Assembly (NCBI GenBank): GCA_025716815.1
Contig: JAIXMN010000005.1
Span: 1,817,683-1,881,682, forward strand
Origin: Dichotomocladium elegans
Lineage: Eukaryota; Mucoromycota; Mucoromycetes; Mucorales; Lichtheimiaceae
Reading direction: 5' to 3'
Length of the DNA stretch: 64,000 nt
This document shows, piece after piece, positions 1 to 64,000 of the stretch; position 1 is the first letter of the stretch, and each line of letters opens with the position of its first letter. The translations under genes were made by a program, and so were the position numbers. A model generated the notes under the pieces. That model did no database searches. It was given only the letters and a program-made list of their open reading frames with translations, and was not told the DNA's origin.

Positions 1-1734
1 TCACTAGATGTCTGTATCTTTTTCGTCTTAAGGATATACGTGCTATGCATATATCCTGTACGGGAACATGTAGATTGAGAAGAATACTTCTCCATCAATA
101 GCATGACCATGTTCAGATATCGACGGATCATTTCAGAAATGATGCATGTGTATAGCGGTGAAATATCCAACGGGAAGACTTAAATCATTCATTCGGAATT
201 TTTGCAAGACAATGATCTCCGATCTTTTGATTTCTATTAGGATGGGAGCACATCCAGAGTCTGTGTCTTTTATAAAACATGTACGGATAAGTGCATCAAG
301 TAGAGGTGAGGAGGGGTAATTTATCGGAAGACATCTGTGTTTCTGAAGCTTGATCTATCTCTTAATGCGTCGTTGTGGCTCTTGTATTCCATCACTGTCT
401 CCGAGGGCAGCGCGAGCACTCTCTTTATAGTATCTCTACAAGAAATCAACGCGATGAGGCATAGAATTCCTCGTATACGGTTTGGGGACCATACCTTATT
501 CTCAAATTAATCCTGTTGTTCAAAGCTGTCTTATTCCATACAGAAATTATATCCTCTGAGCTACGAATGGATAACACTGCGCCGCATATCTCATCCTTGA
601 CTTCAAATTGGTCTCCAATAATCGCCAGTACCTAGCGAACGCACACCAAATGCATATGTGAGCTCCCTCCCCTCGCACACAAATATATTACCTAGCTTAC
701 CAAGTTTTCCCAGTATCGACTCGCTAGCCCTTTCTTTAGTCGAACAATCCACTTTCCTCCATTGATATTTGCCCCATCCTTTTTTTTTTAAAAAAAAAAA
801 AAGATCAAACAGCCAATTAGCTCTGGTATGCCAATCCTTCTTATGTGTGTCTGTGTGCGTTTTTTTTTTTTTTTTACCTCCCATACAGGTCGGACGCCGT
901 ATTTGAACAAGTGGTAGTCGCTCACAGTAGGTAATTCAAAAGGGCGTCGTAAATGACTGTAAACTGCCCAGAAATCCTCAATCTACAGGCGAGGTTGGAA
1001 TGGGATGGTTAACGGTGAAGATCATTGAGGCGGAGGACAGCCGCATGCGCGACATTTGTGCGTTTCTTTTTTTTCGTCTGCTTGCCGTTGAAAACTGTGC
1101 GATGCGCTTCATACTGTCTTCATAGTTTGTAATCTTTGCACCTGGTACCCGGTGCATAAACCAAAATACCCAAGTGTAATGTAATGGATGTGAAACGTCG
1201 TTTTGATTATCTGCAGTGGCCTTGTTCATGGTCATTTAGAATAGATTCTTTTTCCCCTCCACACACATTTTTTCATAGAAGTCTCAGCATGTTGCCCTTT
1301 CCCACCCTTCCTTTTCATTGGCCGAAAAATTGACCTAGAGATCGCGCCGAAAAGAAAAAAGTTCCGTCGTAGCCCAGTTCGTCCCCGGGGAACAGTCGCC
1401 GAGCTTTCATGAACATCATTATGAAGGGTGTCACTAGGGGGATCATCTTTACGTAACATTGTTCGCCTATCACCGTATTTGCCTATACAGAGTCTTCTGG
1501 ATTTTAATGGAGAAAAAGAGACGAGAGTTTGTTTATCTGCCGGTTCATGGCCATACTCCAGCATACATTTTTTCATGGTAAAATCAATGCAGCCTAGGCT
1601 AATCTTTATGTATAGAAGCAGCAGTAGCGTCAACGTCAGGGCAAATGGCGGAGAAAAGAAATGTGTATAGGATTATGCTAATACAAACAGGAAAAAGGTG
1701 GAAAACAAATGATCTAAAAGTGCGTTTTTCTTTT
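1..1734. other. intergenic, no gene seen
   Basis: No reading frame here shows a recognisable domain or a plausible exon chain. Visible features are a T-run followed directly by an A-run at about 780-802 and a T-run near 871-887. The short open frames on both strands look like chance. Confidence 0.6.
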
Positions 1735-2956
1735 TTACTTCTTCAAGGCTTGGTCGAAGAAGGGAATCAGCTGCTGGGCAACGGTGAAACTGAAGATAAG
1801 CTTGGGGCCAACCTAAATAGGAAAATGAATATGAGTCACACTAGGTTGTATTTTCCTCCTTCAATCACATGAAAAGACACTTACGACCAAGATCTTGGGT
1901 GTCAAGCCCTTGAAGAAGCCAGCAAATCCTTCCTTCTTGATAAGATCCTTGATAATGTTCAAACCAGATTCGGGGTTCTCAAAGTTACGGTTTTGGATAC
2001 GGGTCTTGACAACGTCCAAGGGAGCGGCAACAGTGATGGATGCAACGGCACCACCGATGGAAGAGCAGAAGTTCTGGAAGAATGTAGCCTGGTTGTAGTC
2101 GCTCAGGTGGAACACATATTCCTTGACAAACGCAGAGCCACCAAACAGAGCGAAGGAACCTGGTGCATTACGGGCAGCAGTCCAACCTGCACCTCTAAAA
2201 GAATTTCATAGGCGTATAAATATGTTTTACTGGTCTGCTGAACCCTTTCGCTCCTATCCACAGCTTACCGATACAAGCCCATGCCCTCATCCTTGATGAT
2301 GGTAAAGAAGCCACGGCCACGGAAGGCCTCGGGGTTCGTCTGGCGCTTAATCTTCAACACATCCAAAGGCAAGAGCGCGATTTCACCAATGCCCACCAAG
2401 CTACCGGCCGTTGCGTGCATGATCGTCTTGCCAGTCTTCTCACCAAATGCAGATGTGAAGGCATCCTTGTGGTGCTTATTCAAATAATCCTTGACGAAAG
2501 GCTGACCACCGAACTTATAGACACGCTGAGCAACCTTGTAGCCAGCAGCAAAACCAAGGCCAGGGAACAGCGAGGTGTATTTCTTCAAGAAGGCGTCCTT
2601 GGCAGCATCCTATATTCATTCCGAAACAACCTTTATCAGACGGCAGGGGAGAAAGAGAACACAAAGGGGAAAGGGACAAATCTTCTACTATACCTTGAAG
2701 ATGACCTTGTTCAACAGAGCATAGCTCTCAGCTGAAGACAAACCGCCACCGAAAATCTAAAGACGTATCCTCGGTTAGTTTGAGGGATAAAGGTGTAGAC
2801 CGGTGACAGGCTTACTCTGGACTGGTTGCTCATAAGACGCTTGGCGACAGTGTCAACGGGGTGGAAAATAATCAGCTCGAGAATACCAGAGCTGGCAGAG
2901 CCCAAGAAACGAGCAGTTCCAGATTCAGACTTTCCAGTGGCGATGGGAGGCGACAT
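1735..2956 (-). CDS. GGC1: mitochondrial GTP/GDP carrier, GGC1/YHM1-like
   Basis: Mitochondrial carrier (SLC25) family member, about 310 aa. It most resembles yeast Ggc1, which exchanges GTP for GDP across the inner mitochondrial membrane and affects iron homeostasis. Five exons fit without frame conflict: 2956-2816, 2756-2694, 2609-2269, 2194-1885 and 1812-1735, all with GT-AG introns. The three carrier repeats are visible through HPVDT near residue 31, LLPLDVLKIKR in the middle and APLDVVKTRIQ in the third repeat, plus the Ggc1-like segments SLFPGLGFAAGYK and NPESGL. The start is the ATG directly before SPPIATGKS; the open frame upstream of it reads as low-complexity 5' UTR. The order and spacing of motifs match Ggc1 closely along the whole length, so the subfamily call is fairly firm, but transport specificity is inferred. 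Confidence 0.92.
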
Positions 2957-3749
2957 TGTTGAATGAGGGCTGGAGCAAAGGGAGAAAGAGAAAGAGGGAG
3001 CGGTGGGGACTGTCAAAACTTTTTTTTTTGTTTTCCACCTGGCAATGTTGCGTTTTTGTGTCACCTGCTTATCCAACGGAACTTGAAGTTTACTACCAGG
3101 GCAAAGAAACCCGCACGAAGATCCTTTTCCATTCTCGTTTGCTCTATACCGTCACCAAATTTCTAATGGAAGTGTATTATTATTATACACGCTAAGTCAT
3201 AATTGATTCATCGACCATTTCTTTTCTCTTATTGAAGAATGTAGAGAAGAAATCCCTGTTTTTGTTGACTGTAATCTCCGACATGAGAGTCAAATCATCA
3301 GAAAGAGTCTTCCGAAAATCGGAACAAATCAGCGCGTTGAATGTTCATGCCGTTTTTATCACCGGTCAGCTCACTTTGACCTGGCGTAGATTATATCTCA
3401 GCCGAAAGTGCCTGAGATTTTTACACCCATTGTCCAACTATGGTAGCATCCCTTGTGCCAACGGCAGTCTATTATGTTATGTACATCGACCCATTTTATA
3501 CAACAACAATAGCTTCATGTTCTACAAATAGATATGCAGGAATATATAGAATGTGCAAAGAATATGAAATCGATCTTCCCTTGGAGAGAAACCTTGGGAA
3601 CACAGGCGTTTAATTTGGTCATACACTATTTCTTTCTAAAAAAATAGAGAGATAGAGAGAGAAAGAAGAACACCTTCTTTACTTTTTTTTTTCTGTAAGC
3701 CACTATTTCAATTTGAAGCTAGGCAATCCCGCCCCATTATACGGATCCA
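2957..3749. other. intergenic between divergent genes
   Basis: About 790 nt between the carrier (minus) and the peroxin-domain gene (plus), so it should hold both promoters. Pyrimidine-rich stretches and short GA repeats near 3646-3668 are visible. No conserved gene is seen. Confidence 0.5.
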
Positions 3750-5124
3750 ATGCCGTCTTCATCTATATCTCTTCGAAGCGTCGCCCGAATTGCGGGCGTT
3801 GCTCGGGCAATGAAGCGTCTTTGGGCTGCCATGACATGGTCTGGCCCACGACACGATTCACTCTTTTTGTTATTCATCGGCTGGCCCGCAATGTGCCTTT
3901 ACTACGATGACTTCCTTGTTTATGTATTCCCACTCGCATTCTTTATCAAAAATCCTCACGAACAGGACGCGGATAAGCGGCTCGAGCAAGCTCAGGATAC
4001 GCTCAGCTGGATCGAGAGTCTCGTGAACTATCGAGATGGACTGTCAAACAATGGGCTCCTTGTGCTTGTCGTTCTCTGGTATTCTCTGAATTTATTTTAT
4101 CCTACACGCATAATATTACTGGTGATCGGTACTCTGTGCATAGCTGGTGCTAGCCCTTGGATGTGCAATCGGTGGCCCGTTATATTGCTCCGGTCCTTTT
4201 GGGTAGTCCTCCATGGAACAAGGCGTGAAAACCAAGACGATGATACCTTGTCCTTAACACAACGCGTTGAAGAATTCCAAAAACACCACATGCAAAGCAA
4301 TACCGCGATCGCCAATTTTGAGTTCGCACTCTATGAGAATCAGGTAAAAATAAAGGGCTATACACAATTCAGCGCTTCTATATGACACAGAGAAGCGGAA
4401 GAGCAAGTCGTTCGAGCTCCCTGTTATTTACTTAATATACATATAGCGATCCTGGCCCTTAGCTGGCTGGAAGCCCCAGACTTTTACATTCATTGATCGT
4501 GCTGTATGGACAGACACTGCCAAGAAGCCAACCTTGTCGAAAAATTTGTTCGAGCTCCCGGAAACCATCAATGCGGGCGAAAAGACGTGGGTGTGGATAT
4601 GGATCGACGATGACTGGAGTCTCGATCAGCGGGTCATTGCCGATGAACTTGGATGGCAGTATGGTACGCCATTCTGGTCCTTGTTTGACTTGACACCAAA
4701 AGGTTGGCTTTCGACTCGCCGTCGCCGATGGATCCGGACCGCCAGTCTGCGGTCTTCTCCTGGCCAACCAATTGCCCTAACTTCACCGACATCGCTTCGC
4801 ACACGCTCTCCATCATCAAGTGTGCGAAGCGTTCCCTTCAACATACAGAGTTTAACGCCCACTCCCCAAAATCCAGCATCCACCTCTCTACAATTACCAC
4901 TGAGCCCAATAAGCCCATCGGCGAACGTTTCAGACAAAAAAATCGTATCTATGGCGTCCTCGACCTGTCTACATCCTCAGAATATGTCGACCGTTTCGCT
5001 AGAATTGTCAACGCAGCCGAACGCCTCCACTGTCACCATCCGCAAGTCTGGAAAACGGGAGAGCAGCACATCATGGAGAAGAATCGTAGTCGGTAAACAC
5101 AGAGATCATAGCAACAATAACTAG
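3750..5124 (+). CDS. peroxin/dysferlin-domain membrane protein (Pex24/Pex30 family)
   Basis: Predicted protein of about 423 aa from two exons, 3750-4343 and 4447-5124, joined by a phase-0 GT-AG intron. The N-terminal half carries hydrophobic segments around residues 35-65 and 105-145, the arrangement of Pex24/Pex30-type ER or peroxisomal membrane proteins. The second exon begins with a dysferlin-type module: GWKPQTF and DRAVWTD, then WVWIWIDDDWSLDQ, then GWQYG and FWS, ending in the basic WLSTRRRRWIRTA block that closes such domains. In yeast this family (Pex23, Pex28-Pex32) controls peroxisome number and ER membrane shape. The last 125 residues are Ser/Thr/Pro-rich and look disordered. An overlapping frame at 4704-5096 is also open but has no domain. 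Which Pex paralogue this equals cannot be told. Confidence 0.82.
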
Positions 5125-5214
5125 AATGACAGCCTTTTTCTCTTATTACTGTATTCTTCCTGGTTTTATTTGCAGTCATTGGTATTTTTTCTTTATACAA
5201 TGTATATGATATAT

Positions 5215-6355
<1,141 letters not shown>

Positions 6356-7031
6356 AGTGCTTTGTGTGGATATGCGTGGGTGCGAGTTTGTTTGTGGAAG
6401 AGCGTGTAGATAAAAGGTCTTGGTCTCTTTTTTCGTTTTTCCTCTCACCCATATTATAGAAGAGGCTGACTAAAAATAAGAGGAAAAAGCGCATAGCATT
6501 GGAAGTCCGCTTTACATTATTTTTCACATGACATTTTGCTGATGATCAGTCCGCGCCAAAAGATGCCCACGGTGACCGCCATTCGGCGTTATTAATACGA
6601 ATTAGGCACCACCACAACCACCACCCGGATACCGTGTGCACTTTAGCTGAGCGCGACCAGTGTCCTTCAAGTCGTAGGTTTGTATTTAACCTTTTTTTGA
6701 TCTGGATCTCGTTTTCAAACTAAGCTTGGCATGTGAACCTTGATGTTCAAATATTTCTCCTATACAAGCGCTTTGATGACAGCTTGTACTGACTTGAACT
6801 AGACCATGTGGCCTCTTGATTAAGTTAAAGATTTATGGCAAACTATCTCATCTATGGATAAGGTTAGCTGGCCATTGTATCTGCATTTTAGGGTAACCTG
6901 GTGTCCGAACACAGTTATAATTTATGCATAGATTGCAAGCTGCTGCTCAGATACGTGCTATCAGTCCAGTACTAACATGATGTATGTGTGCTTTCTTTTA
7001 TTTTTTCTCGAACCATACGACCGTAGCCCTC
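6356..7031. other. intergenic
   Basis: 676 nt between the start of the flavoprotein gene and the stop of VPS34. It should contain the flavoprotein promoter and the VPS34 3' end. Nothing gene-like is seen. Confidence 0.5.
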
Positions 7032-10000
7032 TTAGCTTCGCCAATATTGGGCCCATTTATGTACGGTCTCCATGATTTGGGGGAAGAGAGCATTCACACT
7101 CTCCGAAATTAAACTTTGGAAGTAAGCAATGGCCGCCTCTTCGGACAGATCCAACCGGAATTTCTCCTGAACTTTGTTGACAGCCTTGTCAGGTTCAATC
7201 TTAATATCTGGTATATTGGCATCGACCATGAGCGCAAACAGGTTAAGGATTAAATTGGCATTTCGGCGAAGTGTCGTAAAAGCTGTGTAGCAGTATTGCC
7301 TGAATTTGTTGTAATGCCGTGAATTCGCACCGCCCATGGCTTCAATCATCTCTTTGCATAGCTTCATCGGTGGTGGGAACGGTTTGGGGTCACGGCCAAG
7401 TATAAAGCCGAAGTCAACATGGAATAAATGCCCTATGTAATTTATGACGTTATGTCAGTCTCCCCTTCCCTTGTATGTAATATTTATGAGATGCTTGCCT
7501 TCTGGTGAGAGCAAGAGATTGTCAAGGTGCCGGTCTCCAACACCCAAAAGGTAGGTGATTACACAATAACCAGCTACAACTATATCAATACACAGGCAAT
7601 GACATATTTCGCGAATCTCACCTACCACAACTACGGATATACGTCTCCATGACTTGTGCATCTACGCCATAAATGCCATCCGGTCCTGGGTCTGGGTTAT
7701 GTTTCTTGAAAAAATCAATCACATTATTTTGGTGTTCATTAAGAACGGCGGCTAACGACATGGACGGAATAAATTGCATTAGACCACCCTCAGAATCAGT
7801 GGCAAGGACTTTATATGGCGTCAGCCGTAGATCAAGGTTCTCCTTTTGCAGAAGCTTATCCATAAGAGTGATTATCTGAATCACTAGCTGGTCCTGGCGC
7901 AAATCATCGCCTGTTTTAAATATAATCTGGTATAAATGTCAATAATGCATAGCGTACTTGCTACTGCGCTTTTTAACATTACTGGATACTCGGAGCCGTC
8001 ATCACAGCTGAACGTAAGTCGAAGTGGCTGTAGATTGCTGTTAAAAATACCAGATTTTTCTATTCTCATTTTTAGGCGTGATGCATGGGTAAAAGGTAAT
8101 TTATTTAACATACCAGGAATAATGCCTCGAACTCGTACAGTAGGATCAAGAGGTAAAGGAAGTTCAGGGAGGTTGGCTAGTGGACCTTTAGGATCTGATA
8201 AAATGGCGCGAAGTTTCTCAACCTTACAAAAGGTGCTCAGCATTGCATTCTGCTTATTCTTTTTAACGTTACCTTTTTAGCGCGGACATCCTTCATGGCA
8301 CGAATCTCTTGAGATATCGCAGACAATGTCAATATCAATTCGCCCTGTTGCCGCAAGACATTACGTCGATGATGACCATTTGGAGCCTTCTTTAGAACTA
8401 ATAAGTCATTATATTATTTTCAATGCAAGCACTCATTACCTCCAGCATGGCAGTAAAGAAAAGGTATGATATCTTAGCAAACATTTTCCCTACTATTTTG
8501 TCGCCACATTCGACCATCAGATACCTATTAAAAAGTCAGTTAACAGCTTAGATAAATTCATCTAAATGACATACCAGTGGAAATAGTTGCCTAGGATGGG
8601 ATTCTGAGTAGCACGATCTAGCAAGAACTGTAGTAGCGAAGAGTCATAAGATCTGGTGCCTTTTTCTACTAGGTGTTCAAACTTGAGTGCTTGCACCAGC
8701 TGAAGAAGATATAGCAATAGATCCTAAAGATGATATTAACAACATCTCAGAAGAGCAGCGGCTTTCTCTTACATCGTCGTCCGCTTTTCGCAGCTGATTA
8801 ACAGCGTAAGATCTCACTGCGCGATTACTGAATTCCTTTCCGAGCAACTCCAGCGCATCATCTACATCAATATCTACCCACAAGGGTAGCAGATCCACTG
8901 CTTGGCGCACCTCAGTCGGATCTGTCCATACAACGCACTTCAAAAACTTTGTCAAGGCCTTGAAAACCACAAATTAATATTAATCGCAAAATACAGCAAT
9001 TTTTCTTCCTCACCCTCTTGTCTCTAGTGAGATAGAAACGAAATTTCCACACAAGATCTTTGGCCTCTGTCGTCAATGTCTTTGTTGGGGGTATGACATG
9101 ATACTCTATGCTGGGATAAGTATCGCCGGATATGTACCAGCTATCTCATTAAGATTACTCACATTGAGATGGTCACGGATCTTTGGGTTTGGTTTTAAAT
9201 CTCGGTCCAGAGGTCCATTCCGATGGCTTCGGACAAGACGGCGATGCTTAGCTTCGACGGGATTATCTCCGCGGATGGTATCTAGATCAAGAATCAAAGA
9301 GTAACTTTGGGGAGCATTTGTTGGATGAACAATGGAGACCCTTCCTTGATTTGTGGAGTCGCTGTATCCGGACTGGTTCATGGTCGTAACTTGATTGGTC
9401 GCAGTGTGTTGCGTGGTATTGAGGGAGTCATTAGGATCGGGTAGTGTATACTCCTTTATTGCGTATCAGAATTTCGTCGCTCAATACACCACTATCGCAC
9501 TCACCATCTCTCCAAAAACTACTGGGAAGTCGAATTTTGGCAGATCGATGTAAAGCGCCATTCCCATTGACTTCTGTGCGGCTTTCTGAACAGGAAAGTC
9601 ATTCAGCTATTTGTAACTTGCATAAACTGACCTTCCCATGTACCGTGTGGACTTTTTCAATATACCGAAAGGCCATATTATCGAGCCATTCGACTTGTTG
9701 AATATCACCGCAGTGATATCTTTTGACAAGCTACGAGAACTTTACAATCATTTCTTTCGTTCTTCGCCCGTAATCAGTCTCCTTACCTTCTCCAGCTTCT
9801 CCATATCATCATCTATCTTGACGTCACTTGGCGTTTTCGTATCATCGCGACCATCTGCTTCCTGACCAGGCCAAAGATGTAGTTTATGCTTTCCTTTACG
9901 CAACGTACTACAGCAGATTTTCTTAGCAATAAAAAAATAACTCTAGGAAGTGCTTAACTTACAAGTACTTTCCGAAAAGGCGAAGCGTTGTACCACCTAC

Positions 10001-10498
10001 AGGGACCGCCTGGCGAGGGCCTTTTGTATCCCATACAGTAATTGCACATTGTGAAGAGGGAGGTAACTCGCAATATTTTATCGGTAATGTCAACCACTCG
10101 TTCCAGCTAACGATATGCAATGACTTGAGCTCTTGTAATCTCAAAAGCGACCAAACCAACCTGCAATGGCTCCTAAAGGCTTTATAGCTCGTGCGTACAG
10201 GAAGTGTCAGAGGTTTGTTGTCGCCAAAAAGCTGCACTGTGACATAATAATCGGTATGATCTCTACCGTCGCGTGTGTAAGTGAGCTGAACTGCTCAACC
10301 TTTTGATGAAGTTCATTTACTCCTCATTGTAAAACTGGACATCGTTTATCCATTGTTTTCGATCTCGTGAGCCTTCCAGACTTGCACTAACATTGTAGTC
10401 ATTATAAAAGAGCAGTACGGAATGCACAACATCTCTACATACATTCTGATTGCAACGGGTAGTTCTATGTCTTTTGTCAAGCAGTATGAAAAATCCAT
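7032..10498 (-). CDS. VPS34: class III phosphatidylinositol 3-kinase Vps34
   Basis: Multi-exon gene for the kinase that makes PI3P on endosomes and autophagosomes together with Vps15. It starts at ATG 10498 ([10 protein letters not shown]), then IASLEG and the C2 domain around 9960-10330 ([31 protein letters not shown]). A helical PIK domain follows (about 8680-9380), then the kinase domain. In the kinase GVGDRHLDN is the catalytic loop near 7525-7555 and [18 protein letters not shown] the DFG/activation region near 7375-7430. The C-terminal helix ends [13 protein letters not shown], as in Vps34 and unlike class I kinases. At least ten short introns interrupt it. The splice between the second and third exons near 10280-10330 could not be resolved: no GT-AG pair I tried keeps frame except one with a weak GTCCAG donor. 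Other exon limits are approximate. Confidence 0.93.
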
Positions 10499-13400
10499 AT
10501 GCTTAGTATCGGTTTCCTGTAAGAAAGAAAATAGCTCCCTGCTTATGCCGACATTTCCGAAAAAGCAACACGTGCCACGTGCTTGATGACTTTCGGGTGT
10601 GACTATCAAGCAACTAAAATACGGAATAAAAGAGCAAACCAAGGTACGTCTATTAAATATAGCTTGACCTGCAGATGGTCACTGGTTGATTTGTGTAGAA
10701 CAATACATCAGCAAATTAAAGATAAATAGCTTTTTCCATGCAGAAGAACGATATGTGACCTTTACGTGGTATGCACGTGCATTAACCTATACAATGACGA
10801 TCTATAACTACGTAAAGGCTCTAAGGGTTCAACGCTCATTCCAGATAGAGACAGGACATTTGTCGTGAGTTATGGCACTGCATATGTGGATCTTCATGCT
10901 AGATCGAATAAGTACGTGTAGGTGAGTGCTTGATTTTTGATCTCACTTATTCGAACATCACGTCTACCATATTCTAATAGCGTGAAGTTATGTTTTACAG
11001 TTGGACTCTCTTTCCCATGATCAACCTCTGCGTTTACATTGGTCATCCATGAATAGACGAGTTAAGCAGGATCCGCTGTGGTGACATAACGCAAGCGTAT
11101 GCGGCCAATTGGAGCAGCAGATTTCCCAGAAGTGTTACCTATATATCGCTGCTTTGGCCATGACACTCGCTTTCTGTTTCCGCCTTGCCTCTAGCTGTAC
11201 CTTTTTTTCCGTTTAGGAACTTAAGGTGTCTATAAAAGACTGTTTCATTCATCTGTAGATAATTCTTTCTTCGTCCCATGTCGTCCTAATTCAATCACCG
11301 AAGCTGACACAGAACCACACCAAAGACAATTTGATGATTTCTCAGATGATGATTACTATCTCTGATTTTCACGGTTTCCCCACAAAAAGGAACTCATTAC
11401 ATTATCTGTAATAATATTTCGGAATGTATATTGGATGGATGATCGACAACACGTATTATAGATGGATGTAGTGGTGACGATTATCCTATATGTACGTTTT
11501 CTGGAGGCGGATATCAAATGGTACGAGCGTCTTCTGTGCATTTTTCCTGGAAGAAGACATTGATGATCACCTTTCTCTTCCATATTGATGTTCTATAAAT
11601 AATGGATATCTGAGCAAACTGTTTTTATCTTTTCCATCAGACCCATTCCTACCGTCTATTCTATCGCTTTGTCTGGTATGATTGCAGCAATACTAATCAA
11701 TGAGTACAATCTAGCAACAACGGCTTTGTAAAGTTATCAGATGCACGAGCACTTGATAAGCGATTCAAAAGATACTGACTCCTCAATTGCGTCGCCATTA
11801 GGTTGCCTTGCGCAACACGCGTCCCCTTTTTTGCCGTGGGGCCGCTGCTAGGCCATCGCTGTCTCATTTACCTCTCGGACTCAGAGTCTTGCATTATCGC
11901 TGGCTCGCTTTATTGAACCCCTGCCGTTACCTCCATCGGTTGATCGCGGTTTTTCCCAATGTACCCCAAATGGATATGCTTTGAAAAAAAATTGTCTGCG
12001 TTACCCATTCAATGCCTAGTTCTATCAAGCACACCCACGCTCCTATCACCTCCAAAACAGCTCACCATATTTATTTCTTTTTAATATCTTTCTATCTCAT
12101 ACATTGGCAGTTAGTATACAATATAAAGATCTACCTATAGAGAATAAGAAGGAGCTTTAACCTCTTCATCTTTACTTCCCTACCCACCCATACACCGTGA
12201 ACATCTGTCAGCCAAAATAACAGACATGATTCATCAGACGTAGTTATATTCTCCTTCTGATCACATCTCTCAATCAATTTTGTAACTTCCTTAAAGTATA
12301 TTTATGTCACCACAAAAAGGGATTATTCGGAAGCTTTCACTGGTGTTTGTAATATCCCCTTTCCAACTGCACTTAGTTCGAGCACATTTATTAACCCCAT
12401 ATGCTTCGCCCGTTTATTTATAATATATGTTAGAGATATCTTTTTTATCTTGTGATAATAATGGTCATTGAATTAAGTAGCTGCCATATACTTGCTTTAG
12501 TCTATGCTATTGCACTGGTCAGCTAAAACAGACAACGTACAGTATCACCCCTTTATTTTTTACCTAACGGCCATCATATTACTTAGCCTCGTTACGTCAA
12601 GCATGAATAACGGATCTTCCTATATAGTCTAGGATTTTCTTATGCTTTATTTCTTATTCTAGTGTATTGGCCGTGCGACTGTATTCTCATCCGTGGTTAC
12701 TCATCATTGTGGGCTCAAAAAGAGAGACAGTACTTCCATATTGTCGGTCATTGATCGTATCAAAGATTGCTCGACTAATCAACGGTGTTCTTTATATTCG
12801 ATGTAATGCAATCTATCTTTCCGCTACCCTTCCTCCTTTCATTACAATAGGCTATGGAGTGAACGCCAAAGCAGATGATAAACACGGCAACGTCACAGGG
12901 ATATTCTCAGCAATCCATTTTGCCGAAATGCACATCTTAATTATAGATGCTCACGCGAAGACTTCCACGGTGCCGCATCAACAAGATCATCTCTTTGAGT
13001 GTATCTTAGGTACCATGTATAATCAACACATAATTACCCTTCGTCTGTAAAACGATAAATGATCGTCTTAACTATGCATTTCCTTCAATATATATGTCAC
13101 CCTATCTCTGCCCATTGAGTTACCAGCTCTGGCTTAAGCAGGTAACATCTCTGTTACCATATGGAAATTAGATCAGTGGCTAATGTCATAACCCTTGATG
13201 TTGCTGCGTTCAGTATCGTACTTCAGTGCTAGGAAAATTCATACAGTATGTATTCAATTCTCGTGGCTCTATGTCTGACGTAGGTGAACCAATGCAATAA
13301 ATATCATCTATCTGTTGTCCTTCTTCTACTGTTAATCCTGATCGCTGCTAATGGCTACGGTGTAACCGCCAAAATATAAGCACGCCAATTGGCTAGTTGA

Positions 13401-14257
13401 TTGTCGTGAATATACAGGATTTTCAAGTAAGAAGTTTACCACAAAGTTTAATTGTTGTTATAGATCGTAGTATTTCGTTGCTATCCTCTTGTCAAAATTT
13501 AAACGCAATGCTGCAAAACGCTTTCAGGAAAGGCTATAGGTGAGACTTTCTTAGCTTCCTTTTTTTTTTTTTTACACAAGAATAGCAACGACGCAAGAGT
13601 AACAGTTGGGAGAATATGGGTCGCAGATAAATAGATGATTCTCTTTATTAAATAGAAGCTACTTGGATATTTATACTGTTTTGATATCTAATAGTAATAT
13701 AAGGAGACAAGAGAGAAAAGAGAAAAGGAAAAAGGTATTCGGTAATACGGCTGAAGAGAAATTACGACCGGCTGTGCTTTCACTGGGGAAGAGGATAGAA
13801 AAAGGATAAAATAAGGAATGGCATTAATCGGTAGAGCAATCTGTGCTTGCCACATTAGAGTTCGTGGACCAATTGAAATGCTAGCAGTACCAGTTATCCT
13901 TACCAGCAGAGGTCGTAGATATCATCTCCTTCCTTCGTGAGGATTATGGATACCCATTCGTACCAGTTTTACCATATCAATTGTCTGTTCTTTACATACT
14001 ATTAGCATAATGGTATTTAACATTATAGTATTTATTATCATTCGCCCATACCTAGCTTTAGTAACCCTCAAGAGCAGTAGTATATATACGATATCAATCC
14101 ATAAAAATTAAAGAGACATCCAGTTCGGTTATTCTTACAATTGGCCAAAGCCTACCAGCCAAAATAACCGACATACTACGACCTAATCACGTGATCTACA
14201 TTTCCGAAGAATGTAAAATAAAACCAATTGAACTTCACTGGTCAGATCTCAATTAAC
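10499..14257. other. gene-free AT-rich stretch of about 3.8 kb
   Basis: No convincing exon, tRNA or mobile-element protein in any frame. An open frame of 127 codons at 12667-13050 lacks an ATG start, any domain or flanking splice signals and is probably chance. A T-run lies near 13560-13574. The stretch ends at a tRNA-Asn gene. It may hold decayed repeats that only a genome-wide comparison would reveal. Confidence 0.5.
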
Positions 14258-14330
14258 GCTCCTAGGTGGGCTCGAACCACCAACCTCCTGATTAACAGTC
14301 AGACGCGCTAGCCAATTGCGCCATAGAAGC
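14258..14330 (-). tRNA. tRNA-Asn (anticodon GTT)
   Basis: 73 nt on the minus strand fold as a complete cloverleaf. The acceptor arms GCTTCTA and TAGGAGC pair (one G-U), the anticodon loop is CTGTTAA (anticodon GTT), and the T arm holds GGTTCGAGCCC. The A-box-like GGCGCAATTGG and the T-arm B-box fit an internal RNA polymerase III promoter. No intron is present. Its 5' end (14330) is exactly where the first LINE begins on the opposite strand, so natural upstream flanking DNA has been displaced while the gene itself is intact. Confidence 0.95.
14317..14330. repeat. target-site copy 1 (first 14 nt of the tRNA)
   Basis: The plus-strand 14-mer tgcgccatagaagc is nt 1-14 of the tRNA-Asn gene. The same 14-mer recurs perfectly at 19545-19558 and with three mismatches at 24737-24750, that is, at each end of the two LINE copies. 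This is best read as a target-site duplication. Confidence 0.85.
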
Positions 14331-14484
14331 GAGACCTTGTCGAGCATCGCGCGCGGCGAATTCGAGGTCTTTATATACTTTTTCGGTAAAACACTTTCTC
14401 CGGCCCGTCGAAATTTTCGCCCCAACAACTGCCAACATTACAAACTCCATTACGACTCCCGCAACCACCACCGACACTTCTAAC

Positions 14485-15882
14485 GTGCCTGACAGCAGCA
14501 CCACGGCTCCCAACACACGTGCAAAGCGTAGGCATTCACTTGTGCCACGTGCAACAAAGATCCCAGGCCCACCACAGCCGGTGAAAAAGCGAATGATGCA
14601 ACCTTCACCAATGCGCCAGGACGCTATCACTTCCGAGATAGAGGCATCATCGGCGACACGGATCAGCGATAACCTGCCCTCCCCGCAAGCGACATCCCCT
14701 GTGGATCAGCCATTTGATAAATTAATACAGGAAATGCAAGCAAATGACACACCCATCGCAACTCCAGTGGAGGTGCCACACTCAATTAACTTGTTTAATT
14801 GGGTGCAAACTGTACAACGGCAGCTCTCAGAGATGAAACATCAACTTGCCGAACAGAAGCAGCTGGTGTCTGCCCATGACAACATGATGGGCCAATTGCA
14901 AGAACTCCTCACTGAGCGAGATCAACTCAAAGCAGCCCTTGCTCAGGAACAAGCGATTGCGGCAGAACTCCGTCAAGAACTAGACGCATTGCGTAACCCC
15001 ACCTCGCAGCAGCCATACACCCCAACGCAAGAAGGTAGCATCATGCCAGAACGCCCATCTGCGGTGGTGCGTTTCATGGACGCAGTAGCTATTCCAGGCA
15101 CCTCTACCATGGATTCGCGGCATCGTCCTGCCAATCTTACCAATGCCACACCGCAAAAGAATTCCCCGACTACCTGGGCTTCTGTTGCAAAAAAGCACAT
15201 GCCTCCATCTCGCGCCCAACGTCGTCGCCAACGCGTCGATCAACCAACCGAAGGTATGAGAAACTGGGCTAGCCGCTGCTTCGCACCGGCAGCAGTTGAT
15301 GGCAATCGGGGGTACGCGATGCTGTATCTCTCATCCCCTCGTCGAACGCAACACAGTGAGGTCAGAAGGGCGCTTGCAATCCTTGGTGTACCTCAAGGGC
15401 GCATCATAGACGTGCATTTTCCCGTGCGCGGTGTTACCAGCTTGCTGGTACACTCCTCCTTCGTCAACGAGCTTAAAGAGAAGCTCGCTCAGGCTAAAAT
15501 AACGTTGATCGATTTTGATCCCGTCGCAGCTAATACGATAGTCCAGCCCGCTTATGCCGACCTTACTGCCGATCAACGCATCAAGAAAGCTCGTGAGTTG
15601 TACTCAGAGCGAATGCTGAGGGCTTGCATCCGCCTGCCCAAAGCGCACCTAGGCTATGCAATCCTCCGCCATTTCGTGGCCGATGTGGCAGCCAATGACC
15701 CGCACCATCTGGACCAGTCAATCCTCGAGCGCTTCCTCTTAGCACGCCCTCGCCCAACACGGAGACAATTAGCGGTTCCATCCCAAGACGATGCACGAAC
15801 CGTTTTTGGCACCCTCCAGACGCCAGAGGACGCTATTGACGTAGACGGTGAAGATGCAACGACGGAAGACATGCAACAATGA
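14485..15882 (+). CDS. LINE copy 1 ORF1 protein (RNA-binding/coiled-coil)
   Basis: Open frame of up to 465 codons. The codon at 14485 is GTG; the first in-frame ATG is at 14593, so the true start is uncertain. The N-terminal part is Pro/Ser/Thr-rich and basic. Residues of about 110-175 form a Gln/Leu/Glu-rich coiled coil. A conserved globular part follows (from TWASVAKK to about FHRV-like PVRGVTSLLVH), whose spacing is reminiscent of an RRM-like ORF1 fold, though this is not proven. The end is acidic. No CCHC zinc knuckle is seen. The stop TGA (15880-15882) overlaps the ORF2 ATG as ATGA. This type of protein coats the element RNA and acts as chaperone in retrotransposition. The frame is uninterrupted, unlike that of copy 2. 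Confidence 0.82.
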   Translation: MPDSSTTAPNTRAKRRHSLVPRATKIPGPPQPVKKRMMQPSPMRQDAITSEIEASSATRISDNLPSPQATSPVDQPFDKLIQEMQANDTPIATPVEVPHSINLFNWVQTVQRQLSEMKHQLAEQKQLVSAHDNMMGQLQELLTERDQLKAALAQEQAIAAELRQELDALRNPTSQQPYTPTQEGSIMPERPSAVVRFMDAVAIPGTSTMDSRHRPANLTNATPQKNSPTTWASVAKKHMPPSRAQRRRQRVDQPTEGMRNWASRCFAPAAVDGNRGYAMLYLSSPRRTQHSEVRRALAILGVPQGRIIDVHFPVRGVTSLLVHSSFVNELKEKLAQAKITLIDFDPVAANTIVQPAYADLTADQRIKKARELYSERMLRACIRLPKAHLGYAILRHFVADVAANDPHHLDQSILERFLLARPRPTRRQLAVPSQDDARTVFGTLQTPEDAIDVDGEDATTEDMQQ

Positions 15883-18800
15883 TAAACCACATCAAGATTG
15901 GTTTATTGAATGCTCGAGGACTTCAACGATCACCGGACGAGCTATTACGACATTGCGTTAATTTCAACATTGACCTTATTTTACTAACCGAAACATACCT
16001 AACTAACGGACGACTTACCACGGACTGGATCCAACATCACAACTATGCACACACACCGACCAACGGCACACGCGGCATTGGAGGGCTCACATTACTGGTT
16101 CGACCAGAATTCCCATACCACATCCACCGCCTCGCAAACTCATCACCCTACATCCTCAGCTTCGAGCTGGGGCATTACATGATCCATGGACTCTACCTAC
16201 CGCCTTCCCTCCCACTACAACAATACAACCGCATCCTCGACAACCTCACTATCGAAGAGAACACCATTCTCCTGGGCGACTTCAATACGCGGATCACCGA
16301 TCTTCTTGGTGATCGGATCACTAACGAGCGTGGCCCCCCGTTCCGTGATTGGATCATGGAAAGGGGACTCCACATCTGGAACAGTACCTTGGCTCGAGGC
16401 CAATTTACATTTGAGTCCCATCTAGGCTCAAGTATCATCGACCTCTTCGTCTCTCGCTACGACGCCGTACGCGACCCATCCCTTGTAGTCCATCAGGAGC
16501 TCTCACTGAACTCTGACCACCATCTTTGCGAGTTTTCTTTTGTCCCGACCGTCCCGATCCAACCAACGCCCTTACCTAACGCTCCACGCCTACACTGGAA
16601 ACTACAGCGTCTTCAAGACCCAGAAATACTCGAGCTGTACATACAGCAGTTCACCCGAATCGCTGAGCCCATAGGGAAAGAAATCGACACGCACCTCAAT
16701 ATCAGTAACTTCCATCTAACACGCGCCGACATTATCGAACAACTTGGTACGCGCATTACTAACTGCATTACACAGGCATTGGATGAGAGCGTGACTCGAG
16801 GGCGTATGCGGCCAAAGCATTGGAAATGGTTTTGGACCGAGGAGCTCCAGCGTTTGGCAGATGCCCGCGAAGCGGCATATCGTGCGTGGCGTACCGCCGG
16901 CGAAAACTTTGTTGCGCGGTCTATCCTTTGGGCGCACTTTATCCGAACTAGGGACACATTCGACAAAGAACTTCGACGGACTCGACGAACACACTGGAAG
17001 CAATTCTGCCGGACAATGGAACACAAGCCTCACGGCGAGATGAACGCGGTAATTAAACGAATGCGTCGTAGCCGACAGACCTCCGTGTGGCTATCCATCA
17101 TGATGGGCCACACCAAGCAGCAGAGATGATGGCGTCACACCTTGAGAGCGTGTTCGGGGGACCCTACAAGAGGGCACCCGACCACCTCCTGGTATTGATC
17201 CTGCTGAGATGGGTGCTTCACCCTTTCGACTCAAGGATGTCATAGACGCTATCCGTGTCCAGCCCAGCCGTAAAGCACCAGGCGTCGATCACATCACTGG
17301 GGCCATGCTGAAGCCAATTGCTGTCCCTCTCGCTGAGCTCCTCACGGACTTTTTTACGCTCTGCTGGCGATGGTCGTGGACTCCAAAAGAATGGCGCATA
17401 GCGCAAGTCGTACCCATTTACAAGAAAGGCGACCCTGCACAGCCTGGCAACTTCAGGCCAATCAGCCTCACAAGCCTTTTTCGCAAAATACTGGAAAGAT
17501 GCATGCTCCCACGTCTCCTGTCCAAAATTCCTGCCTTGGACATTGCTCAAGGTGGATTCCGACAAAACCGTGGTGCGCTGGACCAAGCCTTTTGCTTGCA
17601 GATGCTGATGCGCCGGTATCAGCAGATGTATGATGCGTGGCCTGTCGTGGCCTTTCTGGATATTAAGGCCGCCTATGATTCCGTTGACAGAAAGGTGATC
17701 TGGTCTCGATTACGAGGTCATGTCCCTGGGCCTTTACTACAGCTATGCCGCCACCTCTTCGAAGATGTTCACGTCGCTGTCATTCTTCAGCATCATCAGT
17801 CACGGTTTATCCAACCTGCCCGCGGTGTCCTGCAGGGCTCTATCCTCAGTCCCCTGCTATATGCTGTATTTATTGACTCACTTCCACAGGCCCTGCGCTC
17901 CCGTGTGCCCGTCTTATCGCGCCCGCTGGTCATCCGCACCACTCCGGTCAACAATGTCACAGAAGCCAGAAGCAATAGACTGAACTATACGCAGAACCTT
18001 CGAGGAGGTCGTCCGCGCCGCCGCCCAGACACTGACTTGCTAATTGCCAATGCGTTACTCTACGCAGACGATGTCGCGCTCGTTGGATCACCTGAAGACA
18101 TGGTGCTCATGCTCGCTATCGCTGAAATCCACTCAATCGAACTCGGCTTCCGCTGGCACCCCGACAAATGTGTCATGCTCAACGCCCCTGATGGCTGGAA
18201 CTTTAGCCTGTATAACTCTCCAATCCCCGCCGCCCCATCCTTCAAGTACCTTGGTGTCCCCTTTGGTGCCCACGGATTGGATCGCAACCGTCTCGTCCTA
18301 GAACGTATGGGAAAAGCTACTAGTGCCATGAGCGTACTGCAACAAGTCGGCATCCATCGATATGGCATTGGCATGTGGGCTGCTTTGCGTGCCTATCGAA
18401 CGTTCGTGCGTCCCGTCCTGGAATACGGTCTCGCCATTGCCCCGCTAACAGCTTCACAGCTACAACTTCTGCACAAAGCACAGGTCAGCTGTGTCAAACT
18501 CGCAATGAACAGCACGGTGTCTCGTCGTCTCCCCACCATCGTTCCTATGGTAATGGCTGACCTCCCATCGATGCAGCTCCGGGTACAAATACTGCAAGCC
18601 AAGTTTGTAGCCCGTGCATACGATTTGCCAACCCCAACAATGTTGCGCTCAATCATGCTAACATGGTTAAGCCACATGCGTACTGATGACAACTGGCGAA
18701 AGCTATCGAGAGCAAACCCGGTGTGGAGAACGTGGAAAAGCCTGGTCACCGCCACCGACCCACCGCTGGACCCAATTCATGCCGCGGTCAGCCACCACCG

Positions 18801-19305
18801 TGACTTGGAATTCGCTCGCCGCCGCCGATTCCCCACCATCTCACGACTCCGCCCAACGAGGCAGATCGACCCGATTATGTTTCTGCCAGCATGCACGCGT
18901 GACCGTCACCGTTTGCAGCACTGGCGAATGCACTGGCTGCCGTCATATCCACTTCGCCCATGTCGGTGTGGACAGGAAAAAGCCGACCGCATGCATTACA
19001 ATGCCTGTCCATTGGTGCTCGCCGCCATGGAGGACCTTCAGTCAGCATATCCACACCCGTTCCCAGGTAATGAACACCCCGTGGATTTTTTGTGCAACGC
19101 GCTTCCCCGGAATGCTTCCGGACTCAAAACCCGACAATGGATTGACACCTGGCCTGCCCTACTTCGCTACCTTCGACGGGTAGACTTTCTCAGTCATGCC
19201 GAAGCCGATCCTCATGAGTACATGGGCGAAGACGACCCAGTGCTGGCGCTCGACCAAGCCCTTGCAGCGGATCTGGCCCGACTTAGACAAGAAGCTGTAG
19301 ATTAG
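15879..19305 (+). pseudogene. LINE copy 1 ORF2: APE endonuclease + reverse transcriptase, frameshifted
   Basis: Begins at ATG 15879 inside the ORF1 stop. The endonuclease shows LLNARGL, LLTETYL, LLGDFNTR, SSIIDLF and NSDHHL, the full set of APE-type motifs. The reverse transcriptase, open from about 17180 to 19305, shows SRKAPGVDHITG, FRPISLTSLFRKILER, VAFLDIKAAYDSV, GVLQGSILSPLLY and the catalytic YADD at 18061-18072. Near the C-terminus CRCG...HYNACP (about 18963-19010) is a Cys/His motif of the kind found at LINE C-termini. The frame breaks twice in the linker: near 17080-17095 and again near 17165-17190, each a shift of -1. Unless one is programmed, the protein is not made whole. Confidence 0.9.
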
Positions 19306-19544
19306 ACCCCACAACCAGTACGGCTTGCCCTCACGCTGGTGCCAAAAGGCACATACTTTTTCATTTATTTTCTTCTTTCTTACCAGTGGTTGGCTTTTCC
19401 CCTCAGGGGTTTTTAATGCACCACTTGGAAATTCACACTGTATTCCCATACATCTATCAGCCCACTTATAGACGCTAATGGAGCGGCCATATGCCAACAG
19501 GCGGGGGCCATACGTCTCCTCAATAAAATATAAAATGTTTTGAC
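19306..19544 (+). other. LINE copy 1 3' UTR
   Basis: Non-coding tail of the element. It shares with copy 2 an identical T-rich box ending in aatgcacca and a ggagcggcca box, in an otherwise diverged region. Such conserved 3' blocks are commonly the part recognised by the reverse transcriptase, which is inference here. Confidence 0.65.
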
Positions 19545-19558
19545 TGCGCCATAGAAGC
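19545..19558. repeat. target-site copy 2 (tRNA 5' 14-mer)
   Basis: Perfect copy of the first 14 nt of tRNA-Asn lying between LINE copy 1 and LINE copy 2, with no other tRNA sequence attached. Confidence 0.85.
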
Positions 19559-19712
19559 GAGACCTTGTCGAGCATCGCGCGCGGCGAATTCGAGGTCTTT
19601 ATATACTTTTTCGGTAAAACACTTTCTCCGACCCGTCGAAATTTTCGCCCCAACAACTGCCACCATTACAAACTCCATTACGACTCCCGCAACCACCACC
19701 GACACTTCTAAC

Positions 19713-21049
19713 GTGCCTGACAGCAGCACCACGGCTCCCAACACACGTGCAAAGCGTAGGCATTCACTTGTGCCACGTGCAACAAAGATCCCAGGCCCAC
19801 CACAGCCGGTGAAAAAGCGAATGATGCAACCTTCGCCTATGCGCCAAGACGCTGTTGATCCCGAGATAGTGTCAACATCAGCCACACCGATCAGCAACAG
19901 TCTGCCAACTTCGCAGTCGGCAGAGCGAACCAAGCAGACATTTGCGAACTTGATGGAGGAAGTGCACAAGAACGAAAACCAGGCGGAAGCCATGGTAGAA
20001 CTCCCACACTCCATTAATTTATTTAATTGGGTACAGAGTGTGCAACATCAGCTCTCCGAGCAGGCGAAGCTATTATCCGCACATGACACGATGATGAACC
20101 AACTCCAGGAGCTACTTGCTGAACGGGACCAGCTCAAGGCAGACCTCGCCCAGGAAAGGGCATCTACTGCAGCACTGCGGAAGGAGTGAGTACCTTACGT
20201 AACTCACTACAACAGACGGAAGAAAATCCGATGCAGGTCGAGAGCAACCAGCCTGAAGGCACACCAGCCGTTGTACGATTCATGGATGCAGTCGCAGTGC
20301 CGGGATCTTCCACCATGGACTCACGCCATCGTCCAGTGAACGCAACATCCACTGCTAGCCAGCTCACATGGGCCTCAGTAGCACGGAAAAACACACCCCC
20401 CTCTCGCGCCCAGCGCCGTCGGCAGCGCACCGATCAACCTACTGAAGGCATGCTCACCTGGGCAACCCGCTGCTTTGCAGCCGCAGCATCTCCGGAGAAC
20501 CGAGGTTATGCTATGCTGTCCTTTGCATCACCACGCCGCACACAACACAGTGAGATCCGACGGGCACTCTCAATTCTGGGTGTCCCTCAAGGGCGCATCA
20601 TTGATGTACACTTCCCAGTTCGCGGTGTTACCAGTTTGCTGGTACACGCATCATTTGTGTGCGAACTTAAGGCGAAACTCGCAGAGGCCAAGATCACCAC
20701 CATCGATTTTGATCCCATCGCAGCCAACACCATCATTCAGCCGGCGTATGCCGGATTTACAGCAGAGGAACGTGTCGCAAAAGCCCGCGAGCTCTATCAA
20801 CAACGGATGCTTCGAGCCTGTCTTCGAATGCCCAAGGCACATCTGGGTTTCTCGATCTTGCAACATTTTGTGAATACCGACGTGGACGACCCGCACCATT
20901 TGGATGCTACCGTACTAACGCAATTCCAGGCGGTCCGTCAACGCCCAGTACGACCTGCCCCGCGGCCAATCCCATCTGTGGAAGAAGCTGAAAAGATTCT
21001 CGGCATTAGCCGAGATGTGGACGACGACGAAATGCACGACAGTCAATGA
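19713..21049 (+). pseudogene. LINE copy 2 ORF1, one frameshift
   Basis: Homologue of copy 1 ORF1. The first frame (GTG at 19713; first ATG later) runs through the coiled coil and stops at TGA 20187-20189. The rest continues in the -1 frame from about 20186 to the stop at 21047-21049. The C-terminal part keeps TWASVARK, PQGRIIDVHFPVRGVTSLLVH and the YQQRMLRACLRMPKAHLG segment seen in copy 1. Like copy 1, its stop codon overlaps the ORF2 start as ATGA at 21046-21049. Confidence 0.82.
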
Positions 21050-24000
21050 TAGATCGACTTTGCATCGGTCTATTAAACGCGGCTGGCATCAACCGGTCGC
21101 CTGACGAGGTGGTTCGACATTGCACCAACATGAATGTCGACATTTTAATTCTCACAGAAACATACCTTATGCAAGGTCGACTCAACACACATTGGACGCA
21201 AACCCACAACTATGCGCGCAGGCCGCGCAATGGCACTCGCGGTTTTGGCGGTGTCTCACTCTTGGCCCGCCCTGACTTGCCTTTCCATATCCACCCACAT
21301 GCCATCACCTCGCCCTATATCCTCTCCTTCACCATGGGGCCTTATACAGTGCACTCCCTCTACTTACCGCCATCACTCGATCTTCTTACAATCCGTGACC
21401 TTCTCAACAGCCTCACCATCGACGACCGCACCATCGTCCTTGGTGATCTCAACACTCGGCTCCGCTCACTCGGTGACCACGACCAGAACGACCGCGGTCC
21501 TACTCTTCGCGACTGGGTGATACAGCATGGCTTGCATATCTGGAATGGTTCACTCACCTATGGCCAGCCCACATTTGCATCTGCCCTGGGCACGAGCATC
21601 ATCGACCTGTTCATCTCAAACCGGTTAGCTGTAAGAGATCCGTCCCTGGTGATCTGCAGCGATGTCTCTCTCAACTCAGACCACCACCTGTGTGTCTTCT
21701 CGTTCTGACAGTCACGCCTCTAACAACACTACCAGAACCTACAGCGCCCCGGCAACATTGGCGGCTACAACGACTCAACGACCCGGATATCATGGCTCTT
21801 TTCATCGACAAGTTCACCATCGCAACAGATCCTCTGCTTGACGAGATTCTCTCACATCTGACCGACGAGTTTCATATCTGCCATCGTCACCTAATAGAGG
21901 ATTTCGGTGACCGGATCACCACCAGCATCCAGTCCGCCTTGGATGCGAGCGTCACGCGTGGAAAGATGCGACCTCGTCACTGGAAATGGTTCTGGAATGA
22001 CGAGCTCCAGCGTCTCGCAGACCGACGTGAAGAAGAATACCGCCGCTGGCGAAACGCCCCTGGTGACCTAGTCAATCGCTCCATGCTGTGGAATCGGTTC
22101 CAGGCCGCGAAGAAAGCCTTCGGAAGGGAACTAAGATCGACACGCCGCCAACAGTGGAAGCAATTTTGCAAAGCCATGGAACGCAACACAAGGGGAGGTC
22201 AATGCCGTCCTCAAGCGCATGCGCCGCAGCCGTACTGCCCCCACCACCCTCTCCCATCCTGATGGTCCACTGCACGCTGCCTCCAGCATGGCAACTCATC
22301 TCGAGCAATTTTTGGCGGAAATCGTTTGGTAGACTCCACCCCTCCTGCAGCCATCGACCCATCCCTGCTTGGCATATCGCCCTTTAATGCCTCGGACATT
22401 CGTGCTATCATCAAGCAAATGCCGTCGCGGAAAGCCCCCGGAAGCGACCACATCACTGGGGCAATGCTCAAGCCCATCGCCATCCCTCTGTCCAAACTCC
22501 TGGAGGCGTTGTTTACCCTGTGCTGGCGCTGGTCGTGGACCCCTCCTGGATGGCGGACCGCCCAAGTAGTCCCCATCTACAAGAAAGGAGATCCCTCACA
22601 GCCGAGTAACTATCGTCCAATCAGTCTCACCAGCCTCTTTCGCAAGATACTCGAGCGATGCCTGCTGCCGCACTTGCTCGATCACATACCTGCATTGGAT
22701 ATGGCACAAGGTGGCTTTAGGGAGAACCGCGGTGCCTTGGACCAAGCCTTCTCGCTGTACATTCTCATGCGTCGATTTCAGCAGGAGCATGGTGAATGGC
22801 CAGTGGTTGCGTTCCTCGACATCAAAGCGGCGTATGACTCTGTGGATCGCCAGGTCATCTGGGAACACCTGCGTGGGCACCTCCCACCTGCTTCCTTTCG
22901 GCTCTGTCGTCATTTGTTTGAGGATGTTCAGCTGGCTGTCATCCTGAAAAACTACCAATCGCACTTCATCCGGCCCGCAAAAGGCGTCCTGCAAGGCTCG
23001 ATCCTTAGCCCTCTGCTCTACGCCATTTTCATCGACACGCTCCCGACGGCCCTCCGAGTTAATGCACACCTGCGCCGGCCCCTCCTCCTTCGCACAACAA
23101 GCCTCGAGGGGGTTTCTGAAGAAGCAAGCAACCGTCTCCGCTACTATCGAAGCCCTGGTGGCGGCCGGCCCCCACCTCGGATCGACAACCACATCATGCC
23201 AGTCAACGCACTGCTCTACGCCGACGACGTTGCCCTCTTTGGTACTGCTGAGGACATGTGCCACATGCTGGGCATGGCAGAGCGACACTCGCGCCAGCTA
23301 GGATACCGGTGGAACCCTGAAAAATGCGCAGTACTGAATGCTCCAGCTAGTGACATTTTTACGTTGTACTCGCGGCCTCTTCCAGTGGTGCAAGCATTCA
23401 AATACCTTGGCATCCCTTTCAGCAAAGAAGGCATTGACCGCGACCAACTGGTACAAGACCGCATTAGCAAGGCCACAGGTGCGATGGCTACGTTCCGACA
23501 TATGGGGGTGCATCGTTATGGTCTCGGTCTGTGGGCAGCACTGCGTACGTATCGTACCTTTGTTCGCCCCATTCTCGAGTATGGCCTTGCCATAGCCCCC
23601 TTAACATACGACCAGCTCGCCCTCCTCCAAAAGGCGCAAGAAAGCTGCGTCAAGCTTGCAATGAACCAGCCGACTGCCCGCCGATTGCCAACGATTGTGC
23701 CAATGGTGATGGCAGATCTCCCGTCAATGACATTGCGAATGCGAATCCTGCAGGTCAAGTTTGTGACGCGCGGCAATGCATTACCGACTCCGACAATGCT
23801 GCGTGCGGTCATTTTGTCCTTCCTGCAACACCAGCGGACCGATGAGCCGTGGCGTAAAATCTCGCGTGCCAACCCTCTTTGGACCACCTGGCGTGGCCTC
23901 GTTTTGTCAGATGAGCCACCTCAATATCCAGTCCGTGAAGCAGTGCTACACCACCGCGATCTTGAGCTGGAGAAGCGTCGCGCCCAGAAACCAGCTGTCG

Positions 24001-24464
24001 CCCGCCTACGACCTACGCGCCAGATTGACCCGGTGCTGTTTCTCCCCGCCACCTCACGTGATCGGCATCGCCTGGTGAACTGGCGTCTCCATTGGCTTCC
24101 CTCCTTCCCGCTCAAGAACTGCCGCTGCGGGGCTGAGGCTGCCACGCGTACGCACTACACGGAGTGTCCTCTGGTGGAGCAGGCCGCATTGGCCCTCAAA
24201 CGCGCCTTTGGCTTTGTACCGGTCTCAAATGCGCTCCACCCCGTTGACCACATCATCAACAGCCTGCCACGATCAGCAGACAAGCTCCAGAGCGGGCGCT
24301 GGCAGCTCGCCTGGCCAGCCTTGCTGCACTATCTGCGCCGCGTCGACTTTCTTAGCCACCCCGATGCTGATGATTTCGAAGACGACGACGATGATCCCTC
24401 TGCTCCCATGGCTGAAGCTGTTCAAGCGGCACTTGAAGCTGCCCGCGTCGAGCTGGCTGACTAA
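21046..24464 (+). pseudogene. LINE copy 2 ORF2: APE endonuclease + reverse transcriptase, three frame breaks
   Basis: Starts at ATG 21046. Endonuclease motifs: LLNAAGI, LILTETYL, VLGDLNTR, TSIIDLF, NSDHHL. The frame breaks near 21695-21705 (stop TGA at 21706-21708), again near 22190, and a third time near 22325. The reverse transcriptase then runs open to 24464 with SRKAPGSDHITG, VAFLDIKAAYDSV, GVLQGSILSPLLY, YADD at 23217-23228 and a C-terminal CRCG...HYTECP motif. The tail is Asp-rich. The break near 22325 falls at the same endonuclease-RT linker position as a break in copy 1 and has the same -1 sense. Confidence 0.9.
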
Positions 24465-24736
24465 CTCCACCTGAGGCCTTTCTCTTGGTGTCTGGTATTA
24501 GCATCACATGCTCTTTTTTTCTCATTTTCATTTTCTCCCATTTTGGGTCTATATTCTTTTTTTTTTTTTGACAGGTGGTTGACTTTTTCCTCTTTTGGGG
24601 GTTTTTAATGCACCATTCTGATCGGCATTGTAACTTTAATTTTTATCCGACATCCTTTTGTACTGTCACGGAGCGGCCACATGCCCATAGGCGCCGGCCA
24701 CAACCATGCTCCAAAACCAATAAATAACTTTTCAGT

Positions 24737-24770
24737 TGCACGGTAGAAGCTGAGGCCTTATTGACACAAG
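24737..24770. repeat. degraded target-site copy 3 with possible element 5' remnant
   Basis: 24737-24750 matches the tRNA 14-mer at 11 of 14 positions. The next 16 or so bases (gaggccttattgac) still resemble the first bases of the LINE (gagaccttgtcgag). This could be the relic of a third, older tandem element or chance extension of an old target duplication. Confidence 0.5.
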
Positions 24771-25540
24771 TGTCCGAAATATGTATAGGCTTCCACAACA
24801 ATATTTGGGCGGAATCTCATGGTCTAAACCCTTATCTGCTTACATGTGCAGATGCCCCCATACAGATTACATGATGGAACACCACAAGACTTCAGCATTT
24901 CACTGCAGTTTTCAACGGGGCAACAGAGAAATTAGCGTAGAGTCCAAAGCGATGGGATAATCAAGCACCCGAATATAATATGACTAGCGATATGCTTACT
25001 GTTTTCAAGCAAAAGGAAGAGAAAGCATTTTTTAGACGACCCCCAATGATGTTGGGGCAGAGGGATATATGGCAAAAAGGCTATAGCAAAAGTGACTCCA
25101 ACTTATTTGTTAGCTTTTTGGATATTATACGGCCTGAGATACATACATGCTTTTGAGGCTCAAGTCACAATCCTACTTCGTCTGTCATATCCTGATTCTA
25201 GTGATTGGTTGGCTAAGATCTTCCACAGTTCTGCAGATGATGCATGTTACGACCCGTGGCCATTATTCAAATGGTATGTTAGTTATGTATATTTGTACGC
25301 TTATCAAATGAAAAAGAGAACTATAGGTTTAAGAGCTTGTATTGTTCTCCGTGACGGAAACGCTGAAGCTATAGTCGAGTCTGGTATCAGCGTATCGATG
25401 ATTAGCATCAACTTTACTAAAACATTGAATTTTGCTATGGACGATGACAATTTAACACCCTTAGCATAGGACTGTAAATTCGGCTGATTGTTACTTCCAA
25501 TGATGAAGAAAGCATATTGATGCCCCATACTTGCATTGAT
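24771..25540. other. decayed region with retropepsin-like fragment
   Basis: Mostly non-coding. One frame, 25092-25469, is open for 125 codons without an ATG start. Its last third, around LRDGNAEAIVESGISVSM, resembles the aspartic protease core of Ty3/Gypsy-type elements (normally ...VDSGAS...) with the catalytic Asp apparently replaced by Glu. No gag, RT or LTR is seen nearby, so this is at best a dead fragment. Confidence 0.35.
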
Positions 25541-25767
25541 CAGGAAGTTTTACGCATGATGACAAAGCAAATATCGTAAGCACGGCTAAAGACCTCATGA
25601 AAAAAAGCTTAGCAAATCCATTTTTATTCCCGTTGTACATTCTGAAATGAGCAATCTATTTTTCACAAAGATGTGCAAGATCATGTCGTTGATGAGCATG
25701 GCTACCCTGAACCTATGGACTATGTCATTGATGAGGGAATGTGCTCTCTTCCTAATTTGATTACATA
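25541..25767 (+). mobile_element. Tc1/mariner-like copy A, 5' fragment
   Basis: About 225 nt that match the 5' part of copies B and C, including the shared cgcatgatgacaaagcaaat, the atgagcaa start region and the VVDE-GCPEPMDY-VVDE coding block, with many changes. It breaks off where copy B begins after a TA, so B appears to have inserted into A. Confidence 0.65.
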
Positions 25768-26966
25768 CAGTGTTTTCAAAAATTAAAGTCGTACCCCAGC
25801 CAGTTCTGAAGTCGCAGGATTACAAAAATAGAAGTCGTGTTTTGCCCAGAAATCTTTACGCATGATGACAAAGCAAATGTCGCAATACACGGCGAAACTT
25901 GGCAAATTCATCTCTACCCATTTACATTCTGAAATGAGCAATCTATTTTTTTACGATGGTCAAGACCATGTCGTTGATGAAGAAATGTACTCTGCAATCC
26001 GTTTGTTCTCATACAGAATATCTGCTTAGCATATCTTGCAAAGATAACTTTGAACTTATTGCCACGCACATTCCCAAGAGAAAGGATACAGACATTCGGA
26101 TGAAAAAAGCGGGGATCAGTTACACAGCGTACACTGACCAAGACAAGATCAGATTTTTCAAGCTGATGTTTGAGAAGGTATTGAGTGCATCAGCTGCTAG
26201 GAATCCATGTTCGTTCAGCTCAGCGACGGACATCACAGTACGGAAAGGACCCTGACAGCATTTTTAAGAAACGTAGAGGCAGAGGTCGTTCATGTATTCT
26301 CAACGAAGAGGATAAGAGTGTTATTTTAGAATGGGTTGTTGAGAATCCGTCAATTGTCCTAGAGCAGCTGATGGAACAACTGCTCCAGAGATTTAAGAGT
26401 CTCAAAGTATCCAAAACGACGCTCCATCAATTTATGAAAACCGAATGCAATTTGTCATTGAAAATGGCTCGGTTTCAGCCTGTAGACAGGAATAGCGATG
26501 CAAAGGTCCAAGAACACCTTGACTGGGTGCGCAGATGGGACACGACCGACATCGACCTTAGAGAAAACTGCGTTTTTCTTGATGAGTCTGGATTCCATAT
26601 TAACATGAAGCGCAGCATGGCATGGTCCAAGAAAGGGACTTGTGCAGTAGTTACAGTGCCGAATGCAAGAGTAAAAACAGCTACCATCTTGGGAGCAATC
26701 TCGGCATCAGGCATCATTAAATGTAGCTTGAGACTCCTACGACCACTAGCCAAAGAAGAAACAGAGCGGGGCAGCCCGCAGCTGCAAGCAAGGAAACTAT
26801 CACTGGACATTATTATCTCAGCTTCCTTAAGACTACCATGGATGAAATGGATAAGCATGAACATCTGAAGGGACATTATTTGGTAATGGATATTGCACCC
26901 ATTCATAAAGCTGAGGATATTGATGCGCCTATCTTCCACCCTCACCGCGCCCAGGAGGAGGAATAA
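25768..26966 (+). mobile_element. Tc1/mariner-like copy B (decayed)
   Basis: Begins at a TA followed by cagtgttttcaaaa, a typical Tc1/mariner terminal-repeat start, and the rest of its 5' end matches copy C. It contains the transposase pseudogene. A matching right-hand terminal repeat was not found, so the right limit is approximate. Confidence 0.65.
25934..26966 (+). pseudogene. Tc1/mariner (IS630-like) transposase pseudogene
   Basis: Degenerate DDE transposase. It starts MSNLFFYDGQDHVVDE, loses frame near 25990 (a 2-nt loss relative to copy C) and again near 26210, then stays open to about 26720 with a helix-turn-helix region, KRRGRGR, SKTTLHQFMKT and FLDESGFHINMKRSM around the first catalytic Asp. 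A further shift near 26720-26800 leads into GHYLVMDIAPIHKAEDID, where the usual MDNAPIH has Asn to Ile. The expected PPYSPELNPIE block with the third acidic residue is missing. Not functional. Confidence 0.8.
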
Positions 26967-27087
26967 GGTATCTTATTCCTAGGAATGTGAGTTTCAGATT
27001 AGAGAGTTCCCAGGGTAAGTGATATGAAAACATGGTCCATAATTAGTATGTCTGCGTTGCACACTCCTATCTTTAAATTGTTAAAGT

Positions 27088-27405
27088 TTGGTATTCGCGT
27101 GGCTACATTGTGATGAGCACAATTGTTCCATCAAAAAAGTTGATGTATAAAGGAAACAAGGATGAAAAAATGCAGTAGTAGAATGTTTCCCTAAAAAGGA
27201 ACATGGATACAGTGCATTCATTGCATTTGCCAAGCAATGAATGCTTGACATTGAAGAGGAGGGTGATCTTGAACTCATCCACCAATTAGAGGGCCGGTTG
27301 CAGCGGATGAACCAGGAGGCCCTGAGCAGTGCCTACCCCTCACCCCGCTCTCCGGTAACTGTCCAACAGGCTGAAATCGATAACCTATCTAACATTTCGT
27401 TGTAG
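27088..27405 (+). pseudogene. unidentified decayed coding remnant
   Basis: A chain of short open pieces reads like one damaged protein: STIVPSKKLMYKGNKDEK, then after a shift AVVECFPKKEHGYSAFIAFAKQ, a stop, then from ATG 27241 a clean 54-codon frame MLDIEEEGDLELIHQLEGRL ending at TAG 27403-27405. I do not recognise the family. It sits between the transposase remnant and the Fanzor gene and may belong to either mobile element. Confidence 0.35.
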
Positions 27406-27713
27406 TGAGTATTTTTGCTTATCATATGATATGCACTTCATAGTACCCCATCCACGCAGGTTGGAACGGGGACCTTGATTTACTATAAAATAATGAGGTT
27501 CGACCAAGCCGTTTTTCTTTACCACTTGCGTATTCTAAAACCCGTTACAAACACACTCGTATTACACATCTCTCTCACCTTACACAACTCATACAACCCA
27601 AGGCGAAGAACACAAAAGCACATTCCGACATTAGACGGTAAGGCTTCTGGAATAAGACATGACTAAAAGATTTGTGCTAAGAGATAATATCACAGCTCTC
27701 TACTGCTGAAGAC

Positions 27714-29628
27714 ATGGAACAACCTGTCGACCCCACCAGGAGGAGGGGCGTAAACCCTGCCCAACCCAACCTCAGGCCCCCTGACCGTATGTTAGGTGTC
27801 AAGACCTCTATACGAGGCATCCGCTGGAACCCCACCTACCGCCAACCGTTGATGGACTTGGTCGCTGTTGTCCATGCGACAACAACCCATGCGTACAGCT
27901 TCGCCAAGTACATCTTCCTGCGTAAGCGCGAACGCGACCCGGACTTCAACCTCCAACAGTTCCTGCACGAAAAGTTCTTCTCTGAGGTGTGGCTCTCCAT
28001 GCTCGACAAGCGAGTTCGTCCAACCCGGGGTTTTCCGGCAAGTGCTGAGCTCTGATCGGCGAGAAGACGTGAATTGGACGCACTCGGCTGGACCGAGGAG
28101 CAAATCCGCCAGGATATTTACGGCACCATCACTCGCCATGCCACAGGCTTCAAGCTCGCCATTGCCCGCCGAGGTGTGCGGAGAGATGACATTCCGGCGG
28201 AACCAGTTTTCCTCAGGCAAGCGTTCGACCAGATCCAACCGGTCTTGGATGCTTATCCCCAAGGGTACCAGTTCCAAAAACAAAGCATCTACTACGACGC
28301 CAAGGCGCGTTCAGCCAACCACTTCCGGCCGTTCATAGAGCTTGCCTATGTTTTCCAACGCAATGGTCTTCGCAGCTTCCAATGTTTTCCGCTTCGCCGA
28401 TCCTGGGCCCCTTGCTATATGCAGATCGACACCACGATTCTTGTCCAGCATATTTTAAAGAGGCCAAGACACGACATCAGCCAGAAGTTGGCTCTGTGGG
28501 GAGAGGTTGTGGACCTCGACTCTCGTGCTTTCAGACCCCAGGAAGGCGGAACGATCGAGTTCCGTGGCACAATCCATACTGATGGAGTAGGCGTCACTGT
28601 TTTTAAGAGGACGAACAACCAACGACCATCATACGGAGCAAAGTACCGAGGAGTCGAGGAGGAGACCAATTATGTCTGCATGCTGACATCACAGGAACAC
28701 CAGAATATTGCTGGTAGGTGCGTCACCGTCGACCCTGGGAGGAGGGACCTCCTTTTCTGCGTCTCAGAGAATTCCAGGCCGGAGCGAGGTGCCCGTCTGA
28801 CGTTCCGATACTCCAAACCTCGTCAGGACAAGGTGCGCAAGACCAAGAAGTACCGCAGGTTATTGCAGAGGCTCAAGAATGAGGAACCTGAAGTCGTGCA
28901 TGCCGAGGCACGCATGGCTGGCGAGCATTCCCGCAGCTTGGATCGTGCCGATTATGACCGCTTCCTGCTTGTCCGGTCCCAGGTGTCCCAAGTTCTCGAG
29001 GACTTCTATGCGAATACTGCCACCCATAATGCTGATCCCCAACCTCTTTTCCGAAAGCTCCGTCTGTCGTCGTACATCAACAAACAACGAGCAGATGAGA
29101 AGCTGAGGGACGGTCTGATCAACTTGGCCCCAACGCGGTATTTGTGATGGGTAATTGGTCTGCCCCGAACACTCGATACCACGAGCCAATCCGCGGTGTT
29201 GGATTCCGGCGACTTCTCAAGCAAGGCGAACGTCGCTTTGATGTATACTTGATCGACGAATTCAAGACCAGCAGATGTTGCCCCGCGTGCGAGACCGAGA
29301 GCCTTTCTACGTTCCGGAGGGTACCCAACCCACGCCCCTATCGAAGAGCCGAGAATCCAAACGTTATCTGTCATGGCCTGCTACGGTATGAAGCCTTATT
29401 CGCGGAGGATTTTGAAACAATAATGATAATCTAATGTCGCTTATTCTGTGCAGATGCTCAAATCAAAACTGTACAGCAGGCATGGCAGAGGGCGCTCCTC
29501 AGCAGCGATTGTGGAACCGTGATATGGCGGCCTGCCTGAATATGATACATATTCTCAGAGTTTTCGGGCCGATGGCATGGTCCCGGAAAGGTTTCGGCGA
29601 GCACCTGCGGGTGGTGACAGGCGCCTAG
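27714..29628 (+). pseudogene. Fanzor (eukaryotic TnpB-like RNA-guided nuclease), damaged copy
   Basis: Starts at ATG 27714 (MEQPVDPTRRRG). The protein carries the Fanzor signature FRGTIHTDGVGVTVFKR, RuvC-I VDPGRRD (Asp at 28731-28733), the block FVMGNWSAP and IRGVGFRRLL, IDEFKTSRCCPAC, and a second zinc-finger half CSNQNC. It ends with RuvC-III WNRDMAACLN (Asp at 29521-29523). A phase-2 GT-AG intron at 29386-29453 splits the zinc finger; removing it restores RCSNQNC. Two lesions: an in-frame TGA at 28053-28055 within an otherwise continuous frame, and a 1-nt shift near 29123-29127 (the GPNAVFVMGNW frame resumes after it). Fanzors are mobile-element cargo that cut DNA guided by a 3'-adjacent RNA. 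This copy is probably dead unless the lesions are sequence errors. Confidence 0.88.
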
Positions 29629-30211
29629 CAAGAAGGGCTAGATCACCAGAGTCCGACGAGCGAAGAGTGAGACGAAGAGGACCAGGACGAGGTCGCCAAC
29701 AGCGATGATTTTCCGTGTCGGTTATCGCCGGCACACATCTGGATACCTTCGGGGTAAGTTAAAGTGTTGGTGACTAAAATCTCTCAACCAATCGATGTGA
29801 AATCCTTTCCATCTTGATACGCCATTTTATTTTATTTTCATGCGACATAATTTTTCCCCACCTGCGAAATTTATTTTTGAAAATAAAGTATGTCCAAAGC
29901 CATCCTCCCCGCCCGTATTTCCATTTCCATATTCTCCCCTGGATTTCCGGCAACTCGTTGCCGCTGCAGTCGAGGCGGTCGAACATGCATACTGGTGCCC
30001 ATAATATTCGAGACATTAGCCTTTCTAACCTTAGTGGGTGTGGCCGCTCTCCGAGCAGGTTCGTAATATATAGTTCATACTACGCCACATCTTGAGGTGT
30101 ATTGAAATGATTTTCTGGCATTGTTGCACCAAAATTGGGTGGCGAGTTCTATTTGAATCCCCAGCCAGCCAGCCAGCCAATTATTTTTTTTTTTTTTGCT
30201 AAAGATCTCCA
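29629..30211. other. Fanzor 3' flank and RNase H1 upstream region
   Basis: Non-coding. The first 130 nt after the Fanzor stop are GC-richer than what follows and contain a short perfect hairpin (29715-29734). A tandem (agcc)n run lies at about 30165-30178 and a T-run just before the RNase H1 start. Confidence 0.5.
29715..29734 (+). ncRNA. hairpin 3' of Fanzor, possible guide-RNA scaffold part
   Basis: gtgtcgg and ccggcac pair over 7 bp (one G-U) around a 6-nt loop, about 90 nt after the Fanzor stop. Guide (omega) RNAs of TnpB/Fanzor are encoded at this side of the gene, so it is a candidate part of one. The structure alone is weak evidence. Confidence 0.25.
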
Positions 30212-31093
30212 ATGTGGGTATCTACGCCACGCTTGTTTCAAAACCCCTTATTGCGGTGCCCCCAGCTAAATACCTCACCATCTATGCCAAAAGTCGCTGC
30301 AAGATGCTACTACGCCGTACGTCGCGGTCGTCAAATCGGAATTTATCAAACCTGGGCTGAATGCAAGGAACATGTGCATGGCTTTCCCAATCCTGCCTTC
30401 CGCAAATTCGCTACGAGAGAAGAAGCAGAAAACTTCATCCTCTCCTCCGACCAAGGACCGTCTCAACAGGGACAGCCTTACACAAAATGTGCTTACAGCA
30501 AAGACAGCACCGATAGCAGGGTTCAAAAGAACCACCTGCCGCATGCTGTGATATTACCAAGAACAACAAAAACAATGGCTTCAACCGGCGATGCGCTGTC
30601 AGTGAGCGGGGATCATGAATCTAAGAAAATAGCAGAAGCTGATGAGATTGTGTATACTGACGGCGCATCCTCAGGAAATGGAAAAAAGGGTGCAAAGGCT
30701 GGATGGGGAATGTACTGGGGGGATGGCGATCGGCGTAGCGCGGGTGGACCCCTTCCAGGTGACCGACAGACAAATCAACGCGCCGAACTCTATGCGATCG
30801 TTCGTGCTTTGGAAACGAGCATTGGCGGCAAAACAACACTCAAAATTTGCACAGACTCACAGTATGCGATCAACTGCATTGATAATTGGAGCAAGACATG
30901 GATCCGGAACGGATGGAAATCGAAATCTTCTAGCAAGCCGGTCGAAAACCGTGATCTAGTCGAGCGGGCGCTGGACTTGCGGAAGCTACGGCCGGGGAAG
31001 GTGGTCTTCTCCTACGTACCTGGTCATAGCGGTGTTCATGGGAATGAGATGGCGGATAGACTAGCCGTTCAGGGCGCTGCACAACAGCTCTAA
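30212..31093 (+). CDS. ribonuclease H1
   Basis: Intronless frame of 293 aa for the enzyme that degrades the RNA strand of RNA-DNA hybrids in nucleus and mitochondria. An N-terminal hybrid-binding domain spans about residues 33-78 (YYAVRRGRQIGIY, FRKFATREEAENFI). The catalytic domain spans about 144-290, with all four acidic residues visible: D150 in YTDGAS, E192 in QRAELYAI, D215 in CTDSQYAI and D282 in NEMADRLA. H272 lies in PGHSG. The first ATG (30212) gives a 24-residue basic, hydroxylated leader without acidic residues; a second ATG (30284, residue 25) starts right before the hybrid-binding domain. This mirrors the two-start arrangement of vertebrate RNase H1. It is a host gene, not part of the LINEs. 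Confidence 0.93.
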   Translation: MWVSTPRLFQNPLLRCPQLNTSPSMPKVAARCYYAVRRGRQIGIYQTWAECKEHVHGFPNPAFRKFATREEAENFILSSDQGPSQQGQPYTKCAYSKDSTDSRVQKNHLPHAVILPRTTKTMASTGDALSVSGDHESKKIAEADEIVYTDGASSGNGKKGAKAGWGMYWGDGDRRSAGGPLPGDRQTNQRAELYAIVRALETSIGGKTTLKICTDSQYAINCIDNWSKTWIRNGWKSKSSSKPVENRDLVERALDLRKLRPGKVVFSYVPGHSGVHGNEMADRLAVQGAAQQL

Positions 31094-34000
31094 TCGCTTC
31101 TCTTGAATCTCATGCCGATTTGTTACTTTTCTGGCCACCAAGATTTCGCTGTGGCTAAGCAGGAACTGTGTATATATTGGGTAAAAAAATACTTGGTTAC
31201 TAAAAGTCTTAGTATTTGGAACTGCGAGTATCCCAGCCATAACGTTTTAGTCCTTCTGATCCTTTAATAAGAAAAACGATCATCAGGCTTACGAAGGGAT
31301 TGAGAATAGCCACGAGATGAAATAATACAACCCGCTTCATACACACATGGATTTTTCTCGTTCCCCGCCCCCAATGAATGGTGAATGCAGCGAAGGGATG
31401 GTGCGTTTACATAATCTTTTTTTTCAGGATTAGGAACCACTTCATTTGAGGATTTTTTTTTAAAAAAAAAAAAACTCTTTCAAATCGAAATATCTCTGAA
31501 ATGTTTGTTAGCTTGTCCAGAGGCATTCTATACACATGATTCTTGGACTTTGGGAAGTTGTACTTTTAAAAATGCTAGGCTGTCGGGATTTAAACAAGTT
31601 CAACCCACAACTTGTATATGATCATTCCAAGACGCTGTTTATAAGGAAATCAAATCCGTTGCACAGGTCGACCGGAGGGTATCGCGCCCCTCTGTAAGCC
31701 GAGTGGTGGTCAATAAAGGGATGAATCAATCCGAAGGTGGAATCACGGTTGCATGGTAGTCTTGTCGATGACAGTGTCTTGCAGAGTCTGGTGTCAACAT
31801 TCTAGCCCGGGCGTAGGCCTGGGTTAGGAGGTTGTTCAATACTGGGGAAATGCCCGAGGGTAGCAATACAGCAGGGAAAACTCAGAGCACTGGTACGGCT
31901 GTAAGGTGGCACGTTGGAGAGAATTTACCATGTAACCGCCACCGCGGGTTGGGACTCCCCCTTTTGTCTTTTTGTTCGCTTTATTAATGCTGTCGCTCTC
32001 GTGGCCAGAATCAGATGGTCACATAATCTAATTTATTTTGTAAGGCTCGCAAGAACGTACAAGGCGCAGTACGCTTACTGAGTCACGTGTCACAAGCTAT
32101 ACACTCGTCCAGTCACAGTCTCTCTATATATATATTAGCCAATATTTTTATAAATACTCAAATAGTTCCACTCAATAGACGACATCTCCTCTCTGATATT
32201 TCTCTGGATCGTCTTAGTGACATTTCAGTTCTGTGTGAACTCGCCGTTGTCTATTGCAAAAGGATCTCCGTGACCAGGACAACGACAGCTCGATGAGCCA
32301 CGACACTTCAACCACTCTATTGGCTAGCTGAGAACCAGGTTGCGTCTTTTGATACAAGAAGTATCAGGATTCCATTGGTTCAGTTCGCTCAGTCGATAGA
32401 ACTAGCCCTCACAGTAATGTTATCCGACCCAACTTGTCAAACGTAAACTCAGAGAACATTTGGGCCATAGAGTTGATTCACGACATGCTGCTCTACAGCG
32501 CTGGCATCCCTCACAGCCAGAAATAGACATTACATGGATCATGCGTCGACCTAACCGTATTAAAGGGTCTTGGTACTTAATCTCAAATTGGAAGCCGCCA
32601 ACTCGTTATATGCAAGGAACTTGCTTTTCTTTACCTTGATTGAACCGTCTGTTTTGAGCTTCTTGACCACTGCTGGCTCCAGTTTGGGAAACGTAAAAAA
32701 AAGTTGTCTGTGGCGGGAGGTTTTTTATGGTGAGTAAAAGAGATGGGGTGTATGGTCTTTGAGGAGTTTTGAGTGTATGATTAGAAAGGCGGATGTGTGG
32801 AGGCAACGAAGAGGTTTGATGGGAAAAAACTGTCATTTACTAATTTCATCCGGATGCCCAGCTCTAATTCGCTGGAGTACGCGAGATCCTTGGTACTTCA
32901 ATATAAATTACAAATATGATACCCCCAGACTATGTCCAACGCCCTCACTTGTCACGACATCTCGCATCATACAGCACATCAACCTTTTCTGCACGATGCT
33001 CTGGGCTAATTGTGTGTCTGTCAGGCTCTTGTCCTCAGAAATACCCCTTTTCTCTCATGCGCCACTTTATTTCCCTCTGCCTCAGGCCCAGCACCCGCTT
33101 TCTTTGATACATATGACTGGAAGAACTTTTGGTCACGGAACATTTTACTTTTGATGGCTCTGTTAAAGCTAATCTTATTTGTATATTTGTTTGACTGATC
33201 GTAACGCTCTTCTGCTCAACGCTGAATGATAAACTCTATGCCATTTTGGGAGCTTGAGATTGTTGAGTCACTCCTTTTGGGCGACATCCCAACTTTGCCG
33301 CGAGCCTCTCTCTATCATAAACCAGAGTTCTTCAGATCACGACATTCATCCGGGCTAAGTTGGATATACCTCTGACGTGATTAGCTGAAGTGTACGCTCA
33401 GAAATGCGGCCAAGCTACCTTGCTACTTTCTCAAAACAGAATCGGGAATGGTAATGTTCATAATTTATGAGGGTCATCCTGGCTCAACGGGAAAGCAATA
33501 CTGAACTATTTATTCCGGGTGATCAGAAATTTGGATCCCATATGTAAAGCTCGATATATGAACAAATAAACCAAAGAAAACGGAAAAAGAAACCCGAGAT
33601 CTTTACATTGTATTAACAAGGATCTAATGCGGTAACCTACCTCCTTCTATGCGAGATGGTAAATTAAATAATTATGGGTCCTCTAAGGCGTGGTGATAGC
33701 TATTGATGAAGTATCTAATATCCTGCGGGTAGGTGATCTCAAAGTTTCGTTTCTCCTTCACAAATCGCAATCGTATTCATTTCAAAAGATGGCTATATTA
33801 ATGGTATGAGCTTGATCTGAGAATTGGCAATGAGTACGATTTCCCGAGAAATGCTATATATTGGGTAGTGTTGTATCACATAACATATCATGAGCTGTCC
33901 TCGGTTGCGTAAAAGCTTACTGAACACCCTATCCGTATGCCGATATATTTAGATGAAATCCTCCTTGGATGGCACAAGCTAGTCGTTGTTAAAACAAATA

Positions 34001-34117
34001 GGGGAAGCATTGATTGTCTAACGAAAGCTACGGGCATTTTTTTGTTGTTGCTTGGGCCCACCTTATCCAACGGCTAACTGTTTGCCGTGTCTCAGTTAAA
34101 CCATACAAAGGACGATA
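31094..34117. other. gene-free stretch of about 3 kb
   Basis: No convincing gene. A T-run/A-run pair lies near 31452-31474. A GC-richer patch at about 31660-31960 ends near cccccttttgtcttttt and stands out from its AT-rich surroundings without coding potential. Short open frames near 32090, 32760 and 33010 have no recognisable content. The clathrin promoter must lie at the right end. Confidence 0.5.
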
Positions 34118-37100
34118 ATGAATGAGCCTGTTCCTATTAAATTCCAAGAACATGTGCAGGTGCTGTCCACAATTGTGGGTACGCGTTTGTAGCTTTGCTG
34201 TACTGACAGTCATTGCCGATAGCTTCAAGATGTTGGCATCAGCACGGCCAACATTGGCTTCAATACGCTCACGATGGAATCAGATCGGTTCATTTGCGTT
34301 CGAGAGCATCAGAATAATGCCAATCAGGTGGTTATAATTGATCTCTACAACAACAACGAAGTGGCTCGACGTCCCATTACGGCTGATTCTGCCATTATGC
34401 ATCCGACGTCCAAAGTCATGGCGCTTAAATGTAAGAGAGAAATGGGAGTGGTATTGTCATCGCTTACCCAATTCTGTCTTTATTTATGTTTAGCATCCAA
34501 GCAGCTGCAGGTTTTCAATTTGGAGCTCAAGAGCAAGCTTGCGTCGCATTTGATGCCGGAGGAGGTCCAATTCTGGTGCTGGCTGGATGTCAAGACAATC
34601 GGTCTTGTGACAGACCATGCTGTCTATCATTGGACCATTGAAGGGAATGCCTCGCCAGTCAAGATTTTTGATCGCCATGTGAATCTCGAAGGGTGCCAAA
34701 TCATCAGCTACCGCACCTCTGCAGATAAAAAATGGTGCGTCCTTGTCGGCATATCCGCGCAGCAAGGGCGCGTGGTCGGCTCAATGCAACTCTATTCCAG
34801 AGAACGAGGCGTGAGTCAGCCGATCGAAGGCCATGCCGCCGCATTCGCGACGTTTCAACTGGATAATGCTCCTTCCCCGTCGAAGCTTTTCATATTTGCT
34901 GTTAGGACGGCCTCCGGTACGGGCAAGGTATGAAGACACGAGGCAGAGAATGGCGCACAGGCTGTATGCAAGCTGATATTGAATTGTTTCTTTTCTTCGA
35001 ACGTCGGTGTAGCTGCAAATAATCGAAGTTGATCACACAGAAGGCAATCCACCGTTCCCAAAAAAGTCAGTCGAAGTTTTTTTCCCACCTGAAGCCGCTT
35101 CCGATTTCCCTGTGTCTATGCAGATCAGCGAAAGATATGGTGTCATCTACCTAGTAACCAAACATGGATTTATTCACCTCTACGATCTTGAGAGCGGTGT
35201 GTGTATCTATATGAACCGAATCACCACCGAGACAATTTTCGTTACTACAGTCCACGAAGCAACGTCCGGAATCATCGGCGTCAACAAGAAAGGACAGGTG
35301 GGAACAAATGCATACGCAAGGGAGTAGCACATCCGATCTCGTTCTTATCATTTGAATCAGGTTCTCTCCGTGTCACTAGATAATGATAAAATCATACCGT
35401 ATATTCTAAATACACTCGGCAACACAGAGCTGGCATTCAAGCTTGCGTCCCGTGGTGGCCTGCCAGGTGCTGATGACCTTTATATTCAGCAATTTAATCA
35501 GCTCTTCTCCACTGGCCAGTATGCAGAGGCCGCCAAAGTCGCTGCGAGCTCTCCGGGGGTAAGAGAAGAACCAAGAAATCCCAGCAGATGACTGACTGTA
35601 TGTTATGTTCTTCTCTATCAAGGGACTTCTACGTACTCCTGAAACGATTGAGCGGTTCAGACAAGTTCCGTCTCAGGGCCAGATGTCACCCATCTTACAA
35701 TACTTTGGTACACTTTTAGAGAGAGGGCGACTCAACGAGTACGAAACTCTGGAGCTTGCGCGACCGATCATGATGCAGAATCGCAAACCACTGCTAGAAA
35801 AATGGCTCAAGGAGGATAAGCTTGAGTGCAGTGAGGAGTTAGGCGACTTTGTGAAGCAATATGATACTATACTTGCTACATCCGTGTATCTCCGCGCAAA
35901 TATTCCGAACAAAGCAAGTTCTTTTTTTATGGTACATAACCCATTCTTTGGAATACACGCTAATGCACCCTTCGATAGGTCGTCCTCTGTTTTGCTGAGA
36001 GCGGTGACTATGAAAAGATTTTGCCATATTCAAAAACGGCCAACTACACACCCGACTATAACTCGCTGCTTTATAATCTTGCACGAATCAATCCCGACAA
36101 GGCCGTGGCCTTTGCAAACGAGCTAGTCAACGATCAAGATGAGCCACTTATCGACCCCGAAAGGATCTTTGATGTATTTGTTTCGCAAAATATGCTTCAG
36201 CAGGGAACAGCTTTCTGTTTGGATTATCTTAAGCCTAACCGAGAAGATGATGCAAAATTACAAACCAGAGTGCTTGAGATGAATCTGATACACGCTCCTC
36301 AAGTTGCAGATGCAATTCTGGGAACTGGTATGCTCACATATTACGATCGAGTAGCGATCGGTACTCTGTGTGAGAAAGCCGGCTTATTCCAGCGTGTATG
36401 TTGATCACCAGTATTTCATATTGAATGCTCTATATCTCTCCATTAACCTTCCTCTTGCCGTTAGGCACTCGAGCACTACACTGACATAAACGATATCAAG
36501 CGCGTGATTTCGCAAACAAATGCAATGAGTCCCGAATGGCTTGTCGACTACTTTGGAACCTTGTCTGTTGAGCAGACTTTGGAGTGTTTGAGGGAAATGC
36601 TCCACAGCAATCTGCGGCAAAATCTACCCGTAGTCATCCAGATTGCAATCAAATACTCCGATCAAATGCAGCCACAGAATCTCATCGATTTATTTGAGTC
36701 TTTCAAGAGCAACGAAGGTATGGTTCCAAACATTCAGCTCTATAGCCCATGCGAGCGCTTCTTAAACCCCTTGGATGCATAGGTCTGTTCTATTACCTCG
36801 GATCAATTGTAAACGTTAGCAAAGACCCATTGGTACACTTCAAGTATATTCAAGCAGCTTGTCGGACCGGGAATCTTCGCGAAGCCGAGCGCATCTGCCG
36901 TGAGAGCAACTATTATGATCCTGAGAAGGTCAAAAACTTCTTGAAGGTCGGTCCTGCGTATTAATGTGTGTTGATTGTCCTTCTTACGTATAGACTGATA
37001 TCCATGTATTATACACTTGTCTCTACATATAGGAAGAAAAATTGTCAGATCAGCTCCCGCTTGTCATTGTATGCGACCGCTTTGGTTTCGTATACGATCT

Positions 37101-40037
37101 CGTACTCTACCTGTATCACAATAATCTGCAAAACTATATCGAGACATATGTACAGAAGGTGAATCCTGCTCGAACACCCGAGGTTGTCGGCGGGTTATTG
37201 GATGTCGGCTGCGAAGAGGAGATCATCAAAAACCTTTTGCTTTCAATCAAGGGGGAACTGTCGGTCGCTAAACTCTGCGAAGAGGTGGAGCAGCGGAATC
37301 GACTCAAGCTGCTGCTACCGTGGCTAGATATGCGAGTGAATGAGATGTCCTCTGATCCTGAGGTGTATAACGCACTGGCAAAAATATATGTCGATACAAA
37401 CCAAAACCCCGAGCCATTCTTGAAGGATAACCAGGTATATATAAAAGTGAAGAAAACAGACAGAATCGCTACCGAGGGACTGACATCCAAAAATGCATAG
37501 CTCTATGACCCTCTCACGATTGGCAAGTTCTGTGAAAAGCGGGATCCATATCTTGCATACATCTGCTACCAAAAGGGCAAGTGCGATAAGGAGCTGATCA
37601 ACATTACAAACGAAAACAGCATGTTTAAGCACCAAGCCCGCTACCTGATTAGCCGCCGCGATGAGCATTTATGGGCTGATGTTCTCCAAGGAAGTAATGA
37701 ACATCGGCGTGAGTTGGTTGACCAGGTAAATGATTTATGAGGCCGAGATGAATGAAGTCGTCCATGCGTAACCAACATTCCTTTCCTGGAATAGATTGTA
37801 GCAATTGCACTCCCCGAGTGCAAGGACCCCGAAGATATCTCAGCTACTGTCAAGGCGTTTATGGCTGCGGATCTGCCGAACGAGCTGATCGAACTTCTTG
37901 AGAAGATCGTATTAGAGAATGGTGCCTTTAGCGATAATAAAACTCTGCAGAACCTTTTACTCTTCACGGCAATTAAGGTAATCTTACCTATAGTAGGGCT
38001 GAGAAGAGACTGACTGTTTGAAATAGGCAGATTCGAGTCGAGTGATGGACTATATCAGCCGGCTTGACAACTTTGACGCATCGGAAGTTGCAGAAGTCTG
38101 TAATGGTGAGAGTCTCTATGAGGAGGCCTTCAGTATCTACAAAAAATATAATGAGAATGCCAGCGCGATGGATGTCCTGGTGGACAAGATCGGTGACCTC
38201 GACCGTGCCCATGAGTTTGCGGAGCGTTGCGACGAGCCAGGGGTGTGGAGCAGACTTGCGAAAGCGCAACTTGACCAGATGCATGTCAAAGAAGCGATCG
38301 ACTCTTATATCAAAGCTGATGATACCTCGAATTACATGCAGGTTACGCGCCAGGCTGAGATGGATGAGAAGTACGAGGATCTTGCTCGTTATCTCGAGAT
38401 AGCGCGAAAACACACCCGAGAGCCCTATATCGAAACAGAGCTTTTGGTTGCCTATGCCAAAGCAGATCGCTTGGACGACCTAGAGGATTTCATCGCAACG
38501 CCTAATATCGCGAATCTCCAGAAGGCGGGAGACCGCTGCTTCGAGAGCCAGCTGTTTGAGGCTGCTAAGGCGCTCTACTCGAGCATCCCAAACTATGGCG
38601 CATTAGCAACGACGATGATCCGCCTCAAGGATTATCAGGGCGCAGTGGACTGTGCGCGCAAGGCAACTAGTACCAAGGTATGGAAACAAGTGAATGCAGA
38701 GTGCATTTTGCAGAAGGAGTTCCGCCTGGCGCAAATTTGCGGTCTCCATATCATTGTGCATGCGAATGAGCTCGAGGAGCTCGTCCATGTATACGAGGCA
38801 AATGGGTTTTTCGAGGAGCTTATCAGCCTGCTGGAGGCAGGCCTCCATCTGGAGCGGGCACATATGGGCATGTTTACCGAGCTCGCTGTCGTCTACGCAA
38901 AGTATGCCCCCGACAAGCTTATGGAACACATCCGGATTTTTGCGGGACGCATTAATATTCCTAAAGTTATCCGGGCTTGCAGCGACTGCCATCTCTGGAG
39001 CGAAGTCGTCTATCTTTACATCCACTATGACGAGTTCGACAACGCCATCAGCACGATGATGGACCATGCTGGCGTTGCGTGGGACCATGCTGAGTTCAGT
39101 CAGCTGATTCCCAAGGTATCCAATGTCGACCTCTATTACAAGGCGCTCCGGTTCTACCTCGAGCAACATCCGGGCCTTCTAAATGAGCTCCTCGACGTGA
39201 TGGTTCCACGCATCAACCACCCGCGCGTCGTACAGCTCTTTGAGGCGTCGGACAACATCCCGCTCATCAAGCCCTATCTGGTCTCTGTCCAGCATGTGAA
39301 CAACAAGGCCGTCAATCATGCACTGAATGAGCTGTACATTGAGGAGGAAGACCATCAGAGCTTGCGTGATTCGATCGAACAGCACGACAATGTGGACGCG
39401 CTCGATCTCGCCGAGCGACTCGAGAAGCATGAGCTCGTCGAGTTTCGCCGCATCTCGGCTACGCTCTACAAGAACAACCGGCGCTGGCGCAAGTCGATTG
39501 CCATCTCGAAGCAAGACAGGCTTTTCAGGGATGCGATCGACACCGCTGCCGCATCGGATGACCATGAGCTGGCCGAGGAGCTTCTGCGATACTTTATCGA
39601 GGTCGGAAACCGCGAGTGCTTTGCAGCCATACTGTACACCTGCTACGACCTTATGCGCCCAGACGTCGTGATGGAGCTGGCGTGGCGCCATGGTCTGAAC
39701 GACTTTGCCATGCCATACATGATCAACGTTATGAGAGAGCAGTTTTCAAAGGCATGTTACTCGGCCGTTTCTTTTGTTACCATCATTATTCCCCATCTTT
39801 TTCTAACACAAACAAAACCGCCCCCCCCATCTATAACAGATCCATGTTTTGAGCAAGCAGGTAGCCGATCTGACCGAAAAGATGGAAAAACAGCAAGAGA
39901 ACAATGCGGATGCGCTAAGCGTCACAGGAGGTGGAGTCGGTAACCCGCTCATGTTGACCTCCGGTAGTGGGACGCAATCACCGTTGATGACAACGCACTC
40001 AACTCTTCCGGGTAACCCGTCGTTTAGGTCTTGCTAA
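34118..40037 (+). CDS. CHC1: clathrin heavy chain
   Basis: Large multi-exon gene for the clathrin triskelion leg, which coats vesicles at the plasma membrane and trans-Golgi. Start ATG 34118 gives [14 protein letters not shown] (exon 1 ends 34159), then after a 63-nt intron [21 protein letters not shown]. The terminal beta-propeller runs to about 35300, followed by the linker and the long alpha-solenoid of CHCR repeats (for example [46 protein letters not shown]). About 14 exons; the largest is 38029-39751. Order and spacing follow the family over its whole length, about 1,650-1,700 residues. The C-terminal tail after the trimerisation region is short and Ser/Thr/Gly-rich. It converges on SMC6 with only about 200 nt between stops. 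Confidence 0.96.
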
Positions 40038-40234
40038 GAAAGTTCCTCGGATGGATTTAGACGCTTTACGTATTTACAAAGTAGCTATTTACTAATTTCA
40101 TTTCTTTAAAATGGATTTTTCTGATTACTACGTAATAATGGGATTGGAGTTAAAACCTTTCCTTCGTTTCATAGGTATATAGATCATTCAGCTAATTCAT
40201 ACAGACGAAGAATGGAGTAGAGAGAAGAGACACG

Positions 40235-43200
40235 TTAATTTTGCCGACGTTCAGGATCAGCAAGACGATGGACCCTGACATATGGCCCGGGATTCATATT
40301 GCTGGCATCTGATATATCAAAGTAAACATCTGTGATCAACATAAAGGCAAAAAAGGGATCAGTTCCCTACCTTGAGGTGTGATAAGAATATATTGGGAAC
40401 TCGATTCACTTGCAGAATCCATCTATGTAGGTCATTCATGATGGATTAGATTGCATATTCCATACACGAATCGTTATTGACATTGACACAAACCATCATC
40501 TTCATGCTCTGCTTGCGATTGACTGCATCCATGTATACATCGAATTCGTCGAGGCTTGTGTATATAGAGGTGAAAGGGTGAATAAAAGCTCCATTTATAC
40601 TAAAAAAGTTCTAAATGCTTACCAGACAATAGGAGACGCAATGCCCTGCCACAAAGCAAGCAAAAGACTGACTTGAGAGAAGGATTTCTCACCACCAGAA
40701 AGGGATTTTGAATCCTTGTGTCGAGTGCCTTTTTTAAATTGATCGCCAGTAGACACGCGCACTTCCAGCTTTTGTTTTTCGTGGTGGAAACGAAGATTTC
40801 CATCATCTCCACGCTTGTGCATGTAGTACTGGAAATGTCCCATGGCAGAGAGCGCAATATACTTTCGTAATAAAACCCATTTGGTCGTACGATCGTCCAG
40901 AGCCTTTCGCATTTTCTGGATAACATGGAATAGGATGAGCTCAAATAAAGACTCTCCATTCCTTGCTGCATTTTTCTTTACCTTGATCAATCCTTCCATC
41001 ATTCTGACCGTTTTATCAGCCTCCGTCCAAGCAGTAAGCATCTCCATGGCTTCATCTTGAGCCTGTTCCAACGTTTTGCCAGTGCTATTTTTTTTTTTTA
41101 CACGTCCATCAGTTTCTTCATATCTATACCAGCGTATCTTGTTTACCTCTTTTCCTTTTCAGCTTTGATCTTTATGAGCAATCCAATCTCTCTCTGAAGT
41201 GCCTCAGGCGTCTCGTCAGAATCCACGGGATTGGGGAAGCTCTCCATCGCCTGTTGCGTCCAACTCTGATGATCTTTTTAAGTCTCTGGGATCGAATCAA
41301 GGCTAACAAAACGCTTACTTCCACCGTCTTCTCTACGTATTCGAGTTTCTTTCGCAAACTTTCAATACGTTCTTTAAATGTAGAAATCTTCTTATCAACG
41401 GTGTCCCTATCCTGGATGGCCTTCTGTTTTAGCCTTTCGCACTTTATGACATTTTGCTATTTGGAAAAAAGAAAATAGGTTAGTTCCTCCGTAACAAGTC
41501 CATACTATGGTATTTTACCATATAGTCATTCAACTCCATCTGTCTCTGCTCGTCCGCCTGATCAAGGCGCTCTAGTTGTTCGGAAATCGTCCTCAGCTGC
41601 TCGCGGGTTTTGACTTCCTGGCCACGGACGTCTCTAAACTGGGAAACAAAGGCTTTGATCTGTGCTTCGATTTCCTTTGAAGCAAGTATCGTTAGATGTT
41701 TTCTTCAATTTAAAGGGATTATTGTTTACATTAATTACGCACTTGTTTTTGATCCAAGAAAAATTGAATATTTGCAGGCTCTTCTTCCTGCAGCGATTCT
41801 TGTAGCGTTTGAATCTCATTCTGGAATCGAACAATTCGAGACTTGATACCAGAAAGCTCGCGCTGTAAAAAGCAAGTACATATGAATGTCAACACTTCCA
41901 CGAGCCCTTGTCAGCGTGCGGGGAGGGGTTATCTGCGTTACCGATAAGTCTGAGTGGCGAGCTCGCAACCTCTTGTACGCTGCATCATTCTGAGTTACTG
42001 CTTCTTCACATGCTCGTTTGCGTTGGACCAGCTGACGCAGTTTTTCTTCTGTGCGTCTATACACGATAGCACGTTAGATGACCATGATAGCAGCGCATAG
42101 CAATGGCTAACTCCTTACCTTATTTCTGGTTCCAGGTCTTTGTTGAGACGAGGAGGGCCAGTGTACTTGTTCATGCCTTCTGTACGCAGACCGCGAGCAG
42201 CACCCACCTTGAAACATTCTTTTGTATAGCACATTTTGACGTTGCGAGGTCCTCCGTTTGCCATGATCCGATCGCCTTCGTCCCGCTCTCGGACTAGAAC
42301 AACCTTCTCAATGTTGCAGCCAACGATGAACTGTCTCTTCACCCACTCATCGTCAAACTGTTACAAAGGATATCAACCGGTTAGCTAATCTCGATGGCAA
42401 ATGTATCATAATCTACCTCCAAGGCTCGTAGGACTGTCAAGAATCGTTCATCTGGTTCGCTCGCACTATAGTCAAATAGATCATATTTCGAAACAATCAC
42501 CGGCGTGGAATAATCCCTATTTTCTCGGTGCGCATATGTGAGGACAAGACCAATGAAACGACAGCAATGCTATCTTCACAAGCTTACATTCTGTGGCGTT
42601 TCAAAATATTGGTCAAGAGTTGACGGTCCTGAAAATTTTCGACTACAAACGCGTTCATCTGTTTGTTGAGCACCATTTCGATTACATCCGAATATTCTGG
42701 ATCCTTGAGTCTGATGAAGCTTCCAAGAGGCCCGACAGGTTTGCGTATCCAACGTCTCTCCACAGAGATGTCTTTGAGGACATTAGGAATGCTTTTACCA
42801 TAGGCTTTTAGCCTGTCAGTTCGTTGTTCCTTCAGCCCTTCGTAGCGTTTCTTAGTTTCTGTTCCTTCACGAATGCAGCTTTCAAGATCCTTCTTTGCTG
42901 CTGCTGAAGTCGTTTCGAGATCGGCCCGCTGAATCTCCAGATCAGATATCTCATTCTCGATGCGAGTTTTCTCGTTTTCCTTTTCGACCTTTTGCTCCTT
43001 CAAGCTTTCGATTTTTGTCTCGACCGGTTCTCTCTTCAAGCGTTGACTTGATTCTTGATTTTTCGTTTCGCGCGCAATGTCATTTTCATATTTTTTTAAC
43101 CGGGTCTTGGCAGACTTTACCCGGTCGTTGATTTCGGTGAGATCGCTCTAGGAGTAAGAGCAATGAGCACGAGGGCCATCGGAACGGGTGGGGTATTAAT

Positions 43201-44886
43201 GTGCCCATACCAGCTGCTCATTCAGAATATTATCCCATTTGATTTTCTCGTTGGTGACCTTTCTCTTTTCTTCTTCATGCGGCGCAATAGAGTTCTTGAA
43301 TTTCTCTACTGTTTCTGATGCTATTTTGACTTCTTCTTCAAAATGATGTACTTTGTTCTGATGTGCTCATGTCAGGATAGTACTTTTGTGTAATCAGCAT
43401 AAACTTACCTGGAATCGTGTTTTCTTCTCCTCAAGGTTTTTGATCTCGTTTTCGACAGTTCTGATCTGCTCCTTATATGTTTGGCCTTCTTCTTTCTTCA
43501 GCGCAATCTGCCTCCACACCAACTTGTTTTGATACTCCTCAATTTGGGTATCGATATCTCGGGCTTTGAGCATTTCCTTATATCGTTGCTCGGCCTCCTT
43601 GGCTTGCTTCCGGAGTTCTGGAAGATGTGCCTTTTTTCGTTCGATAATGATTTTTGTGGTGTCTATGCTTTCGCGAATCGCCTCATAATCATCATGTAGT
43701 TGTGCAAGCTGTGTTCCACGCATAAACAGCTACGAAATGAAATAAAAAAAATTAAATATATTGGTTTCAAGGTGACAAATAAAAAAAAGAGAGCGAAGAA
43801 TAGGTTGGTACCAACCTGGTATTTATCACTGGCCGTACTGGAATTCAAAAACTGACGTGCATTGTCCTGGCTGAGGACTGTCAGTGGATTATCGACCTGG
43901 ATGGACATGTGATCGCATATTGCCGTTAATTCTTCGCGTTTCGTCGAAATAATCCTTCCGGATGAGTTTTTGATTTTGTAGCTGTTGACGCCATCCCGGA
44001 GAAGTTTGCGTTCGACCTGAATGAAATCCCCATAGACATCGGGTCGATAAGCATCGGGACCCTTGTTTGTCAAGACAACCGTGACCAACGCGGCGCTTTT
44101 TTACATTCGTAATTTGATGAACATCTCGATGAGGCCGGTAATCGGTGTATGTTAACTTACTTTGCACCCTCCCGAATCAGTGAACCGAGGTTTTTGCCAC
44201 GGTTGGTAGAATGAGCCTTGGCACCGAGTGCGATGGTCACTGCTGTCAAGATGGCGCTCTTACCGCCTTGCCATACGCACAGCTCTCAATATAAGCACAT
44301 CATCGCATATCCTCCTTTACTCTTCATCCCAACTTACTTCCATTGTGACCAATGACAAAATTGATCTTGGGTCCAAAATCTACCTTGAGGAATTTGTGGC
44401 ACATGAAGTTGACAACCTCCACTTTGGCGATAGTGCCTGCTTCCGCCACTTCCTTAATAGTAAAGCAGATCGGCATGAGCTCGCTGATTCTCTTCTCTTT
44501 TGTTACATCCATCTTCTCTCTTTTCCTGTCTTTACCATTTCTTTAGAATGACTTGCTAAGGATGATCGCACTCTGGACTGAAGATGCGATTCAAGTTCGA
44601 GCAAATCATCATCAACATCGTCACAATCGAATTCTTCTTCAGATTCGCCTTGTACATGCCGTGGTTTTTTTCGCGATGCAGCAGCATTCTAAGAGTCAAC
44701 AGAACAAAGTGCATGCATGTATGAGTGTATATGAATGAATGTATGTGTGTGAGTGTGACGCTTTTGAATGGGTCCAGGTTTGATCTCCTGTGCGTTGCAA
44801 GCCCACAAATTGTTTACCGAATTCTCAGGTTGTGCATCGTTTTGCGAGGAAGACGAAGACAAGCGTCTCTTGGTTGAAGGTGCCAT
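40235..44886 (-). CDS. SMC6: Smc6, structural maintenance of chromosomes
   Basis: ATPase of the Smc5/6 complex, which acts in recombinational repair and replication-fork stability. Start ATG 44886 gives a Ser-rich acidic leader, then IAKVEVVNFMCHKFL and the Walker A loop IGHNGSGKSAILTAVTIALG, which is split by an intron between 44335 and 44270. DNPLTVLSQDNARQFL near 43860 is the Smc6-type motif and separates it from Smc5. Long coiled coils (about 43730-43020 and 42070-41170) flank a hinge near 42600-42780 (GPLGSFIRLKDPEY). The C-terminal head has the ABC signature SLSGGEKSF near 40690 and Walker B LDEFDVYMDAVNR near 40540-40580. The last exons end RLADPERRQN with TAA at 40235-40237. More than ten short introns; exon limits are approximate. 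Confidence 0.94.
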
Positions 44887-45825
44887 TGAACGAGACTAGC
44901 CGTGTTATGCCGTTTGTCAGTGAAGGGACACCGATCAAAAAAATTATGGGAGGGTGAGACGCGGGCGGTCCTCGAAAATAAAAAAGTTGAGCTTTCCACT
45001 CAGTGAAAGATCATCCAAAAGGACCACGCGACTAACATATTCCATCTTTCTTGTGCGCCATTTCCCTCGTAGTAGCCCAAAGATAGTGAGCATGTTTAAC
45101 TTTGGACATCCGCGTTGACACGAAAATTGAAAAAGAAAAGGGACCATGCCAGCGTGTTACTTGAGAATTTTGTCCGATTCACAAGGTTAGTTTGGATTAT
45201 TTACTAATGCAATGGCGATATCAAAAGATTTAAGGGAATATATTCCATGAGGAATTTTCTTTTGGGTACAGTACTTTATCAGGTGTTTTCAATGGAGAGG
45301 GGGGATATACATACAATAGCGCAGGTACCAATATTTTCATGATTCGATGAGAGCTGCAGAGCGGAGAAGATAAGCTTCAAAGAATCCTCGGCGCAGAGTG
45401 GGCGTACGCACACACACACACACACACTCATGCATTCATCCAGCGAGAGAGACGATCTCAGAATAAACCTGTGGTTGATTGACGCGAAGAAGATTCGAAT
45501 GGAATTCCAAAAGGATCTCTATCTCTCTCTCTTCGACCAGACTATATTTTATTGGTATACGTGTACTATGATTATAGATTTCTGAAAAAAAAAGAAGTAT
45601 GCGTGTGTGCGCTCACTGAAAAAAGAGGATTTAGATGGGCGGAGCAACTCACAAAGTACAAGGTAATGGACATCCTAGCGTGTCTAAACAGAGCGAGAAA
45701 AGAAAAAGAGAAGACGACGAGGAAAAAAAAAAGGGGGTTGGCGGGAGGATCGTATTATGGTCGGGATCAGCCTTGAGTCGGAGCGAGAGGATGGTAGGTA
45801 TTCAAAGAAGGGGGGGAAACAATGT
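44887..45825. other. intergenic with CA repeat
   Basis: Region upstream of SMC6 and downstream of the wall-protein gene. A (CA)n microsatellite of about ten units lies at 45409-45428. No gene is seen. Confidence 0.5.
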
Positions 45826-46533
45826 CTAGAAAAGCTGGTAGACAGCTGCAGCACCACCAAGAACAACAGCGGCCAAGCCGGGGATGGCCTGGTTCGCAGC
45901 GCTCTGTGAAGAGTTGGCAGGCTGCGAGGCGCTGGCATTGGCGCCCGAGGCGGGTTTGCTTGCGACAGGGGACGCGGATGGCGAATTTGAGGAACTTCCC
46001 GAAGAAGGTGGGGCAGCAGGCGTGCTGCCGGTGGAGGGCGTAGATGGAGCGGCAGATGTGCTTCCATTGGAGGCGGACGAGAAACCGCCTCCTGTGCATC
46101 CCTCAATAGAGAAAGGTCCGGCAAAGGCAAGCTCGGGTGACTGGCCGAGCTCAAAGGCATCTACGAGTTGCAGAGAAGAAGAAAAACAAATCAGAAATGC
46201 ACGGGTGGATTGACAAAAAAACAACCCAAACTTACAGTCGTTGCCGTTCTCGCAGTCATAAGGGACGTCCCATTCAAAACGTCCCGAGGCAGCATTGACA
46301 TTCTGCGCGATCTGAGCGACAGGCTGGAGGGCAGTGGAGGGACCCTTTGCCAAGGTGATGACGCTGATGGTCTGAACCTGAGGGTTGATCCATGAGATGA
46401 TGGCCTTGGAACCGGCCTTGTAGGTTGTGCCGGTAAGAGGTGATGTGATGGACACAATAGCACCCGCAGAGGCCTGAGCGGAGGCAATGGCGACGAGAAG
46501 AGAGGAGATGGCAGCAATTCCGGTGAATTTCAT
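45826..46533 (-). CDS. GPI-anchored Kre9/Knh1-domain cell-wall protein
   Basis: Secreted protein of 210 aa from two exons, 46533-46236 and 46160-45826, joined by a phase-1 GT-AG intron that restores YAFELGQSPELAF. Residues 1-19 form a signal peptide (MKFTGIAAISSLLVAIASA). A Kre9/Knh1-type N-terminal domain follows: ITSPLTGTTYKAGSKAIISWINP through FSIEGC. The second half is a Ser/Ala/Pro/Thr-rich stalk suited to O-mannosylation. The C-terminal 20 residues are hydrophobic (GLAAVVLGGAAAVYQLF) after small residues, as expected for a GPI-attachment signal. Such proteins sit on the plasma membrane or wall, and many are abundant and stress-regulated. A specific enzymatic role is not implied. Confidence 0.85.
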   Translation of the reverse strand: MKFTGIAAISSLLVAIASAQASAGAIVSITSPLTGTTYKAGSKAIISWINPQVQTISVITLAKGPSTALQPVAQIAQNVNAASGRFEWDVPYDCENGNDCKFGLFFCQSTRAFLICFSSSLQLVDAFELGQSPELAFAGPFSIEGCTGGGFSSASNGSTSAAPSTPSTGSTPAAPPSSGSSSNSPSASPVASKPASGANASASQPANSSQSAANQAIPGLAAVVLGGAAAVYQLF

Positions 46534-48391
46534 GGCGCAGTTATTTGTCGAGCAAGTAGGTCGAAACAGAAAAATAGGAAAAGGATAGAGGACTCGGAAG
46601 GGTGGATGATTGAGGAGAGGTATTTATACAGAAATCGCTAAAGGCAAGGAGTGCATGTGGGGTCATAAAAAATCCAGGGGTTATTTGTTTTCGCCCTTGA
46701 AGCACATCAAGCCCACCGTCTGATAGATCGTGTATAAAGGCTAGTTATCTGTTCTCCCTATCACGCTGCTTGCTATTTCGTTTCGGAGGCACCAACAGCA
46801 GCAGCAGCGAACACACACGCACACAACATTAATGATCTCCCTCACCTTCATTCTCTTTCCCTCTCCCTTACTGGAAACCGTTGCAATAGCAGTCTGCCCT
46901 CCTTTTTTATCGTTTATATGTGTGTCCCTTTTCTGATCGGACCTGCTCCCCAAAAAAACAGAGCGGGAACTCCTTGTCTTATTATTCACACCTTCGAACT
47001 TTTGTATCTGCCAGTATGCCAATTCAGGTATGATGATAAATTTGCCTTTACTAAACTATAGCTGATAACTTCACTTGTATTTTGGGGATTTGACAAAATA
47101 CAGGGTTTTGGACAAATAGAGTTAACAGAGCGTGTATGTGTCTTATGGATATACTGAAAGCAAGCGCAAGGGACAGAGTCTTTAAGGAGATTATTACATC
47201 TTTCTAAGTCGTAACTGGTAATATACATCATGATCAAATCCCGAAACCACCAATTTTATAGGAAAGCATCATATCACCCATCAAGAAGCAGAAAAGGTGT
47301 TTCTTCCCCTTCTTTTTTTTTCTTTAATCATCTAGCTATCACTACCGCCTCCAAAATCAGCCCCCCTTGGGTTTTATGCAGTGTATATAGAGAAAGAGAA
47401 CAAGCTATCTATTGGGTAGCTCATGTTAAGAGAACGTGTTAACTATTTTATTCTCATATAGAATGGAATAACAACAGGATATATACCCCATCAATCCAAT
47501 AGGATGAATCGGCACGACAACAGCAGACGCGATAAATTACTACCAATTACTATCATGCCATGTCTCCATTACTGATTATTGCCTGCTCCTCATTCTCCTT
47601 CACTACTACTACTACTACTCTTAACTATAATCACATCTTCTTTGCAATAAACCATCTCAGTTATGGATACATGTGTGTGGGCCTGGATGTGTGTCATAGC
47701 ATAATCAATTGATACCAGCATTAGTTACAAGTCGTACACAGTCGTATGCTCTTCCTCGTCATTTAGTAATTCCATCCGTGCTCTAAAATGCGCCAGGAGA
47801 AAAAGTCCACAGGAAACACGCTGATAAATTCAAGGTTCTCTGTTTTCCAGACTTTCTTGATGCCTTTGAGGGCAACATTTAGCAATGTTCATTTTGCAAT
47901 TCGATCCAGAGATAGCCATTGTGACCATATGTAGTGGCTATTCCTTTCGCCAAAGCCATTGTTTTTTTTTCTTTACTATCACTATCGTCTCCTAAAATGA
48001 ATGCGAGACGAAAGACCATTGCATTTTGTTTCGGAAGAACATGATGCTTGTGTGTGAAGGGGATAATTTACATCTTGTCAGAGTGCTGGTATTGGGTTCT
48101 GATGTTATTATATTCCGTGGCCTCGCAGCATGACTCGAATTTTCTTAGTCTTCGATAATGCATAACCATCAGCAGCGATCGCTCGTTTTGCGAAAAGACG
48201 ATGACAATAGGATAGAGATTCTAGAATTAACATGTAAACCCTTACGTACCTGGACTGTCCATCCTCTCAATTAACCTTAGTGCTATGTGGATTCGCACTC
48301 GCTGACAAGACGATATTACGGATGATAGTTATGTTATGCATGGTAATCATGGCACACATACATTTATAGACACGTAAGTCTTTCTCAATTT

Positions 48392-48430
<39 letters not shown>

Positions 48431-49343
48431 TCTGCCCCCCTCACTTCCCGCATGCTTACGTTGCACGATCTCTCGTCAGTCGCTCATACGGTCATTTTAC
48501 TAGTTGACCAAGCAAAAAAAAAGATAAAGCAAAGAGCTTGGATTATAATCTCTTCATGGAAAACGACGCATCTCCTGCTTATGCAAGGGTTGCTTTTTTC
48601 TTTTGGTTGGGGCTGGTGAGTCAATAGTACATGAGAGCAATTGCGTCCGGCAAACTCGGCAGGTGTTTTACTTTATCGAGGAACATGTAAGACATGTATC
48701 TTGCGGTTCCTGGGGATATTGAATTCTATGTATGCATCCCCTTTCATAAGCAAGGGAAGGGGGGGGGAGGAGAGGAGAGAAAGATCACCGGTGTGCTGTA
48801 AAGTTTTGAACCATTCGGCGTACCAACGGGTACTAGCAAAACAATGCTTGGCGTAGTACTGTATTATCAAAAAAAAAGGCCGATACGCGCCCCAGATGAG
48901 AATTACGCCACATGGAGCTATAGGCTACTCCGCCTTAAACATGACGCGAGGAAATATGAGGTACAATGCCCATTCCCTATAATTGGGTTAGGCTCTTTTC
49001 GCAACCGGGAGCGTCGCATAGACATTAACCTGTTGACACGGAAAAATGCAGCACACTACGCTCCGGTGGTTTTATCGAAATGGAAATTTCCTCGTCGTAG
49101 CTCTGGAATGTATCAAGAATATCACATAGAATGAGGCAGAAATCTGACCGGTGCCAGTTAACAGAAGGGCATGACCGTAGGTTGGAGACGTGGCTCAAAA
49201 GTACCCATTGGGATACGAATAAACTCATAGCCGCAAAACATTTCCCTTTTTCGGTTATCGGGGGTCCATTACTTTATTAGTCGAACAAAAGAGGATGAAA
49301 TGCATTAAAGAGGGACGGACCATGAGCGAATGGTCAGATATCC
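46534..49343. other. intergenic with CT repeat; little else
   Basis: About 2.8 kb. The wall-protein promoter lies at the left end. A (TC)n microsatellite occupies about 48398-48434. A small broken frame at 47763-47959 is listed separately. Other open frames are low-complexity. Confidence 0.5.
47763..47959 (-). pseudogene. possible small gene, two overlapping frames
   Basis: From ATG 47959 a 26-codon frame reads MALAKGIATTYGHNGYLWIE and stops. Directly overlapping in another frame is LNVALKGIKKVWKTENLEF and on to FSWRILEHGWNY, with TAA at 47763-47765. Both halves have protein-like composition, and a single-base change would join them into about 66 aa. No family is recognised. Confidence 0.3.
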
Positions 49344-50303
49344 ATGCCATCCTCATCTTCTGTCATCCTCTCCAAAGGTCAAGCGGGTGTTTTCTCACCT
49401 CCACTTCACGCCTTCCTCTCGGAATCTCAGAATAAGCATGCCAAGGCGCTAGTCCTTCTCCTTCACGGAATGGGTGGGGACCACCATCATTTCGATGGAC
49501 TGATCCCTCATCTAGTCGATGCTGGATTCGATGTACTCGTTCCCGACCTCCCTTTTCATGGGCAATCTCAAGTCACTTCCTCAGTTGATGACAGTAGTCC
49601 TCATCCATCTCTGAGCTTTTCCTCCATGATGGACGATCTCGACCGTCTTCTGCGGGTCGTCCGGCCACGTTTCAGGCCTCGCTCTGTCGAACTCATCGTC
49701 GGCGGTCTTTCTATGGGTGGCATGCTGAGCCAGGCCTGCGCCGTTCACAAGCAAGCGGTATGGGCACAGCTTGGCTATCGTGTGACGGGCTTGATCCCTA
49801 TCGCCTGTCCGTCGATCCATATGATATATCCGAGGATAGCATGGCTGGACATGTACCGCGATGCTCAGAACACCACCGACGATTTCACTCAGGTACGCCA
49901 GTACATCATCTCATCCGCCGTCTACCCCGAAGCGCGCCACGAAACAGCACGTACCCTGGCCATCGTGAGCGACGCGACCCTGGCCCAATGTCTCCGGGCC
50001 TGTGCAAACGCCCTCCCTTCAGCAGATGACGACAATGTCAATCCAACACCGCGTTTCGTCACGCCACCGCCCAGGCTCCCTACTCTCCTTATCACCGGTG
50101 GTCAGGACGACCACACACTCGCCGTGATGTGTGCATGGCAGAAGCTCAACGAAGCAGACGGACTTACGGAAAGTCGGCTCTTCATCAAGGAAGGCGCGAG
50201 CCACATGGTACCTCTGGATCAGCCTGCGGCTGTGGCAAGAGACATCGTTGCCTTTTTTTTTTATGTCGGCGAAGGAGTAAAGGGTCGCATGACCGGGTGC
50301 TAG
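49344..50303 (+). CDS. alpha/beta-hydrolase
   Basis: Intronless frame of 319 aa. The alpha/beta-hydrolase core is clear: LVLLLHGMGGD near residues 37-46 (oxyanion-hole loop), DVLVPDLPFHG at 63-73, the nucleophile elbow GGLSMGG with S123, an acid in TGGQDD at 255 or 256, and the base H287 in GASHMVPLDQP. It lacks a signal peptide and looks cytosolic. The substrate cannot be named; esterase, thioesterase or lipase-like activity are all possible. The gene is more GC-rich than its flanks. It ends convergently with the TMEM42-like gene, 55 nt away. Confidence 0.85.
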   Translation: MPSSSSVILSKGQAGVFSPPLHAFLSESQNKHAKALVLLLHGMGGDHHHFDGLIPHLVDAGFDVLVPDLPFHGQSQVTSSVDDSSPHPSLSFSSMMDDLDRLLRVVRPRFRPRSVELIVGGLSMGGMLSQACAVHKQAVWAQLGYRVTGLIPIACPSIHMIYPRIAWLDMYRDAQNTTDDFTQVRQYIISSAVYPEARHETARTLAIVSDATLAQCLRACANALPSADDDNVNPTPRFVTPPPRLPTLLITGGQDDHTLAVMCAWQKLNEADGLTESRLFIKEGASHMVPLDQPAAVARDIVAFFFYVGEGVKGRMTGC

Positions 50304-50358
50304 CTAAGGAATGCACTCTACTACACTCACGCGCATAGGATGAAGCTATGTCTTCTTC

Positions 50359-50966
50359 TCAATCCGTTTTTTGCTTTTGCGTCCGCGAAAGAAGGACCGT
50401 TCCGGACAAAATCATACTTGCACCCATCCACCAACTTAACGCCAGAGGCTCATCAAAGATAAAGTATCCCAACAACGCCTAAATAAGTAAAAAAAAAAAA
50501 TCGCATACGCGTTCAAGTCAGTCCGAACGCTTCTAGCGAAATTCGTTGTACCCCCCTTACCGAAACGCTAAAATTGACAGCACCATTCACCGTGGTTGTC
50601 TGGATCGATGACGGGGCTGCATGCAGCGCTTTGGTGAATAATGCCCACATGAGGGAATTGCATACAAAAATAAGACCAAAACATATGCCGCGTACAACGA
50701 GCAACGAGTACTGGAGAGCAGTGGATATGTAAGGACGTGAGTGGCTCCCCCCCAAAAAAATATACACAAATAGTAAGGAAGGCGTGTGTAAGCGTCCTTA
50801 CTTTTGACTGGTCCATGGCAGGAAGCAATGAGAAGCAATGCGTATTTAAAAACGCGAGAATGACATCATGCAGTTGCTCTGTGCGCTGATCGGAGAAGAG
50901 TTTGGCAAAGACGGACGAGAGGGAAGCAAAAATCCCGGAAAGAACAGCATAAGGAATGAATGACAT
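50359..50966 (-). CDS. TMEM42-like small membrane protein (DMT/EamA superfamily)
   Basis: 144 aa from three exons: 50966-50802, 50710-50561 and 50478-50359, all in frame with GT-AG introns. Four hydrophobic segments are visible: AVLSGIFASLSSVFAKL, the region around YSLLVVRGICFGLIFVCNSLMW, NFSVSALLGYFIF, and WWMGASMILSGTVLL. The internal NSLMWALFTKAL, SSIQTTTVNGAVNF and LLGYFIFDEPLALSWWMG match the pattern of animal TMEM42 and the C-terminal half of EamA/DMT transporters. The start ATG at 50966 gives MSFIPYAVLSG; upstream residues in the open frame look like UTR. Substrate and compartment are unknown. Confidence 0.78.
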
Positions 50967-52656
50967 TATGATCCTGGTAAGGAAAAATGTGTGTGTGCGT
51001 GCAAGAGCGAAAAAGAGATAGAGAAGGAAAGGACAGGCTGGATGGGGAAGGGGCATTTGTACCACAGACAGCTATGTCAGGCACCGTCCCACCCTCTTCC
51101 CGCAAAATCCGGGGGGTGGGCTGTGGGAGAAGCCTGTCCTGCATACGTGTTCCTTCTCGAGAAGATCCGCATGTCCTGATGATGGATCATACACATATCA
51201 ACATAACGTTTGTACTTCAACTTGAAAACTGACGTGCCACTCGCGCGAACTTTGCCCCCATATCTCGAATCTCGTTGTTCTTTTTCTCTATGAGCACCTT
51301 GTTTTTTCCCTCCCCCCTTCTCGCCAAGCTACAGACAAAGAAGCTATGTCTTTACTCTGTCCATTCCACTTTTGCTTCGTTGGCGGGTGTCAATAGTTAC
51401 TCTTCATCCTTCCTGTAAGATCAAGAGCGAATGAAACCAGCGATACACTGGTCAAATGATAGCCATCGATCCAGAAAACAGGCATGAACAGTTCGTCTCG
51501 GCAAACCTCTTGGCGAGAACTCCTTTTTATTCAATCGCATTTTTTTTAGCAGGATCATCGCGATTCAGTCAATTGCATCTATTTATTGCAGTATCCATTA
51601 CGAAAGCATTGCTTTGGTTCGATACGGGCAGGCGAGCCAGTATGCGGTGACGACACGCGCAATACGTAAAGAGGCATTTTGAGGGATCATACCGGATAAA
51701 TGCAGTAATTTAAAACCACGCCATCTGTTAAGAAAGGGCTCTCTCTGTTTTCCTTTTCTTGAGGCGAGAATTGCATAGGAGCATAGAGGAGGGTTATTGA
51801 GATTCAATTCCTTTTTGGTTGAGCTGTCCGGTGGCGCACGCAGCGGTCATGGTGCTGGAGATTACCAAGTTCAACTTCCGAAAAAGTACAAGATGGGGGG
51901 AGGGAGAGGAGGGTGGTGGAGCATCTATTTTTTTTTCTTTCGCTGTGATCCATACAATCACAGGAATGCAAATGAGGCCAAATGATGAATGCACTTAGCC
52001 AAATCTGACCAACAGGGTACAGTTTCCATTTCTCCTCTCTTCCCTCTTAATGTTGAAGCGGACAACACAGGTCGAGCTGGGGTTGTTCTTATTTATCAAT
52101 ATTGAGATCAGGGAAGAGGGGAGAGATATATACGGGAGCTTTATTTCTGTTCTGAAGAGAAACATACAGTGACTGAGAAGGAACTCCTGATGGCCCAGCT
52201 GTCATGTCCAACATGGGCATGGATGCGAATGGAGGGACAAACTGTCCAATTCTGGGAAATGCGATAGACAAATCAAAAGAAGTTTAAAGAACAAAAACGG
52301 TACAAATCTTGATTTGATGCAAAAAATTGTTACTCATCGCTTCAACTTACGAAGTCGGCGTTTTCTCATTGAAGATAATAATAAACATGAGCATGCGATA
52401 CGCGTTTGACTAAGAATGCAAGAAGGTGGGTGGGTGGGAATATGTGCGTGGGCGAAAGAAGATGATTTCGTTTATGGGGAATGGGTAAAGAGATGAATAT
52501 GAGATACATATACATATATGTATATATTAAGTTGTAAGAGATGTTATTATGAGAGAGTGAGTGAATGGCAAAATACAATGCGGGAATAAAAAGAGGAATG
52601 ACTATAGTACAGAGTGGGACGAAAAGGAAAGGAAGGGTGGTGGAAGAAACCAGTTC
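50967..52656. other. intergenic, with possible small exons at 52089-52409
   Basis: Mostly AT-rich or low-complexity DNA. On the minus strand two pieces, 52409-52351 and 52251-52089, are bounded by a good acceptor, a GTAAGT donor and a second acceptor. Together they read in one frame for 73 codons (including FIIIFNEKTPTS) to a TAA. They could be 3' exons of the gene starting at 53373 or a separate small gene. Confidence 0.4.
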
Positions 52657-53373
52657 TTAGACATTACTGGATCGATGTATTGAGTCTGCTGGCAAGCTTG
52701 CTGATAGAAGTGCTGTTGATTCTGTCGAGGAGGATGGAGGGGCGGCGGCAGCGGAGGAAGAGGAGGAGGAGGCAGTGGTTGAGGAGGGACTACTGGAGGC
52801 GCGAGGAAATGGACGGTCGCTTTCGTCGACGTGGTGCTGAATATAGGACACAATCCGAAGACGTGTGATCTCGGCTATCCGGACCTGCTCAACCACCTCT
52901 GATCGGAACGAAACCACTCTTTCCCGCCTGACATGGGGCGACCGCTCCATTTTTTCCAAAACCAACAACAGGACTCGACATAACCGTGAAAAGCGACTGA
53001 ATGTGTCGTCCAGATATCGATTGACTTTACCGACGAAGTCCGTAGACGAAAGGCGCGGATCTTGAAGGGATGAGGAAGCTGAAAATCCATTGAACGGTGA
53101 CACTTTGATGGCAGGGCAAAGGGATTCGCTGAATTGTTGGAGTTCTTTGACGATGTTCTTGGCCTGGTATAAGCAGCGGGTGAATTCGATAGACGTGCGA
53201 TCACTGTCTACAGATATGGGGTCGTATCGAGAAGGTCGTCTTTGATGTTGGGAAGCATTGCGTATAGGACCGCCGAGGTGAATGGAGTTGGCTGTAATGA
53301 CGGGCGAGGACATGGTTTGAGTTGTGGATGGGTTGATGTTGTTGCCTTGAAAGGCATTCGCATTTGGTTTCAT
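52657..53373 (-). CDS. hypothetical protein, helical
   Basis: Open frame of 238 codons from ATG 53373. It opens with an Asn/Gln/Ser-rich leader, then a predicted helical part (about residues 58-185: IEFTRCLYQAKNIVKELQQF, SSTDFVGKVNRYLDD, RLCRVLLLVLEKMER, EQVRIAEITRLRIVSYI). It closes with a Ser/Ala-rich low-complexity run (about 195-225). I do not recognise a family. The end is uncertain: exons at 52409-52351 and 52251-52089 may follow by splicing near 52660. It is divergent from nothing nearby and downstream of the coiled-coil gene in the same direction. Confidence 0.55.
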   Translation of the reverse strand: MKPNANAFQGNNINPSTTQTMSSPVITANSIHLGGPIRNASQHQRRPSRYDPISVDSDRTSIEFTRCLYQAKNIVKELQQFSESLCPAIKVSPFNGFSASSSLQDPRLSSTDFVGKVNRYLDDTFSRFSRLCRVLLLVLEKMERSPHVRRERVVSFRSEVVEQVRIAEITRLRIVSYIQHHVDESDRPFPRASSSPSSTTASSSSSSAAAAPPSSSTESTALLSASLPADSIHRSSNV

Positions 53374-54107
53374 ATTTATTTAACGAGAGGGGAGAGCGGA
53401 ACACCAAGGATCATTACAGAAGAAGCCAACTTGCCAAGCGGAGTTCAACGCAGTCTTTTTCGGGCCATCCTTCGCATATTAACCCCGCTTCCAGCATCCT
53501 TCTTCATCGCTTGACCCCATAGCAAGGTGGCGGTTCCCCCCCATCCTCTCAAGTTGAACAGCCTGTGCTGAAAAAGCAGAAACGCCTGAGATGATCATCT
53601 TTCCGAGGAAGGGCGTAGCATACGCGCTTGATCGATGCATTTAGCATACTTGGTAATCGTCATCGAAAGCCTCGGTCATGCTTTGCTCCATACGCAATTA
53701 GAAGCCCGGAGAACAATTTCGGGATTATCGCAGTGATTCAATAGGTAATCTTAGGACCTTGGGCTGCGGATCATAGGGCTCAGCATGGATTGTTGAGCTT
53801 ATGGCAGATCTTTCCATAAATCTTCCAGCACCGTGCCACTATGCTATTACCCCCTCCCCAATCAACAGGCTTGTTTAACTCCCTTCTATCGGTTACATTC
53901 TGCTTCTATTTTTGAAACAACACACCTCGAAAGGAACACAAGGGAATGACGATTTCGATCTTTCTACGTAACGAAAGCAAGTTCCATAACTGAACTTGAA
54001 AAAGAAAACCTTCCACGTGATCAATGAGGAAAGACGGTGGCGTGTGTGCGGGGGATAATTTCTCGTACAACATGTGTATGGAAAACATGACATTCTTTCA
54101 TTTATTA
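53374..54107. other. intergenic
   Basis: 734 nt upstream of the helical hypothetical gene. A C-run near 53534-53541 and pyrimidine-rich stretches are seen, but no gene. Confidence 0.5.
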
Positions 54108-56129
54108 TTACAAAAGCTTCGAAAGACTCTCTGCCCTAGCCCGACCGGCCACCCATTTAATGGGCGTAGTCCAGTGTGAGCCGGAGAGCCGGAAGCCACT
54201 TGATGCTGCGGGTGGAGGAGATGACGATGGCTCATCCTTCTTTCTGCTACCGCTCAAGGAGATTGCCTGTGCGGATGATGTACGATAGTGCCTCTTGCTG
54301 AACTGGGTCGCTCCATTTGTTAGTGGCGGTGATCCGGTTGAGAATGCTCCTTTGGAACGATCAACCTTCTGTTGCTGTTGCTGGAGCATTTCCTCGTCTT
54401 CATCGATATTGAGCACGTCGACGAGATTTTGATTATCTACAATTTTGAGTAGAATCTTGTTCATATACAACGTCAAGGCCTTATTGGACTCCTGAAGAAG
54501 ACGGTTGTCCTCTGAGAGCTCTAACGCGCTGTCAATGTGATGCCGATTTTTTTTTTCGTTCCCAGCTGCTTTTCTCTTCACTTACGTTTGGAAACAGAGG
54601 CATGTTGGCATGAGCAGCACACCTCGTCGTCGCCCTGCTGCTGCTGCTGCTGCTGCTGCTCTTGTTGCTGCTGCTGCTGTTGTTGCTGAACCTTGTCTAG
54701 CTCTGCAGCTAATGTAAAGCTGGTCGGTGCGTTGTCCGATTTCTTGGGTAATCGGGAGAGAAAGCGTGAGCATAGGGGTATCCAGTGCAGAAAAGGGTTA
54801 TATACACTATATGCGTATGTGTAGGAAAGAGATATCTACCCTTGGAAACTCGCCCGCAATAGTCTTTTCATGGAGAAGCATCTGGTAACTTTCATTATCT
54901 TCCATGAGGGACGCATTAACCTGTCGCAGACTCGCAAGCTCCTGTTCGAGTTGCTCGACACGTTGCGCATGGGCTTCGGCTGTGGATAATGCTTCATGGA
55001 GAAGAGCTTTTTGCTGCTCGAGTTCGGATTTGAAATCCGCAATCAGCTTCTCGTGCGCCTTTGACTTGACATCCCTTGAGGTAGTGATAGATAGACTTTC
55101 GGTGGACTGTTGCCTATTGTCCTCAAAAAGAGGACCCATATTTCGTATCAACGCTATTGGTATTCACGTGAGTCAATGGTGATAGCACCAGCATGCTTTG
55201 CAGGTACATACGTATGTCAGACATTGTATTGGGCCGCTGTGGTATCCAAATATTGGATGCGGTGGCACTGCGAGTCCTTCGAGGGTGCAGATTCCTATCC
55301 TGTGCGGCCCAGCGCTTAATTTCTACTGCAAGCTCGTGTTCACGTTGCTGCCATAAGGTCCTGTCATTTTCATAACTCTGAAGCTATAAATAGGAGTCAG
55401 AAGAAAGGGAGATGTTATAAAAAAAGAAAAGAAAAGAAAACACATAATGAAAGCATTCGGACAGCCTTGGAGGGAAGAATTAAATAGAATACCTCGTTCT
55501 CGAGACGCTTCTCGAGATCTTTGTTTCGTTTCGTCAGGAACTGCACTTGCTTCTGGGTCTGTGCAAGATCCTGTTCCTGTGCATAAATTTGTAATTCCAT
55601 CCGCTCCTGGGCTTTCCGGTAAGTGTTGTTATCCTGAATCACGGCCAGCAATTTCTTTGGCATGCCATCAGGATTGTGAGTACGCACTATGACCTATTCA
55701 TGCATGTGTGCAGGTACAGATATACCTTTCGTAAATGATCGGCTTCTTTATAGAGCGTGCGATACTGCTCCTTCGTATCTTCCATTTGCATTTTGTGCTC
55801 CTGTGTAGGGAAGGTGGATGATTAGGTCATCTTGATTTAATACACGCTGATTTGACTCGCTTGTTCGTCATCTCATATCCCGGGGATCGAGAAAAAGGGG
55901 ATGAAGAGGAGGCGTAGTACGCCTATTTACGGGCAGCCATTTTTCCAAAGAGAGGGGATATACTTGCATAGACGATCGTCTCATGATGAAGTTGTGGTAA
56001 TTGAACTTGCAATATTTGGACAAGATCGGACACATCGACTGATAAGAGCGTGCCTGGTCGGTTTTTGGTCACAGAGGTCGGTGATGCAGCTGGAGTGGTG
56101 TTGGTAGCAGTTGCGGTGGCTGTTGTCAT
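54108..56129 (-). CDS. coiled-coil protein with polyglutamine tract
   Basis: Multi-exon gene starting at ATG 56129 (MTTATATATNTT), directly downstream of a GA/CT repeat in its leader. Exons read LLSVDVSDLVQILQVQLPQL, then KMQMEDTKEQYRTLYKEADHL, NPDGMPKKLLAVIQDNNTYR, the coil LDLAQTQKQVQFLTKRNKD-like segment, LWQQREHELAVEIKRWAAQD, then a long coil KLIADFKSELEQQKALLHEAL to QMLLHEKTIAGEF. An exon of SDNAPTSFTLAAELDKV leads into about 17 glutamines (CAG/CAA), and the last exon reads ALELSEDNRLLQESNKAL through NLVDVLNIDEDEE to a Ser-rich tail (54108). It looks like a structural or scaffold protein. I recognise the layout from fungal coiled-coil proteins but not a function. The splice after the polyglutamine exon is ambiguous (54560-54650). 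Confidence 0.7.
54640..54695 (-). repeat. CAG/CAA repeat in coding exon
   Basis: On the plus strand ctg/ttg triplets; on the minus strand CAG/CAA giving about 17 glutamines broken by one Glu, directly after AELDKV. Reading the same run in another frame would give poly-Ala or poly-Ser, but only the Gln frame continues the neighbouring coiled-coil-like sequence. Confidence 0.7.
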
Positions 56130-56162
56130 GGTGTTTAATGATACAAAACAAGAGATCGAGGG

Positions 56163-56197
<35 letters not shown>

Positions 56198-57111
56198 AGG
56201 AGAACAAGGTATATACTGAGGCGAAAAAAAAACAAGAGTAACTAAATAAAAGGCTCGGCTGTTGCTTTTTTAAAAGAATGCGTAAAACTGGTTTAGAGTA
56301 TAAAGTGGGAGGTGAAAAGGGGGATTGTGTACCCGGATTTAGAGGTGTAAGGAGTCAGAGAGACAGAAAGAAAGCGGAATAAGATGATGATGAGGCAATG
56401 TGGTTCGTGACGAGCCGGTAAGGTGTGCACCATCTTTTTAGCACAGAGCGTGCATTGCATTGCAGCCCTATGTGATCTTGCCTGCTTTATGCTGTAGAAG
56501 CAAGCGCGCTGGGATGTTGCTACAAAGCAGAGTTCATATAGGCACTCACCCGCTTCTTACCTGTGGTCCAGGTTCTTTGACCGACGAGAGACGGAGATCA
56601 CCGGCAATTCTTCCTTGTGGGCGTCACTGGCCTTAACCCGAGTGATCGTTCTATTTTTCTTTCCTCCTCCCCTTCTTCCTCCGTACACTCCCTTTTCTGT
56701 TGTTCGGTTCCCTCCCTTTCTCATTGTGCCAGTTCCACTGTTTGGGGCCGAGATGGATGTTGACGGCATCGACGCGTTTGTGTGTGTGCACGTCTGCATG
56801 TCTGCGCACGCGCAAGACCTATACTGCTGGTGCATATGCTGCTCCGACTGCTTTTTCCCTAACCATGGTGCATGTCTCTCTTCTTTGATATGTTCCAATT
56901 CATCCCATCATTATTCTAGTTCTGTTGTTCTCATTTGTTCTTTGGAGGGGGGGCGAATGGTTGGTCGTTGTCTTTTGGATTTTTTAATGCACAGAAAACA
57001 GAGGGTGAGAAGATGTTTAAATACAAAAGAGAGAGAGAGATTCTAAAAACAGTCGCACATGCGCACGATGCGCTGTAACTCAAGAACAAAGGGGATTGTC
57101 GCGTCTCTTGT
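56130..57111. other. intergenic with GA repeat
   Basis: Contains a (GA)n run of about 14 units at 56167-56194 in the leader of the coiled-coil gene, and pyrimidine-rich stretches near 56650-56700. The open frames here are low-complexity and not convincing. Confidence 0.5.
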
Positions 57112-57451
57112 TTAACGCATATTTTGTTGACCCATTTGCTGCATCTTCTCGCCGACTTTCTGATAGGCGTCAAAAAACTTGGCAACACAGCGATCAATGC
57201 ACACAGACTCGGCCTGTGTCAAATCGTTGAGATCGTAATTCTTGGTAATGCACTTGGTGTGGCACGACTCGGCAATGCTAATCAGCTCCAAAATATTAAC
57301 TAAAAAATATAACATTGAATGACTCATATTATATCGTAACTCACCGGTTGAACATGTCCGTGACCATGTCAAGCTCCTGCTCAGCCATAGCAATGTTTTG
57401 AGGGTTCACGGTCTGTTGCTGAGGCTGCAATCCACCACCAAAGAAGGACAT
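57112..57451 (-). CDS. TIM10: mitochondrial intermembrane-space chaperone Tim10
   Basis: Small Tim protein of 90 aa from two exons, 57451-57345 and 57277-57112, joined across a 67-nt intron in phase 2. This gives MAEQELDMVTDMFNR-IAESC, the expected family sequence. The twin CX3C motif is complete: CHTKC and CIDRC separated by 16 residues. With Tim9 it forms the hexamer that escorts carrier proteins, such as the Ggc1-like protein encoded at 1735-2956, across the intermembrane space. It is distinguished from Tim9 by the N-terminal FFGGG and TDMFNR. Length is normal. Confidence 0.92.
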
Positions 57452-59253
57452 GATGTAGAAATATGTAATATAACGAAGAGTTCTCTTGCTCTGCGCTGAT
57501 GTTTTCCATGTTAAATCGTGACCCCCTTTTCTCTCTCTCTCTGCCTGTCTCAAAACCCCCCAATCACACGCTCCTCGTTAATCCACAAAACTAGTCACAT
57601 ACCCCAAAATGGAAAACGCCTAAATCTTCGGCAGGGCTCAAAAACAAAAAAGGACGATCAAGGAAAGCTCCGCTCCGGGATACCCGTATCTCAGGGGTGG
57701 CAACGACCATTGTCAGACTGGATCAATTACTTTGAAGAAGTCGTTAGCGCGCCTACAATGGATATCATGGTAGGAGCAAATGAGAAAACAATGGCAACCA
57801 GGGCACGTGATGCTAAAAGGTGACATTTCGATGTGGCCTTGGGACCGGGGGCAGCAGGCCATCCTACCCTTCAATTCAACAAAAAAGTCCTATAGACTCC
57901 TGCTCTCGTCTGAAGCACTACATACCACTCGTGAAAGCGCATTTTCATGAGCAACAAGGCTATGACATTCTGCCGCAAAGCATTGATAAACGAGATCCAG
58001 CACTAAGATTGCGAAAATACATTCAGACAGCGAGAAGAGTTCGTGTTGTGGGTCATGGGCTGTGTAACTGCCACTGATCATGCAATTATACACGTATCAT
58101 CAAATTATAAACAATAGACTTATCTCTTCTTCTGCATGGCGAAGCTCCTTATCGTGTGTTTCGCTGATGAGTTGTTCACAAATCAGACAAGCGATCGCCT
58201 CCTGGTCATACTTCTAAATGTTTGAGACGCCCCACTGCTTTAGAAATACTGCCGGGGTTGCTCTCGCATACTCTGCGGCATCTCAGCATCCCATCCAGCC
58301 CAGTGGCTCACTGCTGTCCGTTATCCCGCCTCCGAACTGGCATTCCAATGCAGTGCTTCTCTCGAGAATGTCGTTACCATGGCAACTGGTTTCGGCAATG
58401 TCATTGCTTCTACTTTACATCTTTTTAAGATATAGAATTCTATTCGATCTTTTTTCTCGTCATGCTATAGGTGGTGTGATTTCTCTATCGCCAGAGACTT
58501 CGAAACCAGGATATGGGGATATGAAGGGTTGGAGACCATTCCATCCTCGTTGTACAACTCAACAATGTTGACTTTCGGTCATAGTATATATTAATTTCAA
58601 TAGACGAGGAAGTCGAGTTAGCAATCTTTGCGCTGTCGTCATAGGCAAGTGGAAGGTTTGAAATAATACTGTATTATTAAATCGTAAAACATGGCATACA
58701 TGAGATATGGGAGGCATTGCTGTCCAAGATAGAACAATTTGATGATATTGGCTGTGTTGAAGAGAAGAGGTACTGGCATTCATTATGAGATCCCAAAACG
58801 ACAATACATGCATATGGTGCGGGCAATGAGAAAGTGGCGCAAAAGATACTGACTCCTCAATAGGCTTGCGTTACAACCTTCTTGTATAGGTCCATTTCCC
58901 CTTTCCGTTAAGCAAGAACTACAGTATCTGTGCTGATGTCTCTACGACCCTTACATCCACGTCCACATATGAGTGATACAAAGGGCGAGATGAATCTCCT
59001 ATGAAGTCAGTTCGTTCTCACAGTACTGAGCGAAGAAACCTTTGTGTATGCTCGAGTATTTGATTCCTCTTTTTGTAAAGGGCGAGAATAGGCGATTACA
59101 GCCAATCAGGGTCAAAAGACGCTGGAAATGAAAAGCAGTCCGAATTCTTTTTTCGCTAATGCGATTATACCTTTAAAAAAAAGAAACCGAAGAGAAAGAA
59201 GGAAGAGTTGGCTGCTTGCTGTCAAAATTAAAAAAAAGAAAGATTAGACGAAA
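57452..59253. other. intergenic, 1.8 kb
   Basis: Holds the TIM10 and MPP10 promoters at its ends. An open frame of 117 codons at 58218-58571 has no domain or exon partners. A 22-nt sequence at 58840-58861 is repeated at 11766-11787. Confidence 0.5.
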
Positions 59254-61444
59254 ATGGTTACCAGCAAGAATACCAATCCCATTAAACATTTCATTACGAG
59301 TGCGGTCGAAAAACCACAGGTTTTTTTTACTGCCGATGAAAAGGTCAAAGATCACGCCCTGAGCGTGGCAAAGTATTTTTACGACACAGGTGTGTGCGCA
59401 TGGAGATTGCGATCGACTCCGATCAGCCTCACTCATTCTAACATGCTCTCTTTCACCAGCTAAACAAAGCGAGCCGATGGAGTTTTCACCGTTTCCCGAG
59501 TTGCTGATTGCAGGTTTCGAAGCCGATCAGATCTGGGAAGAGATCGCCAGCCAAAACGAACCATTCTTACATTATTGCCAATCGACATTGGCCGAGTTTT
59601 CACGCAAGCGGAAACGGGACATTGACGAGCACAATGTCAGCGACAATGAAGAAGCAGAAAGCAGCAGCGCCTCGGAAGAATCCCTAGATAATTTCCATGA
59701 CGATAATGCCGATGAACATGAATTTAGTGGAATTGATGAGGACGAGGAAATGTTTGATGAAGAAGACGAAAGGGAGTCAGAAGAAGAGGAAGACGAGGAA
59801 GCTATGGCCGATGAGCAAGTCGAAGAAGATGAAGAAAGGTAAGATCTCGACCATTGACGTGGACGTTTATACAAGTGTGTATGTAGTAATGAGTTTCGAA
59901 GCAGCACAAAACCGCGGTCTGAGGTTGATGACGACTTTTTTGACCTTGAGAAGTTCAACAAATGGACAGAGGACCAGGAAGAGTTGGATATGATGTCGGA
60001 CCGCGAAGACGACGAAGACGAGGCAATTGATTACGATAATGATTTGGAAGCATTGGATGAGTCAGAGGAAGAGGATGAAGACGACTTGGCTCAAGCATCA
60101 GGTTAGAAAGGAAATGGCGGTCAAGCATGGATGCATATGGGGTAACGATTTCCTGTTTTGCCCGACAGAGATGACATTCAAGGATTTCTTCGCACCTCCC
60201 CGCAAACAGGGTGCCCCCGCGCCCAAGCCGAAAAAGCGGGTTACATTTGCGGAACCAGAACCATCGGAGGATGAGGATGAGGATGAGGATCGAGAAGAGA
60301 TCGAAGAAGAAGAAGAAGAGGAGGATAAGCCAACCAAACGGGGTCTATTTGACGATGACGAGGAAAACGACGATGACCAGGATGACAGTTCAGCATATCA
60401 AAAGAGACTCCAGAAACTCCAGCAAGAAATTGATCAATTTGAACAAGAAAACATCAGTGACAAACATTGGACGTTGAAGGGTGAAACGAGCGCAAAATCC
60501 CGTCCATCCAATAGTTTGCTGGAAGAAGATATTGAATTCGAGCAATCCGTAAAGGTGAGTGTGCGGATGTGATCACATGCATCTCCCTTTAACACTTTCA
60601 TTAGCCCGTTCCTGTCATCACTGAAGAAATCACAAATGCTCTCGAAGAAATTATCAAGAAACGCATTCTCGAGGTAAATAATTTTGTTTGTGTATGTGTC
60701 AATCCATCTGATCAATATGTTTCCAATAGAATCAATTCGATGATGTGGTGCGAAAAGAAGATCCCGCCGAGCGACCGTTCCTGCCCTCGAAGCGCATCGA
60801 GATCAGCGACGAACAATCCAAGAAATCGCTTGCTGAATTATACGAAGAGGACTATATTAAACAAAAGACGGGCGATACCACGAACGAAAAGGATGAAAAG
60901 TTGGCACAGGAGCACAATCAGATTACAGAGATGTTCAACACATTATGTTATAAGCTGGACGCTCTAAGCAATTTCCACTTTACGCCCAAACAGGTATGGC
61001 TTCTCTTCATCTTGGAAAGAAGAAATGATAGCTAATAGAATGTATATATAGGTTACGGCGGATGTGAAGATTGTTAGTGATGCACCAGCGATTAGTATGG
61101 AAGAAGTTATTCCTGTCAATGTATCAGATGCGACATTATTGGCACCCGAGGAGGTATACGAGAAAAAGAAGGCCGAGATCAAGGACAAGACCGAAATGTC
61201 GCAGGAGGAGCGCAAGCGGGCACACGCGAAGAAGAAGAAGATGAAGCGGAAGGAGAAGGCTCTCAAGGAGCGCGAGATGAAGATCATCCACAAGCAGAAC
61301 CCTGGTCTCGGCAACAAGCACGCAAAGATGAAGGCGGTCAAGGAGCTGCTTGGACAAAAGGTAAGCTATCAATATCACGCAGACTGAGAAGGAGACTAAT
61401 GTAATTGCGTTGCATAGAATGTGGAGATCATCAAGAACAAATAG
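59254..61444 (+). CDS. MPP10: U3 snoRNP protein Mpp10
   Basis: Component of the small-subunit processome, needed for 18S rRNA maturation, where it works with Imp3 and Imp4. Exon 1 (59254-59389) reads MVTSKNTNPIKHFI; after an intron to 59459 it continues AKQSEPMEFSPFPELLI. Long Asp/Glu-rich stretches follow (about 59680-59840 and 59990-60090), as is typical of Mpp10, then EMTFKDFFAPPRKQG with PKKRVTFAEPEP, QKRLQKLQQEIDQFEQENI, and WTLKGETSAKSRPSNSLLEEDIEFEQ. The conserved C-terminal part is PSKRIEISDEQSKKSLAEL, LYEEDYIKQK, LDALSNFHFTPK and EEVYEKKKAEIK. About eight exons; the last gives NVEIIKNK with TAG at 61442-61444. Confidence 0.94.
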
Positions 61445-61815
61445 GTATAATCATATTTTATGTTCAACATGGCGTGTAATTTTATATACAACATTTTTCT
61501 TTTGTTGGGCGTACATTGGGCAAAGATCCACCGTAAACGAATTAGGAAGGGTGTAGGCAAGTAAAGATGGGGATGGTATACAGAATAAGCATATCTAAGG
61601 GTATACAGAAGGGAGCGATGGCATACACAGAAACCTTTTTTAGAGCGTGAGAAGAAGAAGGCATAGAGAGCTGTGGTGACGTCAAAGGGGAGGATTATTG
61701 AAGGAGTGATATTATGTACATATGTGGTTGTGGAATAATGAAAGCTAAAGCATCAATGAGAGGGATGGGGTTGTGGCGTGCATGCGGTGCACAACAGCTG
61801 CCCTTCCGGACTGTG

Positions 61816-62484
61816 CTAATTTGTACATGCGCGTTTCCTTCGCCACTCGACACACTGTGGTTCAACAGGCTTCGTGTCACCGTCGTCCTGGCCTACAACG
61901 ATCTTGAAGCGGCCCTTGTGGATCACGCTCGGTCCTGGCGGTCGGGTTAACGACGAGCGGCCGACGGTGCTCATCGATTGCTCTGAACAGGTCGATGACG
62001 TCGTTGATGCGTATGACGGTGAGGGTGATAGCGCAGGTGACGATGATGCAGCGTCCGGAAGGTTGCATGCCAAAGAAGTTTTGTCGCGATCATCTTGCTG
62101 CTGCCAAAAGGCGGAGTCCCAAATCTGGGGCAGTTGATTCTTTTGGGAACAACTGTGATTCGAGCTGCTGCGACCCATCGGGATCAGGATCGACGTTTGC
62201 TTCGATTCGTCGCGGAAATCGTCTTCTGGTTCCTCATCGCTATCCTTAATTCTGATGCCAGCCAAGGATGCGAATTGCGTAGCAGTAAGATCTTCCGACT
62301 GTATGTATTGTGGGTATCGATCTCGTCTCAAAATGATCTTCTCCGTTGCCGCGGCAATGACAACCGGGAGCTGGTTGATCCTTTTCTTCTCCCCTCCACG
62401 CGGCGCCCACTTTTTGGATATCAGCACTGACCGCCAGCGTGAATTCCCGGGCGGTATGGGAGATAAACTCGACAAGGCCATCAT
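61816..62484 (-). CDS. hypothetical protein, Ser-rich C-terminus
   Basis: Open frame of 222 codons counted from ATG 62484 (MMALSSLSPIPPG); upstream residues in the same frame look like UTR, and an overlapping frame (62246-62671) is also open, so the start is uncertain. The centre reads as real protein: KKRINQLPVVIAAATEKIIL, RRDRYPQYIQSEDLTATQFA, SLAGIRIKDSDEEPEDDF. The second half is Ser/Pro/Thr-rich and likely disordered, then KGRFKIVVGQDD near the end. No family recognised. An exon junction in the first 40 codons cannot be excluded. Confidence 0.5.
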   Translation of the reverse strand: MMALSSLSPIPPGNSRWRSVLISKKWAPRGGEKKRINQLPVVIAAATEKIILRRDRYPQYIQSEDLTATQFASLAGIRIKDSDEEPEDDFRDESKQTSILIPMGRSSSNHSCSQKNQLPQIWDSAFWQQQDDRDKTSLACNLPDAASSSPALSPSPSYASTTSSTCSEQSMSTVGRSSLTRPPGPSVIHKGRFKIVVGQDDGDTKPVEPQCVEWRRKRACTN

Positions 62485-63457
62485 AGATAATGTAGCAAGG
62501 GGTGGAAGAAATGTGTGATTTGTATCTGTGTTTTTGTAGGAAAGAGAGTATTTTTTTTGTGTTACTAATACAAAGGCACCCGGCAATGCAATGAGTGAGA
62601 AAGGGAGAGGGGAAGAAAGAGATTAGATGTGGCTGTCTGTTTTTATGTATATGACATTCAGTACTTGGCATGCACCGGCTGAGCAGTTTCTCACCAAGGG
62701 CAAAATAACCTCATTGTGCGTATTTAAATTCACGCGTGCGCGTCACTTAATTCTGTTGTGTCTCTTTTTCCTTAACCCCCCCTGAGTCATTTACTCCCCT
62801 TCTTTCGTTGACCCTCTCCCTTTTTACGATGAGTTCAATCCTCGATACCCTTCCGTTCATTTCTTAATTCCAGAGAATGAAACAGAAGTCCAACCGCTAC
62901 TTGTAGAGCTCAACGTATCCTCCTTCATCAAGAAGGCTTATTTATTGCAACTGATTAACAGACATGGCCAGATCCAGTCACGATGTGGATTCATCTTATC
63001 ATCATATCTATCAATAACACAACCTCCGTTCTGCCCCATAATGGGAATCATGCATTACCAAAAGGATTGCATTGCATTCTGCTATATGGTCTCTGTCTGT
63101 CCACAAACACCAATGCTTTGCGGACGACACTCCGGCACGTACGTGCACAACCCTCCTGTCCTCGATGAACAATCCGTATTATTAAAATCAAATTCTTAGT
63201 GACCTAAAAACAGGCCCTTTGTTCTATCTTGCTCATCAGTCCTTTCCTCTCATTACTTTAGTGATTGATAATGAAAACTTTGCTTCTCTTTCCATAATGA
63301 ATTCCAAAAAATAAACAATACAGTATGACGAAATGAGATCATAAGTGCCGGTGGGGGGGAGAACTTATCATCTCCGGCTGACATCCAAGGTCACAGGCGT
63401 CGCATGCCTATGAAGGATATATTTCAACAACAGAACGTGATTTGCATCAAAGATATA
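62485..63457. other. intergenic
   Basis: Upstream of the Ser-rich gene up to the Tc1/mariner copy. Nothing gene-like beyond short chance frames. Confidence 0.5.
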
Positions 63458-64000
63458 CACCATTTTCCAAAATCAAAATCGCACCCCTGCCAGTTCTGAA
63501 GTCGCGTTTTGCCCAGAATACGCATGATGACAAAGCAAATGTCACATGCATACATGGAAAGATGTCGCACAAAAGAAGCTTGGCAAATCCATCTCTATAA
63601 AAATTCGTCCTTTTGACTCTCTCTCTTTTATACACTTTTCCATTCTGAAATGAGCAACCTATTGTTCTACCAAGATGGCCAAGATCATGTCGTTGATGAG
63701 CGTGGCTGTCCTGAACCTATGGACTATGTCGTTGATGAAGAAATGTACTCTCTGCAATCCGTTTGTTCTCACACCGAATATCTGCGCACCATATCTTGCA
63801 TAGATAACTCTGATCTTACCACCACACACATTCCCCAGCGAAAGGATACAGACATTCGGATGAAAGAAGCGGGGATCAAGTGCAGTCACACAGCGTACAC
63901 TGACCAAGACAAGGTCAGATTTTCCAAACGGATGTGTGAGAAGGTTTTGAGTGCATCAGCTGCTAGGATCCATGTGTGTTCAGCCCAGCGATGGGCATGA
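63458..64000 (+). mobile_element. Tc1/mariner-like copy C, left end, cut by window edge
   Basis: Its left end (caccattttccaaaatc after TA) and leader match copy B (25768 onward). From ATG 63650 the transposase N-terminus is open: MSNLLFYQDGQDHVVDE, CSHTEYLRTISC, RKDTDIRMKEAG, and the start of the helix-turn-helix SASAARIHVCSAQRW. A TGA occupies the last three bases of the window, probably an in-frame stop or frame loss, since homologous copy B continues past this point. It is better preserved here than B. Confidence 0.75.

Follow-up and report, generated by a model that had tools for sequence, protein, structure and literature searches.

LINEs of Dichotomocladium elegans placed at the first nucleotide of tRNA genes and followed by a copy of tRNA nucleotides 1-14

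A clade of APE-type LINEs in Dichotomocladium elegans probably enters tRNA genes at a single fixed position, by the steps proposed below. The position of the elements, the duplication, the arrays and their order of age, the range of targets and the occupancy of the tRNA genes were observed in the genome sequence.

In the window (the whole 64,000-nucleotide stretch that was analysed), an intact tRNA-Asn(GTT) gene lies on the reverse strand at 14257..14330, with nt 1 at 14330 (Rfam, 65.7 bits; ARAGORN bounds, 14256-14331); four tRNA-Asn genes were found in the genome, and their sequences are 100% identical. The duplicated stretch is nt 1-14 of the tRNA, TGCGCCATAGAAGC (14317..14330, reverse strand). 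LINE copy 1 (family A, 3' end type A1, 5,214 bp; 14331..19544, forward strand) has its 5' end flush with nt 1, and its conserved 5' segment (14331..14390, forward strand) includes TTTATATA at 14370-14377. ORF1 of copy 1 is contained in an open frame at 14296..15882 (forward strand; bounds from stop to stop, not from a start codon), for which a Pfam search gave no significant domain above the cut-off. The ORF2 parts, also on the forward strand, encode an APE-type endonuclease (15852..17129; PF14529, 4.6e-11; PF03372, 7e-07) and, in a different frame, a reverse transcriptase (17146..19305; PF00078, 5.6e-21). Copy 1 is followed by the target-site duplication, a perfect copy of tRNA-Asn nt 1-14 (TGCGCCATAGAAGC; 19545..19558, reverse strand), and then by LINE copy 2 (family A, 3' end type A2, 5,178 bp; 19559..24736, forward strand; conserved 5' segment, 19559..19618, forward strand). 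The two copies are 73% identical over 4,906 aligned bases, and the reading frames of copy 2 are more broken; in the piece of copy 2 tested, the domain search found a reverse transcriptase (22263..24464, forward strand; PF00078, 1.6e-24). Beyond copy 2 stands a decayed copy of tRNA-Asn nt 1-14, TGCACGGTAGAAGC, with 11/14 bases matching (24737..24750, reverse strand). The earlier note had described two related LINEs head-to-tail, the first abutting nt 1 of an intact tRNA-Asn, and three 14-mers, of which the second was perfect and the third matched in 11 of 14 bases; the coordinates, Rfam and ARAGORN agree with this description, and all three 14-mers were found. A third decayed element past the outer duplication (from 24751) was considered and was unsupported (406/2000 shuffles scored equally well). 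An HDV-like ribozyme within the element's own 5' end was likewise rejected, with zero such Rfam matches in 14200-24900 at E <= 5.

With an APE-type endonuclease, a reverse transcriptase and no LTR, the element is an APE-type LINE, and the best PDB matches of the reverse transcriptase were LINE-type and R2 reverse transcriptases. The reverse transcriptase tree consisted of the families of this genome and database relatives, without named reference LINEs. Matches to ORF2 point to a Mucorales fungus close to Lichtheimia.

The first 22 bases of the element were searched in the 39.4-Mb genome with up to three mismatches, and 58 matches were obtained, versus 0 for the reversed control. Twenty-nine of these 5' ends adjoin a tRNA gene (25 directly at nt 1, three offset by +1 and one by +7), 26 stand at a perfect copy of tRNA nt 1-14 behind the 3' end of another element, and three are split by other DNA (LTR-like). 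Since 58 matches compare with 0 in the control and 55/58 lie at a tRNA gene or a perfect tRNA 14-mer (a count that includes the end 7 bp off and C60 through its 14-mer reading), the pattern of the locus is not due to chance. In 4/4 tRNA-Asn genes and 10/11 tRNA-Glu genes found, element DNA lies at nt 1 or close to it; the insertion position is fixed and borders on a multicopy RNA gene, as in site-specific LINEs of such genes. Two other origins of the 22-mer were rejected. Both a conserved host motif and a 54-bp duplication taking in the first 40 bases are contradicted by its absence from 19/20 tRNA flanks, sampled from the 45 tRNAs without an adjacent element match; the sole sampled flank with the 22-mer (L101) resembles, by eye, a decayed element start. 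The element's TATA may or may not be an exact promoter copy; it stands at a greater distance than the TATA of free flanks. At three loci (C44, C56 and C83) the element start is only ~41-46 bases long; by eye, those on C44 and C56 run into rearranged element remnants, and the one on C83 is without explanation.

At the other end, tRNA 14-mers stand behind 20 A2/C and 10 B 3' ends, and 26 of the 30 are perfect. In the genome-wide check that the earlier note had called for, 25 of the 58 5' ends are thus flush at tRNA nt 1, and the 14-mer lies behind these 30 3' ends. In 15/16 tRNA-adjacent elements with the next 3' junction seen, the 14-mer is that of the same tRNA; in two array members (the outer copy on C13, and C95) it derives from a tRNA different from the array's gene. 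The 3' ends are without poly(A) and terminate in fixed sequences (..TTTTGAC, ..TTTTCAAT, ..TTTGAAC and ..TTTTCGAT) directly abutting the 14-mer. Copies truncated at the 5' end were also seen (tails on C58 and C61, and the 96-base tail L158), and thus target-site duplication, head-to-tail copies and 5'-truncated copies are all present, as in APE-type LINEs. Among 13 arrays, decay was in most cases further advanced at the outer 5' end than at the inner (10/11 non-tied; Wilcoxon one-sided p = 0.0015), which fits the earlier view that copy 2 of the window is older and that copy 1 re-used its target. Duplication of ready-made tRNA-LINE blocks, instead of many insertions, would agree with the near-identical copies (98-99.9% over 1.5-1.7 kb) and with the like arrangement of C58 and C61; however, the tRNA types and the DNA behind the tRNAs vary, several families occupy the same site, and we regard such an origin as extremely unlikely.

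In the proposed mechanism of integration, the element endonuclease would nick the tRNA-sense strand at the A14/nt 15 junction within box A, and the LINE RNA would be reverse transcribed from its fixed, poly(A)-free 3' end, with the free A14 end as primer. The second strand would be cut opposite the -1/+1 boundary, and fill-in of the 14-base stagger would place a copy of tRNA nt 1-14 on the far side. The tRNA would be left whole, with the element 5' end as its new upstream flank, and occupied tRNAs are presumably still transcribed. Because each insertion would rebuild the site, the site is reusable, and head-to-tail arrays would grow with the youngest copy beside the tRNA. Entry at tRNA nt 1 with a 14-base duplication that keeps the tRNA whole had been suggested from the window, and the 55/58 5' ends and the 14-mers at the 3' ends agree with it.

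Families A, B and C together use nine tRNA types, namely Asn, Met, Ile, Lys and Tyr for family A, Ile, Thr, Phe, Lys and Tyr for family B, and Glu and Asp for family C. Divergent relatives extend the list by Val, Ser, Leu and Gln, with the tRNA site unchanged, to a total of 13 tRNA types; families D, F and G share this insertion site, and the tandem copy of family D matches the tRNA-Val(AAC) 14-mer in only 11/14 bases. Thus, tRNA-Asn holds as a target, all four of its genes being occupied, but it is not the only one. In viral_contigs, 55 pattern matches gave zero relatives by tblastn at the DNA level, and the two 20-mer matches were in near-identical contigs, without tRNA and without significant LINE match. 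Note that an LTR-like element of the same genome sits 10-13 bp upstream of tRNAs.

Since the families differ in the tRNAs used, target choice is most likely guided by the DNA sequence around box A, presumably through protein-DNA recognition; Pol III factors perhaps help. Every tRNA has a conserved box A, so that position alone cannot separate the reading of sequence from Pol III factors. A rival view is that TFIIIC/TFIIIB, bound at tRNA genes, recruit the LINE, as proposed for TRE5-A of Dictyostelium, with local sequence playing a minor part: 13 tRNA types are used with box A equally distant in all, the LTR-like element indicates that tRNA-guided insertion occurs in this genome, and TRE5-A is described, in the available parts of PMC5911963 and PMC5391098, as needing the B box and as having an ORF1 protein that binds TFIIIB. 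We nevertheless consider this unlikely. Of the 29 tRNA-adjacent ends 25 are flush at nt 1, versus the scatter around 47 bp reported for TRE5-A (PMC5391098, in part), the preferred tRNA sets differ between families, and an off-target copy and family E keep the 14-base stagger away from tRNAs.

This off-target copy, L158, has no adjoining tRNA and bears a perfect 14-bp duplication; its probable nick sequence, GACA^GCAGG, resembles CTCA^GTTGG of tRNAs, and the 141 bases seen around it contain no recognised processed RNA. Two different HDV-like ribozyme repeats, the targets of E1 and of E2, receive family E one base in from their 5' ends, with a 13-14 base duplication. HDV-like is here a label based on sequence, helices P1-P4 of the repeats having been matched by hand; against the HDV-like ribozyme covariance model the E1 target scored 34.3 bits, below the cut-off of 50, and for the E2 target Rfam makes no ribozyme call. 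A search of the whole genome for HDV-like ribozymes gave 23 weak matches and none above the cut-off, and weak matches were also found in 4/14 control genomes. No junction was recognisable for an E2 copy on C34 (L120), for two family D copies (L117, with a partial tRNA-Val only, and L118) or for L124 (C56:190144), which has no tRNA within 1.6 kb; family H was also counted among the copies without a clear junction. Copies away from tRNAs, which the earlier note had named as contrary evidence, are seen in L158, with its own perfect duplication, and in family E, against 55/58 5' ends at a tRNA gene or a perfect tRNA 14-mer.

The LINEs could also enter DNA coding for 5' ends that are made by cleavage (by RNase P for tRNAs, by self-cleavage for HDV-like ribozymes), for example via the RNA itself or an R-loop. 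The RNase P site is tRNA nt 1, and the two HDV-like ribozyme repeats targeted by family E are entered no more than one base from their 5' ends, with a stagger like that at tRNAs. However, the insertion point of family E misses the assumed cleavage site by one base and self-cleavage is only presumed, the E2 ribozyme is uncalled and that of E1 under the cut-off in Rfam, the surroundings of L158 offer no such RNA, and no mechanism is known; we judge this route to be very unlikely. A broader and tentative proposal, which we hold to be possible rather than probable, is that the clade has its niche at the 5' edge of genes for structured RNAs, with essential tRNA genes (all four tRNA-Asn found) running on element-supplied 5' flanks. 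One branch would have moved from tRNAs to HDV-like ribozymes and kept the geometry (RNA start, 14-base stagger), maybe by reading a property common to cleaved RNA 5' ends and not one sequence.

Under insertion at the fixed tRNA site, the target is base-exact and self-restoring, in many essential genes. The predicted box A-cutting endonuclease is open to direct assay, and for DNA insertion a compact LINE whose site is fixed and harmless is of interest. How the host survives when a parasite has replaced the sequence upstream of all copies found of an essential tRNA gene becomes a testable question, and targeting of tRNAs and of ribozyme repeats in one clade is a natural experiment in changing LINE target choice.

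Comparison was made with known systems from the available parts of the sources cited. TRE5-A of Dictyostelium is an L1-type non-LTR element with a poly(A) tail that inserts ~47 bp upstream of tRNA genes with some scatter and relies on Pol III factors (PMC5911963, PMC5006619, PMC5391098). Like it, the present elements are APE-type LINEs in opposite orientation upstream of many tRNA types, and tandems arise when a tRNA already occupied is entered again; unlike it, they abut nt 1 directly and come with a 14-bp duplicate of tRNA nt 1-14. TRE5 (~47 bp upstream) and TRE3 (40-150 bp downstream) contrast with the 25/29 flush ends here (the rest 1-7 bp away) and with the absence of a poly(A) tail. NLTR-A of Dictyostelium purpureum also lies very near the tRNA 5' end, at 2-6 bp upstream, and has an RNase H domain; the parts of PMC5006619 available make no mention of a duplication of tRNA nt 1-14. 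The distance here is 0 bp in 25, 1 bp in three and 7 bp in one (n = 29), and the reverse transcriptase-bearing pieces of both window copies gave zero Pfam matches to RNase H at E <= 0.001. NeSL-1_TV, LIN15_SM, LIN25_SM and Dewa are likewise LINEs with sequence specificity for tRNA genes or the spacers between them, each family being described with a single tRNA type (Pro, Arg, Glu; for Dewa, a tRNA-Leu spacer); they are not fungal, and NeSL-related families have a restriction-like endonuclease (PMC4640811, PMC3706591). In Dada DNA transposons, several families cut box A (nt 8-13) of many tRNA types, but these are DDE transposons that insert within the tRNA gene with 6-7 bp duplications (PMC8869645, PMC3706591), whereas here the proteins are those of LINEs, the duplication is 14 bp and the tRNA stays whole. 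Ty3 and Ty3-like LTR elements are reported upstream of tRNA genes, where integrase acts near the Pol III start and not at nt 1 (PMC5006619, PMC5911963; for Rhizopus, PMC2699053); the LTR-like element of this genome is placed similarly, and the LINEs differ in lying at nt 1. The tRNA-targeting LINEs so compared use other positions or single tRNA types, and what appears to be new in the present clade is the exact nt 1 site with its 14-base copy.

A tRNA-Asn(GTT) gene was called by both ARAGORN and Rfam on the minus strand at 14257-14330. Its nt 1-14 (14317-14330) are identical to a 14-base copy at 19545-19558, behind the 3' end of the adjoining LINE (copy 1; 14331-19544), and a decayed 14-mer, matching at 11 of 14 positions, lies at 24737-24750 behind the outer LINE (copy 2; 19559-24736); the positions assigned to these three 14-mers in an earlier note made from the sequence alone were borne out. 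Over 4,906 aligned bases, the two copies share 73% identity. In copy 1, Pfam search detected domains of an APE-type endonuclease (PF14529, PF03372) and, in another frame, of a reverse transcriptase (PF00078); in the piece of copy 2 examined, it detected the reverse transcriptase domain. ORF2 is split into two open pieces in the first copy and three in the second. By eye, the first ~240 bases of both copies (14331-14570 and 19559-19798) are almost identical, against 73% overall, as though an exchange had involved the 5' part. An open frame at 26185-26868 resembles, also by eye, a Tc1/mariner-type transposase.

The genome searched was that of the window (39.4 Mb, 122 contigs, window included; C and L numbers below denote its contigs and loci fetched from it). 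The element's first 22 bases gave 58 matches with up to three mismatches (39 exact), and the reversed 22 bases gave none. The bases preceding each match were read individually. An ARAGORN tRNA gene adjoins 29 of the 5' ends (Glu(CTC), 5; Ile, 5; Thr(AGT), 4; Asn, 4; Phe, 2; Glu(TTC), 2; Lys, 2; Asp, 2; Thr(CGT), 1; Tyr, 1; Met, 1), 25 of them being flush with nt 1, three having one extra base before nt 1 (C69, C71, C76) and one having seven (C45). A further 26 lie at a perfect copy of nt 1-14 of one of the same tRNA types behind another element's 3' end, including C56, with one extra base, and C60, where the 14-mer takes in the first two positions of the 22-base match. At the remaining three (C21, C85, C116), the first bases are split off by LTR-like DNA; on C21, the only one traced to the far side, an element start and a tRNA-Asp 14-mer were found there. 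Wherever a tRNA was seen, the element 5' end faces the tRNA 5' end. The proposed junction with tRNA nt 1 therefore holds genome-wide; tRNA-Asn, named as the target, was confirmed at four sites but shares this role with the other tRNA types. At C83:33698 (L062, L112), 41 bases of element start stand behind a 14-mer and are followed by unrelated DNA.

The window element belongs to family A; families A, B and C have four types of 3' end (A1, A2, B and C). Patterns for A2/C and B, covering three of the four, were searched; A1 ends were seen before tRNA 14-mers in the flank reading. The A2/C pattern gave 68 matches (reversed control, 24). A tRNA 14-mer followed 20 of the 22 with one mismatch (18 perfect; the decayed ones were those of window copy 2 and C112:1202828), the other two being one other sequence, and the 46 with two mismatches were judged unrelated by eye. 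The B pattern gave 25 matches and its reversed control 33, so the weak B matches are at chance level; 10 were followed by a tRNA 14-mer (8 perfect, 2 with 13/14) and 15 were not. One of the latter, which matches exactly on C28, proved to be a 5'-truncated tail of family B, 96 bases long, between perfect 14-base direct repeats, with no tRNA seen within 141 bases; the other 14 were judged unrelated from the search rows. This tail has a perfect repeat with no tRNA seen beside it, so the stagger of 14 bases is a property of the element, and insertion also happens off target. The earlier note, which proposed to look for such duplications beyond the 3' end, regarded copies away from tRNAs as contrary evidence; this tail is one, but it still carries the 14-base duplication.

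The next 3' junction was seen for 16 tRNA-adjacent elements (excluding C65, whose two 5' ends are 20 kb apart), and 15 showed the 14-mer of the same tRNA type (14 perfect; C71, 13/14). The exception was an Ile gene with a Tyr 14-mer (C95:17058); an outer copy with a Met 14-mer also lies inside an Asn array (C13:99518), and a copy of the divergent family D has a Val-like 14-mer matching at 11/14 (L082). We assume that these mismatched 14-mers perhaps came from recombination between arrays. In 10 of the 11 non-tied arrays among 13 anchored at a tRNA, the 5' end next to the tRNA was better preserved than the outermost one (Wilcoxon one-sided p = 0.0015), as judged against three manually read 60-base reference 5' ends, of which one is the same as that of the window's inner copy, and with three outer ends cut or rearranged after 41-46 bases and that of C65 20 kb off. 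This order would be expected from repeated insertion into a single rebuilt site, and agrees with the order proposed for the window, in which copy 2 came first and copy 1 re-used the target.

On the tRNA-sense strand, the nick would fall at A14^R15, with GG within a few bases (CGCA^ATTGG, CTCA^GTTGG, TCTA^GTGG and TGTA^ATGG at tRNAs; GACA^GCAGG at the off-target site). Element 3' ends have up to four bases in common with the target beside the nick (e.g., CAAT at tRNA-Asn and CGAT at tRNA-Lys), and this overlap may favour pairing of the RNA 3' end with the target.

DNA search with the window tRNA found four tRNA-Asn genes, 100% identical, and in each an element directly abuts nt 1; because two of the arrays run off their contigs (C13, C112), further genes may exist. 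tRNA-Asn(GTT) is essential, so the occupied genes would have to be functional, given a complete assembly for them. The tRNA-Glu query found eleven genes, ten with element DNA: both Glu(TTC) genes have a flush element, and among the Glu(CTC) genes five have an element 5' end (one 7 bp off), two a 5'-truncated tail of 427-428 bp at nt 1, and one a ten-base match to the element start, followed by LTR-like DNA, one being free by eye. An A-C element is flush at nt 1 in 14 of 59 scored tRNAs (from 63 scored among 1,319 candidates).

At the DNA level, the window element matches the starts of families B and C only over the first ~50-60 bases, although the reverse transcriptases of A2 and of B or C have 50-55% identity. 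This match and the retention of all 22 starting bases in 39/58 point to selection on the 5' stretch, which might serve as promoter of the LINE, as new upstream region of the tRNA, or as both. The TTTATATA of the window copy lies 40-47 bases from the tRNA, and in 19 free tRNA flanks the TATA starts mostly at 20-34, so that the former is probably no plain copy. LTR-like elements (two ~400-base copies, 5.2 kb apart; L006:1092-1520, L095, L096, L134, C13:30310-35883, C79:565896-571459) lie 10-13 bp upstream of tRNAs with no recognised LINE start between, and, where a LINE flanks the tRNA, ~10-11 bp from that tRNA, within the start of the LINE (L006, tRNA-Tyr; L134, tRNA-Glu). If they are guided as Ty3 is (PMC5006619), the Pol III initiation complex would sit in its usual position on LINE-flanked tRNAs.

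ORF2 search of the genome gave at least 84 matches (61 of 189 candidates scored), including the divergent families D to H. Family D adjoins tRNA-Val, flush within a base (L114, L128); family F adjoins tRNA-Ser(AGA) within a base (L122; perfect 14-mer in L133) and tRNA-Leu(AAG) (L132); and family G adjoins tRNA-Gln(CTG) (L125; perfect 14-mer in L086), making 13 tRNA types across families. An intact tRNA was missing from the expected place at several copies: a B-like one (C56:190144, L124); a 5' fused A copy (C77, L016); two of family D, at L118 and at L117, where tRNA-Val is reduced to roughly its first 27 bases; two of family F, one at L123, where it lies behind LTR-like DNA, and a fragment at L131; and one of E2 (C34, L120). 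In the midpoint-rooted tree of part of ORF2, A, B, C and G form one group (100/100) and D, E, F and H another (100/100), whose joint subgroup has only 86/71; proteins of Lichtheimia, Circinella, Umbelopsis, Rhizopus, Mucor and Absidia, relatives known from proteins alone, are intermixed. Since tRNA-site families fall in both groups, tRNA targeting occurs on both sides of the tree. Family H (L081, L116, L127, C97), of the same clade, forms tandem arrays.

Family E copies adjoin HDV-ribozyme-like repeats, not tRNAs, with the 5' end head to head with the repeat (E1 at L115; E2 at L121, L130, L163, L164 and L165). The E1 repeat scored 34.3 bits with Rfam HDV_ribozyme (cut-off, 50; E = 0.061 in 11.5 kb and 0.011 in 2 kb). 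The E2 repeat had no Rfam call and looks HDV-like when folded by hand (P1, GGGATA/TATCCC; P3, GCC/GGC; P4 hairpin; P2, AGCAGCC/GGCTGCT). The RF00094 search of the genome gave 23 weak matches, none above the cut-off, and weak matches also occurred in 4 of the 14 genomes used as controls. Either repeat matches the genome at 40 or more places (loci including L136-L147 and L159-L165), and E1-type repeats form six inverted pairs 10.6-12.8 kb apart (e.g., C31:537150 and 548162; C28:126195 and 138039; C1:929155 and 941274), as though they bounded a large transposon. Among the free copies that were read, the segment common to filled copies is preceded by a G (E2 repeat, 10/10; E1 repeat, 4/4); we take it as ribozyme nt 1 (closing G.U pair), which would place the insertion between nt 1 and 2. 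Tandem junctions carry 13-14 base duplications (L080, L129), and the nick contexts (GTGG^TCGA, GCAG^CCGG) are unlike those at tRNAs. Judged from these sites, the geometry would be nearly the same as at tRNAs, on another structured RNA.

No fungal LINE at tRNA nt 1 was found in the literature searched, whose scope left out preprints and most subscription papers. In Rhizopus oryzae, Ty3 elements are found together with tRNAs (PMC2699053); passages on Lichtheimia corymbifera mention non-LTR elements and tRNAs, but separately (PMC4133162), and passages on Helenus and Ajax (PMC10886601) had no bearing on LINEs at tRNAs. TRE5-A lies ~47 bp and NLTR-A 2-6 bp upstream of tRNAs (PMC5391098, PMC5006619, PMC5911963), and NeSL-1_TV, LIN15_SM, LIN25_SM and Dewa have single tRNA targets (PMC4640811, PMC3706591). 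Dada DNA transposons cut box A as well, but insert inside the tRNA (PMC8869645).
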